DNA of 64,000 nucleotides from Phycisphaerae bacterium (GCA_017999985.1 JAGNKU010000003.1:124001-188000), one strand, 5' to 3'; counted from the stretch's first letter, positions 1 to 64,000 are shown. Notes: generated by a model from the sequence alone, not told the origin. Numbers and translations: made by a program.

Positions 1-996
1 CCCGTCGCGCTCGATCAGCGTCGCGTTGCAGCCCGGACAGTGCGTGTGCTCGAGGTCGCCCACGTGGCCCGGGAGATTACCGGGATAGACGAAGTTCAGC
101 CCCGCTTTGCGCCCGATCTCGTACGCACGCAACAGCGTGTCCGCCGACGTGCGGGGCGGACCGGTCATCTTGTAGTCCGGGTGGAACGCCGTCACGTGCC
201 ACGGAATATCCGGCGACACGCCAACCAGGAACGTTGCGATGTCGCGCAGTTCCTCGTCCGAGTCGTTGAAGCCCGGCACGACGAGCGTGACGACCTCGAC
301 CCAGTAGTCCATTTCCTTCAGCCGCCGGATGGTGTTGAGCACGTTTTCGAGCACGCCGCCGAGCTGGCGATAGCTCTGATCGCGGAACGACTTGAGGTCC
401 ACTTTGAACAGCTTGACGTACGGGCGGAGATACTCGAGCACCTCCGGCGTGGCGTTCCCGTTGGAGACGTACGAGCCAAGCAAGCCGTGTGGCTGGCCGG
501 CCTTGAACACCGCGACGGCCCATTCCGTCGTGATCAGCGGTTCGTTGTACGTGCTGGTCAGGACCGGGCAGTTGTGCTCCACGGCGAGCTGCGCGATGCG
601 CTCTGGCTCTACGAAACTCGGCTCGGCGACCGCCTGCGTGTCGCGCAACATCTGGCTCGTGACCCAGTTCTGGCAGTATGAGCAGTGCAGGTCGCAGCCG
701 AGCATGCCGAACGACAGCGCCTCGCGCCCGGGAAACGCGTGGAAGAAGGGCTTCTTCTCGATCGGATCGACGGCCAGGCCGGCGACGTAGCCGAACGGTA
801 CACGCAACACGCCATCGCGGTTGAAGCGCACGCGGCAGACACCGTCGCGGCCGGGCAGCACCTTGCAGCGATGGGCGCAGGCATAGCAGCGCACAGCGCC
901 GCCATCTTCGGTTTTCACCAGGGCGGGTTCGCCGGGGGCCGTGTGCTCAGCGAGCAGCTTCTTGAGCGAGATGACGCGCGGCGTGAGTTCGGGCAT
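1..996 (-). CDS. amrS: AmmeMemoRadiSam system radical SAM enzyme (partial, 3' end outside window)
   Basis: Radical SAM protein of the AmrS family (related to pyruvate-formate-lyase activases); the substrate of the family is not firmly established. Reading from 996, 332 residues are visible without a stop before the window edge. A Cys-rich N-terminal region (C37, C40, C44, C54) precedes the radical SAM cluster motif C101-x3-C105-x2-C108 (CDLHCSYCQN), and the visible C-terminal end has a second CxxC (THCPGC). The ATG at 996 is preceded by a GGGAGAG ribosome site. Family members are usually about 330-370 aa, so little is missing. The usual AmmeMemo partners (AmmeMemoRadiSam A and B) are not in this window and may lie to the left. 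Confidence 0.9.
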   Translation of the reverse strand, partial: MPELTPRVISLKKLLAEHTAPGEPALVKTEDGGAVRCYACAHRCKVLPGRDGVCRVRFNRDGVLRVPFGYVAGLAVDPIEKKPFFHAFPGREALSFGMLGCDLHCSYCQNWVTSQMLRDTQAVAEPSFVEPERIAQLAVEHNCPVLTSTYNEPLITTEWAVAVFKAGQPHGLLGSYVSNGNATPEVLEYLRPYVKLFKVDLKSFRDQSYRQLGGVLENVLNTIRRLKEMDYWVEVVTLVVPGFNDSDEELRDIATFLVGVSPDIPWHVTAFHPDYKMTGPPRTSADTLLRAYEIGRKAGLNFVYPGNLPGHVGDLEHTHCPGCNATLIERDG

Positions 997-1043
997 CGGT
1001 TCTCTCCCGCGGCGCGCCGGGTTGTCGTTTCCCCGGGTTGCGT

Positions 1044-2360
1044 CTACGTCGGATTGACCGGCGGCCGGCCGACGCTGTAGTACTCGAAATTGTAGCGCGC
1101 CATGGTCGCCGGCGCGAAGACGTTGCGGCCGTCGAAAATGAGCGGCTGCTTCAGGGCCGCACGGATACGCGGGAAATCCGGGCTGCGGAATTCCATCCAT
1201 TCGGTGAGGATGAGGAGCGCGTCCGCTGCGGGCAGCACGGCATAGGGATCCGTGCAGTAAGTGATGCGGTCGCCGAACACGGCGCGCGTCGACTCCAACG
1301 CACGGGGGTCGTGCACCGCCACGCTTGCGCCGGCGTCGAGCAGACCGGCGATGATCGTCAGCGCCGGCGCCTCGCGCACGTCGTCGGTCTGGGGCTTGAA
1401 GGCCAGGCCCCAGATCGCGAACTTGCGCCCACGCAGGTTCTCGCCGAAGCGCTGCCGGATCCGCCGCAGCATGTTCTCGCGCTGCGCCAGGTTGCGGCGG
1501 TGCACGGCGTCGAGCAACTGGCAGTTCGCGCCCGCCGCTCGGCCGAAATTGGACAGCGCCTGCACGTCTTTCGGGAAGCAGCTTCCGCCGTAGCCGAGGC
1601 CGGGGTACAGGAAGTGGTGCCCGATGCGTGCGTCGGAGCCCATCCCGAGGCGGACCTCGTTGACATCGACATTCAGCCGTTCGCAGATCTCGGCGATCTC
1701 GTTGATGAAGCTGATGCGCGTCGCGAGGTAGGCATTGGCGGCGTACTTGGCCAGCTCGGCGGCAGCGCGGCTCATCCGCAGAATCGGCTTGTTGTTGCGG
1801 ACGAACGGGGCATGCAGCTCGGCGAGTTCGTCGCCGGCGGCCGGATCATCGGCGCCGATCACGACGCGGTCGGGCCGGATGAAGTCGGTGACCGCGGAGC
1901 CCTCCTTCAGGAATTCGGGATTGCTGACCACGGGGCAGTGGTGGCGCGTGTTGGCCCTGAACAGGGCCTCGATGCGCGCGCCGGTGCCCACGGGCACCGT
2001 GCTCTTGGTCACGATGATCGCCGGGCCGGTCAGCGCCTGGGCCACGGCGGTGGCGACCGTCTCGATGGCAGTCAGGTCGGCGGAACCATCCTGTTGCGGC
2101 GGCGTGCCGACGGCCAGGAAAACCACGCGGACGCCGCCGACGGCCTGTGGCAGATCGGTCGTGAAGCGGAGCCGGCCGGCCTGCAGGTTGCCGCGCAGGA
2201 CCTCTTCGAGGCCAGGCTCGAAGAACGGGCACTGCCCGGCCTGGAGCCGCCGGACCTTCTGCGCGTCATTGTCGACGCCGACGACGTGGTTGCCGGTCTC
2301 GGCCAGGCAGGCGGCCGTGACCAGCCCGACGTATCCGCTACCGATGACGGCAATCTGCAT
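1044..2360 (-). CDS. ugd: UDP-glucose 6-dehydrogenase
   Basis: Oxidises UDP-glucose to UDP-glucuronate with NAD+, in the cytoplasm, feeding uronic-acid polysaccharides. The 438-residue protein has the N-terminal Rossmann start MQIAVIGSGYVGLV, a central dimerisation region and the catalytic cysteine C261 in GYGGSCFPKD, followed by the UDP-binding C-terminal domain. Full length for the family. The ATG at 2360 follows a purine-rich AAAGGAACGGAAG. It is transcribed divergently from a UDP-xylose synthase gene at 2588, the enzyme that uses its product, so the two may be co-regulated from the 227-bp gap. Confidence 0.96.
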   Translation of the reverse strand: MQIAVIGSGYVGLVTAACLAETGNHVVGVDNDAQKVRRLQAGQCPFFEPGLEEVLRGNLQAGRLRFTTDLPQAVGGVRVVFLAVGTPPQQDGSADLTAIETVATAVAQALTGPAIIVTKSTVPVGTGARIEALFRANTRHHCPVVSNPEFLKEGSAVTDFIRPDRVVIGADDPAAGDELAELHAPFVRNNKPILRMSRAAAELAKYAANAYLATRISFINEIAEICERLNVDVNEVRLGMGSDARIGHHFLYPGLGYGGSCFPKDVQALSNFGRAAGANCQLLDAVHRRNLAQRENMLRRIRQRFGENLRGRKFAIWGLAFKPQTDDVREAPALTIIAGLLDAGASVAVHDPRALESTRAVFGDRITYCTDPYAVLPAADALLILTEWMEFRSPDFPRIRAALKQPLIFDGRNVFAPATMARYNFEYYSVGRPPVNPT

Positions 2361-2487
2361 GCTTCCGTTCCTTTGCGCAAGGGCCAGGTTCCGGGTTGCG
2401 GCGGACCACGGTCCCGCCGCATCGTGTTCGCGTGTGCCTGGGAGCCGGGCGACCGTTCCCGTCGCCGTCCGTGGCAGGGGCGTCCGG

Positions 2488-2519
2488 TTGCGAGCTGCGC
2501 GGCCCTTCCAGTGTATAAT
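2488..2519 (+). promoter_or_regulatory. possible sigma-70-like promoter for the UDP-xylose synthase gene
   Basis: A perfect -10 box TATAAT (2514-2519) lies 68 bp before the ATG at 2588. The best -35 candidate is TTGCGA (2488-2493), with a 20-bp spacer that is longer than ideal. Seen by eye only. Confidence 0.4.
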
Positions 2520-2587
2520 CGCCGGCGACAGCGGTCGGCCGCGGACGCGGTGTGGCCGCGCAACAGGGTATCTCTGCGGAGTTTGTC

Positions 2588-3517
2588 ATGCGGATCGTCG
2601 TGGCCGGCTGTGCGGGCTTCATCGGCTTTCACCTGACCCAGCGCCTGCTGGGTGACGGCCACGAGGTCATTGGCATCGACAACTTCGCCAGCGGAAGCCG
2701 CCGCAACGCGGAGCAACTCGCCGCCCACCCGCGCTTCCGGTTTCACGAACACGATATCGTGAACCCGCTCGGTGTCGAGGGGCTGTGCGAGCGGGTCTAC
2801 GACCTGGCGTGCCCGGCGTCACCGGTGGACTTCGGCGCGCGGCGCCTGGACATTCTGGCGACGTGCTCGCGGGGGGTGTGGATGTTGCTCGAGTTCGCAC
2901 GCCAGCACGGTGCCCGGCTGCTCCACGCCAGCACGAGCGAGGTCTACGGCGACCCGCAGGAGCATCCGCAGCGTGAAAGCTACTGGGGCCACGTCAACCC
3001 GATCGGACCCCGCGCGTGCTATGACGAGGGCAAGCGCTTTGCAGAAGCCCTCCTGACCTCGTACAGCGCGTGCCACGGCACGCCGGTGCGGATTCCGCGC
3101 ATCTTCAATACGTACGGACCGAACATGCGGGCGGATGACGGACGGATGCTACCGACCTTCATCCAGCAAGCGCTGCGCGGCGCCCCGCTCACGGTCCACG
3201 GCGACGGCAGCCAGACCCGCAGCTTCTGCTACGTCAGCGACCTGGTCGAGGGCCTGATCCGCCTAATGGAGAGCGACGTCGGCGAGCCGGTCAACCTCGG
3301 CAATCCGGCGGAGATCACGATCCGAGCTGCGGCCGAGGAGGTCATTCGCCTGACCGGCAGCCGGAGCGAGCTCCAGTTCGTGCCGCGGCCGGTGGATGAT
3401 CCGTGCCTGCGTTGCCCGGACATCACGCGGGCCCGCACGCTTCTGGGCTGGGCCCCGCAGATCGCGCGGGAAACCGGGTTTGCCCGCACGATCGCATGGT
3501 TCCGGGAAAATCGCTGA
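2588..3517 (+). CDS. uxs: UDP-glucuronate decarboxylase (UDP-xylose synthase)
   Basis: Short-chain dehydrogenase-type enzyme converting UDP-glucuronate to UDP-xylose. The 309-residue protein has the NAD-binding motif VVAGCAGFIG at residues 4-13, the family-typical LACPASPVDF and STSEVYGDPQEHPQ stretches, the catalytic Tyr-x3-Lys in CYDEGKR, and RIFNTYGPNM and DGSQTRSFCYV downstream. These match UXS better than dTDP-glucose dehydratases. The ATG at 2588 has CGGAG eight bases upstream; an in-frame extension to 2552 has no conserved residues. It pairs functionally with the divergent ugd, so UDP-Glc to UDP-GlcA to UDP-Xyl is encoded by one locus. Confidence 0.93.
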   Translation: MRIVVAGCAGFIGFHLTQRLLGDGHEVIGIDNFASGSRRNAEQLAAHPRFRFHEHDIVNPLGVEGLCERVYDLACPASPVDFGARRLDILATCSRGVWMLLEFARQHGARLLHASTSEVYGDPQEHPQRESYWGHVNPIGPRACYDEGKRFAEALLTSYSACHGTPVRIPRIFNTYGPNMRADDGRMLPTFIQQALRGAPLTVHGDGSQTRSFCYVSDLVEGLIRLMESDVGEPVNLGNPAEITIRAAAEEVIRLTGSRSELQFVPRPVDDPCLRCPDITRARTLLGWAPQIARETGFARTIAWFRENR

Positions 3518-3766
3518 TTGGCCGGGGGCGCCACCGCTGCATTTCGAGCCGGATTATCTGACGGCTGGGGGGCGAAACGTCCAAGATTCCCCACCCGTCC
3601 GCGGTCGGCGGCGTTCCGCGTAGCGCAGTTCGAAGGCGGGCCGCGCCGGAAGCGATAGCAGGTTCAGCGACACGCACGTCCGCCGGGCTACGTCCGCATT
3701 GTCGCCTCCGACGACGCGGCCTAGCCCAGGGGCTCGCTGGCCGAGTGCGGGTTGCGCGAGAACGCA

Positions 3767-5056
3767 ATGAACGACCCGACCACACCTGATCTGTGGAGCA
3801 CGGTGCCGGCCCATCGGGATGGCCCCACGCTGGCCGAACTGGCCTTGCATCTGGACCGCCTGGTCGAGGAGCGGGAGCTGCTCGGCCGGGAACTGCTGCG
3901 CTGCCATGAGCAGCTCAACCTGGTCTTCGATATCAACGAACAGATTTCGCACCTGACCGACCCGGACGCCATCCTCAGCGCGCTGCTGCGACGCTTCGGC
4001 AGCATGCTCGAAGTCGGGGCCGTTTTCCTGGATCGGGCCGGCTGCTGTATGCGCATCGAGCTCGACCAGTACGCTGGCCCGCGCCTGGACGTGCCGCCGG
4101 AGCACGTGCGTGGCGTCCTGGCGAGCCACATCGAGATCGTCCGGGAGACGCGTCAGGCCCGCGTCCCGCCCCTGACACCGGAGGAGACGGCGCGCCTGGC
4201 CGGCGCTCACGTGCTGCTCGGCACGCTGCAGCGCGCCGACCGCGACGTCGGCGTGGTTGTGGCGCTGCGCGCGCCGGCGGTGCGGCCCTTCGACGGCGGT
4301 GACTTGCTGGCGTCCGCGTCCGTGCTGGCCTACGGCACGCAGGTGCTGCGCAACCTGCACACGGTGCGCCATCTGCAGCGCACGGCGCTGGAGACCGTCT
4401 GCACGCTGGTCAACGCCATCGACGCCAAGGACAACTACACTTCAACGCATTCGGAGCGCGTCGGCGGGTTCGCCCGCCTGGTGGGCGAAGCGCTCGGCCT
4501 GGCGAAGCCGCAGCTCCAGTCCCTGGAGTGGGCGGGGTTGCTCCACGACGTCGGCAAGATCGGGGTGCCGGAGCAGATTCTCAACAAGCCCGGCGCCCTC
4601 ACGCAGGCCGAATTCGAGCTGATGAAGAAGCACGCCGTCACGGGCTACGAGGTGCTCAAGCCCGTGGCCCAGCTCGCGCCGGTGCTGGAAGCCGTGCTCT
4701 ATCACCACGAGAACCACGACGGCTCCGGGTACCCGCAGGGTCTGGCCGGCGAGGAAATCCCGCTCGCAGCGCGGATCATCCACGTGGTGGATATCTTTGA
4801 TGCACTGACGACCAACCGCCCGTATCGCCGCAGCTACGGCATCGAGCAGGCGATTCAGGTCCTGCTGGCGGGGGCCGGCCGCGCCACTGATCCGGAGCTG
4901 ACGGAGCAGTTCATCGAAACGCTCCGCCGCTACCGCAGCGAGCAGCCCGGCGAGTTCCGGGCGCGTTTCAGTCATCTGACGGAAACAGACAACGCGGCGC
5001 AGAAGCTGCCGCCCGGCGGCGTCCGGTTCGCGCCGCCAAGTGGGAACATTCACTGA
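3767..5056 (+). CDS. GAF/HD-GYP domain protein, probable cyclic di-GMP phosphodiesterase
   Basis: Predicted cytoplasmic c-di-GMP hydrolase. A short N-terminal helix (about residues 15-50) precedes a GAF-like sensor region (about 50-195) and a complete HD-GYP domain (about 210-385). The HD pair sits at H260-D261 (LLHDVGKIGVPE), and HHENHDGSGYPQGL carries the GYP loop at 321-323, so the metal ligands look intact. No transmembrane segment is seen. I chose the ATG at 3767 (GCGAGAA upstream) over an in-frame TTG at 3752. The sensed ligand of the GAF region is unknown. The pilin-like gene follows 8 bases after the stop, so the two may be co-transcribed. Confidence 0.9.
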   Translation: MNDPTTPDLWSTVPAHRDGPTLAELALHLDRLVEERELLGRELLRCHEQLNLVFDINEQISHLTDPDAILSALLRRFGSMLEVGAVFLDRAGCCMRIELDQYAGPRLDVPPEHVRGVLASHIEIVRETRQARVPPLTPEETARLAGAHVLLGTLQRADRDVGVVVALRAPAVRPFDGGDLLASASVLAYGTQVLRNLHTVRHLQRTALETVCTLVNAIDAKDNYTSTHSERVGGFARLVGEALGLAKPQLQSLEWAGLLHDVGKIGVPEQILNKPGALTQAEFELMKKHAVTGYEVLKPVAQLAPVLEAVLYHHENHDGSGYPQGLAGEEIPLAARIIHVVDIFDALTTNRPYRRSYGIEQAIQVLLAGAGRATDPELTEQFIETLRRYRSEQPGEFRARFSHLTETDNAAQKLPPGGVRFAPPSGNIH

Positions 5057-5064
5057 GGCTCTGA

Positions 5065-5601
5065 GTGGAGAGATCGGTCGTGCGGCGCGCGAAAGGCATC
5101 AGTATCGTCGAGTTGATCCTGGCCATCGTCGTGCTGGGCGTCGTGGCTACGCTGGCGATCCCGCGGTTCAGCGGGGCCGCGCAGGCGCCCGACGAGAGCG
5201 CGCTCCTGCGCGACCGGCTCCAGGTGCTCCGCGTTGCCATCGAGCGCTACTACCAGGATCATGGCGCGTTCCCCGGACAATATGGCGACGGGCGCGCGCC
5301 GCGCAGCACGGCGGAGGCCTTCCGCAGCCAGTTGACCCAATTCACCGACGAGATCGGGCGCGTGGCGGAGTCGCGCGACGCGTCGCACCGCTTCGGGCCG
5401 TACCTGCGGGACGGCGTGCCCGTTTGCCCCGTCGCCGGAGACGGGCACCTGGGCGGTGTGCACGTCATCAGCGGCGCGGACCTGCCGGCTTTCACGGCTG
5501 AAGCGCCGGACGCCGGCTGGGTTTACAACTGCGAAACGGGACAGATCGGGCCAAACGCGGCCGGGACCGACAGCGCGGGCCGGAGCTACGCGGGCTATTG
5601 A
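5065..5601 (+). CDS. prepilin-like protein with type IV pilin N-terminal methylation motif
   Basis: Small secreted or pilus-associated protein of 178 residues. It starts with a short basic leader ending in Gly, then ISIVELILAIVVLGVVATLA, the class III signal of type IV pilins and type II pseudopilins (Glu at +5, hydrophobic helix). Prepilin peptidase should cut after the Gly. The rest is a soluble domain with two cysteines (CPVAG and YNCETG). Two GTG starts are possible: 5065 (GAGG upstream) and 5080 (GGAGAG six bases upstream), which would leave a 6-residue leader. No other pilus gene is nearby. Probably co-transcribed with the HD-GYP gene, which ends 8 bases upstream. Confidence 0.85.
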   Translation: MERSVVRRAKGISIVELILAIVVLGVVATLAIPRFSGAAQAPDESALLRDRLQVLRVAIERYYQDHGAFPGQYGDGRAPRSTAEAFRSQLTQFTDEIGRVAESRDASHRFGPYLRDGVPVCPVAGDGHLGGVHVISGADLPAFTAEAPDAGWVYNCETGQIGPNAAGTDSAGRSYAGY

Positions 5602-5623
5602 GTCGCGGGGCGGGCCATAAGAA

Positions 5624-5660
5624 AACCTGGGAGGCCAACTGTCGGTCGATCTCCCAGGTT
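5624..5660. terminator. bidirectional hairpin terminator between convergent genes
   Basis: Perfect 10-bp stem AACCTGGGAG / CTCCCAGGTT with a 17-nt loop, followed on the plus strand by GCGTCTTTCT and on the minus strand by TTTC. It sits between the pilin-like gene (+) and rpsA (-). Confidence 0.8.
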
Positions 5661-5692
5661 GCGTCTTTCTGGGGCGGCGATCAGCAGCGCTG

Positions 5693-7468
5693 CTACTCGT
5701 CGCTGCTCCGGTGGAAGAAGCCACCGAAGCCTTCGCCCATCTCGTCGCCCAGGCCGCCGCGGCGCTGCTTGCGCTCGCGCCGCCGACCCTCTTCGTCGCC
5801 GCCCGCCTCTTCGGGCTCGCTGGCCCATTCGGCGCGCTTCTTCGACAGGCCGATCTTGCGTTCGATCGTGTCCACGCGAAGGATCTTGACATCGACTTCC
5901 TGGCCGAGCTGCACCTCGTCCTGCGGGTTCTCGACCTTGTGGTCGGCGAGCTCGGAAACGTGAAGCAGGCCCTCGAGTTCCGGCTCGAGCTCGACGAAGA
6001 CGCCGAAGTTCGTGATCTTCGTGACCTTGCCGCGGACGACCATGCCCGGCTGGTAGCGCTCGGGGACGGCCCGCAGCCAGGGGTCTTCGGTCATCTGCTT
6101 CAGGCCGAGGCCGATACGCATCTTCTCCTGGTCGACGGTGAGCACGACGCAGCGGACGCGGTCACCCTTCTTCACGACCTCCGACGGATGGCTGACCTTC
6201 TTGGTCCAGCTCATGTCGGACACGTGCAGCAGGCCGTCGATGCCTTCCTCGATCTCGACGAACGCGCCGTAGTTGGTGAGGTTGCGGACCGTGCCCTCGA
6301 CGACCGTGCCCGTCGGGTATTTCTGGGCGACCGTGGTCCAGGGGTTCACCTCGGTCTGCTTCATGCCGAGCGAGATCTCCTGCTTGTCCTTGTTCACCTC
6401 AAGGACGACGACGTCGATCATGTCGTTGACGTTGACGACCTCGGACGGGTGATTGATCCGGCGAGTCCAGCTCATCTCGGAAATGTGGACCAGGCCCTCG
6501 ATGCCCGGCTCGAGCTTCACGAAGGCGCCGTAGTTCATGATGTTGACGACCTCGCCGCGGACACGAGCGCCGACGGGGTAGCGGTCGGCGACCTTTTCCC
6601 ACGGGTTCTCTTCCTTCTGCTTGAGGCCGAGGGCGATCTTCTCGCGCTCGCGGTCGATCGAGAGGACCTTCACCTCGACTTCCTGGTCGACCTTCAGCAT
6701 CTGGCTCGGGTGCTCGATGCGGTCCCAGCTCATGTCGGTGATGTGCAGCAGGCCGTCGATGCCGCCGAGGTCGACGAACGCGCCAAAGTCGGCAATGTTC
6801 TTCACGACGCCCTTGCGCAACTGGCCGACGGCGACCTCTTCGAGCAGCTTGGCCTTTGCCTTGGCGCGCTCCTCCTCGATCAGCTTGCGGCGGCTGATGA
6901 CGATGTTGCGCCGCTCGGTGTCGATCTTGAGGATCTTGGCCTCGATGTCATGGCCGATGTACTCGCCGACGTCCGCCGGCCGGCGGATATCGACCTGCGA
7001 GGCGGGCAGGAAGACGGGCACGCCGATGTCGACGAGCAGGCCGCCCTTGATCTTGCGGAGGACCTTGCCCTTGACGGTGTCGCCTTCGTGCGTGGTCTCG
7101 ACGATGCGCTTCCAGTTGAGGATGCGATCGGCCCGGCGTTTCGAGACGATGATCATGCCGGTCTCGTCGATGTCCTCAACGAGCACGTCGATCTGGTCGC
7201 CGACCTTGACCTGCGAGGCGTCGTCCCATTCCTCGAGGGCGACGATGCCTTCGCTCTTCAGGCCGACGTCGAGGACGGCTTCGTTGCCGCTGAGCGCGAC
7301 GACGCGGGCCTTCAGGATGGAGTTGAAGTCAAGCCCCGCCCCGGATTGCGTGCCGACCGCCTTCTCGAGCAGTTCGGGGTTGAGGTCTTCGCCGAACGCG
7401 GCCCTGAACTCGGCGTCCAGGTCGGCGTCGCTCACTTGGATGTCTTTGAACAGTGCTGGATCGATCAT
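5693..7468 (-). CDS. rpsA: 30S ribosomal protein S1
   Basis: RNA-binding ribosomal protein that helps recruit mRNA to the 30S subunit. The 591-residue product carries six S1 (OB-fold) repeats. The last four are the most regular, each with an xYGAFV/xFGAFV-like strand and a GLLH or GLVH motif. A charged low-complexity tail follows (GGDEEGRRRERKQRRGG, then a Gly/Phe-rich end). Start chosen at the ATG 7468 (MIDPALFKDI), with AGGA eight bases upstream. The open frame extends to 7639 but the added residues look non-coding and overlap the promoter. Six repeats is the usual number for long bacterial S1. Confidence 0.95.
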   Translation of the reverse strand: MIDPALFKDIQVSDADLDAEFRAAFGEDLNPELLEKAVGTQSGAGLDFNSILKARVVALSGNEAVLDVGLKSEGIVALEEWDDASQVKVGDQIDVLVEDIDETGMIIVSKRRADRILNWKRIVETTHEGDTVKGKVLRKIKGGLLVDIGVPVFLPASQVDIRRPADVGEYIGHDIEAKILKIDTERRNIVISRRKLIEEERAKAKAKLLEEVAVGQLRKGVVKNIADFGAFVDLGGIDGLLHITDMSWDRIEHPSQMLKVDQEVEVKVLSIDREREKIALGLKQKEENPWEKVADRYPVGARVRGEVVNIMNYGAFVKLEPGIEGLVHISEMSWTRRINHPSEVVNVNDMIDVVVLEVNKDKQEISLGMKQTEVNPWTTVAQKYPTGTVVEGTVRNLTNYGAFVEIEEGIDGLLHVSDMSWTKKVSHPSEVVKKGDRVRCVVLTVDQEKMRIGLGLKQMTEDPWLRAVPERYQPGMVVRGKVTKITNFGVFVELEPELEGLLHVSELADHKVENPQDEVQLGQEVDVKILRVDTIERKIGLSKKRAEWASEPEEAGGDEEGRRRERKQRRGGLGDEMGEGFGGFFHRSSDE

Positions 7469-7609
7469 GAATGTGTCCTGTGCCGCATGCGGCGCGTGGG
7501 CAACTCGCCCGCGAGATTCGCCGTTGATGCGTTGTTGGTGGGGGGAACAGCTTGGAAGCCACCTGCCCTCGCCCCGGGCCATCCGGCGCAACCTGAGAAC
7601 AGGCCAAGC

Positions 7610-7639
7610 AGTATAGCGGCTTGTTGGCCGCGGCCGCAA
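7610..7639 (-). promoter_or_regulatory. sigma-70-type promoter of rpsA
   Basis: On the minus strand TTGCGG (7639-7634), an 18-bp spacer and TATACT (7615-7610). It predicts a leader of about 135 nt before the rpsA ATG. The same -35/-10 hexamers recur upstream of rpsU. Confidence 0.7.
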
Positions 7640-8108
7640 GGGCGCGCGGACGACATTCGGGAGCGATTGCGAACCTGCCAGGGCGTAACAAGGTGGGCAG
7701 GTGACAAGGTGACAATGTAAGCGGCCGCGGTCAGAAGGGCCCAGCAGGAGCCGGCAGTGGTCGCGTTTCAGCTAGATGGGCGTCCGCCCTTGGGAAGAGC
7801 AAAGCTCCAGCTTTGCTGGGTGTCGCTGCGGGGGCCGTGAAGCTCCCGCCTTGCTGACAATCGCCACGACGTCCCGCGCAGAACCCGCAGCGGCAGCGCC
7901 GGGTCCGCGCAGCGCGGGTAGCGGCCGCCGTCCTCGACCGCCGTCGGTGGGCAGGCGTGTTATGATGCCCCTCGATCTGCAGCAGCGTGGCGCATATGTC
8001 CCCGCGTGTCGGTCGTGGCGCGCTCTTGGTGAGTACCATGCCCGGCGGCTCGGGAGGTTGACTGTGGGCACGTACAAAGTCACGTGACACGTTCGGACAA
8101 CGAGATCG
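7640..8108. other. intergenic region with palindromic repeat fragments, no gene seen
   Basis: Between the rpsA promoter and the interrupted gene at 8109. It holds a perfect 8-bp inverted repeat with 2-nt loop (GCAAAGCTCCAGCTTTGC, 7799-7816) and a fragment GGGTCCGCGCAGCGCG (7901-7916). Related elements recur near 41.7-42.0 kb and 43.57 kb. No open frame here looks coding. Confidence 0.6.
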
Positions 8109-8699
8109 GTGCTGTCTTCGTACAGTTTGCTGCGGTGGATATGTTGGCTCGCGCTGTTCGCGCTGGGCGTGCTGCTGCTTCTCCACGCGACTTCGCGGGA
8201 GACTGAGTATTATGAGTGGCCCACCGCGTCGCGGCCATCTGACAGCCGACTATTCCACTGGTGGACCAAGGGGGGCTGGGTGCGCGATATTGCGCTGCGC
8301 GACTCGCATGGGGCCTACTTCTTCCGCGACGAACACCTGAATGTTGGAGCTTTGGCTCTCCTCCGCGTCACCGGTGTCTAGCCCGGCATTTCGGATGCGA
8401 CACGGGAACACGCGACGCTGTTCACAGCGACGCCCTACGAAGTCATGGCCACCGCGAGCCGGGATACCTTGGTCGTCATCCTGCCGGACCTGACAAAGAA
8501 GCACTTTGCTGTCTCCCCTGGTGCCGTCATCGAAATCGACCAACGCTTGATACGGGCGATGCAACGTCCGGCAGGAACCTTCTCCGTCGTCGAAGAGGTG
8601 TATCGCTACGCCGTCGATGTCGGCGAGAAGGATTTGTGGTCATTCCTCGAATCGTACTGGCCGATACACGACGTCGAATCGCGCGATTCCGCTGAGTGA
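8109..8699 (+). pseudogene. single-pass membrane protein gene interrupted by an in-frame TAG
   Basis: Two open stretches, 8109-8378 and 8382-8699, lie in the same frame and are separated only by TAG at 8379-8381. Read through, the product is about 196 residues. It has an N-terminal membrane helix (CWLALFALGVLLLLHA), a Trp-rich middle (LFHWWTKGGWVRD) and a C-terminal half with regular alternating strands (TLVVILPDLTKKHFAVSPG). Both halves look coding. An ATG at 8445 could start the second half alone, but it has no convincing ribosome site. GTG at 8109 is the only usable start of the first half. I do not recognise the family. Either a nonsense mutation has just inactivated the gene, or this is a sequencing error or a readthrough codon. 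Confidence 0.6.
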
Positions 8700-8852
8700 G
8701 ACGGCGGGGGCCACGACCGGCCGATTTCGCACCTGCGGCCTCGCTCCGCCGGCCTCGTCGGCGGTGCAGGGTTGCTGCTGCGAGACCGCCTGCGGCGAAT
8801 TCGAGGTTCGCTCACTGCCGTTCGCGGCTCGGACGGAGGGGCGCCGGCTGAA

Positions 8853-9701
8853 TCAGCCGGTGATCAGGCGATAGCCGGTGATGGCCAGCAATACGAGAAA
8901 CGTATAGCGCAGCCAGCGGACGGGGAGGCGGTGCGTCAGGCCGGCGCCGCACCAGCCGCCCAGGATCGCACCGGGGGCCAGCCAGAGGGCCAGCCACCAG
9001 CCCGTCGCTGCACTCATCTTCGGGTCGGCCGGCAGGCGCGCGATGAATGTTGTCAGACTCAGCGATGTCAGCGCTGCCACGCCAATGATCATCACCGTGG
9101 AGTTCGCGATCGCGTTACGCAGCCGGACGCCGAAGAGCAGGCTCTGCGCGGGCACAGCCCAGATGCCGCCGCCGACGCCGAGCAGCCCCGCGATGATGCC
9201 GGCGGGCAGGCCGACGATGGTCCCGAGCAGCGCCCGCCGGCGCGGCATGGGGCACGCGTCACACAGGTGCGGCTCGCCCTTGAGCGAGCGCCATTCCTGG
9301 AACGCGGTGACGACGACGACGAATTCGAGGAACACGCCGAAGATCCGGCGGAGCGTGTTCGTGCTCGCGCCCGTGAGATAGCTCGCCGTGAGCACGCCGG
9401 CGAGCACGCCGACGAGCGCCAGCGGCACCATCCCGGGCAGCATGGCGTAGACAACGGCCTTAGCGCGGCTGTGCCGGATGGCCGCGGGTAGCGACAGGAT
9501 GATCGAGGTCGTAATGGCGGCGAGCTTGTAGGCGTGGAAGTAGTTGGGGCCGTAGGTCTCAGCTTGCCCGAGGATAAAGACCATGGCGGGGATCATGACG
9601 ATGCCACCGCCGATGCCGAGCATGCCACCCAGCACGCCGGCGAGCGCGCCGATGCCGAGCAGCTCGAGGATTTGTGTCAGGCTGACGGCGGCGAGCAGCA
9701 C
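8853..9701 (-). CDS. TauE/SafE (TSUP) family membrane transporter
   Basis: Inner-membrane permease of the sulfite exporter TauE/SafE family; substrates are typically sulfur-containing anions or small organic acids, and the specific one here cannot be read from sequence. The 282-residue protein is strongly hydrophobic, with about eight helices. It shows the internal duplication of the family: a glycine-rich loop GVLGGMLGIGGGIVMIP near the N-terminus is repeated as GIIAGLLGVGGGIWAVP in the middle. Start is GTG at 9701 with GAGGA upstream. It is divergent from the phosphatase gene at 9824. Confidence 0.9.
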   Translation of the reverse strand: MLLAAVSLTQILELLGIGALAGVLGGMLGIGGGIVMIPAMVFILGQAETYGPNYFHAYKLAAITTSIILSLPAAIRHSRAKAVVYAMLPGMVPLALVGVLAGVLTASYLTGASTNTLRRIFGVFLEFVVVVTAFQEWRSLKGEPHLCDACPMPRRRALLGTIVGLPAGIIAGLLGVGGGIWAVPAQSLLFGVRLRNAIANSTVMIIGVAALTSLSLTTFIARLPADPKMSAATGWWLALWLAPGAILGGWCGAGLTHRLPVRWLRYTFLVLLAITGYRLITG

Positions 9702-9790
9702 GCGGGGTCCTCATGCCGGTCGCGGGAATCCTAGCTGGGCCGGCGTGCGGTGCAAACGGCTGGCGCGGTAGAATCACGGAGGGACGGGAC

Positions 9791-9796
9791 TATACT
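9791..9796 (+). promoter_or_regulatory. possible -10 element upstream of the phosphatase gene
   Basis: TATACT, 27 bases before the chosen ATG at 9824. No clear -35 was found. It supports the internal start over an in-frame ATG at 9713. Confidence 0.35.
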
Positions 9797-9823
9797 CGGG
9801 CGGAGCTCGAGCAGGGCCTGCTG

Positions 9824-10432
9824 ATGGTGCGAAGTCGCAAACGGCGAGTGGTCGTGACGGTGCTGGCGCTCGCGGTGTGCGCGGCCGCGGTCGGCGTCGG
9901 GGCCGCGTGCTACGCGAATCGCCTGCCGAAGCGGTTCGCGCCCGTGGTCGAGGGGCGCCTCTATCGCAGCGGGGAGGTTTCGCCGAGCCAACTGGAGCGG
10001 CTGCAGCGCGACTATGGGATCGGGCGGGTCGTGTGTCTTCTGAACTCCGAAGCGCGGGTGACGGCGGCGGAGCGGGAGGCGGCCCAACGGCTGGGCGTCG
10101 TGTGGGAAAACGTCTCGTTGCCGGGCGATGGTGCGAGTACGCCGGCGGAGCGGGATCGGATTCGGCAGTTGCTGCTGGATCCGAATGCGCCGCCGACGCT
10201 GGTGCACTGTGCGGCGGGGGTGAATCGCACCGGGCTGGCGGTGGGGATGTACCGACTGCACGCGCAGCATTGGCCGCTGGAGAAGGTGATGGCCGAGCTG
10301 TTGGCGAGTGATTTCGAGAACGAGCCGAAACACGAAGAGCTGCGGGCGGCGCTCGTGGCGGAGGCGGCCAGCACGCAGCCGGCCGCTGATCGCGGGCCAG
10401 AAGCGTCTGATGCCGTGGGGGATGCGGATTAG
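9824..10432 (+). CDS. membrane-anchored tyrosine/dual-specificity phosphatase family protein
   Basis: Predicted protein phosphatase of 202 residues. The N-terminus is basic and followed by one membrane helix (VVVTVLALAVCAAAVGVGAA), so the catalytic domain is probably outside the cytoplasmic membrane or membrane-tethered. The domain contains YRSGEVSP early and the P-loop HCAAGVNRTG (HCxxGxxRT), with catalytic Cys and Arg present. The general-acid Asp probably lies in LPGDGAST. ATG 9824 is used because a -10-like TATACT lies in the 5' extension; the ORF is open to 9713. The C-terminal 30 residues are Ala-rich and probably disordered. Substrate unknown. Confidence 0.85.
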   Translation: MVRSRKRRVVVTVLALAVCAAAVGVGAACYANRLPKRFAPVVEGRLYRSGEVSPSQLERLQRDYGIGRVVCLLNSEARVTAAEREAAQRLGVVWENVSLPGDGASTPAERDRIRQLLLDPNAPPTLVHCAAGVNRTGLAVGMYRLHAQHWPLEKVMAELLASDFENEPKHEELRAALVAEAASTQPAADRGPEASDAVGDAD

Positions 10433-10452
10433 CCGCGGGGCACCAAACAACA

Positions 10453-10480
10453 GGGGGCCCGTGCCGAAGCACGAGTCCCC
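10453..10480. terminator. hairpin between convergent genes
   Basis: GGGGGCCCGTGC-CGAA-GCACGAGTCCCC folds with a CGTGC/GCACG core, a CGAA loop and a GGGG/CCCC base. It lies between the phosphatase (+) and sigma factor (-) genes. There is no strong T tract; a G/A-rich GGAGGAGGAGGGAGG follows on the plus strand. Confidence 0.6.
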
Positions 10481-10516
10481 TGGAGGAGGAGGAGGGAGGT
10501 AGAGGCTCGGGGCCTA

Positions 10517-11281
10517 TCAGGCAACCAGGTCGCAGGCCGCATTGGCGAACCGCGACCGCAGTTGATCAACAATGTCAGCGTGCCGCTGGCAAACGCGGGA
10601 CTCGCTCACGCCGAGCACGGCGCCGATGGCGGCCATCGTCAGCTTCTCGTAGTAGTAGAGCGTAAGGATGAGGCGGTCCTGCTCCTTGAGGCCGCGGGTG
10701 ACATACTCGCGGATCAGCTCGCGCTCGGTGTGGTGTGCGGGCCCGGGGCAGGGATCGACCGGTACGAGCGCGCTCATGCGGCTGTCGTCGTTGCGGTCGC
10801 CGCCGCAGTCCAGGGGCACATTGTGCGAGGCGGCGACACTCTTGCGCATGCGGATGAATTTCGAGACGGGCATGTTCATGCGGCGGGCGAGTTCGACCGT
10901 GGTGGGCAGGCGTCCGGACTCGGCCTGGAAGCGTTCCTCGGCCGAGTTCATGGAGCGCTCAAAGTTACGCCCGGAGCGGCCGAGGGGGTCGATCTCGCGC
11001 TGCCAGTCGCGGATGGCGCCGACGATGCGCTGGCGACAGTAGGTTTCGAACTTGACGCCCCGACCCGGGTCAAACGACGTGACCGCCGCGATGAGGCCGT
11101 CATAGCCCGCGCTGGCGAGTTCATCGGCGGAGACGCGCGGCCAGAGGCGCCGGGCGAGGATCTCGGCGAGCTTGTGCACGAGCGGGACATAGTGTTCGAC
11201 GAGGCGATTGCGGGCGTCGACGGATTGGGTGCGGCGGAAGTTTTTCCAGAGGGTTGCGACCGTGTCCTGCTTGGTCTTCAT
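10517..11281 (-). CDS. FliA/WhiG-type RNA polymerase sigma factor
   Basis: Alternative sigma-70 family factor of 254 residues with regions 2, 3 and 4. Region 2 includes the DELASAGYDGLIAAVTSFD helix and KFETYCRQRIVGAIRDWQR, typical of the sigma-28 (FliA/WhiG/SigF) group. Region 3 is SAEERFQAESGRLPTTVELA. Region 4 has a helix-turn-helix (LTMAAIGAVLGVSESRVCQRH). It is larger than an ECF factor and lacks region 1.1. No flagellar or anti-sigma gene is adjacent, so the regulon is unknown. The start ATG 11281 has GAGGAG 11 bases upstream. A sigma-28-like promoter lies 120 bases upstream, suggesting autoregulation. Confidence 0.92.
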   Translation of the reverse strand: MKTKQDTVATLWKNFRRTQSVDARNRLVEHYVPLVHKLAEILARRLWPRVSADELASAGYDGLIAAVTSFDPGRGVKFETYCRQRIVGAIRDWQREIDPLGRSGRNFERSMNSAEERFQAESGRLPTTVELARRMNMPVSKFIRMRKSVAASHNVPLDCGGDRNDDSRMSALVPVDPCPGPAHHTERELIREYVTRGLKEQDRLILTLYYYEKLTMAAIGAVLGVSESRVCQRHADIVDQLRSRFANAACDLVA

Positions 11282-11400
11282 GTTTCCCGAGGCTCCTCAT
11301 GCATTGGGTGATGCGCGAACCTCTGCCGAGCCAGGATGGGCTGATGGGATTGGGTGGCCTCTACCCGACTCTGGCGCCTTCTCCTCATGGGCAACGCGAC

Positions 11401-11430
11401 TGTTATCGAACTGAGGTTACGTAAATCTTA
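11401..11430 (-). promoter_or_regulatory. sigma-28-like promoter candidate upstream of the sigma factor gene
   Basis: On the minus strand TAAGATTT, then 12 bases, then TTCGATAA. This resembles the FliA consensus TAAAGTTT-N11-GCCGATAA at about 12 of 16 positions, with a spacer one base long. It is placed to give a leader of roughly 115 nt. Confidence 0.4.
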
Positions 11431-11753
11431 ACCCAAAATCACATGTAAGTGGGAACGCGAGGTTTCCCATTTTAACATTTTTTTCGATTTTCGTGTAAGT
11501 TGATTGTATCTGTTAATTTAGGTTGCATCAGAAAATGTGAGCGAAGAATCGCTTCAAACACCTTGCCAGTGACGGTATTCCGCCGAACTTCGGCGGGTAT
11601 GTGCGATAAGATCATTTATAATAACGTATTACAGCCAGTGCAGCCGGACTTGCGCAAGCGTGAACGCGTTGACAGCCTGTCGGCGGCTGTTCAATGCGAT
11701 TATCGTTGATTCATGGAAACAAAGTTAACATGGGATGAATTACATAATGAACA
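11431..11753. other. AT-rich intergenic region with two hairpins
   Basis: Conspicuously AT-rich in GC-rich surroundings. AAGTGGGAA-cgcgaggt-TTCCCATTT (11447-11472) is followed by TAACATTTTTTTCG, which resembles an intrinsic terminator on the plus strand. A second perfect palindrome CCGCCGAA-C-TTCGGCGG lies at 11580-11596. A 69-codon open frame here (11500-11709) has no coding character. The region separates the 5' end of the sigma gene from the 3' end of the GH3 gene. Confidence 0.55.
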
Positions 11754-13430
11754 TTAGGATGCCGTTGCGGCGTCGGGAGCCTGGGCGAGGTCGAGGGCGC
11801 GGTCGTCCTGACCGGGGGCTGGGAACAGGCAGGGACGCTTGTACTGCTCGGTCGTTGAGCGACGCGCCGCGGCCAGGCGGGCGTCCATCGTTGTCAGGCT
11901 CGTGAGGGACACGCTTCGGACCCGCAGGGGGCCGAGTCGGTTGGACTTGCGCCGTGAGTCGTACTCTTCGTTCTGGAGCGCCAATTCGGCGTCGAGGGTG
12001 GCTGCGAGTGCCGGGTGTTCGGCGTGCGTAGCGCTCACGCGGTAGTAAGGTGGATCGGCCCAGCACGGGGCGGCCACGAAGTCGAACTCCGGGAGCGCGA
12101 GTCGCCGGCAGGTTGCCTGGACGGCGGCGACCAGTTGATTCTCCGTGAGCTTCTCGCCGGCGACCGACGCGACGCGCCCGGCGCGGTGCAGGAACTCGAC
12201 GAGCGGGGCCGCGCCGAGGTGGCCGTGGACGCGGACCACGTCGTCGAGGCGATAGCGGACCAGGCCGGACGTGTTGGTGAGGACCACCACGTAGTCACGG
12301 CCGACCTCCAACTCCTTGAATTGGAGCGTAGGCGGATGAGCGGCGTCGGCATCCGCGAGGGGGATGAACTCGAAGACGCCCGCGGTGACATCGAGCACGC
12401 CGATGGGGGTATTGTCGTCGAACGGGATGCTGACGCGTCCTTCGCTGGCGAGGAGGCCGACGTCACGGACGGGAACGGGTCCCCACCACTCGGCGAGGCG
12501 CCCGAGGTAATGGCCGAGGCTTCCGCCGGTCCAGCAGGCGACGAAGGACAACCGCCAGTAGTCGCGGGGCCTGAGGGTACCGTGTTGGCGGCGCAGCCGG
12601 GTCAATTCGGCGGCACGTCGCGGGTTGGGGCGCAGGCCGGTGGACAGTGTGCGGCGGAGGGTAGCGTCGCTCACAAGTTCGGGGGCGACCGTGCCGTCGT
12701 GGACGTCGCGGATTAGCGTCTCGCTGAGTTCGTCGGTGGTGCGGGCCATCTGGATGAGCGTCGCGGGGTTCGCGGTGATGGCGAAGGCGACATCGCGGAC
12801 GACGCCGAGCCGCATGAGGGTGTAATAGCGAGCGCGGGCGTCCGGCACGTGGCTGATTTCGGGGCGGCCTACATAGAAGCGTCGCACGATGCGCTTCTGC
12901 GCCAAGGCGAGCAGGCCGGTGATCGCGCCGCAGGGGATGCCGGCAGAGGTTGTCTCGGCGTCGTGGCGCCCGGAGGACTGTAGGATAGCGCGCAACACGG
13001 CGTCGGGGTGGTCCGCGAGCATCTTGATGCCGAACGTGTTCCAGCCGCGACGGTAGTCGGCGACGAAGTCGGGTGTCACGGGGATACGCTTCGGCAGGGC
13101 CATCGTGCCGCTGCTGGTGGCGAACATGAGGATGGGCGTGCCGGGGCTGAAGAGGGCCTGGGTGTCGCCGTCACAGAGGCGGTCGATGGTGGGGCGATAG
13201 TCTTCGTAGGTCGCGAGCGGGACAGCGCGACGGAGGTCCGCGAGCGAGCGGACGGCGGCCAAGCCGTACCGGCGACCGAAGTCGCTGTTCGTCACGAGGC
13301 GGAGAACACGCATGAGTGCTTGCTGCTGGGCAGTGTCAACGTTGTCAAGGGTCCGCTGAAACCGTGCCAACACGCGGCGGGCGTGCAGCATGGCCAGGCG
13401 GGCCGCGATATGTTCCAGCAGGGTCGGCAT
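11754..13430 (-). CDS. GH3 auxin-responsive promoter family protein (acyl-adenylating enzyme fold)
   Basis: Member of the GH3 family, best known in plants for ATP-dependent conjugation of amino acids to carboxylic acids such as auxin; bacterial members are common but mostly uncharacterised. The 558-residue protein is full length. The ATP-binding motifs are recognisable: FATSSGTMALPKRIPVT (phosphate loop, residues about 104-120), the long middle domain, and the motif LVRYRLDDVVRVHG, with the C-terminal domain from about 420 (GEKLTENQLVAAV). Cytoplasmic or membrane-associated through a hydrophobic-poor N-terminus; no signal peptide. An alpha/beta hydrolase gene on the same strand ends 82 bases upstream. 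Substrate unknown. Confidence 0.9.
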   Translation of the reverse strand: MPTLLEHIAARLAMLHARRVLARFQRTLDNVDTAQQQALMRVLRLVTNSDFGRRYGLAAVRSLADLRRAVPLATYEDYRPTIDRLCDGDTQALFSPGTPILMFATSSGTMALPKRIPVTPDFVADYRRGWNTFGIKMLADHPDAVLRAILQSSGRHDAETTSAGIPCGAITGLLALAQKRIVRRFYVGRPEISHVPDARARYYTLMRLGVVRDVAFAITANPATLIQMARTTDELSETLIRDVHDGTVAPELVSDATLRRTLSTGLRPNPRRAAELTRLRRQHGTLRPRDYWRLSFVACWTGGSLGHYLGRLAEWWGPVPVRDVGLLASEGRVSIPFDDNTPIGVLDVTAGVFEFIPLADADAAHPPTLQFKELEVGRDYVVVLTNTSGLVRYRLDDVVRVHGHLGAAPLVEFLHRAGRVASVAGEKLTENQLVAAVQATCRRLALPEFDFVAAPCWADPPYYRVSATHAEHPALAATLDAELALQNEEYDSRRKSNRLGPLRVRSVSLTSLTTMDARLAAARRSTTEQYKRPCLFPAPGQDDRALDLAQAPDAATAS

Positions 13431-13512
13431 GGCAACTTCGCTGAGAGAATTACGACGAGCACTGCTTGGCGGGCGGCATTGTAACGTGGCCGACGGCCGG
13501 CGCGCGGCCTGA

Positions 13513-14580
13513 TCAGTCGGTGACGGTCGCGGCGGCGGGGGCGGCGGCCATGAGAGGCGTTGGCGGTTGCGGCGTGAGACCCGCGAGGTGGCGGTCGAAG
13601 AAACCGGTGGTCAGTCGCCGGTAGAATTCGGGGTGGTGCACGACCGCCTGGTTATGGCGGGCGCCGGGGGCGATCCAGAGGGCCTTGGGCTGTGGCGCGA
13701 GCGCGTACAGCCGCCGGCTCTGTTCGACGGGGAGGTACGAGTCCTTTTCGCCGTGGATGAAGAGCATCGGGCGGGGCGCAAGGCGCTTGATGGCCTTGCG
13801 CACGGAGGGGAAGCGGCATTTGAACTCGCGGCGTGCAAAGTGGAACATCGACCAGCGCAGGAAGCGCCAGAAAGCGGGCGGGTGGTTTTCGTAGACCACG
13901 CGGACCTTGGCGAAGATGTAGGCCCAGCGGCGCATGAAGTATTCGATGGTGCTGTCGGTGCTGAAGGCGCCATCGGCGACGATGACGCGAATGCTGGGAT
14001 ACTCGAGCGCGACGAGGATGGCGGCGCACGCGCCGCGCGAGATGCCAAACACGCCGAACTCGACCGGGTAGCCGTGGGCCTCAAGCCAGTGCTCGGCGTA
14101 GGCGGCCGCGCCGCGCATGTCGTCGAGATCGCGGTCGGTGACCCACTGGCGGGGCGTGTAGTCGGGTGGGCATTCGGATAGCCCGTGACCACGGAAGTCG
14201 AACGTGAGGATGTCGTAGCCGGTTTCCTGGAGCGGGCGGCAGTACCGGGCACAGGAGTACATGTCCGCGCAGAACTCGTGCGCGAACACGACGAGTCCGC
14301 GGCGCGGGACCGCCGGATTGGCGCGGATGATCATGCCTTGGAGCGGCAAGCCATCGTAGGCCGGGAAGAGAATCGGCTCGCCCGTCAGGCGGTCGAAGTC
14401 GAGGGGAGTGCGCGAAAGCGGGGGCTTCGTGGTGCGCATAATATTGAGGGAAATGCGCACGTACTTCATGAGGACCATGGCCGGCACAATGATCAGCGTG
14501 ACGATGGTCGAAACGATCAGGACCAGCGCCCAATTGCGGGCGAGGGCGTCCAGGGCCGACCAGGCGAGGAGGGACAGCAA
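13513..14580 (-). CDS. membrane-anchored alpha/beta hydrolase
   Basis: Serine hydrolase of the alpha/beta superfamily, 355 residues. An N-terminal membrane helix (WALVLIVSTIVTLIIVPAMV) is followed by the hydrolase core: VVFAHEFCADM (oxyanion region), TFDFRGHGLS, the nucleophile elbow GISRGA, the acid in FIHGEKDSYLP, and the histidine in GARHNQAV. The fold is that of a dienelactone hydrolase or acyl-peptidase-like esterase; substrate unknown. The start is a TTG at 14580, which keeps the membrane helix; ATG codons downstream (MVLMKY) would cut into it. Upstream of and co-directional with the GH3 gene. Confidence 0.85.
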   Translation of the reverse strand: MLSLLAWSALDALARNWALVLIVSTIVTLIIVPAMVLMKYVRISLNIMRTTKPPLSRTPLDFDRLTGEPILFPAYDGLPLQGMIIRANPAVPRRGLVVFAHEFCADMYSCARYCRPLQETGYDILTFDFRGHGLSECPPDYTPRQWVTDRDLDDMRGAAAYAEHWLEAHGYPVEFGVFGISRGACAAILVALEYPSIRVIVADGAFSTDSTIEYFMRRWAYIFAKVRVVYENHPPAFWRFLRWSMFHFARREFKCRFPSVRKAIKRLAPRPMLFIHGEKDSYLPVEQSRRLYALAPQPKALWIAPGARHNQAVVHHPEFYRRLTTGFFDRHLAGLTPQPPTPLMAAAPAAATVTD

Positions 14581-14855
14581 ATCGACGTCTCACAACGAAC
14601 CAGCAACGCCGCCGACCGCGCCGCCGGCAGCAGAGTGAGGTCGCATATTATCGCGGCCCAGATACGCTGTCCACGGCCGGCAAGTCCACCGCCGTCCGTG
14701 GTTCACCGGCGCCCCGGCGTGCCGGACCGTGCGCGGGGCCTTGGCCGGGGCGCTGCCCTGCGCTTGCCATGGCGCGGGCGTTTTCCGATGATAGGCGGTG
14801 TCCCGCGTTACTCGCGGCGGGTGTGTCTCGACCGCGCGAGCGGGAGGAGAGGAAC

Positions 14856-16055
14856 ATGCGAGCAACAGTGTGCCTGATCGTTCTGGTGGTGAGCGGGCTG
14901 GTCCCGGCGTTGCGGGCGGACTCCGCCGACGCGCGCACGGTGCTGCAGCAGGCGGAAGCCGCGATGCACGCGCTGAAGGCGATCCGGTACACGGGGCGCG
15001 GCGAAGCTGAGGGGATCCTGAGCACGCGCGTGCCGACGGTCGAAGGAACGGTCACGCTGGTGCCGGTCGCGGGGGCGGCCATGCCGAAGCTGCGACTGGA
15101 CGCGGAGGTGCGGCCGTTCAACGCGCCCAAGCCGATGACCTTCCAGGTCGCGAATGACGGTAAGCAAGTGACCTTGGTGGACCACACGAACCGGGTGTAC
15201 TTCGACCGGGCATTGCCGGAGGGCAGCCTGCTGCTGAACAACGTGTCGCCGCTGCTGATCCGCGAATTCGGGGCCGCGCAGCCGTTCGCGCGGGAAGCCG
15301 GGGCCGCATCGCTGGAGCTGACGGGCAGCGAGAAGGTGGGCGACGTCGAGTGCGATGTGGTGCACGCCGTGCTATCGCGCGGCGGCGACGAGGTGCGCTG
15401 GTACTTCGGGAAGACCGATCATCTGCCGCGGCGCGTGCAGCGGGTCGTGCAGACGCCGGCGGGAAAAACCACAATCACCACGTCGCTGACGACACTGGAC
15501 ACGCAGCCGCAGATCCAGGAGAGCCTGTTCCACGTCGCCAAGCCGGAGGGGTTCAACGAGCCCCTGACCGGGCGGATGATGCCAGGTCCGGGCGGGGGGG
15601 GCCGCGGGCTGCTGCCGGTGGGGAGCGAGGCGCCGGGCTGGACGCTGCGGAGCGCCGACGGTCAGGAGGTCTCGCTGGGGAAGCTGCGCGGAAAGGTCGT
15701 GCTGCTCGACTTCTGGGCGACCTGGTGCGGGCCGTGCCGCCAGGCGATGCCGGCACTCCAGCGCCTGCATGAGCGGTACAAGGACAAGCCGGTGGCGATT
15801 TTCGCGGTGAACTGCTGGGAGCGCAGCCCGCAGGTGGATCCGGCGGGTTTCCTCAAGCAGAGCGGGTACACGTACCCGGTGCTGTTGAACGCCAATGACG
15901 TCGCGCAGGCGTACAAGGTAACCGGGATTCCGACCTTTTACTTGATCGGGATGGACGGCAAGATCCTGCTGGCGTTTTCGGGTGTTTCGCCGGACGTGGA
16001 GCGACAGATCGAGGCGCTGATCGAGCAGGCTTTGGGGGGCGGGGCGAAGAAGTAG
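14856..16055 (+). CDS. TlpA-like thiol-disulfide oxidoreductase with N-terminal DUF2092-like domain
   Basis: Exported redoxin of 399 residues. A signal peptide (VCLIVLVVSGLVPALRA) leads into a lipoprotein-carrier-like, DUF2092-type domain (about 25-240) predicted to bind hydrophobic ligands. A Gly-rich linker (MPGPGGGGRG) and a thioredoxin/AhpC-TSA domain follow, with the active site WCGPC in FWATWCGPCRQAMP and the cis-proline region GIPTFYLIG. The active-site cysteines are present, so it probably reduces or oxidises disulfides outside the cytoplasm. The ATG at 14856 has an excellent GGGAGGAGAGG. This DUF2092-redoxin fusion is recurrent in planctomycetes. Confidence 0.9.
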   Translation: MRATVCLIVLVVSGLVPALRADSADARTVLQQAEAAMHALKAIRYTGRGEAEGILSTRVPTVEGTVTLVPVAGAAMPKLRLDAEVRPFNAPKPMTFQVANDGKQVTLVDHTNRVYFDRALPEGSLLLNNVSPLLIREFGAAQPFAREAGAASLELTGSEKVGDVECDVVHAVLSRGGDEVRWYFGKTDHLPRRVQRVVQTPAGKTTITTSLTTLDTQPQIQESLFHVAKPEGFNEPLTGRMMPGPGGGGRGLLPVGSEAPGWTLRSADGQEVSLGKLRGKVVLLDFWATWCGPCRQAMPALQRLHERYKDKPVAIFAVNCWERSPQVDPAGFLKQSGYTYPVLLNANDVAQAYKVTGIPTFYLIGMDGKILLAFSGVSPDVERQIEALIEQALGGGAKK

Positions 16056-16253
16056 GCCGCTGTCTGATAATAGGGCACCAGCTTCCGTCGGCGACCAGAC
16101 CGAAAGCGTTAGAGGCTGGGCGAGCGGTTCCCGACGTCTCGACGAAGCGAGTTCTGTCGCCAGCCGGCCGGGTCGTAGCAGACCTGGGGCCGCCCGGCGT
16201 CGGATGGCAAGGGCGGGTTCCGGCGGATGCGGGGTTACGGGTCCGGTCCGGGC
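16056..16253. other. intergenic region, nothing recognised before the rpsU promoter
   Basis: With the promoter and leader, about 310 bases separate the redoxin and rpsU genes. I see no gene or strong hairpin in this first part. Confidence 0.5.
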
Positions 16254-16281
16254 TTGCGGGGGTGCGACCGGCGGCTATACT
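16254..16281 (+). promoter_or_regulatory. sigma-70-type promoter of rpsU
   Basis: TTGCGG (16254-16259), 16-bp spacer, TATACT (16276-16281). It has the same hexamers as the rpsA promoter. Predicted leader is about 80 nt. Confidence 0.7.
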
Positions 16282-16368
16282 GGATGATTCACGGCGCCTG
16301 TGACGGTTCGGGCGCGCGGTAGGACAGCTCGTTGGACGGCGGCGGCCGCCAGGAAAGGTTTGGTGTGC

Positions 16369-16560
16369 ATGATCCGGGTGAAGGTGCGCGGTAGCGAGTC
16401 GGTCGAGCAGATGGTGCGGCGTTTCAAGAAGTTGTGCGAAAAGGAAGGCCTGACGCGCGACATCAAGCGCACCAGTTACTACGAGAAGCCGTCCGAACGT
16501 CGCCGGCGCAAGACCCGCAAGTCGATGAAGCGCATCCAGAAGGACGCGCTGCTGTTCTAG
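16369..16560 (+). CDS. rpsU: 30S ribosomal protein S21
   Basis: Small basic ribosomal protein of 63 residues, part of the 30S platform. The sequence (MIRVKVRGSESVEQMVRRFK, then KRTSYYEKPSERRRRK) matches S21 over its full length. The ATG at 16369 is preceded by AGGAAAGG; an upstream in-frame start at 16300 would lie in the leader and adds no conserved residues. It has its own promoter and a terminator-like hairpin 22 bases downstream, so it is probably a single-gene transcription unit. Confidence 0.95.
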   Translation: MIRVKVRGSESVEQMVRRFKKLCEKEGLTRDIKRTSYYEKPSERRRRKTRKSMKRIQKDALLF

Positions 16561-16581
16561 CCGCGGCGCGACGCGGGGGTG

Positions 16582-16619
16582 CACGCCGGCCGCTGACCCG
16601 TTGCGGCCGGGCCGGCGTG
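16582..16619 (+). terminator. hairpin terminator after rpsU
   Basis: Perfect 10-bp stem CACGCCGGCC / GGCCGGCGTG with an 18-nt loop, just after the rpsU stop. No T tract follows. Confidence 0.6.
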
Positions 16620-16631
16620 GGGGTCGGCGAC

Positions 16632-16661
16632 TTGTCGCGGGTGGTGCCACGGGGGTATATT
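16632..16661 (+). promoter_or_regulatory. sigma-70-type promoter of the pyrophosphatase gene
   Basis: TTGTCG (16632-16637), 18-bp spacer, TATATT (16656-16661). It predicts a leader of about 107 nt to the GTG at 16775. Confidence 0.6.
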
Positions 16662-16774
16662 CCGGGTTGCATTTTTGCCCCGCCGGCCTGATGCGGCGCG
16701 CGAGTCGGGCGCGCGGGGGCAGGTATGTCGCTGGTTTTAGTACAACCGCACGCGCTGTTCGAGGAGAACGCTCC

Positions 16775-19582
16775 GTGGACGCATTGTTTCGACCGCATCG
16801 TGCCGTGCTCGCGTGGACTCTGATGGTCCTGTTGGTGGGGGTGGCACTACCGGGCGCGGCGCTGGCGCAGAGCGCGCCGGCGGCCGCGACGACGACGGCG
16901 AGCGCCGGGGGACACTCGCTGGCCGACCTGCCGTGGGTGTGGTGGATCGCGCCGCTGGGCGCGGTGCTGGCGCTGGTTTATGCGCGCATCTTCTACAAGT
17001 CGATGATCGCGGCCGACGAAGGCGACGAGAACATGCGCCGCGTGTCGGGCTACGTGCGCGAGGGGGCGCTGGCGTACCTGAAGCAGCAGTACAAGGTCGT
17101 GGCGATTTTCTTCATCGTGGTTTCGGCGCTGCTGTTCTGGATGGGGTGGTCGCTCGAAGTGCAGCACAAGATCGTGTTTGCCGCGTTCCTGACGGGCGGT
17201 TTCTTCAGCGGTTTGTGCGGCTGGCTGGGTATGAACACGGCGACGCGGGCGTCGCACCGCACGGCGGCCGGCGCGCGGAAGTCGCTGAACGACGGGCTCG
17301 TGGTGGCATTCCGCAGCGGTGCGGTGATGGGGCTCGTGGTGGTGGGGTTCGGGCTGATCGACATTTGCGCGTGGTTCCTGCTGCTGTACTCGGGCATTCT
17401 GCCGTTCGAGTTCACGCAGAACATGACGCTCAATGACATCACGGTCGTGATGCTGACGTTCGGCATGGGCGCGAGTTCGCAGGCGCTGTTTGCGCGTGTC
17501 GGCGGCGGCATCTACACGAAGGCGGCCGACGTGGGCGCTGACCTGGTGGGCAAGGTCGAGGCGGGCATTCCCGAGGACGACCCGCGCAACCCGGCGACGA
17601 TCGCGGATAACGTGGGCGACAACGTCGGCGACGTCGCGGGCATGGGCGCGGACCTGTACGAGTCGTACTGCGGGTCGATCCTGGCGACGGCGGCCCTGGG
17701 TGTCGCGGCGATCAGCGCCATCTACGGATCCGAAGGCGGTCCGGGGCTGGTGCCGGCACTGAAGATGATCGCGGCGCCGATGGTCCTGGCGGGCATCGGG
17801 ATCGTCCTGTCCGTCGTCGGCATCTACATGGTGCGGACCAAGGAAGACGCGACGATGGGGCAACTGCTCAAGGCCCTGCGTGTCGGCATCTATGGCAGCA
17901 GCGCGCTGATCGCCGTGGCAGCGTTCATCATCTGCTGGCTGCTGTTCTCGGGGATCAGCGGAGTCAGCTTCGTGGGCATCTGGGTGGCGATCCTGGCGGG
18001 GCTCGTGGCGGGCAACGTTATCGGGTATGCCACCGAGTACTACACGAGCTACGAGTTCTCGCCGACGAAGCGGATCGCCGAGCAGGCGGTCACGGGGCCG
18101 GCGACCGTGATCATCGCTGGCATCGCGACGGGCATGAAGAGCGCGTGGGCGGCCGTGACGACGACCGTGATCGCGATCCTGGTGGCGTTCGTGGCGGCGG
18201 GCGGGTCGCAGGAGTTCCTGCTGGGCCTCTACGGCGTGGGCATCTCCGCGGTAGGCATGCTGGCGACACTGGGCATCACGCTGGCGACCGACGCGTACGG
18301 GCCGATTGCCGACAACGCGGGCGGCAACGCGGAAATGACCGGCCAGGAGCCGTATGTGCGGCACCGGACGGACGCCCTGGACTCGCTGGGCAATACGACG
18401 GCGGCGACGGGCAAGGGCTTCGCGATCGGGTCGGCGGCACTCACTGCGCTGGCGCTGCTGGCGGCGTATGTCGAGGAAGTTCGCATTGGCCAGATCCGTG
18501 AGGCGCGGGCCGAGATCATGAACGTGGTTCAGGAGGCGCAACCGAGCGAGGCGATCTACTACGGGCATGGCAAGTTCGCGCAGCGGATCGGCGCGGGCAA
18601 CACCGACTCGGATTTCGGCTGCCTGATGCTCATCGAGCCGAGTCCGCCGCCTGCCGAGCTGACGCTGGGGACGAAGCTGACCAGCATCAGCGAGCCGAAC
18701 GAGGAGAACGTCCGGCTGGCGACGCTCGGGGCGCACACGCTGCGGCTGGTGAACGCGCGGCGGTCGTCAATGGCGCAGTACATGGCGTTCTATGACGTGA
18801 CGCTGATGAACCCGAAGACGTTGTGCGGGCTGTTCTGCGGCGTGCTGCTGGTGTTCGTGTTCTGCGCGATGACGATGCAGGCGGTCGGCCGCGCGGCGTA
18901 CCGGATGATGAAGGAGTGCCGCGTCCAGTTCGAGAAAGTGCGGGCGTACCTGCGCGGCCAGGGCAAGGACGAAGCCTACGTCAACGACCCGGACAACTGG
19001 CCGCGACAGCAGATCGAGTTCCAGGGCGCGAAGGTGCCCGACTATGCGAAGGCCGTCGCGATCTCGACACGCGGCGCGCAGCGCGAGATGGTGATCCCGT
19101 CGCTGATGGCCATCATCGTGCCCGTGCTGGTCGGGTTGGTCTTCGACGTGCCGGGTGTGATGGGCCTGCTGGCCGGCGGTCTGACGGCCGGGTTCGCGGT
19201 GGCGATCTTCATGGCGAACGCGGGCGGGGCGTGGGACAACGCCAAGAAGCTGATCGAGACGTTCGGCAAGATCACCGCGCGGCAGTGCCTGGAGGATGCG
19301 GCGGTGCTGGAACGCATTCCGCAGGCGATTCGGGCGGACATCAAGGCGCGCGCGCAACTGGCCACGAACGGCGGCCACCCGGACAAGATCGTCTACGGCA
19401 AGGGTTCCGACGATCACAAGGCCGGCGTCGTCGGCGACACGGTCGGCGATCCGTTCAAGGATACGTCCGGCCCGAGCCTGAACATTTTAATCAAGCTGAT
19501 GAGCATGGTCTCGGTCGTGTTCGCCGGTCTGATCGTCAAGTACGCGCCGCTGATCACGGCCTGGCTGGGCCTGGGTGGCTAG
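16775..19582 (+). CDS. hppA: membrane-bound ion-translocating pyrophosphatase, K+-dependent type
   Basis: Hydrolyses pyrophosphate to pump H+ or Na+ across a membrane. The 935-residue protein starts with a signal-like segment, then about 16 membrane helices. The catalytic site is at about 251-286 ([20 protein letters not shown] and DNVGDNVGD). The helix-12 motif [10 protein letters not shown], about 538, has Ala where K+-independent enzymes have Lys, pointing to the K+-dependent subfamily. Start GTG 16775 follows GAGGAG. It is longer than the usual 660-800 residues: about 105 extra residues (566-670) interrupt it between YVEEV and MNPKTL, with no membrane helix inside. Which ion is pumped is not clear from sequence. 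Confidence 0.95.
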
Positions 19583-19626
19583 CGACCGGAACGCGAACGC
19601 GGCTGCGGAAGCCCCGGGGGATCGAC

Positions 19627-19652
19627 CTCCGGTCTGCCCTGACAGACCGGAG
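19627..19652 (+). terminator. hairpin terminator after hppA
   Basis: Perfect 10-bp inverted repeat CTCCGGTCTG / CAGACCGGAG with a 6-nt loop, 45 bases after the stop. No T tract. Confidence 0.6.
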
Positions 19653-19692
19653 CTCGGTCCCGCGGAGTTGGGGGTGTGCGTGGCGTGCCGTC

Positions 19693-19722
19693 TTGGCCGG
19701 GGTCAGTCCCAGCGTCTACAAT
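19693..19722 (+). promoter_or_regulatory. promoter of rsfS, probably giving a leaderless mRNA
   Basis: TTGGCC (19693-19698), 18-bp spacer, TACAAT (19717-19722). The -10 ends 7 bases before the ATG at 19730, so transcription should start at or next to the start codon. Confidence 0.5.
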
Positions 19723-19729
19723 GCGATCC

Positions 19730-20167
19730 ATGAGTGAGTCCGACTCGCGGCCCGCGGGCCGCCGTGCGAACGCGGCTGATGTGAGCAGTGAGGACGCGCG
19801 CGCGTTCGCGGTGATGACCGCGCGGATCGCCGCGGAGCAGAAGACTGAGAACATCTGCGTGCTCGACCTGCGCGGGTTGAGCAATCTGGCCGATTACTTC
19901 GTGATCGGGACGGGTACGTCGGGCCGACAGATGCACGCCGTCCTGGACCACGTCCGCGAGCACGCCGCCACGGTCGGGCGGCGGCACTTCAACATCGGCG
20001 ACAGCCGTGACGCGAGCTGGCTGCTGGCGGACTACGTCGACGTGGTAGTCCACCTGTTCGACGCCGAGCACCGCGAATACTACGACCTGGACGGGCTTTG
20101 GGGAGATGCACCGCGCGTGGACTGGCAGCCCTCGAGGGATGCGGTCGGGGGGACCGCGGCGGTGTAG
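19730..20167 (+). CDS. rsfS: ribosome silencing factor
   Basis: RsfS/Iojap family protein that binds ribosomal protein L14 and blocks subunit joining when nutrients are short. The 145-residue protein contains the family core: AEQKTENICVLDLRGLSNLADYFVI, GTGTSGRQ and, near the end, the ADYVDVVVHLFDAEHREYYDLDGLWGDAP stretch. The N-terminal 25 residues are an extra polar extension and the last 20 are unconserved. ATG 19730 is chosen because the best -10 box ends just before it; an ATG nine bases upstream lies within that box. No ribosome binding site is visible. Confidence 0.93.
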   Translation: MSESDSRPAGRRANAADVSSEDARAFAVMTARIAAEQKTENICVLDLRGLSNLADYFVIGTGTSGRQMHAVLDHVREHAATVGRRHFNIGDSRDASWLLADYVDVVVHLFDAEHREYYDLDGLWGDAPRVDWQPSRDAVGGTAAV

Positions 20168-20333
20168 GCCGCGGCCGGAGTCCGCGGGCGAACCGGGGGC
20201 AGCCTTCGTGGAACCAGTCAATTCCGCGTGCCGCCGGGCTGTCGCGCGTCAGCGCCTTGCCAGTGGGCACAACCTGCCTTAGCGTTCCGCCATTCCGAAC
20301 GCGCGATCGAGCGCCAGATCCAAGAGGCAGACC

Positions 20334-21755
20334 ATGTGGAAGAGATTCGCCCCGTTTCTGGTGGTGCTTGTTCCGTACACCTGGATGTCTGGCTGCGGGG
20401 CCCCGGCTCCGTTCGATGCGCCCGCCGGTTTCACGGCCATCAGCGAGCCTGGCTTCGAATCCGCGGACAACGCGGCGGATCGGAACGACTATCCGTGGGA
20501 GATGACGTACTTCAAGCCTGACGGCCGCGAAGTCGGGCACATCTACGTCGGGACCGGCAACGCGGTCATGGATGGCATCCTGGGGCGCATTTTCGGGTGG
20601 CCCACCGAGTCGTTCTGGCGCCCACCCGAGATTCGACGGTACCAGGCGGACAATGGGACGCAGGACTGGGAACGCGTGCTCGACTTTCGCGCTGTGGAGA
20701 GCGGGCCGCCGTGGCAGACGACCGGCGTGCGGGCGCTGCTCCCCTATCGCGTGCCATCGACGGGCGAGACGTACCTGTACGCCGGCACGTTCGGGACCCG
20801 GCCCACGCTCTGGCGGAGTCGCACCGGTGATCCGGGCACTTGGGAAGCGGTGTGGTCGAACGCGACGGAAGGGTCGATTCGCGCGCTGGCCGTCCACAGT
20901 GACATTCTGTATATCGCGGTGACTCATGAGTACCTCGAGCCGCAGGTGGCCGGGGAGATTCACGCCACCGACGGCCGGACCGTGTGGCCGGTGATGACCG
21001 ACGGATTCGGGACGGCGGACAATGCCGGCGTCTTCGCGTTGGCGTCGTTCAGCGGCTGGCTATACGCGGGTACGATCAATCGCAACCAGGGGTTTGAGGT
21101 CTGGAAGCTCGCAGGCCCGGACGGACAGGCAGACCCGGTCCGGATCGTTGCCAACGGCGGGACGTCGCGTTCGCAGCAGGCGGTGGGGGAGATGCGTGTT
21201 TTTCAGGAACGCCTGTACGTGACGGCGCTCATCTTCATGAATCTGAACTACGATGGGTTCGACCCGCTGTTGCGGGCGGCCGACATGCTGCGCATCGACG
21301 CGCTGGACCACGTGGAGGTCGTGGTTGGGCCGGGGTCCGTGGGCGGGGTGCCGTCGGGGTTCGGGCACTTGCACAACGCCTACTTGTGGTGCCTGGAGGA
21401 GCACCACGGGAAGCTGTACTGCGGCACGTGGAACGCGACCAGCTTTGTGCCGGTGACGGACCGCTATTGGGGGCGGATTCAGGCGACGCTGAATGAGCGC
21501 GTGGGCGTCCCGCTGTTCTTCGGCCCGTCGCCGTTTTCCGGTTTCCTCGAGAGTGGCCAGTTCGACTACCTGACGCGCAACGGCGCGCGCCTGTACGCCT
21601 CCGACGACGGCGTATCCTGGCACGAGGTTTTCCGGGATGGGCTCGGTAATCCGCGCAACTACGGCGTGCGCAACATGGTGTCCACGGGCGACACGCTGTA
21701 CATCGGCATCGCGAACATCGACGACGGCCTGCAGATCTGGACGATGGCCGAGTAG
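20334..21755 (+). CDS. predicted lipoprotein with beta-propeller-like repeats, function unknown
   Basis: Exported protein of 473 residues. The N-terminal signal ends in WMSGCGAPAP, a lipobox with the Cys at about residue 21. The body has repeated short strands ending in YVGTGN, YAGTFGT, YAGTINR, YCGTWNA and YIGIANI, spaced roughly 60-90 residues, as in beta-propeller proteins; most repeats carry a Trp further on (VWKLAG, IWTMAE). I recognise no enzyme motif. ATG at 20334 has AAGAGGC seven bases upstream. It stands alone between rsfS and the convergent tpx gene. Confidence 0.75.
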   Translation: MWKRFAPFLVVLVPYTWMSGCGAPAPFDAPAGFTAISEPGFESADNAADRNDYPWEMTYFKPDGREVGHIYVGTGNAVMDGILGRIFGWPTESFWRPPEIRRYQADNGTQDWERVLDFRAVESGPPWQTTGVRALLPYRVPSTGETYLYAGTFGTRPTLWRSRTGDPGTWEAVWSNATEGSIRALAVHSDILYIAVTHEYLEPQVAGEIHATDGRTVWPVMTDGFGTADNAGVFALASFSGWLYAGTINRNQGFEVWKLAGPDGQADPVRIVANGGTSRSQQAVGEMRVFQERLYVTALIFMNLNYDGFDPLLRAADMLRIDALDHVEVVVGPGSVGGVPSGFGHLHNAYLWCLEEHHGKLYCGTWNATSFVPVTDRYWGRIQATLNERVGVPLFFGPSPFSGFLESGQFDYLTRNGARLYASDDGVSWHEVFRDGLGNPRNYGVRNMVSTGDTLYIGIANIDDGLQIWTMAE

Positions 21756-21821
21756 CGCGGCGCGTCCGCGTCGCGGCCGTCTCATCGCCGCGCCGGTCCG
21801 GCCATCCGGGCCCGGTTGCCG

Positions 21822-22337
21822 CTATGACGTCGCTTTCACGGCCGCCAGCGCCGCGTCGTAATTTGGTTCGTGGGTGACTTCCGGCACGTATTCAGCGTGG
21901 ACCACCTGGCCCTGGCGATCGAGCACGAATACGGCCCGCGCCAGCAGGCCGAGTTCCTTGATGAGCACGCCGAACGCCGCGCCAAACGCGCGGTGCTTGT
22001 AGTCGCTGGCCGTCACGACGCGCTCGATGCCTTCCGCGCCGCAGAAGCGCTTTTGCGCGAACGGCAGGTCCATGCTGACCGTGAGCACGGTCACATCCTG
22101 GCCGAGCTGTGTGGCGCGCTGGTTGAACGTCCGCGTCTGCGTGGCGCAGACCGGCGTGTCCAGGCTGGGAACCACGCTGAGTACGAGGATCTTGCCGTGG
22201 TATGCCGCGCACCGCAGGTCTGAGAGATCATTGGCGGTCAACGTGAAATGCGGTGCCTCGCTGCCCACCTTCAGCGCGGGCCCGACGAGTGTCAGCGGAT
22301 TGCCCTGAAATGTAATGACACCTTTTCGCTCGGTCAT
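21822..22337 (-). CDS. tpx: thiol peroxidase (atypical 2-Cys peroxiredoxin)
   Basis: Reduces hydroperoxides using a cysteine pair recycled by thioredoxin. The 171-residue protein has the peroxidatic Cys64 in SLDTPVCATQTRTF and the resolving Cys99 in DLPFAQKRFCGAEG, the spacing seen in E. coli Tpx. Start ATG 22337 has GGAG upstream; the frame is open to 22652 but nothing conserved lies there. It is followed upstream on the same strand by superoxide dismutase (stop 22433), so the two may form an oxidative-stress pair: SOD makes H2O2, which Tpx can remove. Confidence 0.95.
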   Translation of the reverse strand: MTERKGVITFQGNPLTLVGPALKVGSEAPHFTLTANDLSDLRCAAYHGKILVLSVVPSLDTPVCATQTRTFNQRATQLGQDVTVLTVSMDLPFAQKRFCGAEGIERVVTASDYKHRAFGAAFGVLIKELGLLARAVFVLDRQGQVVHAEYVPEVTHEPNYDAALAAVKATS

Positions 22338-22432
22338 GCGATTCTCCGTGCCCCCGTTGGCTCCAATGCCGTGCTGGCGCTCGCAGCCACGTTGCTTCGC
22401 CCCGCTGGCGCCTCCCTGGCTGGCGGTCCGGG

Positions 22433-23047
22433 CTAACGCCGAGCGGCGGCGTACAAGTCCGCGACCGCGTCCCAGTTCACGATGTTCCACCACGCGCTGA
22501 TCCAGTCGGCGCGACGATTCTGATACTGCAGGTAGTAGGCGTGTTCCCACACGTCGATCGTCAGCAGCGGGGTGTGACCCTGGGAGAGTGGCGAGTCCTG
22601 GTTCATGGTGTCGCAGATGTGCAGTTTGCCGTCGGGGGTCCGGCAGAGCCACGCCCAGCCGCTGGCGAACCGGCCCATGGCCGCCTTGGTGAACTGCTCC
22701 TTGAACGCGTCGAAGCCGCCGAACGTCTTTTTCAGGTCATCGGCGAGCGGACCCTTGGGCTGGCCGCCCTTGCCGGGGCCCATGATGTTCCAGAAGAACG
22801 TGTGGTGATAATGCCCGCCGCCGTTGTTGATGACCGCCGGGCGGATGTCCGCGGGCACCTGCTCGATCTCGCGCAGCACCTGCTCGATCGGCTTGGCGGC
22901 GATGGCGGGGTGTTTTTCGAGCGCCTTGTTCAAGTTGGTGGTGTACGCGACGTGATGCTTGTCGTGGTGGAACTCAAACGTCCGCGCGTCAATGTGCGGC
23001 GCAAGGGCGTCGTACGCATAGGGCAGCGGGGGAGTTTCGTAAGCCAT
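22433..23047 (-). CDS. superoxide dismutase, Fe/Mn family
   Basis: Converts superoxide to H2O2 and O2. The 204-residue protein has the metal ligands H27 (FEFHHDKHH), a His in [10 protein letters not shown], and Asp and His of [12 protein letters not shown]. The stretch TMNQDSPL and the Gly-rich GGGHYHH are compatible with Mn or cambialistic use; the metal cannot be settled by eye. ATG 23047 ([10 protein letters not shown]) is the natural start. No signal peptide, so cytoplasmic. It sits 95 bases upstream of tpx on the same strand. Confidence 0.95.
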
Positions 23048-23157
23048 GGTGTGTCTCCTGGTGACCGGTCGTGCCGTTCCCTGATGTCCGTGGCCGCTCG
23101 CGGCCAAGCCGCGCGGCAGGCCCCCAAAGTTGAATTGCGTCGCTGACCGGCCGCCGG

Positions 23158-23754
23158 CTACGACTCGGCGCGCTGCCGGTAAAGGCCGGGCTCAACGACT
23201 TTGCACATCGCCGTCGTATCCAGCCGCCCGCCGAGGAATTCGTTGATCGCTTTCACCGGCGGCTGCGGGTCTTTCAGCATTTCGTTGTAGTTGACGTAGA
23301 GGATGCGGAAGTTGGGCTGCCGGGCGACCCAGGCTTCGAACTCGCTGAGCTGCTTCTTGAACAGCTCGATCAGCTTCTCTTTGGGCAGGTCGCCGCCCTC
23401 GCGCCCGCGGCGGCTCAGCATCACGTCCTGTGACTTGATCACTTCGTGCAGGTGGCGCTGCATGAACACGACGTAGTACGTGCGATCGGGCGGCAGGTCA
23501 TACAGCAGGCGGTAGACCATCTTGACGACCTTGCCGCCGGCCTGCTTGAGCCAGGAGGGGTCTTCCTTGGTCTTCTTGACGGGCTCGAACTCGTAGTAGC
23601 CGCGCGGATTGTCTTCATCGGCGGCGCGGATGTTGTCAACGAGCGCGGGGATGCCGGCGGCCTCGAGCATCCGCATCATCATGGAGGTTCCGGACCGGGG
23701 CAGGCCGGACACGATCGTGACCAGGTCGGGATTGGTGACTGTCATAGCTGGCAT
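23158..23754 (-). CDS. sulfotransferase-like P-loop protein
   Basis: Small protein of 198 residues with the 5'-phosphosulfate loop [14 protein letters not shown] at residues 17-30, the hallmark of PAPS-dependent sulfotransferases. A second conserved segment resembles the 3'-phosphate region ([17 protein letters not shown]). Shorter than typical family members (250-300 aa) and it lacks a clear C-terminal lid. Acceptor unknown. Start ATG 23754 (GGAGTAG just upstream); an ATG nine bases inside is also possible. Upstream of sod on the same strand with a 110-base gap. Confidence 0.8.
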
Positions 23755-23943
23755 CTACTCCGCGCCTCACAGGGGAATCCTTCGCGAGTACGCCCATTCT
23801 AGGGCCCGCGCATGCTCATGCAAGCGCGAGCGGGCGGCGCTGCGTGTCGGTTGACGCCTGCCCGGCCGGGCCTGAAAATGGGCCCGCGTGGTGCATGTCG
23901 ACGCCGCCGGCCGCAAATCGGCGCTGTGAAGGCAGGGTGTGGC

Positions 23944-24420
23944 ATGGAATCGTGGGAACTGTTGCGGGACGCGACGGAGCAGGCGGGCGTGAAAGCCGTG
24001 GCGGCCCGATTGGGACTGAGCACGGCGCTGGTCTACAAGTGGTGCCAGGAACCGCCGACCCACGATCCGGACGCGTCGGGGGCGCGCAACCCGCTCGACC
24101 GCCTCAAGATGCTTTTCGAGGTGACGCGCGATGCCCGTCTGATCAACTGGATCTGCAACGCCGCCGACGGCTTCTTCGTGCTGAACCCGCGCCTGCCGCC
24201 CGGCGAGCGCGAAGAGCAACTTCTGGGCACCACCCAGCGCGTCGTGCAGGACTTCGGTGAATTGCTCTCGGACATCAGCCGCAGTATCCGGAACGACGGG
24301 CTCATCACAGCCGACGAGGCGGGCACGATCCGGCAGTCGTGGGAGAAACTGAAGTCGCAGGCCGAGTGCTTCGTGGCGGCCTGCGAAAAGGGCCTCTACG
24401 CGCGGCCGCCGCAGAAGTAG
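23944..24420 (+). CDS. phage CII-like/helix-turn-helix regulatory protein
   Basis: Protein of 158 residues resembling the phage regulatory CII family. A DNA-binding helix-turn-helix lies at residues 14-36 (VKAVAARLGLSTALVYKWCQ). The C-terminal two thirds is helical (LLGTTQRVVQDFGELLSDIS, and SWEKLKSQAECFVAACEKG), likely for oligomerisation. ATG 23944 with AGGG upstream. No other phage gene is nearby, so this is probably a domesticated regulator. It is convergent with the GT87 gene, 25 bases apart, and divergent from the sulfotransferase. Confidence 0.7.
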   Translation: MESWELLRDATEQAGVKAVAARLGLSTALVYKWCQEPPTHDPDASGARNPLDRLKMLFEVTRDARLINWICNAADGFFVLNPRLPPGEREEQLLGTTQRVVQDFGELLSDISRSIRNDGLITADEAGTIRQSWEKLKSQAECFVAACEKGLYARPPQK

Positions 24421-24445
24421 CCGCGCGGCAGGGCGGCTGCCCACC

Positions 24446-25711
24446 TCAGGGCGCGCTCCGCCGCGACAGACCGATCATCGCGATCCACAGGACGACGACG
24501 GCGGCCGTCTGGGCGCCGGCTGCGCGCGCCGCCGGCCACGCCAACAGCATGATCGCTACCAGCCAGCCGCTCAGCGCAACAACGGTGCCAAGCGGCGCGC
24601 GATGCTCCACCCGCCACGCGCGGATGAGGTGATCCGTCAGTAGCGCCAGCGGCCAATAGGCCAGTGGCAGGTAGTGCGTCCAGACCAGCGGCGACGCGAG
24701 CAGCATCAGGCAGCACCACGCGCCGAACTGCGCACGCAATGTGCGCACGCCATCCACATCCTCCGGTGGCCAGCGGTGGACACCCCACATCGTGGCGGCG
24801 ACGCACCCGCCGACGAAGAGGGCCATCAACGCCAGGTAGAGACTGACCAGCGCGGGGCGCGGCAGGTCCGTGACGTTCACCCGCAGCGCGCCGGCCGCCT
24901 CCTTGCCGCCGTCGAGCGGGGTGAGGAGGCGCCGCAGCACGATCGGCACGGCGTTGTTGCTGTACATCGCCTTCTGCGGCTGGTCGGCGGTCAGCGTCGT
25001 GATCGCGGAGCCGCCCTGCACCGCGCCTCGGAAGAATTCCTGGTGCAGTTGCACCGTCCGCGATCCGCCGACCGCGAGCACGGGTAAGCCGAGGCCCAGG
25101 ATGACGACCACGGCGGCAGCAGTGCCGGCGGCGTGCCAGCGGCGTTTGAGTAACAGGAAAACAACCAGTACGCCCGGGAGGAGCTTGATCAGAACGGCCA
25201 GGCCGAGCGCACAGCCGGCGGCCGTGTCGCGTCCGCGCTCCAGCAGGTACCACGCGGTCACGATCAGAAAGAGCACGAGCAGCCCGACGTTGCCGAGGAC
25301 CGCGCAGGAATGGACATAGGGCAGCACGAGGGCAACGGAGAGCAGCAGGGCGAGGCGCGGGCCGCGGCGCAATGCGTCGTTCAGCAGGGACTCCGCCAGG
25401 TAGACGGTCACGCCGAACAGGCCCAGGCTGAGCAGCGTGAACACGACGATGGCGACGTGCAGGGGGAGCAGCCCCCACGGCAACATGAAGATCGTGAAGA
25501 ACGGCAGGTAGTTGTGAACGCCGAGCTGCGTGGAGATCTCGCCCGTCTGGCGGAAATGCACCGCGTTTTCCCAGAAGTCGCGGAAGTCCGACGTGCTCTC
25601 GGCGCGCCAGGCGGCAACGACCGCGATCAGGATGGCGTAAACGAGAGCGGCGGCGAGCAGTGCGTGCCATTCGCGGGGAGGGAGTCGGGATGTGCGCGGT
25701 TGGTCAGTCAT
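24446..25711 (-). CDS. polytopic membrane glycosyltransferase, GT87 family
   Basis: Membrane protein of 421 residues with about ten helices. The early Asp-rich loop STSDFRDFWENA after the first helix and the LPPLP-like inner loops fit the GT87/GT-C mannosyltransferase fold, which uses polyprenyl-phosphate sugars as donors. The start overlaps the stop of the DPM1-like gene by ATGA, so the two are translationally coupled: the upstream enzyme would make the lipid-linked mannose that this protein transfers outside the membrane. Acceptor unknown. Confidence 0.85.
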   Translation of the reverse strand: MTDQPRTSRLPPREWHALLAAALVYAILIAVVAAWRAESTSDFRDFWENAVHFRQTGEISTQLGVHNYLPFFTIFMLPWGLLPLHVAIVVFTLLSLGLFGVTVYLAESLLNDALRRGPRLALLLSVALVLPYVHSCAVLGNVGLLVLFLIVTAWYLLERGRDTAAGCALGLAVLIKLLPGVLVVFLLLKRRWHAAGTAAAVVVILGLGLPVLAVGGSRTVQLHQEFFRGAVQGGSAITTLTADQPQKAMYSNNAVPIVLRRLLTPLDGGKEAAGALRVNVTDLPRPALVSLYLALMALFVGGCVAATMWGVHRWPPEDVDGVRTLRAQFGAWCCLMLLASPLVWTHYLPLAYWPLALLTDHLIRAWRVEHRAPLGTVVALSGWLVAIMLLAWPAARAAGAQTAAVVVLWIAMIGLSRRSAP

Positions 25712-26430
25712 GTGGGCCGCGCTTGCCGACGGAACAACACGAAGGCGTACAGGCGCGCCAGGTGCCGGAGATAGCGGAGTTGCTCGGCGATGTTGAGTTT
25801 CGTCTGGCCGGCAGCGCGGTCGGTGAACGAGATCGGGATCTCGACGACGTTTCGCCAGCGGTGTCGCACGATCAGCTCGAGCGCGATCTTGTAGCCGACC
25901 GGGCGAAGCTCCGTGAGACGCAGGTCACGTCGCCGGACGGCGAAGAAGCCGGACATCATGTCGCGGACCGGCGTTAGCGGCCGGGCGAGCAGGCGGCCCA
26001 CGAGGCTGTTCAGGTGTCGGTGCAGCGGCCAGTGCAGATCGACGCGCCCGCCGGCGACGAAACGGCTCCCAATGGCCATCTCCACCCGTGGATCGCGCAG
26101 GTGGTCGACAAGCGCGGGGATGCTTTCGGGCGGGTGCGACAGATCGGCGTCCATGACGACCACGATTTCGCCGTGGGCGGCCTGCAGACCGGCGATGACG
26201 GCGGTGGCCAGTCCGCGCTCGGCGCGGCGCACCAGGCAGCGGACCGGGTACGTCTGGGCCAGGGCTTCAGCGGCGGCGGCGGTGCCGTCGGGCGAGTTGT
26301 CGTCGACGACGAGCAGCTCGGTCTCCGGCGGATCGAGCACATCGAAGACACGCCGGGCCAGCGGCGCGAGGTTCTCGCGCTCGTTGTAGGTGGGCACGAC
26401 CACGGTGACCCGCGCGGCGTTCAGTGTCAT
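25708..26430 (-). CDS. polyprenol monophosphomannose synthase-like GT2 glycosyltransferase
   Basis: GT-A fold transferase of 240 residues, like DPM1, that transfers a hexose from a nucleotide sugar to polyprenyl phosphate. It has TVVVPTYNERENL at residues 8-21, VVDDNSPDGT, the metal-binding D94-A95-D96 (VVMDADLSHPPE) and the GSRFVAGG motif. The C-terminus (RAAGQTKLNIAEQL) is typical. There is no C-terminal membrane domain, as in bacterial Ppm1-like enzymes. First gene of a two-gene operon with the GT87 membrane glycosyltransferase. Confidence 0.92.
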   Translation of the reverse strand: MTLNAARVTVVVPTYNERENLAPLARRVFDVLDPPETELLVVDDNSPDGTAAAAEALAQTYPVRCLVRRAERGLATAVIAGLQAAHGEIVVVMDADLSHPPESIPALVDHLRDPRVEMAIGSRFVAGGRVDLHWPLHRHLNSLVGRLLARPLTPVRDMMSGFFAVRRRDLRLTELRPVGYKIALELIVRHRWRNVVEIPISFTDRAAGQTKLNIAEQLRYLRHLARLYAFVLFRRQARPT

Positions 26431-26680
26431 GGCGGTGCAGTGTAGCCGCCGGCGGCGACATTGCGTAGCACCGCAGATGGGGCATGTGGCCGATATTGAT
26501 GGAGACGGACCGGTCGCCGGATATTCAGCATCGCTGCGTGGCGGACTGCACCCTGGTCACTTCGTAGGCGCTCCTCCTCCAATGCCAGCAGTGTCCGGAG
26601 CTTGTGCCAGTCACGTCGGGTCGTGGCCCGTTGCGCTGTCTGTGGCTTAGCGCTGCATATGTCAGCGTCAGACAAAGCGA

Positions 26681-26712
26681 GCCGCCCCCTGTGATCGAGC
26701 CCAGGGGGCGGC
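26681..26712 (-). terminator. hairpin terminator after the kelch gene
   Basis: Perfect 11-bp stem GCCGCCCCCTG / CAGGGGGCGGC with a 10-nt loop, 57 bases past the stop of the minus-strand kelch gene. The rest of the gap 26431-26768 shows no gene. Confidence 0.7.
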
Positions 26713-26768
26713 AGCGGCGCTTAGCCGGATGCTACGCAATCGACTATGGGCCCTGCCTGGCTGTTGGT

Positions 26769-27842
26769 CTAATCACAGCAACTGGGGTACTCGATGGCGT
26801 ACTGGGCCGGGTTCGTTAGCGCCAGAATGAATGGGTTGATATCCTTGAAATCGACCAGCCCGTCGCAGTTAAGATCGCCTGTGGTCATCAACCTCCATGT
26901 ATCCGCGAGATCGTTGCTCACCCCCACATGTCCACCGAGCACCCAGAGTGTACAATGGTGGACCAATGCCGAATGAAGGGCACGCGGGCCCCACTGCGCG
27001 TCGGGAACCTGAAACCACTGCACGCCGTCCGGTGACCTCCACACGTCGTTGAGCAGTTCAGTGCCTGATCCGCGATAGCCGCCAAACAGCCACAGACTCC
27101 CCCTGAAAGTGATCAGTGCGTGGTGGCCGCGCGAGAGCCAACCGGGCTCATCCGTGGCGAGCACCCATTGCACGCCGTTTGTGGACCAATATACCTCGTC
27201 CGTATACCCACGCGACGTGTTTCCGCCCGTCAGCCACATGCGATCCTGGAAGACCGCGCCACGCTTACTGGCCGCGGGCATGAAGCCATCGGGGTCGCCA
27301 TCCGCGCGCGCCTGAACCCAGGCTTCCCCATCCACCGTGTACCACGCGTCATTGACATAGGATCCGCCGACTTCGATGGCACCGCCGAGTACCCAGATCC
27401 GGTCATCAAACACCAATGGGCCGTGGCCGTATCTTGGCGCCCACGGCGCGGTAGGTTTCTGCTCCCAATTCATGCCGTCAGTCGAGCACCACACATCGTT
27501 GAAGCACCCCGAATTGTCTGTTCCACCCATGATCCAAATTCGGTCTTGATACACCACTGCGCCCAAGAGCTCGCGCGGTGCCCAGGGGGCGCTGGCCGTG
27601 GCTTCGATCCAATGCTCGCCGTCCGAGGACCGCCATACGTCGTTGAATAGCTGGCCGGTGGCCTCGGCGTAGCCGCCCATGACGAAGATCATGTCTTGAA
27701 ATACGATGCTCGCGTGTCCGGACCGGGCGTCCCACGGCGCAGCTTGGGCAACGGACTGCCAGTACTGCCCGAGGGTCGGGGTCGCCTGGGCTCCCAGAGT
27801 TACGACGCTCACGACGATTAGCGTTCGTCTCAGTGCATCCAT
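26769..27842 (-). CDS. secreted kelch-repeat protein with C-terminal dockerin-like tail
   Basis: Exported protein of 357 residues. After a signal peptide (IVVSVVTLGAQATPTLG) come six kelch-like repeats of about 50 residues, each with PWxxR, an aromatic strand, a double Gly (MGG, LGG, TGG or FGG) and a NDVWxSxDGxxW end. They form a six-bladed propeller. The C-terminus carries the calcium-loop GDLNCDGLVDFKDINPF and ends TNPAQYAIEYPSC, a tail found on many planctomycete surface proteins. Start ATG 27842 has AAGGAGAGG. It has less GC-biased codons than its distant neighbours and is divergent from the ECF sigma gene. Confidence 0.88.
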   Translation of the reverse strand: MDALRRTLIVVSVVTLGAQATPTLGQYWQSVAQAAPWDARSGHASIVFQDMIFVMGGYAEATGQLFNDVWRSSDGEHWIEATASAPWAPRELLGAVVYQDRIWIMGGTDNSGCFNDVWCSTDGMNWEQKPTAPWAPRYGHGPLVFDDRIWVLGGAIEVGGSYVNDAWYTVDGEAWVQARADGDPDGFMPAASKRGAVFQDRMWLTGGNTSRGYTDEVYWSTNGVQWVLATDEPGWLSRGHHALITFRGSLWLFGGYRGSGTELLNDVWRSPDGVQWFQVPDAQWGPRALHSALVHHCTLWVLGGHVGVSNDLADTWRLMTTGDLNCDGLVDFKDINPFILALTNPAQYAIEYPSCCD

Positions 27843-27882
27843 GTGCCTCTCCTTAATGGACTTGTGTGCTCTGACCGACACG

Positions 27883-27901
27883 CACGCGGACCGTCCGCGT
27901 G
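27883..27901. promoter_or_regulatory. 19-bp perfect palindrome, operator candidate
   Basis: CACGCGGAC-C-GTCCGCGTG, 41 bases upstream of the kelch gene's ATG in the gap divergent from the ECF sigma gene. A second palindrome GCCCGTC-T-GACGGGC lies at 27939-27953. Confidence 0.45.
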
Positions 27902-27938
27902 GCGTATGGTTGCTTTGGCCGCCGGTCTAACATTCGAG

Positions 27939-27953
27939 GCCCGTCTGACGGGC
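27939..27953. promoter_or_regulatory. 15-bp perfect palindrome, operator candidate
   Basis: GCCCGTC-T-GACGGGC, its centre 54 bases from the centre of the 19-bp palindrome. The rest of the gap (27954-28143) shows only a run of A (28030 region) and a -10-like TAAAAT near 28115. Confidence 0.35.
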
Positions 27954-28143
27954 GGTGCCTGCTTTGGTGTCGACCGTGTCCCACGCCCCGCATCCGCCCG
28001 TACGTGCGTAGACGTCCGTCCTGTGGCGCAAAAAAATTCCCCCATACTCTGCTCACGTGGACCGATCGTGCGGCCGAGTGGACGCGGATCTGTAGCGCGC
28101 GATGCTCAGCATGGTAAAATGGTCGGCGGATGGGACACACGGC

Positions 28144-28719
28144 ATGTCCGCAGGAGTGGAGAATCCGTTGACGCGACTGCTCGCTGCAGCGAGCGTGGGT
28201 GACCAAGCTGCTCAAGAACAACTCTGGCGGGCGGTGTACGACGAATTGCGTCGTGTTGCGCATCGCCAGATGAGCGCTGAACCAGGCGGTTGCGAGCTTC
28301 AAACGACTGTCCTTGTGCATGAGGCCTACCTCCGCCTGGTCGGTGACGGGCATATGGATTGGAACAGCGCCGGACATTTCTTCGCGGCCGCAGCACAGGC
28401 AATGCGCCGGATCCGCGTGGATTACGCACGTAGTAGCAGGAGCGCGAAGCGTGGCGGTGGCCGTCGCGCCGTCGGGGCGTGCGACGAACTGTCTGCCGGC
28501 GAAGAGAATCTGGACGCTGCCGAATTGCTTACGTTGGACGAGTCGCTGCAGCGCCTGGAACAGGAAGCACCGCGCGCAGCGCAGGTGGTGATGCTGCGAT
28601 ACTTCGCAGGATTGAATGTGGACGCGGTGGCGCGCATCTTGGATGTCTCGCCCCGCACTGTTGAGTTGGACTGGTGGTTTGCGCGGGCGTGGCTGAGGCG
28701 TGAGTTGACCAGCAAATAG
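28144..28719 (+). CDS. ECF-type RNA polymerase sigma factor
   Basis: Group 4 sigma factor of 191 residues with regions 2 and 4 only. Region 2 shows VYDELRRVAHRQM and the promoter-melting part TTVLVHEAYLRLVGDG. Region 4 is a helix-turn-helix (LNVDAVARILDVSPRTVELDWWFARAWL). It resembles the planctomycete/acidobacterial ECF subgroup encoded next to Ser/Thr kinases, and the next gene, 53 bases on, is such a kinase. No anti-sigma factor is visible, so kinase phosphorylation is the likely control. Start ATG 28144 chosen; ATG 28102 is in frame but overlaps the putative promoter. Confidence 0.88.
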   Translation: MSAGVENPLTRLLAAASVGDQAAQEQLWRAVYDELRRVAHRQMSAEPGGCELQTTVLVHEAYLRLVGDGHMDWNSAGHFFAAAAQAMRRIRVDYARSSRSAKRGGGRRAVGACDELSAGEENLDAAELLTLDESLQRLEQEAPRAAQVVMLRYFAGLNVDAVARILDVSPRTVELDWWFARAWLRRELTSK

Positions 28720-28772
28720 CTTACGGGTGAGCTTGGTTTGGTGGGGCCGACTCTCCCCCATGGATCTGCGGC

Positions 28773-31079
28773 ATGGGTGCAAGGCGATTGGAGCGCGTAC
28801 AGGAGTTGTTCGCGGATGCGATCCAGCGGTTACCTGCCGATCGGGCCAGTTATCTCGACGAAGCCTGCGGTAACGACACCGAGCTGCGGGCAGAAGTGGA
28901 GGACCTTCTTGCTCATGCAGCCTCGGTACCGCCGCACTTCCTGGCTCCGCCGCCGGTACCACCGGATCTCGAGAGCCTGCTCGCGACCAGCACGTTGCCG
29001 GACACCAGCGCCGGTGCTCAAGATCCGCTGGTTGGCGAGCGGCTGGGGCGCTACGAGGTCATACGTGTAATCGCTGCCGGCGGCATGGCCACAGTGTACG
29101 AGGCGGTCCAGGACCGGCCGCGGCGAGCGGTGGCATTGAAGGTGCTTAAACCACACATGGTAACGCCCATGGTGCTGCGGCGTTTTCGGCTGGAGGCCGA
29201 GATTTTGGGGCATCTGCGGCACTCGAACATCGCACAAGTCTATCAGGCGGAGGTAGTTACGGCTCCAAAGGGCATGTCAGTCTGGGCGGGGAGCAGCGTG
29301 GCGTACCTCGCAATGGAATACATCCCGGGCGCGCCGACTATCACTGAGTACGCTGCGGCGAAGCTGCTCGACACGCGTCGGCGGCTCGCACTCTTTCTGC
29401 CTGTTTGCGAGGCGGTGCATTACGGGCACCAGAAGGGCATCATTCATCGCGACCTTAAGCCGGCGAACATCCTCGTTGGGGCAGATGGACAACCGAAAGT
29501 GATCGACTTCGGTATCGCGCGGGTCACAAACAAGGACATCGCGCTGACAACGCACGCTACTGATCTTGGGCAGCTGATTGGCACCGTGCAGTACATGAGC
29601 CCTGAGCAGTGCGCTGGCGATCCGCGCGATGTCGATGTGCGCACGGACGTCTACTCTCTGGGCGTAGTTTTATATGAACTGTTGTGCGGCGTGTTGCCGT
29701 ACTGTGCCACCGGGTTGAGCGCCTGGGAGGCGATACGCCGGATTCAGCAGGAACAGCCACGTTTGCCATCGGCGGCTGTTAGCGGAAATATCGCGCTCGT
29801 TCGCCAGTTGCGAGGTTCGCTGGACGCGATCGTGCTCAAGGCGCTGGCCAAGGACCGCGAGCAGCGGTACGGCTCAGCCGCAGACTTGGCGCTCGATATC
29901 CGACGGCACCTGCAAGGCGAGCGCGTCGACGCACATCCGCCGAGCCCGTGGGCATCCACCGTGCGCTGGGTCATTCGGCACCCCATTTACACTACCGGCG
30001 CTGCTTGCAGTCTGATACTGGGGCTGACGGTGGTGTTAGTGCTGGTTATCGCGGAGAATCTGGCGCTCCGACCGGACCGCATTCAATTCGACGAGTTTCG
30101 CAAGGACCGTGCCACGCTGCTAACTGCCGGGAACCGCCCGCTGCGCAGCTGGGGAGACGGTACCGAGCGTGCCGTCGGGATGGCGGAGGTTCTGGCTCCG
30201 TCGCAAGCGGGGCGTCAACGGCTGGCCGTTGTGGGTCTGCCAGCAAGCACGTTGGAGTCCGAGGGCCCCGGAGTGTGTTGCTACGACCTGAGTCGGAGCC
30301 ATCACGAGTTGCATTGGCGCCGCGTCGTCGAGGACAACGATATTCCAGGCGCGTTGCTGACGGACCCGAACCGCGTTTTTGCCTCAGAGACATTCGGGGT
30401 CCGGTCCGGCGTCGTGGCAGATGTGTTTACGGAGCTCCCGGAGATGGAGATCGTGGTCGCTTTCGGACACGACGACACGACGCAAGGTGCGCTTCACGTA
30501 TATGACCTGAAGGGGGAGCGCCATTACCAGGCGTGGATAAACACCTTGGTCGACTCAGTCTGCTGGCTACGCGACGCCGGAGTGCTCATTTTGGCAGGAG
30601 TCAACGGCGAGTGCTTCATTGAGGACCGCGGCCTCGCTGCTGGTGCGAAGCGTTCACATCCTCCGGTTGTCCTCGCACTGCGCTTACGGCGAGGTCTCGA
30701 CACCCGCGAGTACATTTCGAACGAGTCGGACAATCCGCAGCTCCGACCGGAGTGGAGCCTTTGCGTTATCGCTCCGCTAGATACGCGGGTGCGTCTGTAC
30801 GTGGATTGTCCGCGTGAGACAGCGCCGGGTGGGGTGCGTCTCTCGGTATACCTGCCCAGCGATTACCCAGAGGCCCTTACGAGCCTCACGTGGCTGATCG
30901 ATTCGTCCGGTGAGATCATCCGCGGCCCGCGTGCTGACGATACCTACGACCGCAATCGCAAACACCTGCCGGAGGGCGATCCGCGCAAGTTGCCGCCGAT
31001 TGAAGCCTGGAGATTAATCCCGCTGCCGCCGTGTCGCGGCCAGTCACCAGGAGGCGGCGCTACCGCTCAGTTTCGGTGA
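28773..31079 (+). CDS. membrane-anchored serine/threonine protein kinase with unknown C-terminal domain
   Basis: Protein of 768 residues. A short N-terminal segment typical of sigma-linked kinases (VQELFADAIQRLPADRASYL, a DUF often seen before the kinase) precedes the kinase domain, about 90-385. It has the Gly loop AAGGMATVYEA, the VALKVLK lysine, H225-R226-D227-LKPAN, D245-FG, and the GTVQYMSPEQ activation segment. All catalytic residues are present. A membrane helix lies at about 403-425. The remaining 340 residues, predicted outside the cytoplasm, show WD/propeller-like strands (VVAFGHDDTTQGALHVYDLKG) but no family I recognise. Directly downstream of the ECF sigma gene. Confidence 0.9.
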   Translation: MGARRLERVQELFADAIQRLPADRASYLDEACGNDTELRAEVEDLLAHAASVPPHFLAPPPVPPDLESLLATSTLPDTSAGAQDPLVGERLGRYEVIRVIAAGGMATVYEAVQDRPRRAVALKVLKPHMVTPMVLRRFRLEAEILGHLRHSNIAQVYQAEVVTAPKGMSVWAGSSVAYLAMEYIPGAPTITEYAAAKLLDTRRRLALFLPVCEAVHYGHQKGIIHRDLKPANILVGADGQPKVIDFGIARVTNKDIALTTHATDLGQLIGTVQYMSPEQCAGDPRDVDVRTDVYSLGVVLYELLCGVLPYCATGLSAWEAIRRIQQEQPRLPSAAVSGNIALVRQLRGSLDAIVLKALAKDREQRYGSAADLALDIRRHLQGERVDAHPPSPWASTVRWVIRHPIYTTGAACSLILGLTVVLVLVIAENLALRPDRIQFDEFRKDRATLLTAGNRPLRSWGDGTERAVGMAEVLAPSQAGRQRLAVVGLPASTLESEGPGVCCYDLSRSHHELHWRRVVEDNDIPGALLTDPNRVFASETFGVRSGVVADVFTELPEMEIVVAFGHDDTTQGALHVYDLKGERHYQAWINTLVDSVCWLRDAGVLILAGVNGECFIEDRGLAAGAKRSHPPVVLALRLRRGLDTREYISNESDNPQLRPEWSLCVIAPLDTRVRLYVDCPRETAPGGVRLSVYLPSDYPEALTSLTWLIDSSGEIIRGPRADDTYDRNRKHLPEGDPRKLPPIEAWRLIPLPPCRGQSPGGGATAQFR

Positions 31080-31263
31080 CTGGTAACTGCACGGCGGCAT
31101 CTATCGCGGGCTTTAAAGGTGGCTGAAGACGGACTCGACAGGCGAAAACCAAACAAGTCACCGACTTTCACGGAGGATTCTTCGGCGGCCGGGGGAACTT
31201 ACAGCTTCCCGGATCGTCTAAAATGAGTCAGAGACCGTCGGCGGGGGACGGTGAGGACCGGTA

Positions 31264-32526
31264 GTGCGCTGCCGCCGCACGTTGCCAGGCTGTCGATCGC
31301 CGGGGCTGCTGAGGGGGCCTGCGCTGATTCTCTCGGTGCTGCTGGTGTGGCCAGTCGGGGCGGCGGGGGATGTGTTTCAGCTTCGCAACGGTGGCAGTGT
31401 CTCGGGCGCGCTGCTTACGATCGACGAGGGGAATTACCGGATTCGGACGACCGTTGGGATCGTGAGCGTTCCCGCTTCTTCCGTCGTCGCCGTCGAGGAG
31501 GCTGCGACCCCATTCGAGGAATATGATCGCCGGGTGCGGGCGACGGCGGACACGGCTGACGAGCAGACGGAGCTGGCGGCTTGGTGTGATGAGCAGGGCT
31601 TGCGCGCGGAGCGGCGGCGGCACCTGCGTCGCGCGGTCGAGCTCGACCCGGACCACGCGGCGGCCCGTCGCGCGCTGGGTTATGTGCGCGTCGGGGCGCT
31701 GTGGGTCGACGGGCGGCGGGTCGCGGAAGCGGGCGGGGAGGCGGCGGCTGACAACGGTGATGAGGCGGTCGAGCCCGAGAAACTCGCGCGCGCGATCCAG
31801 GCGGAATGGAGTCAGCGGATTCGCGCGATCAAGCATTCGTTGCTGGACAGCTCGCTTGCACGGCTGGTCGACGAAGGGCGGGTGCGCATCCGCGAGATAC
31901 GGGACCCGCTGGCGATCCTGCCCCTGGCACAGGTGCTGGGACTGGGCGACCGCGACAGTCGACTGCTGCTGGTCGAGATGTTGTCGCGGTTTCCGGAGGA
32001 TGAGGCCACGCTGAACCTCGGCGTGCTGGGGCTCGTGGACGACGACGAGGACATTCGCGCGCGCGCGGTGGCGGCCCTCGCGCCGCGGAAGGACCCGCGC
32101 ATCGTGGCGCAATATCGCGCCGCACTGCGCAGTGGCAGCGATGTCATCCTGGCCCGCGCCGCGACGGGACTCGCGCAGTTGCAGGCGCCCGAAGCGGTGC
32201 CGGACCTGATCGCCCTGCTCACCGCGCAGCGCGAGCGGTGGGTGGAAGTGCCGCTGCGTCAATACATGCGCACTTGGCCGCAGACATTCGTGACGATGAC
32301 GACGGTCCACCTGTCCAGTGGCGGCGGGCTGGTCGTCCACCGGCCGGAAGTCGGCGTCTATCGCGATTTCGTCCTGTGGAACGAGCCGGTCCGCAACGAG
32401 TGGCAGTTCCGCGAGGTCACGGTGTACCGCACCGAGGTACTGGAGGCGCTCAAGCGGCTCACGGGGCAGAACTTCGGGTTCGAGGGCGAGGCCTGGCGGC
32501 GGTGGTACGAGGAGAGCCCGCGATGA
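31264..32526 (+). CDS. exported HEAT-like repeat protein, function unknown
   Basis: 420 residues. A basic N-terminus and hydrophobic stretch (GPALILSVLLVWPVGAAG) form a signal peptide. The first part has a small beta-rich domain (FQLRNGGSVSGALLT). The middle is helical with TPR-like RRRHLRRAVELDPDHAAARRAL, then HEAT-like helices (DPRIVAQYRAALRSGSDVILARAATGLAQL). GTG start 31264 follows GAGGA. The stop overlaps the ATG of the next gene (ATGA), so they are coupled. -10-like TAAAAT at 31219-31224. The gap before it (31080-31263) shows nothing else. Confidence 0.75.
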   Translation: MRCRRTLPGCRSPGLLRGPALILSVLLVWPVGAAGDVFQLRNGGSVSGALLTIDEGNYRIRTTVGIVSVPASSVVAVEEAATPFEEYDRRVRATADTADEQTELAAWCDEQGLRAERRRHLRRAVELDPDHAAARRALGYVRVGALWVDGRRVAEAGGEAAADNGDEAVEPEKLARAIQAEWSQRIRAIKHSLLDSSLARLVDEGRVRIREIRDPLAILPLAQVLGLGDRDSRLLLVEMLSRFPEDEATLNLGVLGLVDDDEDIRARAVAALAPRKDPRIVAQYRAALRSGSDVILARAATGLAQLQAPEAVPDLIALLTAQRERWVEVPLRQYMRTWPQTFVTMTTVHLSSGGGLVVHRPEVGVYRDFVLWNEPVRNEWQFREVTVYRTEVLEALKRLTGQNFGFEGEAWRRWYEESPR

Positions 32527-33569
32527 AGCGATACGGCGTTTTGCTCGCGTGCGGCGTGGTGCTGGCCGCGGCCGCAGGCGAACCCCCGGATGATCAGCAG
32601 TTGATCGAGCGCGCACCGGGGCAGGTGGCGCCGCCCACGGCGCCTGCGGTGCCGCCGGAAGCTCTGAACCAGGCCGAGCAGGCCGCGCGGCAGGCGGCCA
32701 ACCTGGCGGTCGCGCGCCTGGAAACCGTGCTGGGCCGGAAGGCGCTGGCGGCGGGTGACCTGACGACGGCGGTGCAGCATGCGCAGCGGGTGCTGGCGCT
32801 CTTGCGCGATGTGCCGGCAGACGCCGACGTCAGCGAATTCGAACTGCAGGCCGAGGGGATGCTGGCGCGCGCGGCGCGCGCCGGTGTGGCCCCGCGTGCC
32901 GGCGTCGAGGCACCCATGCCCACGGACGCGGCCGTGCCGCAGCCCGTGCGGCGCGGCGTGCCGGCGGTCGCGCGACACGGCTATCAGCCGGCGCCGGGGC
33001 TGGTGAACACCGCCGCGCTTCAAGCCGACGATCGGGAGAGCTTCGTATACCAGGAGGCGCTCCGCGAGGCGTACCGGCGTGACGAGGTCCGTGCGTTGAT
33101 GGAGGCGGACGAGGCGCGCCTGATCCCGAACGGCATCGTCACCTATCCGCCGGACTGGCCGGAGCGCGTGGCGAGGCGGGAGAAGTGGAAGGACGGCGTG
33201 ATCGCGCGTTCGCCGAGCTGGTATGACAAGGACGGGCGCGAGTGGTACATCGCGGTGTACGACGTGCAGGACCTGATCTACGTACCGCCGGACTTCAGCG
33301 TGGACGCGCGCTGGGCGGACCCGCGGTTCAGGACGCGGGACATGCTGGACCGTCAGGCGTTGCGCGACGGCAGCATGATCTTTCGTGGAAGTGCGCTGGA
33401 CCTGGCCGCGGGCATTCCGTTGTTGCGTTACTTCGGGGGGATCGACCCGTATGCGGCGCGCGGGCCGCGGTACAGCGCACAGAAGCAACAGGAACTGGTC
33501 GAGATGATCAAGGCCTTCACCGGCGGCCAGGTGGATGCGCTACCGGTGAACGTGCCGCCGGAGCAGTGA
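32523..33569 (+). CDS. exported protein of unknown function, coupled to the HEAT-like gene
   Basis: 348 residues. Signal peptide MKRYGVLLACGVVLAAAAG, then an Ala/Pro-rich linker and a helical stretch (ALNQAEQAARQAANLAVARL). A basic linker leads to a C-terminal domain of about 150 residues with aromatic clusters (SPSWYDKDGREWYIAVYDVQ, DLIYVPPDF). I do not recognise the domain. It is translationally coupled (ATGA overlap) to the HEAT-like gene upstream, so the two products probably work together outside the cytoplasm. Confidence 0.7.
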   Translation: MKRYGVLLACGVVLAAAAGEPPDDQQLIERAPGQVAPPTAPAVPPEALNQAEQAARQAANLAVARLETVLGRKALAAGDLTTAVQHAQRVLALLRDVPADADVSEFELQAEGMLARAARAGVAPRAGVEAPMPTDAAVPQPVRRGVPAVARHGYQPAPGLVNTAALQADDRESFVYQEALREAYRRDEVRALMEADEARLIPNGIVTYPPDWPERVARREKWKDGVIARSPSWYDKDGREWYIAVYDVQDLIYVPPDFSVDARWADPRFRTRDMLDRQALRDGSMIFRGSALDLAAGIPLLRYFGGIDPYAARGPRYSAQKQQELVEMIKAFTGGQVDALPVNVPPEQ

Positions 33570-33767
33570 CGTCCGGGCGATGGTTTTTCGAATGCGGCAG
33601 CGCGGCGCCGGGGGGCCGCGCTGCTGCCTGGGGGGATGTGCCCGGGAGGCGGCCGGGCGTTACAAACTCCGTGTGCATCTGTAGTAGCCGCTGGTAGGGG
33701 GTCAGGTACACTATTTCATAGAGCGGTGGAGCGGTCGGTATGGGCCGGCCGGGCGGAGAGCGAGACC

Positions 33768-34226
33768 ATGCCCCTGGAATGTCCGCGCTGCAGATCCTGG
33801 AACCCGGAGCTGGCCCGGTTCTGCCGTAACTGCGGGCTGGCCCTGATCGCGGGTGCGGAGGGTGTGCTCGGCGCGGGCCGGGCGCCGCATCCGGAGCCGC
33901 TGACGCCGCCGGACGGCTGCCAGGAGATCGAGGCGGCGCGGGACCTGTACTTTCGCTGGCACGCGGTGGGTGGCGGGGTGCCGCTGCTGGGTACGGAGCC
34001 GCTGGTGGTGAAGGTGTTCAACGGCGGCTATGACCTGCGCGCGGTGCTCCTGCGTATCAGCGGCACGGGTAGCGCGGGCCTGGTGCTCCTGGCGGCCCAG
34101 CGCGAGATCGAGGACTGGCCGCGGGGCGCGACGGTGGCGCTCGAGATTCCCTCGTACGAGCTGCCGGACCCCGTGCAGACGTTGACGGTTGAGCTGGTGC
34201 AGGCGGAGTTTGGCAAGCCGGCGTGA
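33768..34226 (+). CDS. zinc-ribbon protein of unknown function
   Basis: 152 residues. An N-terminal zinc ribbon CPRCRSWNPELARFCRNC (C-x2-C...C-x2-C, residues 5-22) is followed by a beta-rich domain (LLGTEPLVVKVFNGGYDLRAV, ALEIPSYELPDPVQTLTVEL). No signal peptide. ATG 33768 has GGAGAGCGAG. It is 32 bases upstream of the SPFH gene and likely in one operon with it. A weak -10-like TACACT lies at 33707-33712. Confidence 0.75.
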   Translation: MPLECPRCRSWNPELARFCRNCGLALIAGAEGVLGAGRAPHPEPLTPPDGCQEIEAARDLYFRWHAVGGGVPLLGTEPLVVKVFNGGYDLRAVLLRISGTGSAGLVLLAAQREIEDWPRGATVALEIPSYELPDPVQTLTVELVQAEFGKPA

Positions 34227-34258
34227 CGAGCGCCGGCGCTCGAGAAAGGAAGGCTGCA

Positions 34259-34318
34259 ATGGCACCTGGGTTGATCGTGGCGGACATCATGGGACCTGGG
34301 TTGATCGTGGCGGGCATC
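34259..34318 (+). repeat. 30-bp tandem duplication at the SPFH gene start
   Basis: 34259-34288 and 34289-34318 match at 28 of 30 positions and each begins with ATG, so the duplication created a second in-frame start codon. It adds one extra copy of the decapeptide MxPGLIVAxI. Confidence 0.95.
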
Positions 34319-35233
34319 CTGATCCTGTTCCTGCTGGTCATCATCGCGAGCGGCATGTTCACGGTGCAGCAGCAAACGCACGCCGTGGTGGAATGCTTTG
34401 GCCGTTTCCGCAAGATTTCGCCGCCGGGGCTGAACTTCAAGTGGCCGCTGATCGAGAGCATCGCGGGCCGGGTGACTCACCGCGTGCAGGAGCTGGAGAT
34501 CAAGGTCGAGTCGAAGACGAAGGACGACGTGTTCGTGGACCTGATCATCGCCGTGCAGTACTACGTGCCGGAGAATCCGGAGGCTGTACGCTCGGCGTTC
34601 TACCGGCTGACGAACCCGCGGCAGCAGATCAGCTCGTACGTGTTCGACACGGTGCGGGCGCTGGTGCCGGACATGGCGGTGGACCACGTGTTCGCCGAGA
34701 AGGACAAGATCGCGCAGGCGGTGAAGGACCGGCTGCAGGACACCATGCAGCAGTTTGGCTTCACGATCCTGCAGTCGCTGGTGAACGACATCCAGCCGGA
34801 CGCAAAGGTCAAGGACGCGATGAACCAGGTCAACGCCAGCGCGCGGCTGAAGGAGGCCGCGAAGAACGAAGCGGAAGCGCAGAAGATCCGCGTGATCGCG
34901 GCGGCCGAAGCTGAGGCGCGGGCGAAGGAGCTGCAGGGTGTGGGTATCGCGCGGCAGCGCCTGGCGATCGCGAACGGCTTGAAGGAGTCGGTGGCGGCCT
35001 GCTCCGAGGCCGGCATCTCGCCGGAGGAAGCGACGAAGATGGTGTTGCTCACGCAGCACTACGACACGGTCACCGCGGTCGGCGCGCACAGCAAGTCGAC
35101 GATCATGATGGTGCCGTACAGCCCGCAGGGTATGTCGCAGGTGTCGGAGCAGATCACGGCGGCCCTGCTGACGACCGCCGAGGCGGAGCGCGTGACAGCG
35201 GTCCGGGCGCCGAAGGCTCCACCGAGCGCGTAG
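34259..35233 (+). CDS. SPFH/Band 7 (stomatin/prohibitin-like) membrane protein
   Basis: 324 residues. An N-terminal membrane helix (GLIVAGILILFLLVIIASGM) is followed by an SPFH domain (about 35-200: VVECFGRFRKISPPGLNFKWPLIESI). A coiled coil comes next (LKEAAKNEAEAQKIRVIAAAEAEARAKELQ). Such proteins form membrane microdomain oligomers and often partner a protease or small membrane protein; here the neighbour is the zinc-ribbon protein. The first 10 residues are duplicated (MAPGLIVADI/MGPGLIVAGI) by a 30-bp tandem repeat. ATG 34259 is nearest the AAAGGAAGG ribosome site; ATG 34289 is the alternative. Confidence 0.9.
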   Translation: MAPGLIVADIMGPGLIVAGILILFLLVIIASGMFTVQQQTHAVVECFGRFRKISPPGLNFKWPLIESIAGRVTHRVQELEIKVESKTKDDVFVDLIIAVQYYVPENPEAVRSAFYRLTNPRQQISSYVFDTVRALVPDMAVDHVFAEKDKIAQAVKDRLQDTMQQFGFTILQSLVNDIQPDAKVKDAMNQVNASARLKEAAKNEAEAQKIRVIAAAEAEARAKELQGVGIARQRLAIANGLKESVAACSEAGISPEEATKMVLLTQHYDTVTAVGAHSKSTIMMVPYSPQGMSQVSEQITAALLTTAEAERVTAVRAPKAPPSA

Positions 35234-35308
35234 CCGCAGTTCGGTACGCAGGCGTTTGACGCTCCCTCGGTCCCCGCGCCAAGACGGAGGCGCGTCACAA
35301 AACAACTG

Positions 35309-35337
35309 GGGCGAGCGCGCCACTGGCGCGCTCGCCC
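35309..35337. terminator. bidirectional hairpin terminator
   Basis: Perfect 13-bp stem GGGCGAGCGCGCC / GGCGCGCTCGCCC with ACT loop, between the SPFH gene (+) and the PEP-CTERM gene (-). ACCCCCCTTTCTCC follows on the plus strand. Confidence 0.8.
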
Positions 35338-35370
35338 ACCCCCCTTTCTCCTCCTCAGTTCGTCAGCGTC

Positions 35371-36102
35371 CTAGCGGCGGCGGAGCAGGCCGACCGCACC
35401 GAGGGCCAGCAGCAGGCTGGTCGGCTCGGGGACGATGGTGCCAGCAATCAGGATGTTGTCGAAGCGGTTGTTGCCGTTGGTCGACGTGGCCCCGCTCAGC
35501 GTGACGCGGATCAGGTTGTTCTCGTGGCCGCTGGTGGCTGCGAAGACATCGCCGAAGTTGACGGTGTGCAGCACCCAGGTGCTGGTCTGCTGCGCCGCGT
35601 GCGACTCGAAGAAGGTCCACGACGCGCCGTTGTCGGTCGAGTAGGAGTACGAGTGCGTGTTGAAGCCCGTGCCCGTGCCGCGCGTGGCGTACGTCAGCAC
35701 GCAATCTTCGATCGCGTCGTCGAGTTCGATCAGGAAGTAACGGCCGTTGTTTTCCGTGCCGAGGATCGAGAAGCTCCCGCCCGCCGTGGGCGTGGGCGAG
35801 ATGTCATTCAGCACGTTGCCGGCGTAGCTGCCGAAATTCTGGTTCTCGGCGCCACCGTTGGTGCCGAAGAGATTGCCGAAGCTGGTGTCGCCGGGGGCCT
35901 GCCAGACCGAGATTTCGGCCGTGCCGGTGCCCAGGTCGTTGGGGTAGTCGGTCTGCGCGCCGACTGTACCGAGCGGATTAATCTGGTACAGGGACGTGCC
36001 CAGGTTCGTGCTGTCGTTGAAATTCCAGAACGCGATGTTCTCGGCGCTCGCCGCGAAACCGCACAGAGCCAGTACGCTCAAAACACAGATCATCTTCTTC
36101 AT
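35371..36102 (-). CDS. PEP-CTERM sorting domain protein
   Basis: Secreted protein of 243 residues. Signal peptide MKKMICVLSVLALCGFAASA, then a beta-rich body (about 20-215) with Ser/Thr/Asn-rich repeats and few cysteines. The C-terminal sorting signal is VPEP followed by TSLLLALGAVGLLRRR (membrane helix and basic end), recognised by an exosortase that trims and anchors such proteins, often together with an extracellular polysaccharide. The start at 36102 follows GAGGAGG. No exosortase gene is in this window. Confidence 0.92.
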   Translation of the reverse strand: MKKMICVLSVLALCGFAASAENIAFWNFNDSTNLGTSLYQINPLGTVGAQTDYPNDLGTGTAEISVWQAPGDTSFGNLFGTNGGAENQNFGSYAGNVLNDISPTPTAGGSFSILGTENNGRYFLIELDDAIEDCVLTYATRGTGTGFNTHSYSYSTDNGASWTFFESHAAQQTSTWVLHTVNFGDVFAATSGHENNLIRVTLSGATSTNGNNRFDNILIAGTIVPEPTSLLLALGAVGLLRRR

Positions 36103-36258
36103 TGCGACCTCCTCGCTCTCCTCGAGCATGCCATAAACTGGACCAGTTTCCGACCTCTACGACCTGGTGGATGCACCCTTCCCCACGGCTGTAGTGGCTG
36201 AGCCGCCCGCGCTGTCGGCGATCGGGAACTGCAATCCACCTCCTCCTAACGTCCCGAA

Positions 36259-36286
36259 AGTATAGCCCCGCCACGTGCGGCGCCAA
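36259..36286 (-). promoter_or_regulatory. sigma-70-type promoter of the PEP-CTERM gene
   Basis: On the minus strand TTGGCG (36286-36281), 16-bp spacer, TATACT (36264-36259). It predicts a leader of about 150 nt to the ATG at 36102. The rest of the gap to 36544 shows no gene. Confidence 0.6.
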
Positions 36287-36544
36287 GCCAAAACGCGCTA
36301 AAACCCCGTTAAGACGACGCGTGCTGACATGCCCGCCGACGAAAACCGCGACGGGTGTGCGTGTGCCAAGCCTCGCTCTCAGGCGGAGTTACCGCTGCCC
36401 ACGCCGGATGGGGCCGCCGCGCGGACGACGACGTCCCGCGATTGCGGGCGTTTTCGGATCGGTTGGCGGCGCGGCGGTGTGGTAGCATGTGTGAATGTGG
36501 CGCGGCCCCGGGGAGCACGCGTCATCGCTCAACGGGGACACGCG

Positions 36545-37063
36545 ATGTCGCTGAATGAGCCGGTGGGTTACGAGGAGCGCGTAGAGGTCGAGTGGTCGCC
36601 GGCGACCGGGCTGCGGCGCGGGCTGGCGCACGGGTTGGCATTCGCCGCGGTGCTGATCGTCGTCCTCTGGCCCGTGGCGGCGGGCTTGCCCTACCTCCTG
36701 CTGCCGTGGATCCTGCGGGCGGTCGCGGCGTTCGCGATTGCATATGTGCTGTTCATCGTTGTGCAGCGGGCGGCGGGCATGGCCAGCCCGATGGTGACCG
36801 CGCTTGTCATCGGTCTGACCGGACTGGTGCTGTTCGCGCAACACATCGCGTTCGCGTGCCACGGCGTCGCCGAGCCGCCAGATGAGGGCATGTCCGGCGT
36901 GGGCATCGTCGTGTTTCCGGCGCAGATGGTCGGGCGATGGGTCAGTCAGCGGGGCGGCGAGCTGATCGGGTGGGGCTGGCTGCATCCGTGCGTGCTGCTG
37001 TGGGTGAACTTGGGGCCCGCACTCGGTGTCGGCTTTGTGGTAGCGCTGCGGCATCGGGGGTAG
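36545..37063 (+). CDS. small integral membrane protein, function unknown
   Basis: 172 residues with four predicted membrane helices (FAAVLIVVLWPVAAGLPYLL, AVAAFAIAYVLFIVV, MVTALVIGLTGLVLFA, VLLWVNLGPALGVGFVVAL). The N-terminus is acidic and soluble. A Cys-containing loop (FACHGVAEPPDEG) lies between helices 3 and 4. No family recognised. ATG 36545 has GGGGA upstream; the frame is open from 36329 but the extension looks non-coding. Confidence 0.65.
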   Translation: MSLNEPVGYEERVEVEWSPATGLRRGLAHGLAFAAVLIVVLWPVAAGLPYLLLPWILRAVAAFAIAYVLFIVVQRAAGMASPMVTALVIGLTGLVLFAQHIAFACHGVAEPPDEGMSGVGIVVFPAQMVGRWVSQRGGELIGWGWLHPCVLLWVNLGPALGVGFVVALRHRG

Positions 37064-37098
37064 CGTCCGCCGTTGAGATACCTGGGCGGAGCGGCACA

Positions 37099-37176
37099 GA
37101 GCCCCGCGCGCCAGCGCGCGTCCGGCGGAGTGCGTTCGCTGGGCAACCCGTCGCTTGCGCTCTGGGCTCTGACCGG
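37099..37176. repeat. inverted copies of a dispersed GC-rich repeat
   Basis: GAGCCCCGCGCGCCAGCGCG from 37099, and the reverse complement of a related unit (GAGCCCAGAGCGCAAGCG) near 37150-37173. Related direct copies occur at 41711, 41931 and 41977. Confidence 0.5.
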
Positions 37177-37242
37177 AGGGCGGCAGTGCCGCAGTCGGAT
37201 CGCGTGCGGGGTGGGCGGGTTTCGGGTACGATCGGAGCCGCC

Positions 37243-38526
37243 ATGACCAACAGCGTGATGTCACTCCGGGGCTTGCTGCGGTATGTCACGCTGTTTGCCG
37301 GCCTGGGCGCGTTGTTCGTCGCCGGCACGCTGTTGCATCCGCAGTTCCTGACGATTGCGAATCAGCGGGACGTGTTGGCGCAGGTCTCAATCAACGGGAT
37401 TCTGGCGGTGGGGATGACGCTGGTGATCCTGACGGCGGGGATTGACCTCTCCGTGGGCAGCGTGATGTCGCTTTGCACCGTCGTGTGCGCCATGCTGCTG
37501 ATGGAGCGGCCGGAGGCGGGGGCGGCCGGCGTGCGGTGGGCGTCCCGCGCGCATTACATGCTGGTGCCGGCCCTGGCGGTGTTCGCGTGGCTGGCGGTGT
37601 ACGGGATCGTGCGGCGGGTGGCCCGCTGGCGGGAGTGGAACGCGCTCGACGGGGGCATTGTCCTGTTCGGCACGCTGCTGGTGACGGCGGTGGCGTTGGC
37701 GTGCCTGCCGACGCGCTGGCTGTGGGGTGACGGGTTCACGACACTGGCCGTGCTGCTGGTCGTGCCGGTCGTTGGCGGAATGCTCGGGCTGGTCAACGGT
37801 GTGATCATCGCGCAGACGCGGCTCCAGCCGTTCATCGTCACGCTCGCCATGATGGTCGCGGCGGTCGGGTTGGCGAAGTTCATCGCCGGCAATGGCGGGC
37901 AGATTCACGCGATCTACACCGGTGACACCGAGCATGCAGGCGCGCCGACGTCGTTCGAGCAGCTCGGTGCGACGATCCTGACGGTCGGGCAGGAGACGCT
38001 GCGGACTGGCCGCGTGCGGGACTTGAAGCTGGTGCCGATTCCCGGGCTGTTTCTCATCGGGGCTTGGCTGTGGGCCGCGCTGGTGCTGCGCAAGCTCGCG
38101 CTGGGGCGCTACGTGTTCGCGGTCGGTGGCAACGAGGAGGCGGCGCGGCTGGCCGGCGTGCCGGTCGCAGGGGTGAAGATCTTCGCCTACACGGCGTGCG
38201 GCGTGCTCGCGGGTCTGGCGGCGGTGCTGTACTGCGCGCAGTACACACAGGGCAAGGCGGACGCGGGGCAGGGCAAAGAGCTGGACGCGATCGCCGCGGT
38301 GGTCATCGGCGGCACGAGCCTGATGGGCGGGCGGGGCAGCATCTTGGGCACGCTCGTGGGCGTGATGATCTTCGGGTACTTGACGAACATTCTGCAGCTC
38401 CGCGCGGTGTCGAGTGAGATTCAGGACATTCTGAAGGGCGTCATCATCGTGGTGGCGGCGGTGGCGCAGAGCGGGGATCTGCTGGGCGGGCTGCGGCACA
38501 TTTGGCGGCGGCCGGCGCGGGGGTAG
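37243..38526 (+). CDS. ABC transporter permease, ribose/xylose/galactose type
   Basis: 427 residues of the BPD_transp_2 family with about ten membrane helices, like RbsC, XylH and MglC. Conserved stretches include QVSINGILAVGMTLVILTAGIDLSVGS near the start and KELDAIAAVVIGGTSLMGGRGS in the C-terminal half. A loop of about 60 residues in the middle of the first half (residues about 80-130) is longer than usual. ATG 37243 with GGAG upstream. No ATPase or sugar-binding protein is next to it, so the rest of the transporter must be encoded elsewhere. A -10-like TACGAT lies at 37227-37232. Confidence 0.9.
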   Translation: MTNSVMSLRGLLRYVTLFAGLGALFVAGTLLHPQFLTIANQRDVLAQVSINGILAVGMTLVILTAGIDLSVGSVMSLCTVVCAMLLMERPEAGAAGVRWASRAHYMLVPALAVFAWLAVYGIVRRVARWREWNALDGGIVLFGTLLVTAVALACLPTRWLWGDGFTTLAVLLVVPVVGGMLGLVNGVIIAQTRLQPFIVTLAMMVAAVGLAKFIAGNGGQIHAIYTGDTEHAGAPTSFEQLGATILTVGQETLRTGRVRDLKLVPIPGLFLIGAWLWAALVLRKLALGRYVFAVGGNEEAARLAGVPVAGVKIFAYTACGVLAGLAAVLYCAQYTQGKADAGQGKELDAIAAVVIGGTSLMGGRGSILGTLVGVMIFGYLTNILQLRAVSSEIQDILKGVIIVVAAVAQSGDLLGGLRHIWRRPARG

Positions 38527-38567
38527 TCGCCGGCGCGCAGCCCGGCTCATGATTCGGGAAGTCCGGC

Positions 38568-39401
38568 ATGCGTGATCCGGTCGCGATTGCTCAGCGGCGT
38601 CGCAATGTGCTGCTCGTAACCATCGCGCTGCTCGTCGGCGCGGCGGTGATCGGCGTGGGGGCCACGGCCTGGCAGTGGAGCCCGAGTTCAACCGCGTACG
38701 ATTTCCTCGCGTCCGTCATGCTGCTGCTGTTGTTCAGCTTGACGGCGGTGGCCGGGTTGGCGATGTGGCGGCGGCGCGCCGGGGCTTTCTTCGTGGCGCT
38801 GAGCACCATGTCGTCGGCGGTCGCGTTCGTGGCGTGGATGACGGTGATCTGGGGCTGGCCGAACCCCGGCCAGGTCACGCGGCCGGGGGCGTTCGTGGCG
38901 CTGACCTTCAGCCTGGTGGTGGCGCACTTCGGGTTGCTGAGCCTGGCGCGGCTGCGGCGGCGCTGGGAATGGGTACGGTTGGCGACCCGTGTGTGTGCTG
39001 GGCTATTGATGGTGTGCTTTGCGGCCGGGGTGGCGTGGCACATCCCCGAGCGACTCGTGTTGCCGGGGCTCGTGATTCTGCTGATCGGAGTAGTCTGCGG
39101 GACGCTGTGCGTGATCTTGCTGCACTGGATAGGGCTTGTTTCTGCGGGCGAGGGGGTGACGACGCCGATGCGGCTGACGCTGACGTGTCCGCGGTGCGGG
39201 CTGAGCCAGGTAATGCTCGCCGGGCGGTCGCAGTGCACACAGTGCCACCTCTCGCTGCGGATCGAGATCGACGAGGAGTACTGCGAGAAGTGCGGCTACC
39301 TGCTCTATCGGCTGACGTCGGACCGGTGCCCGGAGTGCGGGACGCCGATCGCACGCGGGAGTGACCTCACCGAAAGCGCTTCTCGGCCAACGGCTCGGTG
39401 A
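38568..39401 (+). CDS. membrane protein with C-terminal double zinc ribbon
   Basis: 277 residues. About six membrane helices fill the first 200 residues. The soluble C-terminus holds two zinc-binding pairs: CPRCGLSQ with CTQCH, and CEKCGYLLYRL with CPECGTPI. This architecture is frequent in planctomycetes and unassigned. ATG 38568 follows GGGAAG. It starts 41 bases after the permease. Its last 35 bases overlap the end of the convergent MBL-fold gene. Confidence 0.75.
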   Translation: MRDPVAIAQRRRNVLLVTIALLVGAAVIGVGATAWQWSPSSTAYDFLASVMLLLLFSLTAVAGLAMWRRRAGAFFVALSTMSSAVAFVAWMTVIWGWPNPGQVTRPGAFVALTFSLVVAHFGLLSLARLRRRWEWVRLATRVCAGLLMVCFAAGVAWHIPERLVLPGLVILLIGVVCGTLCVILLHWIGLVSAGEGVTTPMRLTLTCPRCGLSQVMLAGRSQCTQCHLSLRIEIDEEYCEKCGYLLYRLTSDRCPECGTPIARGSDLTESASRPTAR

Positions 39402-40227
39402 ATAGGGTCGCGGTCGGATCGCGCGCCAGGATGGCATCGATCAGACGCTGCCGGTTCTGCGTGGGCAGGTGCATGTAGACGACGTGTTGCGGGGCGACGA
39501 CGGTGGACATGAGCTGGAGCGATTCCGGCGAGATGTCGTAGCCCTCGACGAACGCGATATCGATCGGTCCGCCCAGTTGAGTCAGAACCTCGCGATTCTT
39601 GTGCAGCAGCGCGTCGCCGACGTGCAGGAGCCGGTTTCCGGACAGCTCGACGACATAGCCGAAATTCACTACGTCCGCGTGCTTGTCATATTCCTGCCCG
39701 GTCTGCTCATCCTTCATGAAGTACGCACCGTGAGGCAGCCGGAGGGTCGTGACGCGCAGACCGTTGATCCTGGTCGCGGCCATGGCGTCTGAGCCGGTCA
39801 GCGGAACGTGGATCCGCCCCTGCATGTCCGCGTAACCCGGCACCGTGTCCCGGAGCGCCTCGCGCACCGGGCCGGGGCACACCAACCGGCACCGGCGGTT
39901 ATGCTTGAGAAAACGCGCCACGGATGCGGCGTCGAAATGGTCCACGTGCGCATGGGTGACCAGCAGCAGGTCAATGTCGGCAAACGGCGGCGTCCCGGAC
40001 TCGATCCGGGCCAGCAGCTCCGCGGAAGGCACGTCGCAGTAGTCCAGCGCGTCATCGTGGAACAACGCGTCAATGATGACCTTGTCGGGGCCGGACTGGA
40101 TCAGGAAGCCTTCGTTGGCGATGTAGGTGACCTGCACTGCGTCGCGTGCCGGCGCGCAGCCGACGACAAGGCCTGTGAGTGCGGCTAGCAGGACTGCGGG
40201 GGCAGGCGGTCGGGCGCGTCCCTTCAT
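39367..40227 (-). CDS. MBL-fold metallo-hydrolase, putative lipoprotein
   Basis: 286 residues. The signal peptide ends in GLVVGCAP (lipobox Cys24), so the enzyme is probably anchored outside the cytoplasm. The metallo-beta-lactamase fold has the motif THAHVDHFD (HxHxDH, residues about 90-98), a further His and the Asp-containing FVEGYD and YMHLPTQN. It resembles UlaG/RomA-like hydrolases. Substrate unknown. No strong ribosome site at ATG 40227. Confidence 0.85.
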   Translation of the reverse strand: MKGRARPPAPAVLLAALTGLVVGCAPARDAVQVTYIANEGFLIQSGPDKVIIDALFHDDALDYCDVPSAELLARIESGTPPFADIDLLLVTHAHVDHFDAASVARFLKHNRRCRLVCPGPVREALRDTVPGYADMQGRIHVPLTGSDAMAATRINGLRVTTLRLPHGAYFMKDEQTGQEYDKHADVVNFGYVVELSGNRLLHVGDALLHKNREVLTQLGGPIDIAFVEGYDISPESLQLMSTVVAPQHVVYMHLPTQNRQRLIDAILARDPTATLFTEPLAEKRFR

Positions 40228-40288
40228 TGATGCGCGTATACCGCGCGGCGCGGCACACGTCGAGCGCTTGGCCTCGCCGCGCGGTCTG

Positions 40289-40306
40289 CACTGCTCGAGA
40301 GCAGTG
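40289..40306. repeat. palindromic dispersed element
   Basis: CACTGCTC-GA-GAGCAGTG, a perfect 8-bp stem. The same stem with a TT loop occurs at 41753-41770. Confidence 0.6.
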
Positions 40307-40330
40307 GCACACGGGATATGATGCGATGGC

Positions 40331-41521
40331 CTACTTCGTCAGTTCCTCGATGGCCCGCTCGATGACGTAGTCGTGCTCGCCGTCGAAGCTGGCGTCGGCC
40401 GCCACCGCGATGTCCGGGGCGATGCCGCGGTCCTCGATCTCCACCATGGCCGGCGTATAGGCGATCCAGGTGGGGATGCGCAGCTTGACGCCGTTGTCGA
40501 GCGTGACTTCCGTCGGGTTGCCCGAGCTGCCGCGGGTCGTCGTGCCGATCAGCGTGACGTTGGGGCAGGCCTGCATCATGAGCGTAAACCACTCGGCGGA
40601 GCTCATGCAGCGGCCGCTGATGAGGCAGGCGACCGGGCCGGTGAAGAAGTGGCCATTGCTGGGTTCCAGCACCTTGTCCTGCAGGGCGGCGAAGTCGTCA
40701 TGGCTGGGGCCGTTGCGGGTCTTGGTGTGGCCGTAGGTCACGGGGTCCAGCGTGAAGTGCGACGCGATCTCGGCGGCGAAGTTCTCGTTGCCGCCATTGT
40801 TCGGCCGCAGGTCGAGAATCATGCCGTCCGCACCCGCGTAGGTGTTGAAGAGGTCGGTGATGTCCGCCGCCGTGATGGCGCTCGTGGCGTTGGTGTCGAG
40901 CGTATCGACGCGGATATAGGCGATATTGTCCTGGAACCACGAGTGCCAGATGACGTTGTCGCCGAGCGTCTCGTAGGTGTCATCGTTGGTGTAGCGCTTG
41001 CGCGGCGTCGAGGGATACGTCTGGGGGATGTCCTGCGTATAGACCTCGACGTAGGTGCCGTCCGGCTTCTGGACGCTGACGTGCCAGTCGTGCAGTTCGC
41101 GGAGCATGGGGGCGAGAGCCTCGGCGAAGGCGTCGGCCGACAGGTCATCGGCGAAGTCCGGTCGATATTGCGCCTTCAGCGCATCCCAGTCGATGCCCTT
41201 GTAATGGAAGTATGAGTAGGTCTCGTCGAACGCGGCCCACGCCTGGTCGAACACCGCCTGGGCGCCGGTCGTCGCGTCGTCGTTGTCGTCATCATCGTCA
41301 TCGGCGTCGGTCGGATCGTTGCCGTCGAACGGGTCGAAGTCGTCGTCCCAGTCGGCGGGGTCGTTGCCGTCGAACGGATCGAAGTCGTCGTCGAGGCCGG
41401 TCGGATCGTTGAGGTCAACCGGGTCGTTGGCATCCGGCAGCAGCCCATCCGTCGGGCAGCCGCCGGGAACAAGTGTGATCGTGAGGGACAGCAGCAGGAC
41501 GCCGTAGAAACATCGCATCAT
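40331..41521 (-). CDS. S41 family peptidase, lipoprotein with Asp-rich linker
   Basis: 396 residues. Signal with lipobox (TLVPGGC). Residues about 25-85 are a very acidic low-complexity linker built on a 15-residue unit (DWDDDFDPFDGNDPA), encoded by a 45-bp DNA repeat. The rest is the S41/tail-specific protease domain: DGMILDLRPNNGG, then SGRCMSSAEWF with the probable nucleophile Ser, and GTTTRGSSGNP. The Lys of C-terminal processing proteases is replaced in the last motif, as in tricorn/IRBP-like members. ATG 41521 chosen over an in-frame ATG at 41551; ATG 41518 is also possible. Confidence 0.85.
   Translation of the reverse strand: MMRCFYGVLLLSLTITLVPGGCPTDGLLPDANDPVDLNDPTGLDDDFDPFDGNDPADWDDDFDPFDGNDPTDADDDDDDNDDATTGAQAVFDQAWAAFDETYSYFHYKGIDWDALKAQYRPDFADDLSADAFAEALAPMLRELHDWHVSVQKPDGTYVEVYTQDIPQTYPSTPRKRYTNDDTYETLGDNVIWHSWFQDNIAYIRVDTLDTNATSAITAADITDLFNTYAGADGMILDLRPNNGGNENFAAEIASHFTLDPVTYGHTKTRNGPSHDDFAALQDKVLEPSNGHFFTGPVACLISGRCMSSAEWFTLMMQACPNVTLIGTTTRGSSGNPTEVTLDNGVKLRIPTWIAYTPAMVEIEDRGIAPDIAVAADASFDGEHDYVIERAIEELTK
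41279..41440. repeat. 45-bp tandem repeat encoding the Asp-rich linker
   Basis: Two near-identical 45-bp copies and a degenerate third lie inside the S41 peptidase gene. They encode the 15-residue acidic unit. Confidence 0.8.
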
Positions 41522-41710
41522 GAAAGCACCCTTCGCCCTTTCGGGCCCCATTGAACTGGTCGCCGGCCGTAAACGGACGCCGCCCGGCTTTCACTACATC
41601 CTAGCGGAACCGGGCGGGGGTCTGACAGAAAAATGACGACGCGGGAAGTGGGAAATCCGAGGTCCGAAGTTCGAAGTCAGAAGTCAGCCGGAGCGGAAGC
41701 GATGCAGTCA

Positions 41711-42050
41711 GAGCCCCGAGCGCCAGCGAGCGGGTCCGCGCAGCGCGTGTGGCACTGCTCTTGAGCAGTGGTGGGGGAGCGCGGGAGCGGGGGATTTCAG
41801 GGAACAGGGAACGGGGAACAGGGAACGGGGAACAGGGAACGGGGAACAGGGAACCGAAGAGGCACGTGGCCAGGTAGCCACGCAGGCACGGGGAGAGGCG
41901 ACGTAGCCGCGACGGGCAGCGACGGAGCCAGAGCCCCGAGCGCCAGCGGGCGCGTCCGCGCAGCGCGCCGGAATCCGAGCCCGAAGCGCAAGCGAGGGTC
42001 TGCGCCTGCGTCCGCCAACCGAGCTGCGAACGGCAGTGAGCGAACGTTCC
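41711..42050. repeat. cluster of dispersed intergenic repeat units
   Basis: Within the 580-base gap between the S41 and WD40-like genes. Copies of GAGCCCCGAGCGCCAGCG lie at 41711 and 41931, a variant GAGCCCGAAGCGCAAGCGAG at 41977, each followed by a TCCGCGCAGCGCG-like tail. A CACTGCTC-TT-GAGCAGTG palindrome is at 41753-41770, and a unit at 42021-42047 matches the reverse complement of 8805-8830. No gene is seen in this gap. Confidence 0.65.
41800..41851 (+). repeat. 14-bp tandem repeat, G-quadruplex-like
   Basis: Eight runs of 3-4 G in 52 bases, alternating AACA and AAC loops (unit GGGAACAGGGAACG, about four copies), all on the plus strand. Confidence 0.9.
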
Positions 42051-42102
42051 GCGCCCCGTCGGACGTCAACCGGAAATCAGTATGATGTCCGCAGATTGCC
42101 GG

Positions 42103-43257
42103 TTACTCTGCAGGCGACGTTGACACAGGCACCGTGCTGGTCTGCGAGGAGTCCCACATCGAAACGCCCCAGATCTTAAGCGTACCAGGGACGAACGACG
42201 CCAGTGCTTTCGAGTCCGGCGAGAAGTGCACCAGCAGCACAGTTGAACCACCGTGATCGAGGACCTTGACCAGTTTGTTGGTCGCGGTAGATCCGACGAA
42301 CACCAGACCCTCCGGCCCGGTGCCGGCTGCGACCCATTTTCCGTCGGGACTCACCGCCAAGCATGAAATCCGGTGACCGTACTCCGCTTTACCCGTTGGC
42401 GAGGCATACCAGCGGCCCAGTTCCGTGCCGCTCTCGACATCCATGGCATACACGGCCGCCATGGTCCCTCCGGTGTAGACGATCTTGCTGTCCGGAGCGA
42501 ATGCCGCATAAAAGAGCGAGGCTTCGCCCGCGGGTTGCTTGAACCAGGTTTGCATCCTGGCGGCGGTATCGACCATCGCAACGCCGTTGTCCAAACCCGC
42601 GATGGCGATGTGCGCACCATCATTGGAAGGCACGACAGACCGAAGGGGATCAGTGGAACCGCTGTGCCGGCCCGCCAGTGTTCCCACCCAGTCAACATCA
42701 GTTGCGTTCGGCCCGACAACTCCGGCTCGCAATCTCGGGTGGTCCCAGTTCGCGTCAGGCGGGGCATGTTCGCCAGCATCCTCGATCAGGCACACGGCCA
42801 CATGCACCCCGTTGCTGCTGGGTTGCGTTAGCGTCACGTACCAGCCATCAGGGACTCGGCACTGAGTAGCTCGATCCTCTTTGGTCTCCACAATGTAGAA
42901 ATGATACGGTTCATACTTGGCCCCCTTCACCGCTGCAAAGAAGCAGCGACCATTCAGCGCCCAAGCCGGGTGCGCGCAGTTCTGGACGGGAAACTCGTGC
43001 CGCTTCACGAGTGTGTGGTTCTCCCACTCCCAGACGTCCAGTATTTCCGGCTCGGCAGAACTGCCGTAAATGTACGTCCCCCCACATCCCCATTCGCGGA
43101 AGCCGCCTCCGCGGCCGATCCATGGCAGAGTTGCAAAGGGCACGTTTACAGGGCGTGCAGTCCCGCTGGGGGTGCTGGTGGGGGGGGCGCACGCCACGCC
43201 AGTGCACACGCAACCCGCCGCAACACCGCTGAGAATGCACAACCCTTTCGCTGTCAT
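42103..43257 (-). CDS. WD40/beta-propeller-like lipoprotein, function unknown
   Basis: 384 residues. The N-terminus (LCILSGVAAGCVCTGVACAPP) is a signal with more than one possible lipobox Cys. The body has WD40-like blades: HIAIAGLDNGVAMVDTAARM, YTGGTMAAVYAMDVESGTEL, WVAAGTGPEGLVFVGSTA and FSPDSKALASFV. It reads as a descriptive propeller with no catalytic motif. Codon use is less GC-biased than most neighbours. It stands alone between repeat-rich gaps. Confidence 0.7.
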   Translation of the reverse strand: MTAKGLCILSGVAAGCVCTGVACAPPTSTPSGTARPVNVPFATLPWIGRGGGFREWGCGGTYIYGSSAEPEILDVWEWENHTLVKRHEFPVQNCAHPAWALNGRCFFAAVKGAKYEPYHFYIVETKEDRATQCRVPDGWYVTLTQPSSNGVHVAVCLIEDAGEHAPPDANWDHPRLRAGVVGPNATDVDWVGTLAGRHSGSTDPLRSVVPSNDGAHIAIAGLDNGVAMVDTAARMQTWFKQPAGEASLFYAAFAPDSKIVYTGGTMAAVYAMDVESGTELGRWYASPTGKAEYGHRISCLAVSPDGKWVAAGTGPEGLVFVGSTATNKLVKVLDHGGSTVLLVHFSPDSKALASFVPGTLKIWGVSMWDSSQTSTVPVSTSPAE

Positions 43258-43669
43258 GATGAAGCAAGCCTCAACTGGTGGCCGTCAGCAAGAAACGTAT
43301 TAAGGTGTTGAGGGACAGCCACCTTTTTCTATACCTCCAGCTTCGCCTGCGAGACGTCCGACCGGCCGGGGATGCAGACGCCGGCCGCAGCTTGCGGCGC
43401 GGCGACATGTTACTGCGCGGCCGGCACGTGTGCGACCGGCGGCGGGGATGCGAGGCTGATTCGACCGCCCTTCGGGCCGGCAGAGACAAGGGGAGTGCGG
43501 GTTTCCGATCCCAGGGGCTGAAACCGCGTGGCAACCCTCGCGCGCCCTGCCGGCGAAGATGGGCGGCAAAGCAGAGCTTTGCGCTCCCCGGCGGGTCGAA
43601 AGGCGGTCCGGAGCCTCTGTTTGGCGCGCCGGAAAATGTACCCGACCCCTGTGCGGCCCCTGAGCTAAA
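43258..43669. other. intergenic region with a palindromic element, no gene seen
   Basis: About 410 bases between two minus-strand genes. A GCAAAGC-AGA-GCTTTGC hairpin (43566-43582) echoes the element at 7799-7816. The open frames on either strand lack coding character. Confidence 0.5.
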
Positions 43670-45979
43670 CTACGGCGCGGTCGGGCGCGGCCAGGTCTGT
43701 GTTGTGCCAGCGACTACCGTGGCGGGTTGGCCGTAGATCAGCGCCGCAAGCGGGCGTGTGCCGCGATGCGTGATCGTCACCGATGCCGGCTCGATGGTGA
43801 TTTCCAGCGGCTGGCCGTCCCAGACGAACGGGAAGCGCAGGGCAGTCCAGGCGGCCGGCAGGTGCGGGTCAACGTGCAACACCTCCGACTGCATGCGCGT
43901 GCGGACGCCGGCGAAACCGAAGATCGCGGCCTGCCAGTTTCCGCCGGCACAGGCGGCGTGGATGCCCTCGGCGGCCTCGTTCGGGCGGAGGTCGAGCCCG
44001 GCGGAGGCGCGCCAGTGCTCGAACGCGACGTCGGGCAGGCCGATCCAGGCGGCGATAATGGCGTGCACGGCGTGGCTGAGGCTGGAATCGTGCGTGGTCA
44101 ACGGGGCGTAGGTGTCGTACGCGACGCGCATCTGCCGGTCGTCGAATTCGTGCGGGTACAGGGCCATGAGCTGGAGCACGTCGGCCTGCTTCAGCACGCG
44201 GCTGCGGTAGAGGCGCTCCTGGCTGACACAGGCGCCCACGCGGCGCGTGCGGTCCGGCCACCAGCGGTCGAAGTCGAACGGCTCCTGGTCGAAGAAGTCG
44301 TCGGACTGGGGCACCAGGGCGTGCTCGTCGTCGTAGGGCAGCCGGATGCGGCTGGCGACCTCGGCGAAGTGGGCGAGCTCGGCGTCCTGCAACTGGAGGC
44401 GGGTACGCAGGTCCGCGGCCGCGGCGGCGTCGCTGCGCTCGAGCTTGTTCCACAGGAACGCGGCGGCGGTGAGCGCGAATACAACCATGCGGTTGGTGTA
44501 GGCGTTGTTGCGACTGAAGGGGGTGTATTCGTCCGGGCCCATGACCATGAGCAGTTCGTAGGCGTCGCGTTCGGGTGAGTAGGTCACTCGCGCGCACCAG
44601 TAGCGGGCCGTCTCGATCAGCACCTCGGTGGCGTCGAGCAGGAAGCGCTGGTCGTCAGCGTTCGTCACGTGGGCGTGGAAGAGTCCGTACGCGACGTCCG
44701 CGGTGATGTGCACTTCATGGTCGGCATATTGCCAGTTGGGGCAGTGCTCGTCGCCGCTCGGCGAACTCTCCCAGGCGTAGCGGGCGCCGGGATAGCCGTA
44801 GAGCTGGGCGTTGCGGCGAGCGCCCGCGAGGCTGGTGATGCGAAAGCGGGCGAGCGTCTTGCCGATCTCGGGGCGCGTATACAGAAACAGCGGCAACAGG
44901 AACAGCTCGGTGTCCCAGAAGTAGCGGCCGCAATAGGCCTCGCCGGCGGCGGCCTTGGCGTCGATGGCACAGCGCGGCTCGTCCTCGACGACGGCGCGGA
45001 GCAGATGATAGAGCGAGACGCGCAGCGCGAGTTGGCTCTCCGGGTCGCCGTCGATGATGACATCGGTACGGGCCCAGCGCTCGGCCCAGACGGCGTCGGA
45101 CTCGGCGGCGAGGCGGTCGAAGCCGGCGGCGGCGGCATCCCAGGCGAGCTTGCGGGCGACATCGACCGGCGAGCCGGAAACATGGTGCGACGACGTAAGC
45201 GCCGCGAACTTGTCGATACGCAGCGACTGGCCAGGGTCGAGCGTGCAACCGCCACAGCAGGCGACCCAGCGTGGCTGCTGCTCGATGTTCCAGAGCAGGC
45301 CGCGGTCCGACGTCAGCAGGGCCGCGGCGGCGACGTCGATCCCCGAATTGGTGCGGACGGCGAGCGTGACCGGCTCGTGCTCGCCGGTAATCTCAACGGC
45401 CTTGAAATGGTCGTAGCCATTGGTGCGGACCTCGGCGTCGAGCGTGCCGAGGAAGCGCAGTTCGGCGGAGGGGCCGTCCAGGTGGCGGACCGTGCAGCGC
45501 AGGGCCATGACGTGCCGGCGGCGGGCGCTGATGAAGCGCTCGAAGCGCAGGCGCAGGCGGGCGCCGGAGATGGTCTGCCAGGTGAATTCGCGGACCAGGT
45601 GGCCCGCGCGCATGTCCAGGCGGCGCGTGTAGTCGGTGATGCGCTCGCCTTCCATGTCGAGGCGCTCGCCGGAGGTGTAGATGAGCAGCCCGTGGAGCGC
45701 GGGGAGGTTGATGAGCTCGTCGCGGCAGGTGGGGTGCGGGCCGCTGACGCCGGGGAGATAGGTGCCGACGCGGCTCTTGAAACTGGGAAATTGCTCGACG
45801 GTGACGTTGCCCATGACGCGCAGGTACTCGATGTCCTGCGGGTCGTCGCGGAGACCCTCTTCGAAAGCGGCGCGCTGCTGGAGCGTGCCGCTGCCGATGG
45901 CCATGAGGCCCTCATAGTGCCGGTTATGGGCCACGTCGAAGGTGGATTCGACGATCGACCACGTGTCGAGCGTTGTCAC
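43670..45979 (-). CDS. glycoside hydrolase family 65 protein (disaccharide phosphorylase-like)
   Basis: 769 residues, full length for GH65 (kojibiose, maltose, trehalose phosphorylases). The N-terminal beta-sandwich domain (about 1-270) leads to the alpha/alpha toroid. It has the substrate motif FWDTELFLLP and the catalytic Glu484 in GPDEYTPFSRNNAYTN. The basic phosphate-binding loop of phosphorylases cannot be confirmed by eye, so hydrolase activity is possible. The open frame runs to 46351, but that part overlaps the MBOAT gene; GTG 45979 with GGAG five bases upstream is the start. It is 26 bases after the MBOAT gene. Confidence 0.9.
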   Translation of the reverse strand: MTTLDTWSIVESTFDVAHNRHYEGLMAIGSGTLQQRAAFEEGLRDDPQDIEYLRVMGNVTVEQFPSFKSRVGTYLPGVSGPHPTCRDELINLPALHGLLIYTSGERLDMEGERITDYTRRLDMRAGHLVREFTWQTISGARLRLRFERFISARRRHVMALRCTVRHLDGPSAELRFLGTLDAEVRTNGYDHFKAVEITGEHEPVTLAVRTNSGIDVAAAALLTSDRGLLWNIEQQPRWVACCGGCTLDPGQSLRIDKFAALTSSHHVSGSPVDVARKLAWDAAAAGFDRLAAESDAVWAERWARTDVIIDGDPESQLALRVSLYHLLRAVVEDEPRCAIDAKAAAGEAYCGRYFWDTELFLLPLFLYTRPEIGKTLARFRITSLAGARRNAQLYGYPGARYAWESSPSGDEHCPNWQYADHEVHITADVAYGLFHAHVTNADDQRFLLDATEVLIETARYWCARVTYSPERDAYELLMVMGPDEYTPFSRNNAYTNRMVVFALTAAAFLWNKLERSDAAAAADLRTRLQLQDAELAHFAEVASRIRLPYDDEHALVPQSDDFFDQEPFDFDRWWPDRTRRVGACVSQERLYRSRVLKQADVLQLMALYPHEFDDRQMRVAYDTYAPLTTHDSSLSHAVHAIIAAWIGLPDVAFEHWRASAGLDLRPNEAAEGIHAACAGGNWQAAIFGFAGVRTRMQSEVLHVDPHLPAAWTALRFPFVWDGQPLEITIEPASVTITHRGTRPLAALIYGQPATVVAGTTQTWPRPTAP

Positions 45980-46005
45980 GCGCACTCCTTGTCTCGCGGA
46001 TCGCT

Positions 46006-47277
46006 TCAGGCTCCGCCCCCAGCCATGCGGCGGCCGAGCTCGCGAAACAGCCGCCAGCCGAGGTGTTCGAAGTCGGCGAACACGACGATCGTGGCGATCT
46101 GGTAGTGCATGGTGAGCAGCCAGCAGATGGCTGTCCAGAGGGGGCCGGCGGGGGGCCTGCGGCCGCTGCGTTGCCACGCGTGATCCCAGGCGCGCTGCAC
46201 CGTCAGGGCGACGGCCTGGCTCAGGCCCCAGGCCAGGAAGGACCAGCTCGCGCCGTGCCAAAGACCGCAATAGCCGAAGACGGCGAGGGTATTGAGCGTG
46301 CCGTGCCGGCGATTGCCGCCGAGGGGGATGTAGATGTAATTCCGCAGCCAAGAGCCGACGGTAATGTGCCAGCGGTGCCAGAAATCGCGTACGGAGGTGG
46401 CGAGGGGCAGGCGGTTGAAGTTGTCGTCGACGCGGATGCCGAGCCAGCAGGACAGGGCGACGGCGAGTTCGTTGTAGGTCCAGAGCAGGAGGTAGATCTG
46501 AATCGGAATCAGGTAGAAGACGCGCACGAGCTTGCCGGTGGCGAAGAGCTGCGGCTCGGCGAAAAAGTCGGGGGCGTTGGCGGCGATCGTTGGAATCTGG
46601 CGGCCGACGACCGCGAGCCCGACGCCGCCGAGGAGGAACAGGGCGAAGCGCTTAAGGCCTTCGCGCCATGCAGGGATGTGGCGCGGGTCCCAGGTGTCCA
46701 ACCGGGCAAGAAACTCCTGCCGGCGTAGCACAGGGCCGAGTCGCATGCAGGGCGCGTAGAGCAGCCAGCAGAGTGTGTCGCCAAGGCGGGTCGGCGGTTG
46801 TGGCTCGCGAGCGAGGTCGACGCCCCAGGCGATGAAGCGGAACAGAAAGTACGAGAAGCCGACGTTGTGCAGCGCGGCCATGCGCGACGGATACCAGGAC
46901 TGCTGCGCGTGCCACCACAGCGGCAGTGCCAGCAGATGCAGGCCGACCCAGACCAGCGCGATCATCGTGCGCGGGCCGATCTGATTGCGCCGGCGGAGTT
47001 CGCCGAGCAGCAGGACGTAGGTGCTGGCCACCAGCACGCCGCCGAGCAGCACGGCGGTCGTGGTGAGCTGGAGCGTGGGCAGCAGCCAGACCAGTCCGCC
47101 GAGGATGAGCGCGGCGCGCGGACGGCGGCGCGCGAGCAGGAGGATCAACGGGATCAGCGGCAGGAACGCCAGCAGGCCGAAGGGGCCGGCCAGGATTTCC
47201 TGTGGCGACAGCGGCGGGTGGGCCGTGACGGCATTGAAGATGGGCGTGGGCTTCGGCAGCGCGGCCCAGAGCGTCAC
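46006..47277 (-). CDS. MBOAT family membrane O-acyltransferase
   Basis: 423 residues, about ten membrane helices. Diagnostic motifs are DFWHRWHITVGSWLRNYIYIP and the conserved His341 in GLWHGASWSF. Members move acetyl or acyl groups across the membrane to modify exopolysaccharides (AlgI), peptidoglycan (PatA) or teichoic acids (DltB). The AlgI/PatA-like class is favoured here. GTG start 47277 overlaps the stop of the L,D-transpeptidase gene (GTGA), so the two are translationally coupled. That points to a cell-wall or envelope glycan acceptor. Confidence 0.9.
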   Translation of the reverse strand: MTLWAALPKPTPIFNAVTAHPPLSPQEILAGPFGLLAFLPLIPLILLLARRRPRAALILGGLVWLLPTLQLTTTAVLLGGVLVASTYVLLLGELRRRNQIGPRTMIALVWVGLHLLALPLWWHAQQSWYPSRMAALHNVGFSYFLFRFIAWGVDLAREPQPPTRLGDTLCWLLYAPCMRLGPVLRRQEFLARLDTWDPRHIPAWREGLKRFALFLLGGVGLAVVGRQIPTIAANAPDFFAEPQLFATGKLVRVFYLIPIQIYLLLWTYNELAVALSCWLGIRVDDNFNRLPLATSVRDFWHRWHITVGSWLRNYIYIPLGGNRRHGTLNTLAVFGYCGLWHGASWSFLAWGLSQAVALTVQRAWDHAWQRSGRRPPAGPLWTAICWLLTMHYQIATIVVFADFEHLGWRLFRELGRRMAGGGA

Positions 47278-48401
47278 GGGAGGATCGTCACCTGCGACTT
47301 ACCGGGCTGCAGCAACTTGTAGAGCAAGGCGACGTCTTCGTTGTGCATGCGGACGCAGCCAAGCGAGACGGCCTTGCCGATCGAGTCGGGCTCGATGGTG
47401 CCGTGGATGCCGAAGCCCTCGTGTCCGACGCATGCACCCTCGATGCCTTCGAGGCCGATCCAGCGCTTGCCGAGTGGGTTGTTCGGGTCATCGGGGGCGA
47501 TGATGCGCTTGTCCGTCGCGGACCCCGGCGGATAGTAAGTCGGGTTTTCGAGGCGGTTCTTGACGCGCCAGACGCCTTCCGGGGTGCCGTTCTCGCTGCC
47601 CAGCGCGACGCGGAAGCTACGGATGTACAGGTCCTGCAGGTACACGTCCATGCGGAACTTCGATTTGTAGATCTTCACATGGAACGGGCCGCGCGGGGCC
47701 TTCAGCTTCTGATCGACCCGGATCTTCGTTGCGTCGGCGATGCCGTTCACCTCCATCAGGGCTTCGTAGGGCACGTCGTATTTCTTCGCGATGTTGAGCA
47801 GCACGTCGCCGGACTGCACGACGTAGGATTCGATCAGCGGGTCGTCGGGCAATATCCGGCGGCTGAAGATGGACTCGTCGGCGACGCGGGCCAGCAGTGT
47901 GCGCACCTCGTTGGCGTCGGCCTCGGGCAGCGTCTCCTTCAGCAGGGCGTTGAGTGCGTGGCGCGCCTCGATGACCCGGCCGGTGTCCAGCAGCTGGCGC
48001 GCGGCGGCGATCGGCCGGCTGGCGGCGCGGGGCGGGCTGGGCTGGGTCGTCGGGGCGGCGGGCTGCGTAGTGCGCGCGGCAACCAGCGCGGGCTGACTGG
48101 TGGGCGCGGTCGGGATCAGCACCTGCTCATCCGCGGCCAGCTTGACGTCCCTTTTTGGCGCGGGGGCGGTAGCCGGCGCGGGCTGGGTCGTCGCGACCGG
48201 ACGCGCCGGCGGCTTGTGCGGGATGGTCACCGGCTTCTGAGCGGCCGGGGTGACCGGTGCTGGCGCTTGCGGTGCCGGCAGAGTCGCCGGCTTGGGCGGA
48301 CGGCGGAAGTACCACCAGCCGCCGGCGGCCACCAGCACGACGAAGAGGCCGGAGAAAACGATGGGGGTGTATGGATTCCTGCGTCGCCGATGAGTTCTCA
48401 C
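47274..48401 (-). CDS. LysM and L,D-transpeptidase (YkuD) domain protein
   Basis: 375 residues. A short basic N-terminus and one membrane helix (VFSGLFVVLVAAGGWWYF) are followed by a long Pro/Ala/Thr linker with TTQP repeats (about 35-150). A helical region and LysM domain (about 210-260, ESYVVQSGDVLLNIAKKYDVP) come next, then the YkuD domain. Catalytic residues are H333 (HGTIEPDS) and C349 (SLGCVRMHN). It cross-links peptidoglycan or attaches proteins to it. Start is GTG 48401 with AGGAGG seven bases upstream; earlier starts lack conservation. Confidence 0.93.
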   Translation of the reverse strand: MRTHRRRRNPYTPIVFSGLFVVLVAAGGWWYFRRPPKPATLPAPQAPAPVTPAAQKPVTIPHKPPARPVATTQPAPATAPAPKRDVKLAADEQVLIPTAPTSQPALVAARTTQPAAPTTQPSPPRAASRPIAAARQLLDTGRVIEARHALNALLKETLPEADANEVRTLLARVADESIFSRRILPDDPLIESYVVQSGDVLLNIAKKYDVPYEALMEVNGIADATKIRVDQKLKAPRGPFHVKIYKSKFRMDVYLQDLYIRSFRVALGSENGTPEGVWRVKNRLENPTYYPPGSATDKRIIAPDDPNNPLGKRWIGLEGIEGACVGHEGFGIHGTIEPDSIGKAVSLGCVRMHNEDVALLYKLLQPGKSQVTILP

Positions 48402-48566
48402 GATGCCGCCTCCTGGGCACGTCCGGTTTCGCGGCCGTCGTCCTGACGGGTCGCGGCGTGAAGATAACGCAGTTCGGCCTGCATGGCCACTGGCGCGGGT
48501 CATGCACCGCCAAGGCACAAGGACACCAGGGTGGGACGGTGAGGGGGCTACCCGGCAGTGTATGGT

Positions 48567-49685
48567 TCAGAGGTAGCGGCTTGCGATTTCCACCAGCTCG
48601 CCCATGCGGTGGGCCCAGGTGTGTTCGCGCAGCGTGCGGGCCTGACCGGCCTGGGCGATCCGCTCGCGTTCGTCGTCGTGGGCGAGATAATGCGCGGCCA
48701 GCGCGACGCATTCTTCCAGGTCGCCGTACGCCACGACCTCACGCCCGGGCTCGAAGAGTTGCGCGAGGTTGTCCTTACGATCGGTGAGCAGCAGCGTGCC
48801 GACGCCCGTGGCTTCGTAGAGGCGCATGTTGTTGGCGTAGTTGGCGGCGACGTCGATGTGCCGGTTGAAGACGATCCGGGCGTTGCGCAGCGTCTGGTAC
48901 ATCGCCCGGCCCCAGAGGGGTGGCCCACAGGTGGCGCGGAGCGGCGAGTCGGGCGCCAGTCGGTCGCGCCCGTAACCCCAGACGTGGACCGCGTGGCGCC
49001 GCGCGAGTTGTCCGAGCATGCGCGTGCCGTCATCGTGCGGCCCGCCGAGCCCGCCGACAAAGGCGATATCGAACTGCTTCTCGGCCGGCGCGAGGTGCTG
49101 CAGCACGCGCGGCTCGAACGCCAGCCGCACGAATTCACTTCGCAGGCCCTGGGCGCGGAAGTGATCCACGAGGTTCGGCAGCGACGAGAGCATGAGGTCG
49201 TATGCGCCGAGGTCATGCGTGGGCAGCGGCGCGGCATGCTGACCGATGACCAGCCGGCAATAGCGTTTGGCGACGCGCACGAAGTCGCTGCCCAACGCCT
49301 CAATCGCCATGCTGTAGAGCACGTCGGGCCGGTAGTGCTTGAGCTGGGCTTCGAGAATGTCGTACAGCCAGCGCCGGTTGACCGCACGCGTCGGCCAGGG
49401 GACGAAGCCGCGCCGCCAGCGCAGTTGCCACTGCGTGTCGCGTGCGCAGCGCAGACCTTGCTCGCGGGCCCACTGCTTCTGCATGGGCTCGGCGTTGATG
49501 ATGACGTCCCAGGCCTCATGGTCGAGTTCGCGCAGGTGCGTCGAGTAGAAGTCGGCTACGCCGAAGAGGCTGTCAACGCGGGACTGCCACTGCTCGGCGT
49601 AGCTCCGCCGGGCCAACGTCTCGTCCGCCGCGTACAGTTGCCGGAGGAAATCCGGGTAGTCGGTATTGACGATCAGCCACCTCAT
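48567..49685 (-). CDS. CgeB/DUF3880-like glycosyltransferase
   Basis: 372 residues. GT-B fold, resembling spore-maturation protein CgeB and DUF3880 proteins. An N-terminal Rossmann half (MRWLIVNTDYPDFLRQLY) is followed by a C-terminal nucleotide-sugar half with RLYEATGVGTLLLTDRKDNLAQLFEPG, the usual donor-binding signature of this group. Donor and acceptor unknown. ATG 49685 overlaps the stop of the CapA-like gene (ATGA). It is the last gene of the seven-gene leftward operon. Confidence 0.85.
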   Translation of the reverse strand: MRWLIVNTDYPDFLRQLYAADETLARRSYAEQWQSRVDSLFGVADFYSTHLRELDHEAWDVIINAEPMQKQWAREQGLRCARDTQWQLRWRRGFVPWPTRAVNRRWLYDILEAQLKHYRPDVLYSMAIEALGSDFVRVAKRYCRLVIGQHAAPLPTHDLGAYDLMLSSLPNLVDHFRAQGLRSEFVRLAFEPRVLQHLAPAEKQFDIAFVGGLGGPHDDGTRMLGQLARRHAVHVWGYGRDRLAPDSPLRATCGPPLWGRAMYQTLRNARIVFNRHIDVAANYANNMRLYEATGVGTLLLTDRKDNLAQLFEPGREVVAYGDLEECVALAAHYLAHDDERERIAQAGQARTLREHTWAHRMGELVEIASRYL

Positions 49686-50884
49686 GACGGCGCACCCGCG
49701 GCGGTGGCGAACGGCTGGGTCCAGGGCAGCCACTGATCGACGAGTCGGCGACTGGCGTCTGAACGCAAGTCCGGCAGTTCCCCGCCCAGCACACCCAGGG
49801 CCGTCGCGATGAGATCGCGATGCGTGAGGCAGCCGAACAGGTGGTGCCAGAGGAGGTAGTCTTGGCGGGAGGCGCGCGGGCTGGGCCGTGCGCCGCACCA
49901 CATCTGGCGCCAGAGGCTGGTCACGGGAGCGGCTGTCGGTTTGCCGCTGGCACGTTCCGGCGGCAGGCCGAGGTAGCCGCGGTAGTACTCGCGATAAGCC
50001 CGGACGGCGACGTCCTGCCAGAGCGCCGTCAGCAGCTTTCGGTCCACGAGCGGGCGGTTGCAGTCGGCCAGGTAGGCGGCATGCTCCGCCGATTCGCGGG
50101 CGGTGATCGCAAGCCGCTCGCCGCTGGCGGTGAGGTTGATCTCCAGTGCCCGCCATTGGAGCGGCCGGCGGCCAAGCTGGATGTCCACACCGAGAGACCA
50201 GAGCGCGTTGGGGTAGGCCTGCCACTCATGCGGGTTCACCGCGAGGTTGCCCAGGCCGTAAAAGATGAGCCCGTCATGGTACTCCTCGAGTCCCTGCGGC
50301 ACGTGCGGATGGTGGCCGTGAACAACCGCCGCACCCGCGTCGATCCATGAGCGGTACAGGTCTTGGATAGCCGGCGCGGGCCAAGGCGAAACCTCCGCGC
50401 CGGCGTGCACCGAGACGATCACTGCGTCGGCCTGGGCTGCGCACGCGCGAATCGCCGCATAGACCCAGGGGCCGAAGGCGGCTACGCCGGGCTGCGCGGC
50501 GACGGCGACGCCGAACTGGGCCTCGCAACAGGCGAGGATGGCGACGCGCGTGCCGGCGTCGTCGAGGAAGAGCGGCTGGCGGGCAACGTCCAGCGTGTCG
50601 CCGGCGCCGACCGCGTGGATGCCGGCCGCCAGGAGTGCGGACAGCGTCTCCGCCAGACCGGCCGGGCCGAAGTCCATGATGTGGTTGTTTGCCAGCGCGC
50701 AGACCAGCGGTCGCGCGGGCGGCGGGGGCGCGACCGTGTGCAAGTGCGGCCCGGCCTTCGGTGCCGGTGGCAACTGATGGCCTGCTGGCAGGAGCGGCCC
50801 TTCAAGATTCAGCAGTGCGCAGCCGGCAGGCCACGACACATCGCAGTGCAGAGAGCCGGGGGCCCAGTCGCCGAGCAGGATCAT
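49682..50884 (-). CDS. CapA family protein (poly-gamma-glutamate capsule type)
   Basis: 400 residues. The metallophosphoesterase-like CapA fold has LGDWAPGS at the start, LNLEGPLLP, the NNHIMDFG motif and GHHPHVPQGLE. CapA is part of the poly-gamma-glutamate ligase/export complex, but many relatives are phosphoesterase-like and of unknown function. No CapB/CapC genes are nearby. No signal peptide or membrane anchor is apparent, which is unlike classical CapA. ATG 50884, 10 bases after the upstream gene's stop; the stop overlaps the CgeB-like gene's start. Confidence 0.88.
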   Translation of the reverse strand: MILLGDWAPGSLHCDVSWPAGCALLNLEGPLLPAGHQLPPAPKAGPHLHTVAPPPPARPLVCALANNHIMDFGPAGLAETLSALLAAGIHAVGAGDTLDVARQPLFLDDAGTRVAILACCEAQFGVAVAAQPGVAAFGPWVYAAIRACAAQADAVIVSVHAGAEVSPWPAPAIQDLYRSWIDAGAAVVHGHHPHVPQGLEEYHDGLIFYGLGNLAVNPHEWQAYPNALWSLGVDIQLGRRPLQWRALEINLTASGERLAITARESAEHAAYLADCNRPLVDRKLLTALWQDVAVRAYREYYRGYLGLPPERASGKPTAAPVTSLWRQMWCGARPSPRASRQDYLLWHHLFGCLTHRDLIATALGVLGGELPDLRSDASRRLVDQWLPWTQPFATAAGAPS

Positions 50885-50894
50885 GGTTGTGCCA

Positions 50895-52331
50895 CTATGC
50901 CGGCGCGCCTGCGCCGCTCAAGTTCCATCGGTCATCACAGCGGGCCTGCGCTTGTCGCCGGAGGAGATTGTCGATCGGACGCAACGTCAGGTACGCGCAA
51001 TAGGCCTCCATCTGGCGGTCGACGAATCCGCGGCGGCGCAAGGGTCGTCCCCAGCGTCGCTGGCGCACCAGGCACCACCAGAGGTCGGCGAGCGCGCCAT
51101 GGTCCCGAGCCGTGTCGTTGATCCATTGAACATAATCTGGGCGGACGAGGGCGCTGAGGAGCTGCGTGTCCAGCGGGCGCAGGGGCCGCCGCTTTAGCGC
51201 CTGCTGGTTGAGCGTGTTTCGCCGGTCCGCGGAGAGATCCGTGGATTCGAAATCCAGCCTGTGGCGGGCGAAGAAGTCGCGTTGCCAGCGGCGCTCGGCC
51301 CGGCGTTCATCCGGCAGCGTCAGCATCGCGAGGGCGAGTTCGGGCACCAGGAACGGCGACCAGGGTCGAAAGCCGAGTGTGGCGGGCACACGCAGCAGAT
51401 AGTTGAGTAGGATGATCTTGAAGCGCATGGCCTCGACGACGCGGAAGCGTGCAGCGCGGAGCCGGTCGCGGTGCTGCTCGAAGTAGGCGCCGGCCAGTGT
51501 GCCATCGTCGCGCAGCAGGCTCATACGGGCGTCCGCGTGCATGCCGTGGGCGTACCCGAGTCGGGTCAGGTCGGCCGGGCGTTCGAGCGGCTCGATCTCG
51601 ACGTCTCCAGCCCAGGCGTCGCCGATGATGCCGCTGAGCAGCGCATGCGGGCCGGAGTGCACGGCGGCAATCCGACGATAGAACTCGATCTGGTACATGC
51701 CGTGCGCGTGCGTGGCGGGACCGAACAGCGCGTCCCAGTCGTCGAAGTAGCGGTGGAAGTCACCGAGTGGAACCTGCTCCCAGCGTGTGCCGAGGCGCTC
51801 GGCCAGCCGGCGGGCGTAGACCACCTCACTGGACTCGGCCTGGCGTGCGGCGAGCCCATAGGTGAAGGAGCGAATGCGGCGCTTGTCGCGCAGCAGGACG
51901 TTCAACAGGCGCGAGTCATAGCCGCCGCTGGTGGGGACGATGATGACCCCGTCGACGTTGTGCTCCCATTCACGGACCGCGGCTGTGAGCGCCTCGATGA
52001 CCTGGTGCTCGTCGCTCGTCCGGCCGAGCCAGCGCTCGACGGGGTCGGGCAGGGCGCACACGTGAAATCGGCCGGATGCATCGAGCGTGAGCCGGCTGGA
52101 CGCGGGCAGGACCTTCACGTGGCGGATGGGCGTCTGGCCGAACACGGAGTAGCCGAAGCGTAGATAGTTGTTGAAGCCCTCGGGGTGAAACTGCAGGTCG
52201 TCGAGGTCGATGACGTCATGAATGTTGTGGCTGGCGCGGGCGGTGCGCTCGTTGTAGAACACGGGTTGTGAGCCGAGCCAGTCGGTTTCGTAAAGCGTAG
52301 TCGTGCGTTCGGTGGTGAGTGTCGCGGTCAT
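50895..52331 (-). CDS. asparagine synthase-like protein lacking the glutaminase cysteine
   Basis: 478 residues. The ATP-pyrophosphatase (PP-loop) signature VPTSGGYDSRLLNVLL is intact, so it can probably adenylate a carboxylate. The N-terminal 100 residues align with the second half of the class II amidotransferase domain (LYETDWLGSQPVFYNERTARAS, YLRFGYSVFG), but the MCGI start with its nucleophilic Cys is absent. It overlaps asnB by ATGA and so is translated right after it. Either it takes ammonia from AsnB or an amine acceptor replaces ammonia. Product unknown. Confidence 0.85.
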   Translation of the reverse strand: MTATLTTERTTTLYETDWLGSQPVFYNERTARASHNIHDVIDLDDLQFHPEGFNNYLRFGYSVFGQTPIRHVKVLPASSRLTLDASGRFHVCALPDPVERWLGRTSDEHQVIEALTAAVREWEHNVDGVIIVPTSGGYDSRLLNVLLRDKRRIRSFTYGLAARQAESSEVVYARRLAERLGTRWEQVPLGDFHRYFDDWDALFGPATHAHGMYQIEFYRRIAAVHSGPHALLSGIIGDAWAGDVEIEPLERPADLTRLGYAHGMHADARMSLLRDDGTLAGAYFEQHRDRLRAARFRVVEAMRFKIILLNYLLRVPATLGFRPWSPFLVPELALAMLTLPDERRAERRWQRDFFARHRLDFESTDLSADRRNTLNQQALKRRPLRPLDTQLLSALVRPDYVQWINDTARDHGALADLWWCLVRQRRWGRPLRRRGFVDRQMEAYCAYLTLRPIDNLLRRQAQARCDDRWNLSGAGAPA

Positions 52332-54346
52332 GGTTTTTCACCCCCGACGCCTACGCACTCCGCGGCCTGGGCGATCGACGCGGGGCTGTGGCGCGGCGCT
52401 GCCGGGCGCACGAAGCGTTCATGCCAGAGGAAGATGTTGAGCGCTTCCCAGATACGCGTGGTGTCGTGCCAGGTGAAGCCGTCGCGGGCGCAGCGCTCGA
52501 CGCCGGCGGATAGCGCCGCTGCGTCGATGAAGCCGCATTCCCGCATGGACCGGCTGCCGCAAACATCGCGGAGGTAATCGCGCACAATCGGGGCGTCGAA
52601 CCACTCGCGTTCGGCGATGGAGAAGCCGAGCTTGGCTCGCCGGCGGCGGACGGCGTGCGGCACGACATCGGCCGTCGCGGCCCGCAGGATGTGCTTCGTC
52701 TCGCGGGCGACCTTGTCCTCGTCGGGCAGCGAGAATGCGAATTGGACGAGGCGGTGGTCGAGCAGGGGGGCGCGCGATTCGACACTGTACGCCATCGTCG
52801 CGCGGTCCACGACCCGCAGCACGATTGGCAGGACGCGCTGTGTGAAGGCGGTATGAAGCTCCGTGCCCAGCGGACTTAGACCGTCCAGCGTGGGGACGCG
52901 CATGGGCGGGCAGGCGGAACGGATGTCCGGTGTGACGTACGATGTCGTCTGTACCGGTGATGGTGCAGTGCGTTCACCCACGACGCGTCGCGATTGCCAC
53001 TTCAGCCAGCGCCGCAGGTACGGCGCGCGGGGCAGCTTCGCGAGAAAGATGCGCCACGCAGGTGACCCGACTTCGTCGATGTCCGGGTTGCGCGTGTCGG
53101 CGAGGCAGCGCGCGGCCTGCCAGGTGCGCCGCCAGTCGCCGCGGGCAGCATACGTATCCACGGCCGCCTGGGCGAAATACGGGTAGCCGCCCAGCAGCTC
53201 ATCGCCGCCGTGACCTTCGAGGATGACGCGCGTGCCCTGGCTGGCCACGTGCGCGTACATGATGTGCAGCGCGAGCACGGAGGACGACCAGACCGGCGCC
53301 TCCTGGTGCCAGATCAGGTCATCGACGAGCGCCGGCAGGCGGTCCGGCTGCGGGCGGACGATGGACACCTGCTCATCGTCGTGCCAGAAGCGCACACACC
53401 GCTCGACCCACGGGTACTCATCCACCGGGCTGCCGGGGTGTGAGAGCGAGAAGACGCGGAAGTCCTTGGCCGCGCCGGACGTCGCACTGCGCACCTGGCC
53501 GGCGGCCCGCAAGGCGCGCGCGACGCCATACACGGCGGACGAATCCATGCCACCGCTCAGACATACGCCGGTCGGGACGTCGTTACGCAGGCGGAGCCGC
53601 ACGGCGTCGGTCAGCAGGTTGCGGAACTCGGCGACGCGATCCTCGAACCGGCGGGGTACGTCGATGCGCTGCTCCAGCACGTCCCACCAGCGTGTCAGAC
53701 GCACGTGCCGGCCGTGGACTTCGACGTAGTGACCGGCGGGTACGCTGGCCACGCCGGTGTAAACCGTCGCGCTGTCCGCGTCGCAGCCCCAGCCTTGCAG
53801 GTAGCGGCCGACCTGTGGCCAGTGGGGTTGGGCGGCCGCACCAAGTGCGAGCAGGGCTTTCATCTCGGAGGCGAAGGTGAAGCCCCCGTCGGCCTGCGCG
53901 TAATAGAGCGGCTTCACGCCGTAGCGGTCGCGGGCGGCGAACAGGCGGTGCTCACGTGCGTCGTAGAGCGCGAAGGCGAACATCCCGTTGAAGCGCTGCA
54001 GGCACGCCGGCCCCCAGCGCTGATACGCGGCCAGGATGACTTCGGTGTCTGAGTCGGTGCGGAACACGTCGCCGGCGGTGGCCAGCTCGCGGCGCAGCTC
54101 GAGATAGTTGTAGATCTCGCCGTTGAAGACGAGGTGGTAGCGGCCGGTGGCGTCCGCCATCGGCTGGTCGGCCGCGTCGGACAGGTCGACGATGGCGAGC
54201 CGCGTGTGGCCGAGGATGATGCGGCCGTCATGCCAGCAACGGGTGCGGTCGGGGCCGCGATGGGTGAGCAGTGCGAGCGCGCGGCGGAAGTCCTCGACGT
54301 ATTCCGTCGTCACGACACGTTCGTACGTACCCAGGATGCCGCACAT
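52328..54346 (-). CDS. asnB: glutamine-hydrolysing asparagine synthase-like amidotransferase
   Basis: 672 residues, full length. Starting at ATG 54346, the Cys2 nucleophile (MCGILGTYER) is placed for a class II glutaminase, followed by RGPDRTRCWHD, NGEIYNYLEL and the RDRYGVKPLYY hinge. The C-terminal synthetase has the PP-loop CLSGGMDSSAV and the GHGGDELLGGYPYF signature. Such proteins in polysaccharide loci amidate sugar acids or peptides rather than make asparagine. ATG 54376 is an alternative start but would hide Cys2. It is coupled to its glutaminase-less neighbour. Confidence 0.92.
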   Translation of the reverse strand: MCGILGTYERVVTTEYVEDFRRALALLTHRGPDRTRCWHDGRIILGHTRLAIVDLSDAADQPMADATGRYHLVFNGEIYNYLELRRELATAGDVFRTDSDTEVILAAYQRWGPACLQRFNGMFAFALYDAREHRLFAARDRYGVKPLYYAQADGGFTFASEMKALLALGAAAQPHWPQVGRYLQGWGCDADSATVYTGVASVPAGHYVEVHGRHVRLTRWWDVLEQRIDVPRRFEDRVAEFRNLLTDAVRLRLRNDVPTGVCLSGGMDSSAVYGVARALRAAGQVRSATSGAAKDFRVFSLSHPGSPVDEYPWVERCVRFWHDDEQVSIVRPQPDRLPALVDDLIWHQEAPVWSSSVLALHIMYAHVASQGTRVILEGHGGDELLGGYPYFAQAAVDTYAARGDWRRTWQAARCLADTRNPDIDEVGSPAWRIFLAKLPRAPYLRRWLKWQSRRVVGERTAPSPVQTTSYVTPDIRSACPPMRVPTLDGLSPLGTELHTAFTQRVLPIVLRVVDRATMAYSVESRAPLLDHRLVQFAFSLPDEDKVARETKHILRAATADVVPHAVRRRRAKLGFSIAEREWFDAPIVRDYLRDVCGSRSMRECGFIDAAALSAGVERCARDGFTWHDTTRIWEALNIFLWHERFVRPAAPRHSPASIAQAAECVGVGGEKP

Positions 54347-54368
54347 ACCGGTACTCGCTGGCGCGCGC

Positions 54369-55406
54369 TCAGCCAAGCGCGATGCGCGTCAAAGGCAGCC
54401 AGAGCTGGTGGTTGCGGCGCCAATGCGCACGCAGCCGTCCCCAGAATTGCCGCAGGCCCGCGGCGCAGAGGTTCAGCGGCACGTGATGTACGTGGGCCGG
54501 CGTCCGGTCGACGTAGCCCAGCAGCCGCATCAGCTCCGCGACGCCGCGATGAGCCACATGCAGGCGGCGCCGGCCCCAGTGTGAGAGGCGCAGGCGCCAG
54601 AACAGGGCCTCGACCGCGGGTGTGAGTTCGGTCTTGTAGCGCCCGATGGACTGGGCCGACACGCCGCCGCTGAGCGGGCTGTTGCTCCAGGTGGCGTGGA
54701 TGCTGACGGGCGCGCAGTTTTTCCAGTAATCATCCTGCGACGCGGCGAGCATCTGCGGCTCGAACGCGACGTCCAGGTGCTGGCAAATGCGCTCGAGCGT
54801 GGCCTGCGGCTGCACAGCGAGGGCCTCGTATTTCACTTCCAGGTACGCCGGATGGTCGCGCCACGCGATCGCCGCCGACACGTTGTAGAGCCAGTGGCTG
54901 ACGGCGTGGTAGGGGCGCGGGTCGCGCTTGAGCAGCGAGCAGACGACGTCGCGGCCGTCGCGGACCAGGTGGATGACGCGGGCGTCAGGGTACAGTTCGA
55001 GGATGTGGCCCAGGTAATAACCGTTCGAGCCGGTCTTCTCGACCCAGCGCGACTTGCCCCGCTTCTGCAAATAGTTCGTGAAGAACGCGTCAAAGAAACC
55101 GCGCAGGCCCGTGGCCTCCTGCGCCAGGCGGACCAGCATCTCGGCGTCGCAGAAATAGGCGTCCCGGCTGTGGAAGAAATCCGGCGTGTCGATCTGGCCG
55201 TCGGAGAGCAGCCCACGGCGCAGCCAGCGGCCGATGTTCCGCTGCACGTGGGGCCACGGCGCGTACAACTGCCGCTTGTCGAACGCGTAGACCTCCGGAC
55301 CGCAGGCGAACTGCGCGTGCCGGTCCAGCATCACGCCCAGCAGCGTGGTCCCCGAACTGGCGGAGCCGACGATGAAGACCGGCCGATCGACGCGCAGGAC
55401 GCTCAT
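54369..55406 (-). CDS. sulfotransferase
   Basis: 345 residues. PAPS-dependent sulfotransferase with the 5'-phosphosulfate loop VFIVGSASSGTTLLGVML at residues 10-27 and the 3'-phosphate motif VIHLVRDGRDVVCSLLKRDP. It would transfer sulfate from PAPS to a glycan hydroxyl or amine. No signal peptide; soluble, with basic patches. ATG 55406 overlaps the methyltransferase stop (ATGA). The upstream open frame to 55646 has no conserved sequence. Confidence 0.9.
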   Translation of the reverse strand: MSVLRVDRPVFIVGSASSGTTLLGVMLDRHAQFACGPEVYAFDKRQLYAPWPHVQRNIGRWLRRGLLSDGQIDTPDFFHSRDAYFCDAEMLVRLAQEATGLRGFFDAFFTNYLQKRGKSRWVEKTGSNGYYLGHILELYPDARVIHLVRDGRDVVCSLLKRDPRPYHAVSHWLYNVSAAIAWRDHPAYLEVKYEALAVQPQATLERICQHLDVAFEPQMLAASQDDYWKNCAPVSIHATWSNSPLSGGVSAQSIGRYKTELTPAVEALFWRLRLSHWGRRRLHVAHRGVAELMRLLGYVDRTPAHVHHVPLNLCAAGLRQFWGRLRAHWRRNHQLWLPLTRIALG

Positions 55407-56134
55407 GGGGCGGCCTCGCGGCGGGCCAGCGCCAGGTTCGGGTCGGGTGTCTCGACCGGGCCGAAACCGCCCAGCTCTTGCACGCTGTCGTCCACGGCCC
55501 GCTTGACCTCGGGCCAGTCGTAATCGTGAATCGCGATCACCCCGCCGGGCGTGACCCAGCGGCCCCACCTCAGAATGTCGTGTCGGCAGGCGTCGTAGTC
55601 GTGCCAGCCGTCGATGAAGAGCAGCCGGATCGGCGTGCCGGGCCAACTGGCGGCGGCCGCCTGACTGGTGACGGTGAGCGGGACGACGACGTCGTCCAGC
55701 TTGAAGCGGGCGATGTTCTGCATGAACGCCCGGAGCGACGAGAACGCCGCGGCGAGGGCGCCATATTCCTCGACCAGGCCGATGCCGCCCGTGTGCGGAT
55801 CGACGGCGTACACGCGACCGGCGCCGCGCATCCGCGTGCCCAGCGCCAGGCAGACAGTGCTGCGGCCGAAGGCGCTGCCGATTTCGACTACGTCGCCAGC
55901 GGCGTCGGTGTTGCGCGCGAGGTCAAATAGGCGCGCCCCCTGAGACGGTGGCAGCCAGCCGGTGATCCCGTTCCAGCGCGGCAGATAGCGCTCGAAGCGC
56001 CCGGGCGGGTAGCGCCAGCGGGCGACGAGGGCGGCGACGTGCTCGGCGGCGGAAAGGTGAAAGCCGTCAATGACGAGTTGCTGCCCGCCGGTCTGGCGAT
56101 CCGTGATGACGTGCGTGCGCGTGCGGACGTCCAT
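55403..56134 (-). CDS. class I SAM-dependent methyltransferase
   Basis: 243 residues. The SAM-binding motif I VVEIGSAFGRSTVCLALG and the acidic loop LLFIDGWHDYDACRHD fit the Methyltransf_24 group, which often modifies sugars in surface polysaccharide loci. Acceptor unknown. It begins 6 bases after the ABC ATPase stop and overlaps the sulfotransferase start, so it is part of the tightly packed leftward operon. Confidence 0.85.
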   Translation of the reverse strand: MDVRTRTHVITDRQTGGQQLVIDGFHLSAAEHVAALVARWRYPPGRFERYLPRWNGITGWLPPSQGARLFDLARNTDAAGDVVEIGSAFGRSTVCLALGTRMRGAGRVYAVDPHTGGIGLVEEYGALAAAFSSLRAFMQNIARFKLDDVVVPLTVTSQAAAASWPGTPIRLLFIDGWHDYDACRHDILRWGRWVTPGGVIAIHDYDWPEVKRAVDDSVQELGGFGPVETPDPNLALARREAAP

Positions 56135-56140
56135 GTCGGC

Positions 56141-57436
56141 TCATCCCGCGGTGGCGGGCTCCATCGTCGGGTGCGGTTCGGCGTTGGGTAGCGGCTCCGG
56201 ATTCAGGTCCCAGCGGGCGTCGGGGACGACGTAGCCCTGGCTGTTCGGGTCCGGCAGCGCGCCCGTGCCGTAGACGTCGCGCGGCAGGATCGTCAGCGTG
56301 CGGCAGTCGGTCAGCGTCTCGACGTCGCTGGTGCGGCCCCACAGCGCCACGTCCACGCGATAGCGGTACGGCGCGAGGCGCGCATTGTGCCAGACGGCCC
56401 GGATCGTGCGCCGTCCTTCCACCGCCCAGCGAGAGTTCTGCTGTATGTCGGTGTGAATGGTAACCAGACGCTGGCCGGCGGCGTTGTGGATACCGATGCC
56501 GACGCGCGGGTGTTCGAGCACGGGCTCGTGGAACAGGTCCAACTCGAACACGATGTCCGCGCCGATCGGAAAGGCGTCACTGGCGCGGCCGTCGGGGGTC
56601 ATCATCCGCACGGCGCGAATGTGGCGGGTCCGGCCGGCGTCGAGGGCACCGCGCGACTGGGCGAGCAGGCTCGACATGTAGCCGGCGACGACCTGCGCGG
56701 CGGGTCCGATGTCCACGATCCGCCCAGCGTTGAGCATAACGGCACGCTGGCACAGCGCCTCAATGGCCAGCGTATTGTGGCTTACGAACAGGACCGTGCG
56801 GCCCTGCTTCGCGACCGTGCCCATCTTGCCGAGGCACTTCTGCTGGAAGCCGGCGTCGCCCACGGCAAGCACTTCGTCCACGATCAGGATTTCCGGGTCG
56901 AGGTGCGCGGCGACCGCAAAGGCCAGCCGGACGTACATGCCGCTGGAGTAGCGTTTCACCGGCGTATCGAGGAAGCGCTCGACCTCGGAGAACGCGACGA
57001 TCTCGTCGAACTTGCGGCGGATTTCGGCGCGGGTCATGCCGAGGATAGCGCCGTTCAGGTAGATGTTTTCGCGGCCGGTAAGCTCGGGGTGAAAGCCGGT
57101 GCCGACCTCGAGCAGGCTGCCGACGCGGCCGCGGATGGTGGCCCGGCCGCTGGTCGGGCAGACCACGCGGGAGAGAATCTTCAGCAGCGTGCTCTTGCCG
57201 GAGCCGTTGCGGCCGATGATGCCGACCACCTCGCCGGGCTGGACGCTGAAACTTACATCGCGCAACGCCCAGATGAACTCGTCCTCACTGCCGGTCTCGC
57301 TGAGCAGGCGCAGGCGGCGCAGGTGCGACTGAAAGGCCGCCGCAAGGGCTGCCGTCCAGGTGCGGGCCGGCGGCGCGGGGCGGCCGATCTTGTAGCGCTT
57401 CGCGAGGTTCTCGATGACGATCGCCGGCTGACTCAT
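56141..57436 (-). CDS. polysaccharide-export ABC transporter ATP-binding protein (Wzt/TagH type)
   Basis: 431 residues. The ATPase domain (about 1-250) has Walker A GRNGSGKST, the signature YSSGM and Walker B ILIVDEVLAVGD. A C-terminal Wzt_C-like domain (about 280-431, HIRAVRMMTPDGRASDAFPIG) is the part that recognises the glycan's end modification in Wzt. The matching membrane subunit (Wzm/TagG) is not seen in the window. ATG 57436 is used; there is no strong ribosome site. It opens the leftward operon. Confidence 0.93.
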   Translation of the reverse strand: MSQPAIVIENLAKRYKIGRPAPPARTWTAALAAAFQSHLRRLRLLSETGSEDEFIWALRDVSFSVQPGEVVGIIGRNGSGKSTLLKILSRVVCPTSGRATIRGRVGSLLEVGTGFHPELTGRENIYLNGAILGMTRAEIRRKFDEIVAFSEVERFLDTPVKRYSSGMYVRLAFAVAAHLDPEILIVDEVLAVGDAGFQQKCLGKMGTVAKQGRTVLFVSHNTLAIEALCQRAVMLNAGRIVDIGPAAQVVAGYMSSLLAQSRGALDAGRTRHIRAVRMMTPDGRASDAFPIGADIVFELDLFHEPVLEHPRVGIGIHNAAGQRLVTIHTDIQQNSRWAVEGRRTIRAVWHNARLAPYRYRVDVALWGRTSDVETLTDCRTLTILPRDVYGTGALPDPNSQGYVVPDARWDLNPEPLPNAEPHPTMEPATAG

Positions 57437-57630
57437 TCGCGCACTTTCTGCACTCCGGGTGGGCGGCGCGCAGCGTCGCTTCCGGTTGTTCTTGGATATC
57501 GGGTCTGGGTGGAGGTGCTCTGAACCGCACGGGGGCCGCGCAAGACTTGCCGCCCCGTCGCCTGCGGACACCGGCTCGCGAGCGTCAATTGGGTGCTACT
57601 CGGACCCGATAGAAGTAATGGAGTATCACA

Positions 57631-59211
57631 ATGAACTTGCCATCGGGTTCGACCGCCGCGGCCCGAGCCGAGGGTCTGTCTGTGCCCTCGACGGCCGCCT
57701 GGCGGGCGCGATATTGGCAATTGCGCGGGCGCGGGCGCAAGGCGCTGCGCGCGCTGGTAATGGCGCGCCGCCTGGCGCAGTTGCGCCGCCGGGCGCTGGC
57801 GGCCGAGCGCTACCGGCCGGGCTGCCTGACCCTGGACGGCTGCCGCGTGCACTACGACGACCTGTTGTCGCTGTACATGGAATACAAGCACATCTTCGCG
57901 TGGGGCATCTACGACTTTCAGCCGACGGGGCCCCGGCCGCGCGTGCTCGATTGCGGCAGCCACGTCGGCCTGAGCGTGCTGCGCTTCAAGCGGATCGCCC
58001 CGGATTGCCGAGTGACCGCCTTCGAGCCGGACGCAACCGTGCTGGAGCTGCTCACCCGGAACATCCAGGAGAACCGGCTGACGGACGTGGAGGTCGTGCC
58101 GGCGGCGCTGGCCGGCGTGGGCGGCACGGCCCGGTTCGTCGCCGACGGCGCGGACGGTGGAGCGCTCGCGCACGGCGACTATGCACCGCCCTCGGCCGCG
58201 GTCGTGCCGACAGTGCGGCTGGCGGACTACCTGGGTGAGCCGGTCGACCTGCTGAAGATGAACATCGAGGGGGCGGAGTGGGACGTGCTGCAGGCCGCCG
58301 CCGACCGCCTGCAAAACGTCCGCCAAATGGTCATCGAGTACCACGGATTTCCGGAGTGCGGGCAAAAACTGCACGCCATCCTGCGCCTGCTGGATGAGTG
58401 TGGGTTCCGATACCTGCTCAACCATTTCGACTATGAAACGAACGGCCAGGTGGCGCCGCCGTTCCGGGTGGGCGCAACAACGCGGTTCTTCCAGCTCATC
58501 GCGGCGACGCGGCTGTGGGAGCGACGATCAGCGCGCGTGGCCGCGCCCGCCGCGCCACGCGTGACGGAGAGCGTCGCAACGCCGGAGCCGGCGAGTCGCG
58601 TGTTCGGCCTCGACCGCGGAATGCCGATCGACCGGCACTACATCGACGCGTTCTTGCATGCGCAGCGTGTAGACGTACATGGCCGGGTGCTCGAAGTGGG
58701 CGGCAACGAGTACACGCGCCGGTTTGGGGGGACGCGCGTCGCTGTGCGCGACGTGCTGAACCTGCATGATTCGCCAGGCACGACGGTCGTGGCAGACCTG
58801 ACCCATGCCGACCACGTCGCGGACGACACCTACGATTGCTTCATCCTGACGCAGACGCTGCCGTTTATCTTCGACGTGCCGGCGGCGCTGCGCCACGCGT
58901 GGCGGATTCTCAAGCCCGGGGGCGTCCTGCTGCTGACCGTACCGGGCATCAGCCAGCGTTCGCGCTACGACGCCGAGCGCTGGGGCGACTATTGGCGGTT
59001 CACGCCGCAATCGGTGCGGCGGCTGCTGGCCCGGTGTTTCGACGCGGCGGATGTGACGGTGCGCAACTACGGCAATGTGCGGTCGGCGACGGCCCTGCTT
59101 GACGGTCGCGCGGCCCAGGAGCTGACGCCGGGCGAACTGGACTCGGTTGACGACGATTACCCCGTGCTTATCGCGGCGCGGGCGGTGAAGCGGGTGACGG
59201 TGGATGACTGA
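57631..59211 (+). CDS. two-domain methyltransferase: FkbM-like plus class I SAM methyltransferase
   Basis: 526 residues with two separate SAM domains. The first (about 85-265) is FkbM-like: VLDCGSHVGLSVLRFK, ITAFEP-like VTAFEPDATVLELL and DLLKMNIEGAEWDVL. A hinge of Ala/Pro-rich sequence near 300 leads to a second domain (about 325-500) with GRVLEVGGNEYTRRFGG and a LKPGGVLLLTVPG motif. It would methylate hydroxyl groups twice on a glycan or lipid. ATG 57631 has GGAG seven bases upstream. First gene of the rightward operon. Confidence 0.85.
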   Translation: MNLPSGSTAAARAEGLSVPSTAAWRARYWQLRGRGRKALRALVMARRLAQLRRRALAAERYRPGCLTLDGCRVHYDDLLSLYMEYKHIFAWGIYDFQPTGPRPRVLDCGSHVGLSVLRFKRIAPDCRVTAFEPDATVLELLTRNIQENRLTDVEVVPAALAGVGGTARFVADGADGGALAHGDYAPPSAAVVPTVRLADYLGEPVDLLKMNIEGAEWDVLQAAADRLQNVRQMVIEYHGFPECGQKLHAILRLLDECGFRYLLNHFDYETNGQVAPPFRVGATTRFFQLIAATRLWERRSARVAAPAAPRVTESVATPEPASRVFGLDRGMPIDRHYIDAFLHAQRVDVHGRVLEVGGNEYTRRFGGTRVAVRDVLNLHDSPGTTVVADLTHADHVADDTYDCFILTQTLPFIFDVPAALRHAWRILKPGGVLLLTVPGISQRSRYDAERWGDYWRFTPQSVRRLLARCFDAADVTVRNYGNVRSATALLDGRAAQELTPGELDSVDDDYPVLIAARAVKRVTVDD

Positions 59212-59998
59212 AGTGCTGGCGCCAGCCTGGGATGTGGCGGCAACGCGGCTCGACGAGTATCCGGTCGCGACCGAGCGCATGCGCTACGCCGTCGGGATTC
59301 AGCCGCTGCTGCGTCTGCCGCGGACGGCGGCGATCCTGGAAGCCGGCTGCGGCAGCGGGCGGGTGCTGCGCACGCTGGCGGCGCTGGGCTTCACGCGTCT
59401 CACGGGCTTGGAGATCAGCGCGCAACGCCTGGAGTACGTCCGGGCGCGCGGCCCGTACAACGCGGAACTGGTGTGCGGTGCGGACGTCCCGTTCGAGGAC
59501 GCGCGGTTTGACGCCGTGATTTCGACCGGCGTGATCGAGCATGTGGAGAACCCGCGCGCCTGGCTGCGTGACCTGGCGCGCGTGGTGCGCCCCGGCGGCG
59601 TGGTGTCGCTAACCTCCGACACGTATATGTGGCGCTGGCTGCAGCACCTCGGGCTCTACCAGACGATTCAACCGCTCGACCGGGCGATCTGGCCGCCGAC
59701 GCTCATTCGCTGGGCCCGGGCCGCGGGGCTGCGTTTGGAGGCCTACGGCGGTTTCTGCAACACGCCGGACCAGCGCAGGTTCTTCCTGAAACAACTGGCG
59801 CGCCTGCGGCCGGGGTGGAGGCGGCTGCGCTGGTATTTGTCGCGTGGCGACGCGGTGCCGCGCGGGCCGGCCGACGAGACCGTCGCCATTCGGGAGGCGT
59901 TCGACCTGCTGCCGCGGCACGTGCGCTACGGCCTGTGGGCGAGCGTGTGGTCGTATGAGAGTTTCTACTGGTTCAACACAGAGGGAGCCGCGCGATGA
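59204..59998 (+). CDS. class I SAM-dependent methyltransferase (UbiE/BioC-like)
   Basis: 264 residues. SAM motif I AILEAGCGSGRVLRTLAALG and the post-motif FDAVISTGVIEHVENP are standard; RVVRPGGVVSLTSDTYMW follows. Small-molecule or sugar methyltransferase; acceptor unknown. ATG 59204 overlaps the stop of the previous gene (ATGACTGA), and its own stop overlaps the deacetylase start, so the genes are translationally coupled. Confidence 0.88.
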   Translation: MTEVLAPAWDVAATRLDEYPVATERMRYAVGIQPLLRLPRTAAILEAGCGSGRVLRTLAALGFTRLTGLEISAQRLEYVRARGPYNAELVCGADVPFEDARFDAVISTGVIEHVENPRAWLRDLARVVRPGGVVSLTSDTYMWRWLQHLGLYQTIQPLDRAIWPPTLIRWARAAGLRLEAYGGFCNTPDQRRFFLKQLARLRPGWRRLRWYLSRGDAVPRGPADETVAIREAFDLLPRHVRYGLWASVWSYESFYWFNTEGAAR

Positions 59999-60996
59999 CG
60001 CCTGCGCCGGACAAAGACCTGATGGCCTCGTTGCCGGAAAAGATGCGCGCGGCGCTGCGCCGGCGCGTGGCCCCGCCGACGATCGTGCTGCTGTATCACC
60101 GCGTGCTGCCGACGGTCGGCCGCGACGTGAACGAGCTGGTGACGAGCGTGGACCATTTTGCCGCGCACCTGAAATGGCTGGCGGAGAACACGCGCCCGCT
60201 GCGGCCGCGCGAGTTTCTGAAGGCGGCGTGCCAGACGACGCGCTCCACGCTGAACCTCGACGGCAAGCCGCGCGCGGTCATCACCTTTGACGACGGCTAC
60301 GCGGACAATTTCCACCACGCGCTGCCGGTGCTGGTGGACGCCGGCTTCAGCGCGGCGGTCTTCGCCGTTACCGGGGCGATCAGCACGGGCGCGCCATTCT
60401 GGTGGGATGCGCTCGAGACGATCGTCTTTGACGGCAAACCCGACGGCGATGCCTGGCGGATGCCCGACGGCACGGTGGTCGCGCACGGGGCAGACCGCGC
60501 CGCGACGTACCGCACCATGCACGCGGTGCTCAAGCCGATGGCGGAGGAAACGCGGGCCAACGTACTGACGGACCTGGCGTGGCAGGGCGGAGTGGCACCG
60601 CCCGCGGCCGACGAGGACTCGCGGCCGATGAGCTGGGAAGAACTGCGCGCGTGGGCGGCGGCCGGCATGACGGTCGGGGCGCACACGCGCTCGCACGCGC
60701 CGCTGGCGGGTCTGGCGCCGGATGCACTGCGCGACGAGTTGATGCTCAGCAAACGCGACCTCGAGAAACACCTGGGTATTCCGGTGGAGATGCTGGCGTA
60801 TCCCTACGGCGGACGGAACGACGTGGGGGCGCAGGGCGAGGAGGCGGCCCGCGCGGCCGGCTTCCGCTGCGCATTCGCGAACCGCATCGGCAACGCGCGC
60901 TGGGCGCGCAGCCCGTTCGCGGTGCCGCGCTGCCTGGTGCGCAACTGGTCGGTGGACCAATTCCGCGCGCGCTTCCAGGGCTGGTGCGACGAATGA
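59995..60996 (+). CDS. polysaccharide deacetylase family protein
   Basis: 333 residues, NodB homology. The metal site is in AVITFDDGYADN (catalytic Asp-Asp) and AHTRSHAPL (His pair); the second conserved region AYPYGGRNDVG and a preceding LYHR at the start fit the family. No signal peptide, so it may act on cytoplasmic lipid-linked or nucleotide-linked sugars, removing N-acetyl groups to free amines. ATG 59995 overlaps the previous stop. Confidence 0.9.
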   Translation: MTPAPDKDLMASLPEKMRAALRRRVAPPTIVLLYHRVLPTVGRDVNELVTSVDHFAAHLKWLAENTRPLRPREFLKAACQTTRSTLNLDGKPRAVITFDDGYADNFHHALPVLVDAGFSAAVFAVTGAISTGAPFWWDALETIVFDGKPDGDAWRMPDGTVVAHGADRAATYRTMHAVLKPMAEETRANVLTDLAWQGGVAPPAADEDSRPMSWEELRAWAAAGMTVGAHTRSHAPLAGLAPDALRDELMLSKRDLEKHLGIPVEMLAYPYGGRNDVGAQGEEAARAAGFRCAFANRIGNARWARSPFAVPRCLVRNWSVDQFRARFQGWCDE

Positions 60997-62390
60997 GGCA
61001 CCCCGCGTTGCCCGATGACCGGCTCCACGTGCTGATGGTGAACACCCACCAGACCGGGGGCGGCGCCGGACGTGTCGGCGAGCTGCTGGCCGAGGGCCTG
61101 CGGCGGGCCGGCGACGACGTGCGGGCGTTCGTGCGGGCGTCCGTCACCGGGCACCCGTGTCAGTGTGCGGCCGGATCGTGGCGCGAGACGCGTGCGGCGG
61201 CGTGGCTGGCGCGCCAGGGCTTCACGGACCTGGGACACGTCAGCTCCTTTTGCTGGCGAAGCCGCCCTGACTTTGCGGCGGCGGACGTGGTTCACCTGCA
61301 CAACCTGCATGGCGACTTCGTGTCGCTCGCGGCGCTGCCGCTCTGGGGCTGGCAGAAGCCGCTGGTCTGGACGCTGCACGACTGCTGGCCGCTGACGGGC
61401 GGCTGCGCGGCGCCGGCGACGTGCACCCGCTGGCGGCGTGTGTGCGGGCGCTGCCCGCAGACGGGCGTGTACCCGGTGAGCGGCGTGGACCGCACCGGCA
61501 TCTATCGTCGGGTCAAGCCGTGGCTCTGGCGCTGGGCGCGGCCGCGGGTTGTCACGCCTTCACACTGGCTCGGGCGACGTGTCGCGGAAATCCCGGCGTT
61601 GCAGTCGTTGCCGCGCCGCGTCATCCGGCCGCCGATCGACTGTGATACGTTTGCGCCGCGTTCCGACCGCGCGGAATTGCGTCGTCGGCTCGGCCTGACA
61701 CCGGAGCGGCCTACGGTCGTGCTCGCCGGCAACAACTGGAGCGACGCGCTCAAGGGCGGCCCGGACGGCATTGTAGCGCTGCGGGGGGCGGCGGCGGCCG
61801 TGCCCGATCTGCAGGTGCTGGCGATTGGCCGGGGCAGCGCGGCACTGCTAGCCGCGACGCGTCTGACGGGGCGCGCCCTGGCGTTCCAGCACGGGCGGCA
61901 ACCGCTGGCGGCCGCATACGCCTGTGCCGACGTCTGCCTGTTCCCGTCGCGCGCGGAGAACTACCCGCTGACGGTGCTGGAAGCGCTGGCCTGCGAGACG
62001 CCGGTGGTGGCGTACGACGTGGGCGGCGTGCCGGAGCAGATCGAGCATTCGCAGACCGGATACCTCGCGCATGATGGGCAGCCGGCGGAACTTGCCGCGG
62101 GGTTGGTATGCCTGCTGCGCGCACCGAACAACCTGCGGGCGATGGGCCGCCGGGGGCGCGCATTCGTGCTGCGCACGTCGTCGATTCCGGCGGTAGTGGC
62201 CGAGTATCGCGACGAATACCGCCGGGCGATCGCGTCGTGGTGCCGGCGACGCGGCCGGAGCGTGTCCCGCAGCAGTGTTGGGTGGTGGGGACAGCGTTTG
62301 GCTCGGGTGTTGGGCTGGGAAGCGACTGAACGTGAATCGCCAGCCGGGATGCCGGCGCACCGCGAGTGCGCGATGGTCGAGGTGTCGTGA
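60993..62390 (+). CDS. GT4 family glycosyltransferase
   Basis: 465 residues. GT-B fold with the N-terminal VLMVNTHQTGGGAGRVGELLAEGL and the donor-binding ENYPLTVLEALACETPVVAYD. A Cys-rich loop (CWPLTGGCAAPATCTRWRRV CGRC) in the N-terminal half is typical of a subgroup in exopolysaccharide loci. Donor and acceptor unknown. ATG 60993 overlaps the deacetylase stop by ATGA; the frame is open from 60579 but that part is a shadow of the deacetylase gene. Confidence 0.9.
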   Translation: MRHPALPDDRLHVLMVNTHQTGGGAGRVGELLAEGLRRAGDDVRAFVRASVTGHPCQCAAGSWRETRAAAWLARQGFTDLGHVSSFCWRSRPDFAAADVVHLHNLHGDFVSLAALPLWGWQKPLVWTLHDCWPLTGGCAAPATCTRWRRVCGRCPQTGVYPVSGVDRTGIYRRVKPWLWRWARPRVVTPSHWLGRRVAEIPALQSLPRRVIRPPIDCDTFAPRSDRAELRRRLGLTPERPTVVLAGNNWSDALKGGPDGIVALRGAAAAVPDLQVLAIGRGSAALLAATRLTGRALAFQHGRQPLAAAYACADVCLFPSRAENYPLTVLEALACETPVVAYDVGGVPEQIEHSQTGYLAHDGQPAELAAGLVCLLRAPNNLRAMGRRGRAFVLRTSSIPAVVAEYRDEYRRAIASWCRRRGRSVSRSSVGWWGQRLARVLGWEATERESPAGMPAHRECAMVEVS

Positions 62391-62392
62391 GC

Positions 62393-63913
62393 ATGGCGCG
62401 CGTTCTGTTTGTGTTCTCGATTGACGGACACCGGCGGTTTGATCGCCGGCCACTCTCGGCCGCCGCCGTGCAGCTCGGCATTTCGTACATCTCCGCGCTG
62501 CTGAAAGCGCACGGGCACGAGACGCGCCTGGTCGTGCTGGAGAGTCGCCGCGGCGCGGCCGAGTTCCCACTCGTCACGGAGCGGCTGCGCGCGTTCGAGC
62601 CTACGCTCGTGTGCCACACCGCGGTCGCGACGCAGTACCCGTTCATCGTCCGCGTGGCGGAGCACGTGCGTGCGCTGCGGCCGAATCTGCCGCAATTGAT
62701 CGGCGGCGTCCACGTGTCGCTGAATCCGGAGCAGGCGCTGCGCGACGGTTTCGACGCGGTGTGCGTCGGCGAAGGCGAGCACCCGACCCTGGAACTGGCC
62801 GCCGCCCTCGACGCCGGGCTGGTGCCGACCGGCATCGCGAACCTCTGGCTGCGACGCGGCGGCGACGTGCAGCGCAACGCGACGCGCCCGTTCGTGCGAC
62901 CGCTCGATTCACTGCCCCCGCCGGATCGTCGCATGTGGGACGAGTGGCTGGACCACTCCAGGCCGCCGGTGCACACGGTGCTGCTCGGCCGCGGCTGCCC
63001 ATACCAGTGTGCGTACTGCTGCAATCACGCGCTGAAAAAGCTCGCGGCGGGGCCGTATGTGCGGATGCGGACGCCGGAGGCCGTGGTGCGCGAGATCGAA
63101 TCGCTCGCGGCGCCGTCCGACGCCGCGCAGAGCATGTACCTCGAGGTCGAGACGTTCATGCTCGATTCGGACTGGACCGAGAGCTTCTGCGACCGGCTGG
63201 CGGCGTTCAACGCCCGGCGCCGGCGGCCAATCCGGTTTGGCGCGAACGTGCGCGTGACGCCCCATATTGAAGTTGAACGGTTCTTCGCGGCGTTCGCGCA
63301 GGCGAACATCCAGTCGGTGAATATCGGCCTGGAGTCCGGCAGCGAGCGCATTCGGCGCGACGTACTGCGGCGCTACTACAGCAACGACGACGTGCTGCGG
63401 ACGGTGCGGGCGGCACGGACCCACGGCATGCAGGTGGCGCTGTACAACCTGATCGGGCTGCCGGGCGAGACCTGGCGGGATTTCCTCGAGACAGCCCGCA
63501 TGAACCGTCTGTGCCGGCCCGATGCGCACCGCACGTCGATCTTCTATCCCTATCCCGGCACCGCGTTGCACGGCGTGTGCCGGGAGCAGGGATTGCTCGG
63601 GGCGGGGCTGCCGACGGATCGCGAGCGCAAGCAGGCGGCACTGGATTTGCCCGGTTTCCCCCGCCGGCGGATCCAGGAGTGCCACGACTACTTTGACGTC
63701 TACGTGGCGCATGCCAACCCGATGTGGTGTCGGCTCCACGTTCTGTGGCGGCGCTGCACGGAGTGGGTCGACCGGCACACGCGCGGCCTGCCCGGGTACT
63801 GGCGCGTGCGGCGCGGCATCGCCGCCGGGCAGCGGCTGGTACGCGGTGGTGTGCGGGCGACGGTGGATGCGGTGGCGTCCCATGTGCGGACGCCGCGGGA
63901 GCTGGGCGGATGA
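62393..63913 (+). CDS. B12-binding domain radical SAM protein
   Basis: 506 residues. N-terminal cobalamin-binding-like domain (about 1-140: QLIGGVHVSLNPEQAL, with no DxHxxG motif clearly visible), then the radical SAM domain with GRGCPYQCAYCCN (C-x3-C-x2-C). The C-terminal domain is about 150 residues. This type often carries out methylation or ring rearrangement. The substrate is probably a sugar or lipid in the same pathway. ATG 62393 (GAGGTG upstream) is chosen; GTG 62387 overlapping the previous stop is the alternative. The neighbouring GT2-like gene starts within its stop. Confidence 0.85.
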   Translation: MARVLFVFSIDGHRRFDRRPLSAAAVQLGISYISALLKAHGHETRLVVLESRRGAAEFPLVTERLRAFEPTLVCHTAVATQYPFIVRVAEHVRALRPNLPQLIGGVHVSLNPEQALRDGFDAVCVGEGEHPTLELAAALDAGLVPTGIANLWLRRGGDVQRNATRPFVRPLDSLPPPDRRMWDEWLDHSRPPVHTVLLGRGCPYQCAYCCNHALKKLAAGPYVRMRTPEAVVREIESLAAPSDAAQSMYLEVETFMLDSDWTESFCDRLAAFNARRRRPIRFGANVRVTPHIEVERFFAAFAQANIQSVNIGLESGSERIRRDVLRRYYSNDDVLRTVRAARTHGMQVALYNLIGLPGETWRDFLETARMNRLCRPDAHRTSIFYPYPGTALHGVCREQGLLGAGLPTDRERKQAALDLPGFPRRRIQECHDYFDVYVAHANPMWCRLHVLWRRCTEWVDRHTRGLPGYWRVRRGIAAGQRLVRGGVRATVDAVASHVRTPRELGG

Positions 63914-64000
63914 GCGTTTCGCCGGGCACGTTACTGCGACCGCCAGCCGTGCACCGCGCAGAGCCGCGTGCCGCCGCGCTGCCGCTCATCTCGGTGGTGA
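63910..64000 (+). CDS. start of a probable GT2 family glycosyltransferase (partial)
   Basis: ATG 63910 overlaps the stop of the radical SAM gene (ATGA). The 30 visible residues end ALPLISVV at the window edge, the usual first strand of GT2 glycosyltransferases (LISVVIPTYN). The rest lies beyond the window, so the call rests on this short stretch and its position in a glycan operon. Confidence 0.55.
   Translation, partial: MSVSPGTLLRPPAVHRAEPRAAALPLISVV

Follow-up and report, generated by a model that had tools for sequence, protein, structure and literature searches.

An asparagine synthetase-like PP-loop protein with half a glutaminase domain is recurrently encoded next to a CapA/PGA_cap protein

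Known relatives and the genomic setting

Carbapenam synthetase CarA and beta-lactam synthetase are relatives of AsnB that have no glutaminase activity; they couple an activated carboxylate to an internal amine. Other AsnB-type enzymes, WbpS and WbqG, amidate uronic acids and are encoded in surface-glycan loci (PMC7468200), and a Glu-Tyr dyad, exemplified by Glu363/Tyr368 of PesC, is common to the AsnB-like amidating enzymes (PMC13060819). An AsnB-like protein and a protein of the PGA_cap fold act in one pathway in the lasso peptide system, which employs an AsnB-like cyclase and the epimerase MslH; the corresponding domain (PF09587) is also that of CapA/PgsA of the poly-gamma-glutamate system.

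The protein analyzed here, P0001, is encoded in a 64,000-nucleotide stretch of DNA (the window) on contig C3 of a 5.2-Mb Phycisphaerae genome (G+C 67%). Seven minus-strand genes run from 57571 to 48567, with gaps of no more than 22 nt, in the following order:

56141..57571 (-), Wzt-type ATP-binding subunit of a polysaccharide ABC exporter (ABC_tran and Wzt_C)
55403..56134 (-), methyltransferase (PF13578)
54369..55406 (-), sulfotransferase (PF13469; start set by the junction and by the relative L061)
52328..54346 (-), P0002, intact class II AsnB-type amidotransferase, 672 aa, MCGI start, motif EGHGGDELLGGY (GATase_7, GATase_6 and Asn_synthase, full length)
52328..52331 (-), ATGA stop/start overlap of AsnB and P0001, read 52331-52328 (from the sequence; absent in L061 and L062)
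50895..52331 (-), P0001, glutaminase-less AsnB-like PP-loop protein, 478 aa (PF00733, TIGR01536, family alignment, AlphaFold model)
51878..51931 (-), PP-loop region of P0001, TSGGYDSR, residues 134-141, and the next helix (family alignment of 12 relatives)
49682..50884 (-), CapA/PGA_cap protein, 400 aa, no obvious signal peptide (PF09587, 155.5 bits)
48567..49685 (-), glycosyltransferase, in ATGA overlap with CapA (PF13524, E 9e-36; kept in L061 and L062)

The window holds genes of glycan type, namely the Wzt exporter, sulfotransferase, methyltransferases and glycosyltransferases, and it also encodes a UDP-glucose dehydrogenase, which makes a uronic acid plausible. Two Sulfotransfer_3 genes (54369-55406 and 23158-23754) suggest a sulfated product. 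A radical SAM protein with a B12-binding domain is encoded at 62366-63913, downstream of the methyltransferase, deacetylase and glycosyltransferase genes that the same glycan region contains, and the operon is followed on the same strand by an MBOAT acyltransferase and a LysM-YkuD L,D-transpeptidase (46006-47277 and 47274-48518) with a 4-nt mutual overlap. Promoter and terminator scans gave signals no more than in shuffled sequence. There was no PADLOC match to anti-phage defence and no plasmid match, and viral contigs contained no confirmed P0001 relative.

Domain architecture and active-site residues of P0001

P0001 shares with AsnB and with WbpS/WbqG a PP-loop domain of the same family and a surface-polysaccharide setting but, unlike them, lacks the glutaminase cysteine, the first half of the glutaminase domain and the Glu-Tyr dyad. 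Its match to PF00733 in the Pfam search is weak (27.6 bits, cut-off 21), and in the NCBIfam search positions 131-313 of TIGR01536 correspond to residues 7-187 of P0001, the rest of the model being unmatched and the score (30.2 bits) missing the cut-off of 267.1. Since this match starts only at position 131, and since the structure model described below aligns from about residues 110-132 of solved chains, the first glutaminase half is absent: P0001 begins in the middle of the domain, with the first half, including the Cys, gone and the second half kept. The missing N-terminus is real, because the frame (480 aa when open) is closed by an in-frame TGA 9 nt, or three codons, 5' of the ATG, which rules out a missed upstream start carrying Cys2; the first Cys lies around residue 92, remote from the N-terminus, which excludes, as far as a sequence can, a cysteine exposed there by processing. 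Among the hallmarks of a glutamine-dependent asparagine synthetase, P0001 has the PP-loop SGGxDS (TSGGYDSR) and lacks the Cys nucleophile and a complete class II glutaminase domain. A first-pass annotation of this DNA had given the coordinates, strand and frames of the P0001/P0002 pair (50895-54346) correctly, and its description of P0001 as devoid of an MCGI start while keeping TSGGYDSR and the second glutaminase half agrees with these alignments, as does its assignment of Cys2 to the partner.

The dN/dS ratio of P0001 against a 61%-identical relative is 0.24, and that of the AsnB pair 0.20, with dS near saturation; P0001 is under purifying selection similar to that on the intact AsnB. This ratio, together with the PP-loop residues invariant in 12 members, rules out a decaying gene.

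P0002 is, by comparison, complete. It has the MCGI start with Cys2 and complete glutaminase and synthetase domains, is matched end to end by both Pfam glutaminase models and PF00733, and scores 405.9 bits against TIGR01536 (cut-off 267.1), as is characteristic of a glutamine-dependent AsnB-type amidotransferase. Its full domain layout is the same as in AsnB and WbpS/WbqG, but it remains far below the cut-off of the WbpS model TIGR03108 (322.6 bits against 816.9). The GDE....Y-type motif is kept (GGDELLGGY). In P0002 and its relatives in L061 and L062, a His precedes GGDE (EGHGGDELLGGY), where the ordinary AsnB proteins of these genomes have an acidic residue; P0002 may have a substrate other than aspartate. 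A direct BLASTP comparison of P0001 with P0002 gave nothing significant (E 0.81), so the two belong to one superfamily but are only distantly related, and are not recent duplicates; the term paralogues, previously applied to them, is loose.

Close relatives of P0001, with 34-62% identity, are encoded at L061, L058, L059, L060/L098, L094, L095, L102, L096 and L097. L061 belongs to the same taxonomic family as the window, L058 to a Rhodopirellula MAG and L059 to an Opitutae MAG; a single Bacteroidia MAG carries two copies (L060/L098 and L094), and the genomes of L095, L102, L096 and L097 were drawn from Bacteroidota and Verrucomicrobiota searches. L062 is a divergent homologue (27%) that occupies the corresponding position of the same operon. 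The family is rare: it was found in 3 of the 114 genomes in the window's order, and in 2 of 345 and 4 of 337 genomes in the phylum samples of the L060 and L059 genomes, respectively, at E 1e-15, the last counts including the query genome and one weak match. A phylum-wide search with the single P0001 sequence returned mostly ordinary AsnB proteins with weak E-values. The L097 and L062 proteins have longer N-termini, still without an MCGI start, which suggests a stepwise loss, of the Cys first and of the half-domain later. One further locus, L103 (G1611:C21, 9249-9566), encodes only the N-terminal ~110 residues of the family beside a flippase-like gene and is apparently a remnant.

In the family alignment, S135, G137, D139, S140 and R141 of the PP-loop do not vary among the 12 relatives, and 11 of the 12 members retain D238 of the second motif. 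Conserved positions specific to the family are W199, H208, H210, G211, Y213, F217, G237, D238, W240, R347 and Q350, and two near-invariant motifs, HAHGMY and GDAWAG, are new to it. Where AsnB reads GDE....Y, the family reads GDAWAG-- (GDAWAGDV and its equivalents across the members), and the dyad (DE....Y), which was sought in the alignment, is absent from every member. Nearly all members have I, L, V or Y immediately before this GDA/GDE motif, a position that is acidic in the ordinary AsnB proteins of these genomes. The position of the AsnB catalytic Lys corresponds to Q350, with the invariant R347 nearby, a placement that is tentative given the low identity of the alignment; no Lys is conserved at that position across the family in the alignment used, and the invariant residues include no Cys for sulfur carriage. 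Since the Glu-Tyr dyad is missing and no conserved Lys aligns with the catalytic one, AsnB-like adenylation and aminolysis cannot be assumed for P0001. The set of polar invariants (H208, H210, Y213, R347 and Q350) resembles an active site that has been remodelled, not one that has decayed.

The AlphaFold model of P0001, made from four sequences, is of moderate quality (pLDDT 61, pTM 0.62). Its best Foldseek matches are carbapenam synthetase (E 4.8e-7), the hydroxyamidotransferase TsnB9, AsnB and beta-lactam synthetase, and VIA-align matches P0001, beginning with its residue 6, to these chains from their residues 110-132 onwards (~110-128 for AsnB, beta-lactam synthetase and carbapenam synthetase). 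Carbapenam synthetase is also the closest solved structure by family profile; QueC (E 0.0066) and NAD synthetase (E 0.033) match it weakly. The nucleotide-binding domain of the model aligns with that of LarE (Z 8.9) almost as well as with that of AsnB (Z 9.8). CarA and beta-lactam synthetase keep a whole, if inactive, N-terminal domain where P0001, which has no glutaminase Cys, has only the second half; the sequence match is limited to the PP-loop region, and the setting of P0001 is polysaccharide, not antibiotic. Likeness of the predicted fold to carbapenam synthetase would not, by itself, reveal the reaction. The activation of a carboxylate for an amine other than ammonia, as initially suggested, is plausible in the light of the profile and Foldseek matches, the latter drawn from a model of moderate quality.

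CapA, rather than AsnB, as the conserved neighbour

The first-pass annotation had proposed that P0001 and P0002, coupled by their ATGA overlap, form a stoichiometric heteromeric amidotransferase. The overlap is real, but nothing marks it as special: three of the six junctions in the operon have it (AsnB/P0001, methyltransferase/sulfotransferase and CapA/glycosyltransferase), and in the relatives with an AsnB the junction is a gap of ~10 nt (L061) or >160 nt (L062). AsnB adjoins a P0001-family gene only in the window, L061 and L062; outside the window's taxonomic family, no AsnB neighbour was found in the flanking sequence examined (L058, L059, L060/L098, L094, L095, L096, L097 and L102). These independent operons, which the annotation itself had named as grounds for refutation, together with the complete synthetase domain of P0002, lead us to set the dedicated heteromer aside, and the relatives rule it out as a general role.

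A gene of the CapA/PGA_cap family (PF09587), by contrast, directly adjoins the P0001-family gene on the same strand in seven of the ten genomes that carry the family. The P0001-type gene comes first in the window, L061, L062, L095 and L102, and CapA comes first in L059 and L096, with an overlap of the pair in L095 and L102. By genome-wide count, nine of the ten genomes have exactly one copy of PF09587, which in G507 and G1211 is unlinked to the P0001-family gene, and none was found in G505. Within the window's order, PF09587 is present in 18 of 114 genomes, and 15 genomes have CapA genes without the P0001 family. P0002 and its relatives apart, about 70 control PF00733 (AsnB-like) loci, taken with flanks of 1.5 kb, showed no CapA, and no AsnB-like gene was found in the flanks of the remaining PF09587 loci that were tested within the order. 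Because related genomes are not independent, we rely on the repeated occurrence of the pair in distant genomes and in either gene order, and not on a probability. The CapA tree is poorly resolved; the partners do not form one clade, and their labels are clustered beyond most shuffles (8 of 500 as low). The conserved partner of P0001, across phyla, is CapA rather than the adjacent AsnB. In a genome of the order without the P0001 family, two PF09587 genes are found in tandem (L028, G028:C71:12103-14175; L115 and L129).

The window CapA passes the curated cut-off of PF09587 (155.5 bits against 27), and its closest solved relative is MslH, although its score against the MslH lasso epimerase model NF038314 (64 bits) does not reach the cut-off of 700. 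A pattern common to the window protein and its Opitutae counterpart (D6, N26-L-E28, N66-N67-H68..D71, H160, H191-H192-P-H194) resembles, by eye only, the reported metal and catalytic residues of MslH (PMC10406935); the structure model of CapA (pLDDT 34) was unusable. The co-occurrence of AsnB-like and PGA_cap-fold proteins recalls the lasso peptide pathway, but no lasso precursor or protease is present among the Pfam-annotated neighbours and the setting is one of glycans. Compared with the poly-gamma-glutamate system, no CapB or CapC was seen, the ATP-using partner is AsnB-like and not CapB, and neither a signal peptide nor a membrane anchor is obvious in the window CapA, unlike in CapA/PgsA. 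Nothing relevant to an AsnB-like/CapA pair in polysaccharide loci was found in the literature searched.

Possible roles of P0001

The surroundings of P0001 and its relatives support a role in surface glycans, as they include an exporter, a flippase (of the Wzx type, in L095), glycosyltransferases (one of them in L059), a sulfotransferase and methyltransferases; around the family genes of L060/L098, L058 and L097 no polysaccharide cluster is evident. We tentatively favour the view that P0001 is a ligase that uses ATP and, at a remodelled site and together with CapA, links an amine other than ammonia to a carboxylate of a surface-glycan precursor. The family, of AsnB-like PP-loop enzymes, would first have lost the glutaminase Cys and later, in most of its members, all of the first half of that domain. 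P0001 would work in the assembly of an exported surface polysaccharide with the adjacent, cytosolic CapA/PGA_cap protein: ATP bound at the PP-loop would activate a carboxylate, for example one belonging to a uronic acid of a glycan linked to a nucleotide or lipid. The amide would then form by attack of a primary amine other than the ammonia derived from glutamine. CapA, as a metal-binding calcineurin-like protein, might prepare, epimerise or hydrolyse the same substrate, and the adjacent P0002 would catalyze a separate, WbpS-like step, forming a uronamide from glutamine. Adenylation by P0001, the substrates and any physical complex are what we infer.

Non-AsnB chemistry and a pseudoenzyme are real alternatives, because the Glu-Tyr dyad is lost. 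If P0001 were a pseudoenzyme, binding a nucleotide or glycan as a scaffold or regulator of CapA or the glycosyltransferases without catalysis, the loss of the half-domain and of the dyad and the lack of a conserved Lys at the catalytic position of the alignment would be readily understood; the retention of SGGxDSR and of the motif Asp, the new polar invariants and a selection like that on intact AsnB argue against it, and we consider it unlikely. Quite unlikely, too, is that the PP-loop serves another kind of oxygen activation, on a sugar or small molecule and with CapA as partner, such as the formation of an amidine, thio-group or nitrile or the modification of an amide (compare WbpG, LarE and QueC). 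The nearly equal alignment of non-AsnB PP-loop enzymes, the His/Tyr-rich motifs in place of the AsnB active-site residues and the precedent of a nitrile-making AsnB-like enzyme (PMC13060819) speak for such chemistry, and the absence of a sulfur-carrying Cys from the invariant residues and the AsnB type of the half glutaminase and C-terminal domains speak against it. It is improbable that P0001 is an ammonia-using synthetase, fed by the P0002 glutaminase or, like NH3-dependent NAD synthetase and QueC, by free ammonia: the genes are adjoining and co-oriented with an ATGA overlap, the two genes stay together in L061 and, with a divergent homologue, in L062, and the weak QueC and NAD synthetase matches fit ammonia use, but the overlap is not conserved, relatives outside the taxonomic family have no AsnB neighbour, and P0002 owns a full synthetase domain while P0001 lacks the dyad. 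Mere mixing of gene clusters in shared surface-glycan islands, with no joint function, would accommodate the 15 genomes with CapA alone and the three with P0001 but no adjacent CapA, and is very improbable in view of the adjacency in seven of ten genomes with one PGA_cap gene per genome and both gene orders, the L095 and L102 overlaps and the lack of a CapA link at control loci.

The ligase reading has a bolder form, which we regard as rather doubtful: P0001 and CapA might constitute a new two-protein ATP-dependent amide ligase, in which a His/Tyr-based, half-glutaminase AsnB-like enzyme activates the carboxylate of a glycan, with CapA completing the reaction. If this is true, CapA-type proteins in polysaccharide loci gain a biochemical role. 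For such surface-polysaccharide genes, automatic annotation would give only "asparagine synthase" and "capsule protein", and the results correct what one would naturally assume, that P0001 is partnered by the AsnB next to it. The recurrent link between a glutaminase-less AsnB-like protein and CapA provides a testable pair, which would help to explain the PGA_cap domain beyond poly-gamma-glutamate and lasso peptides.
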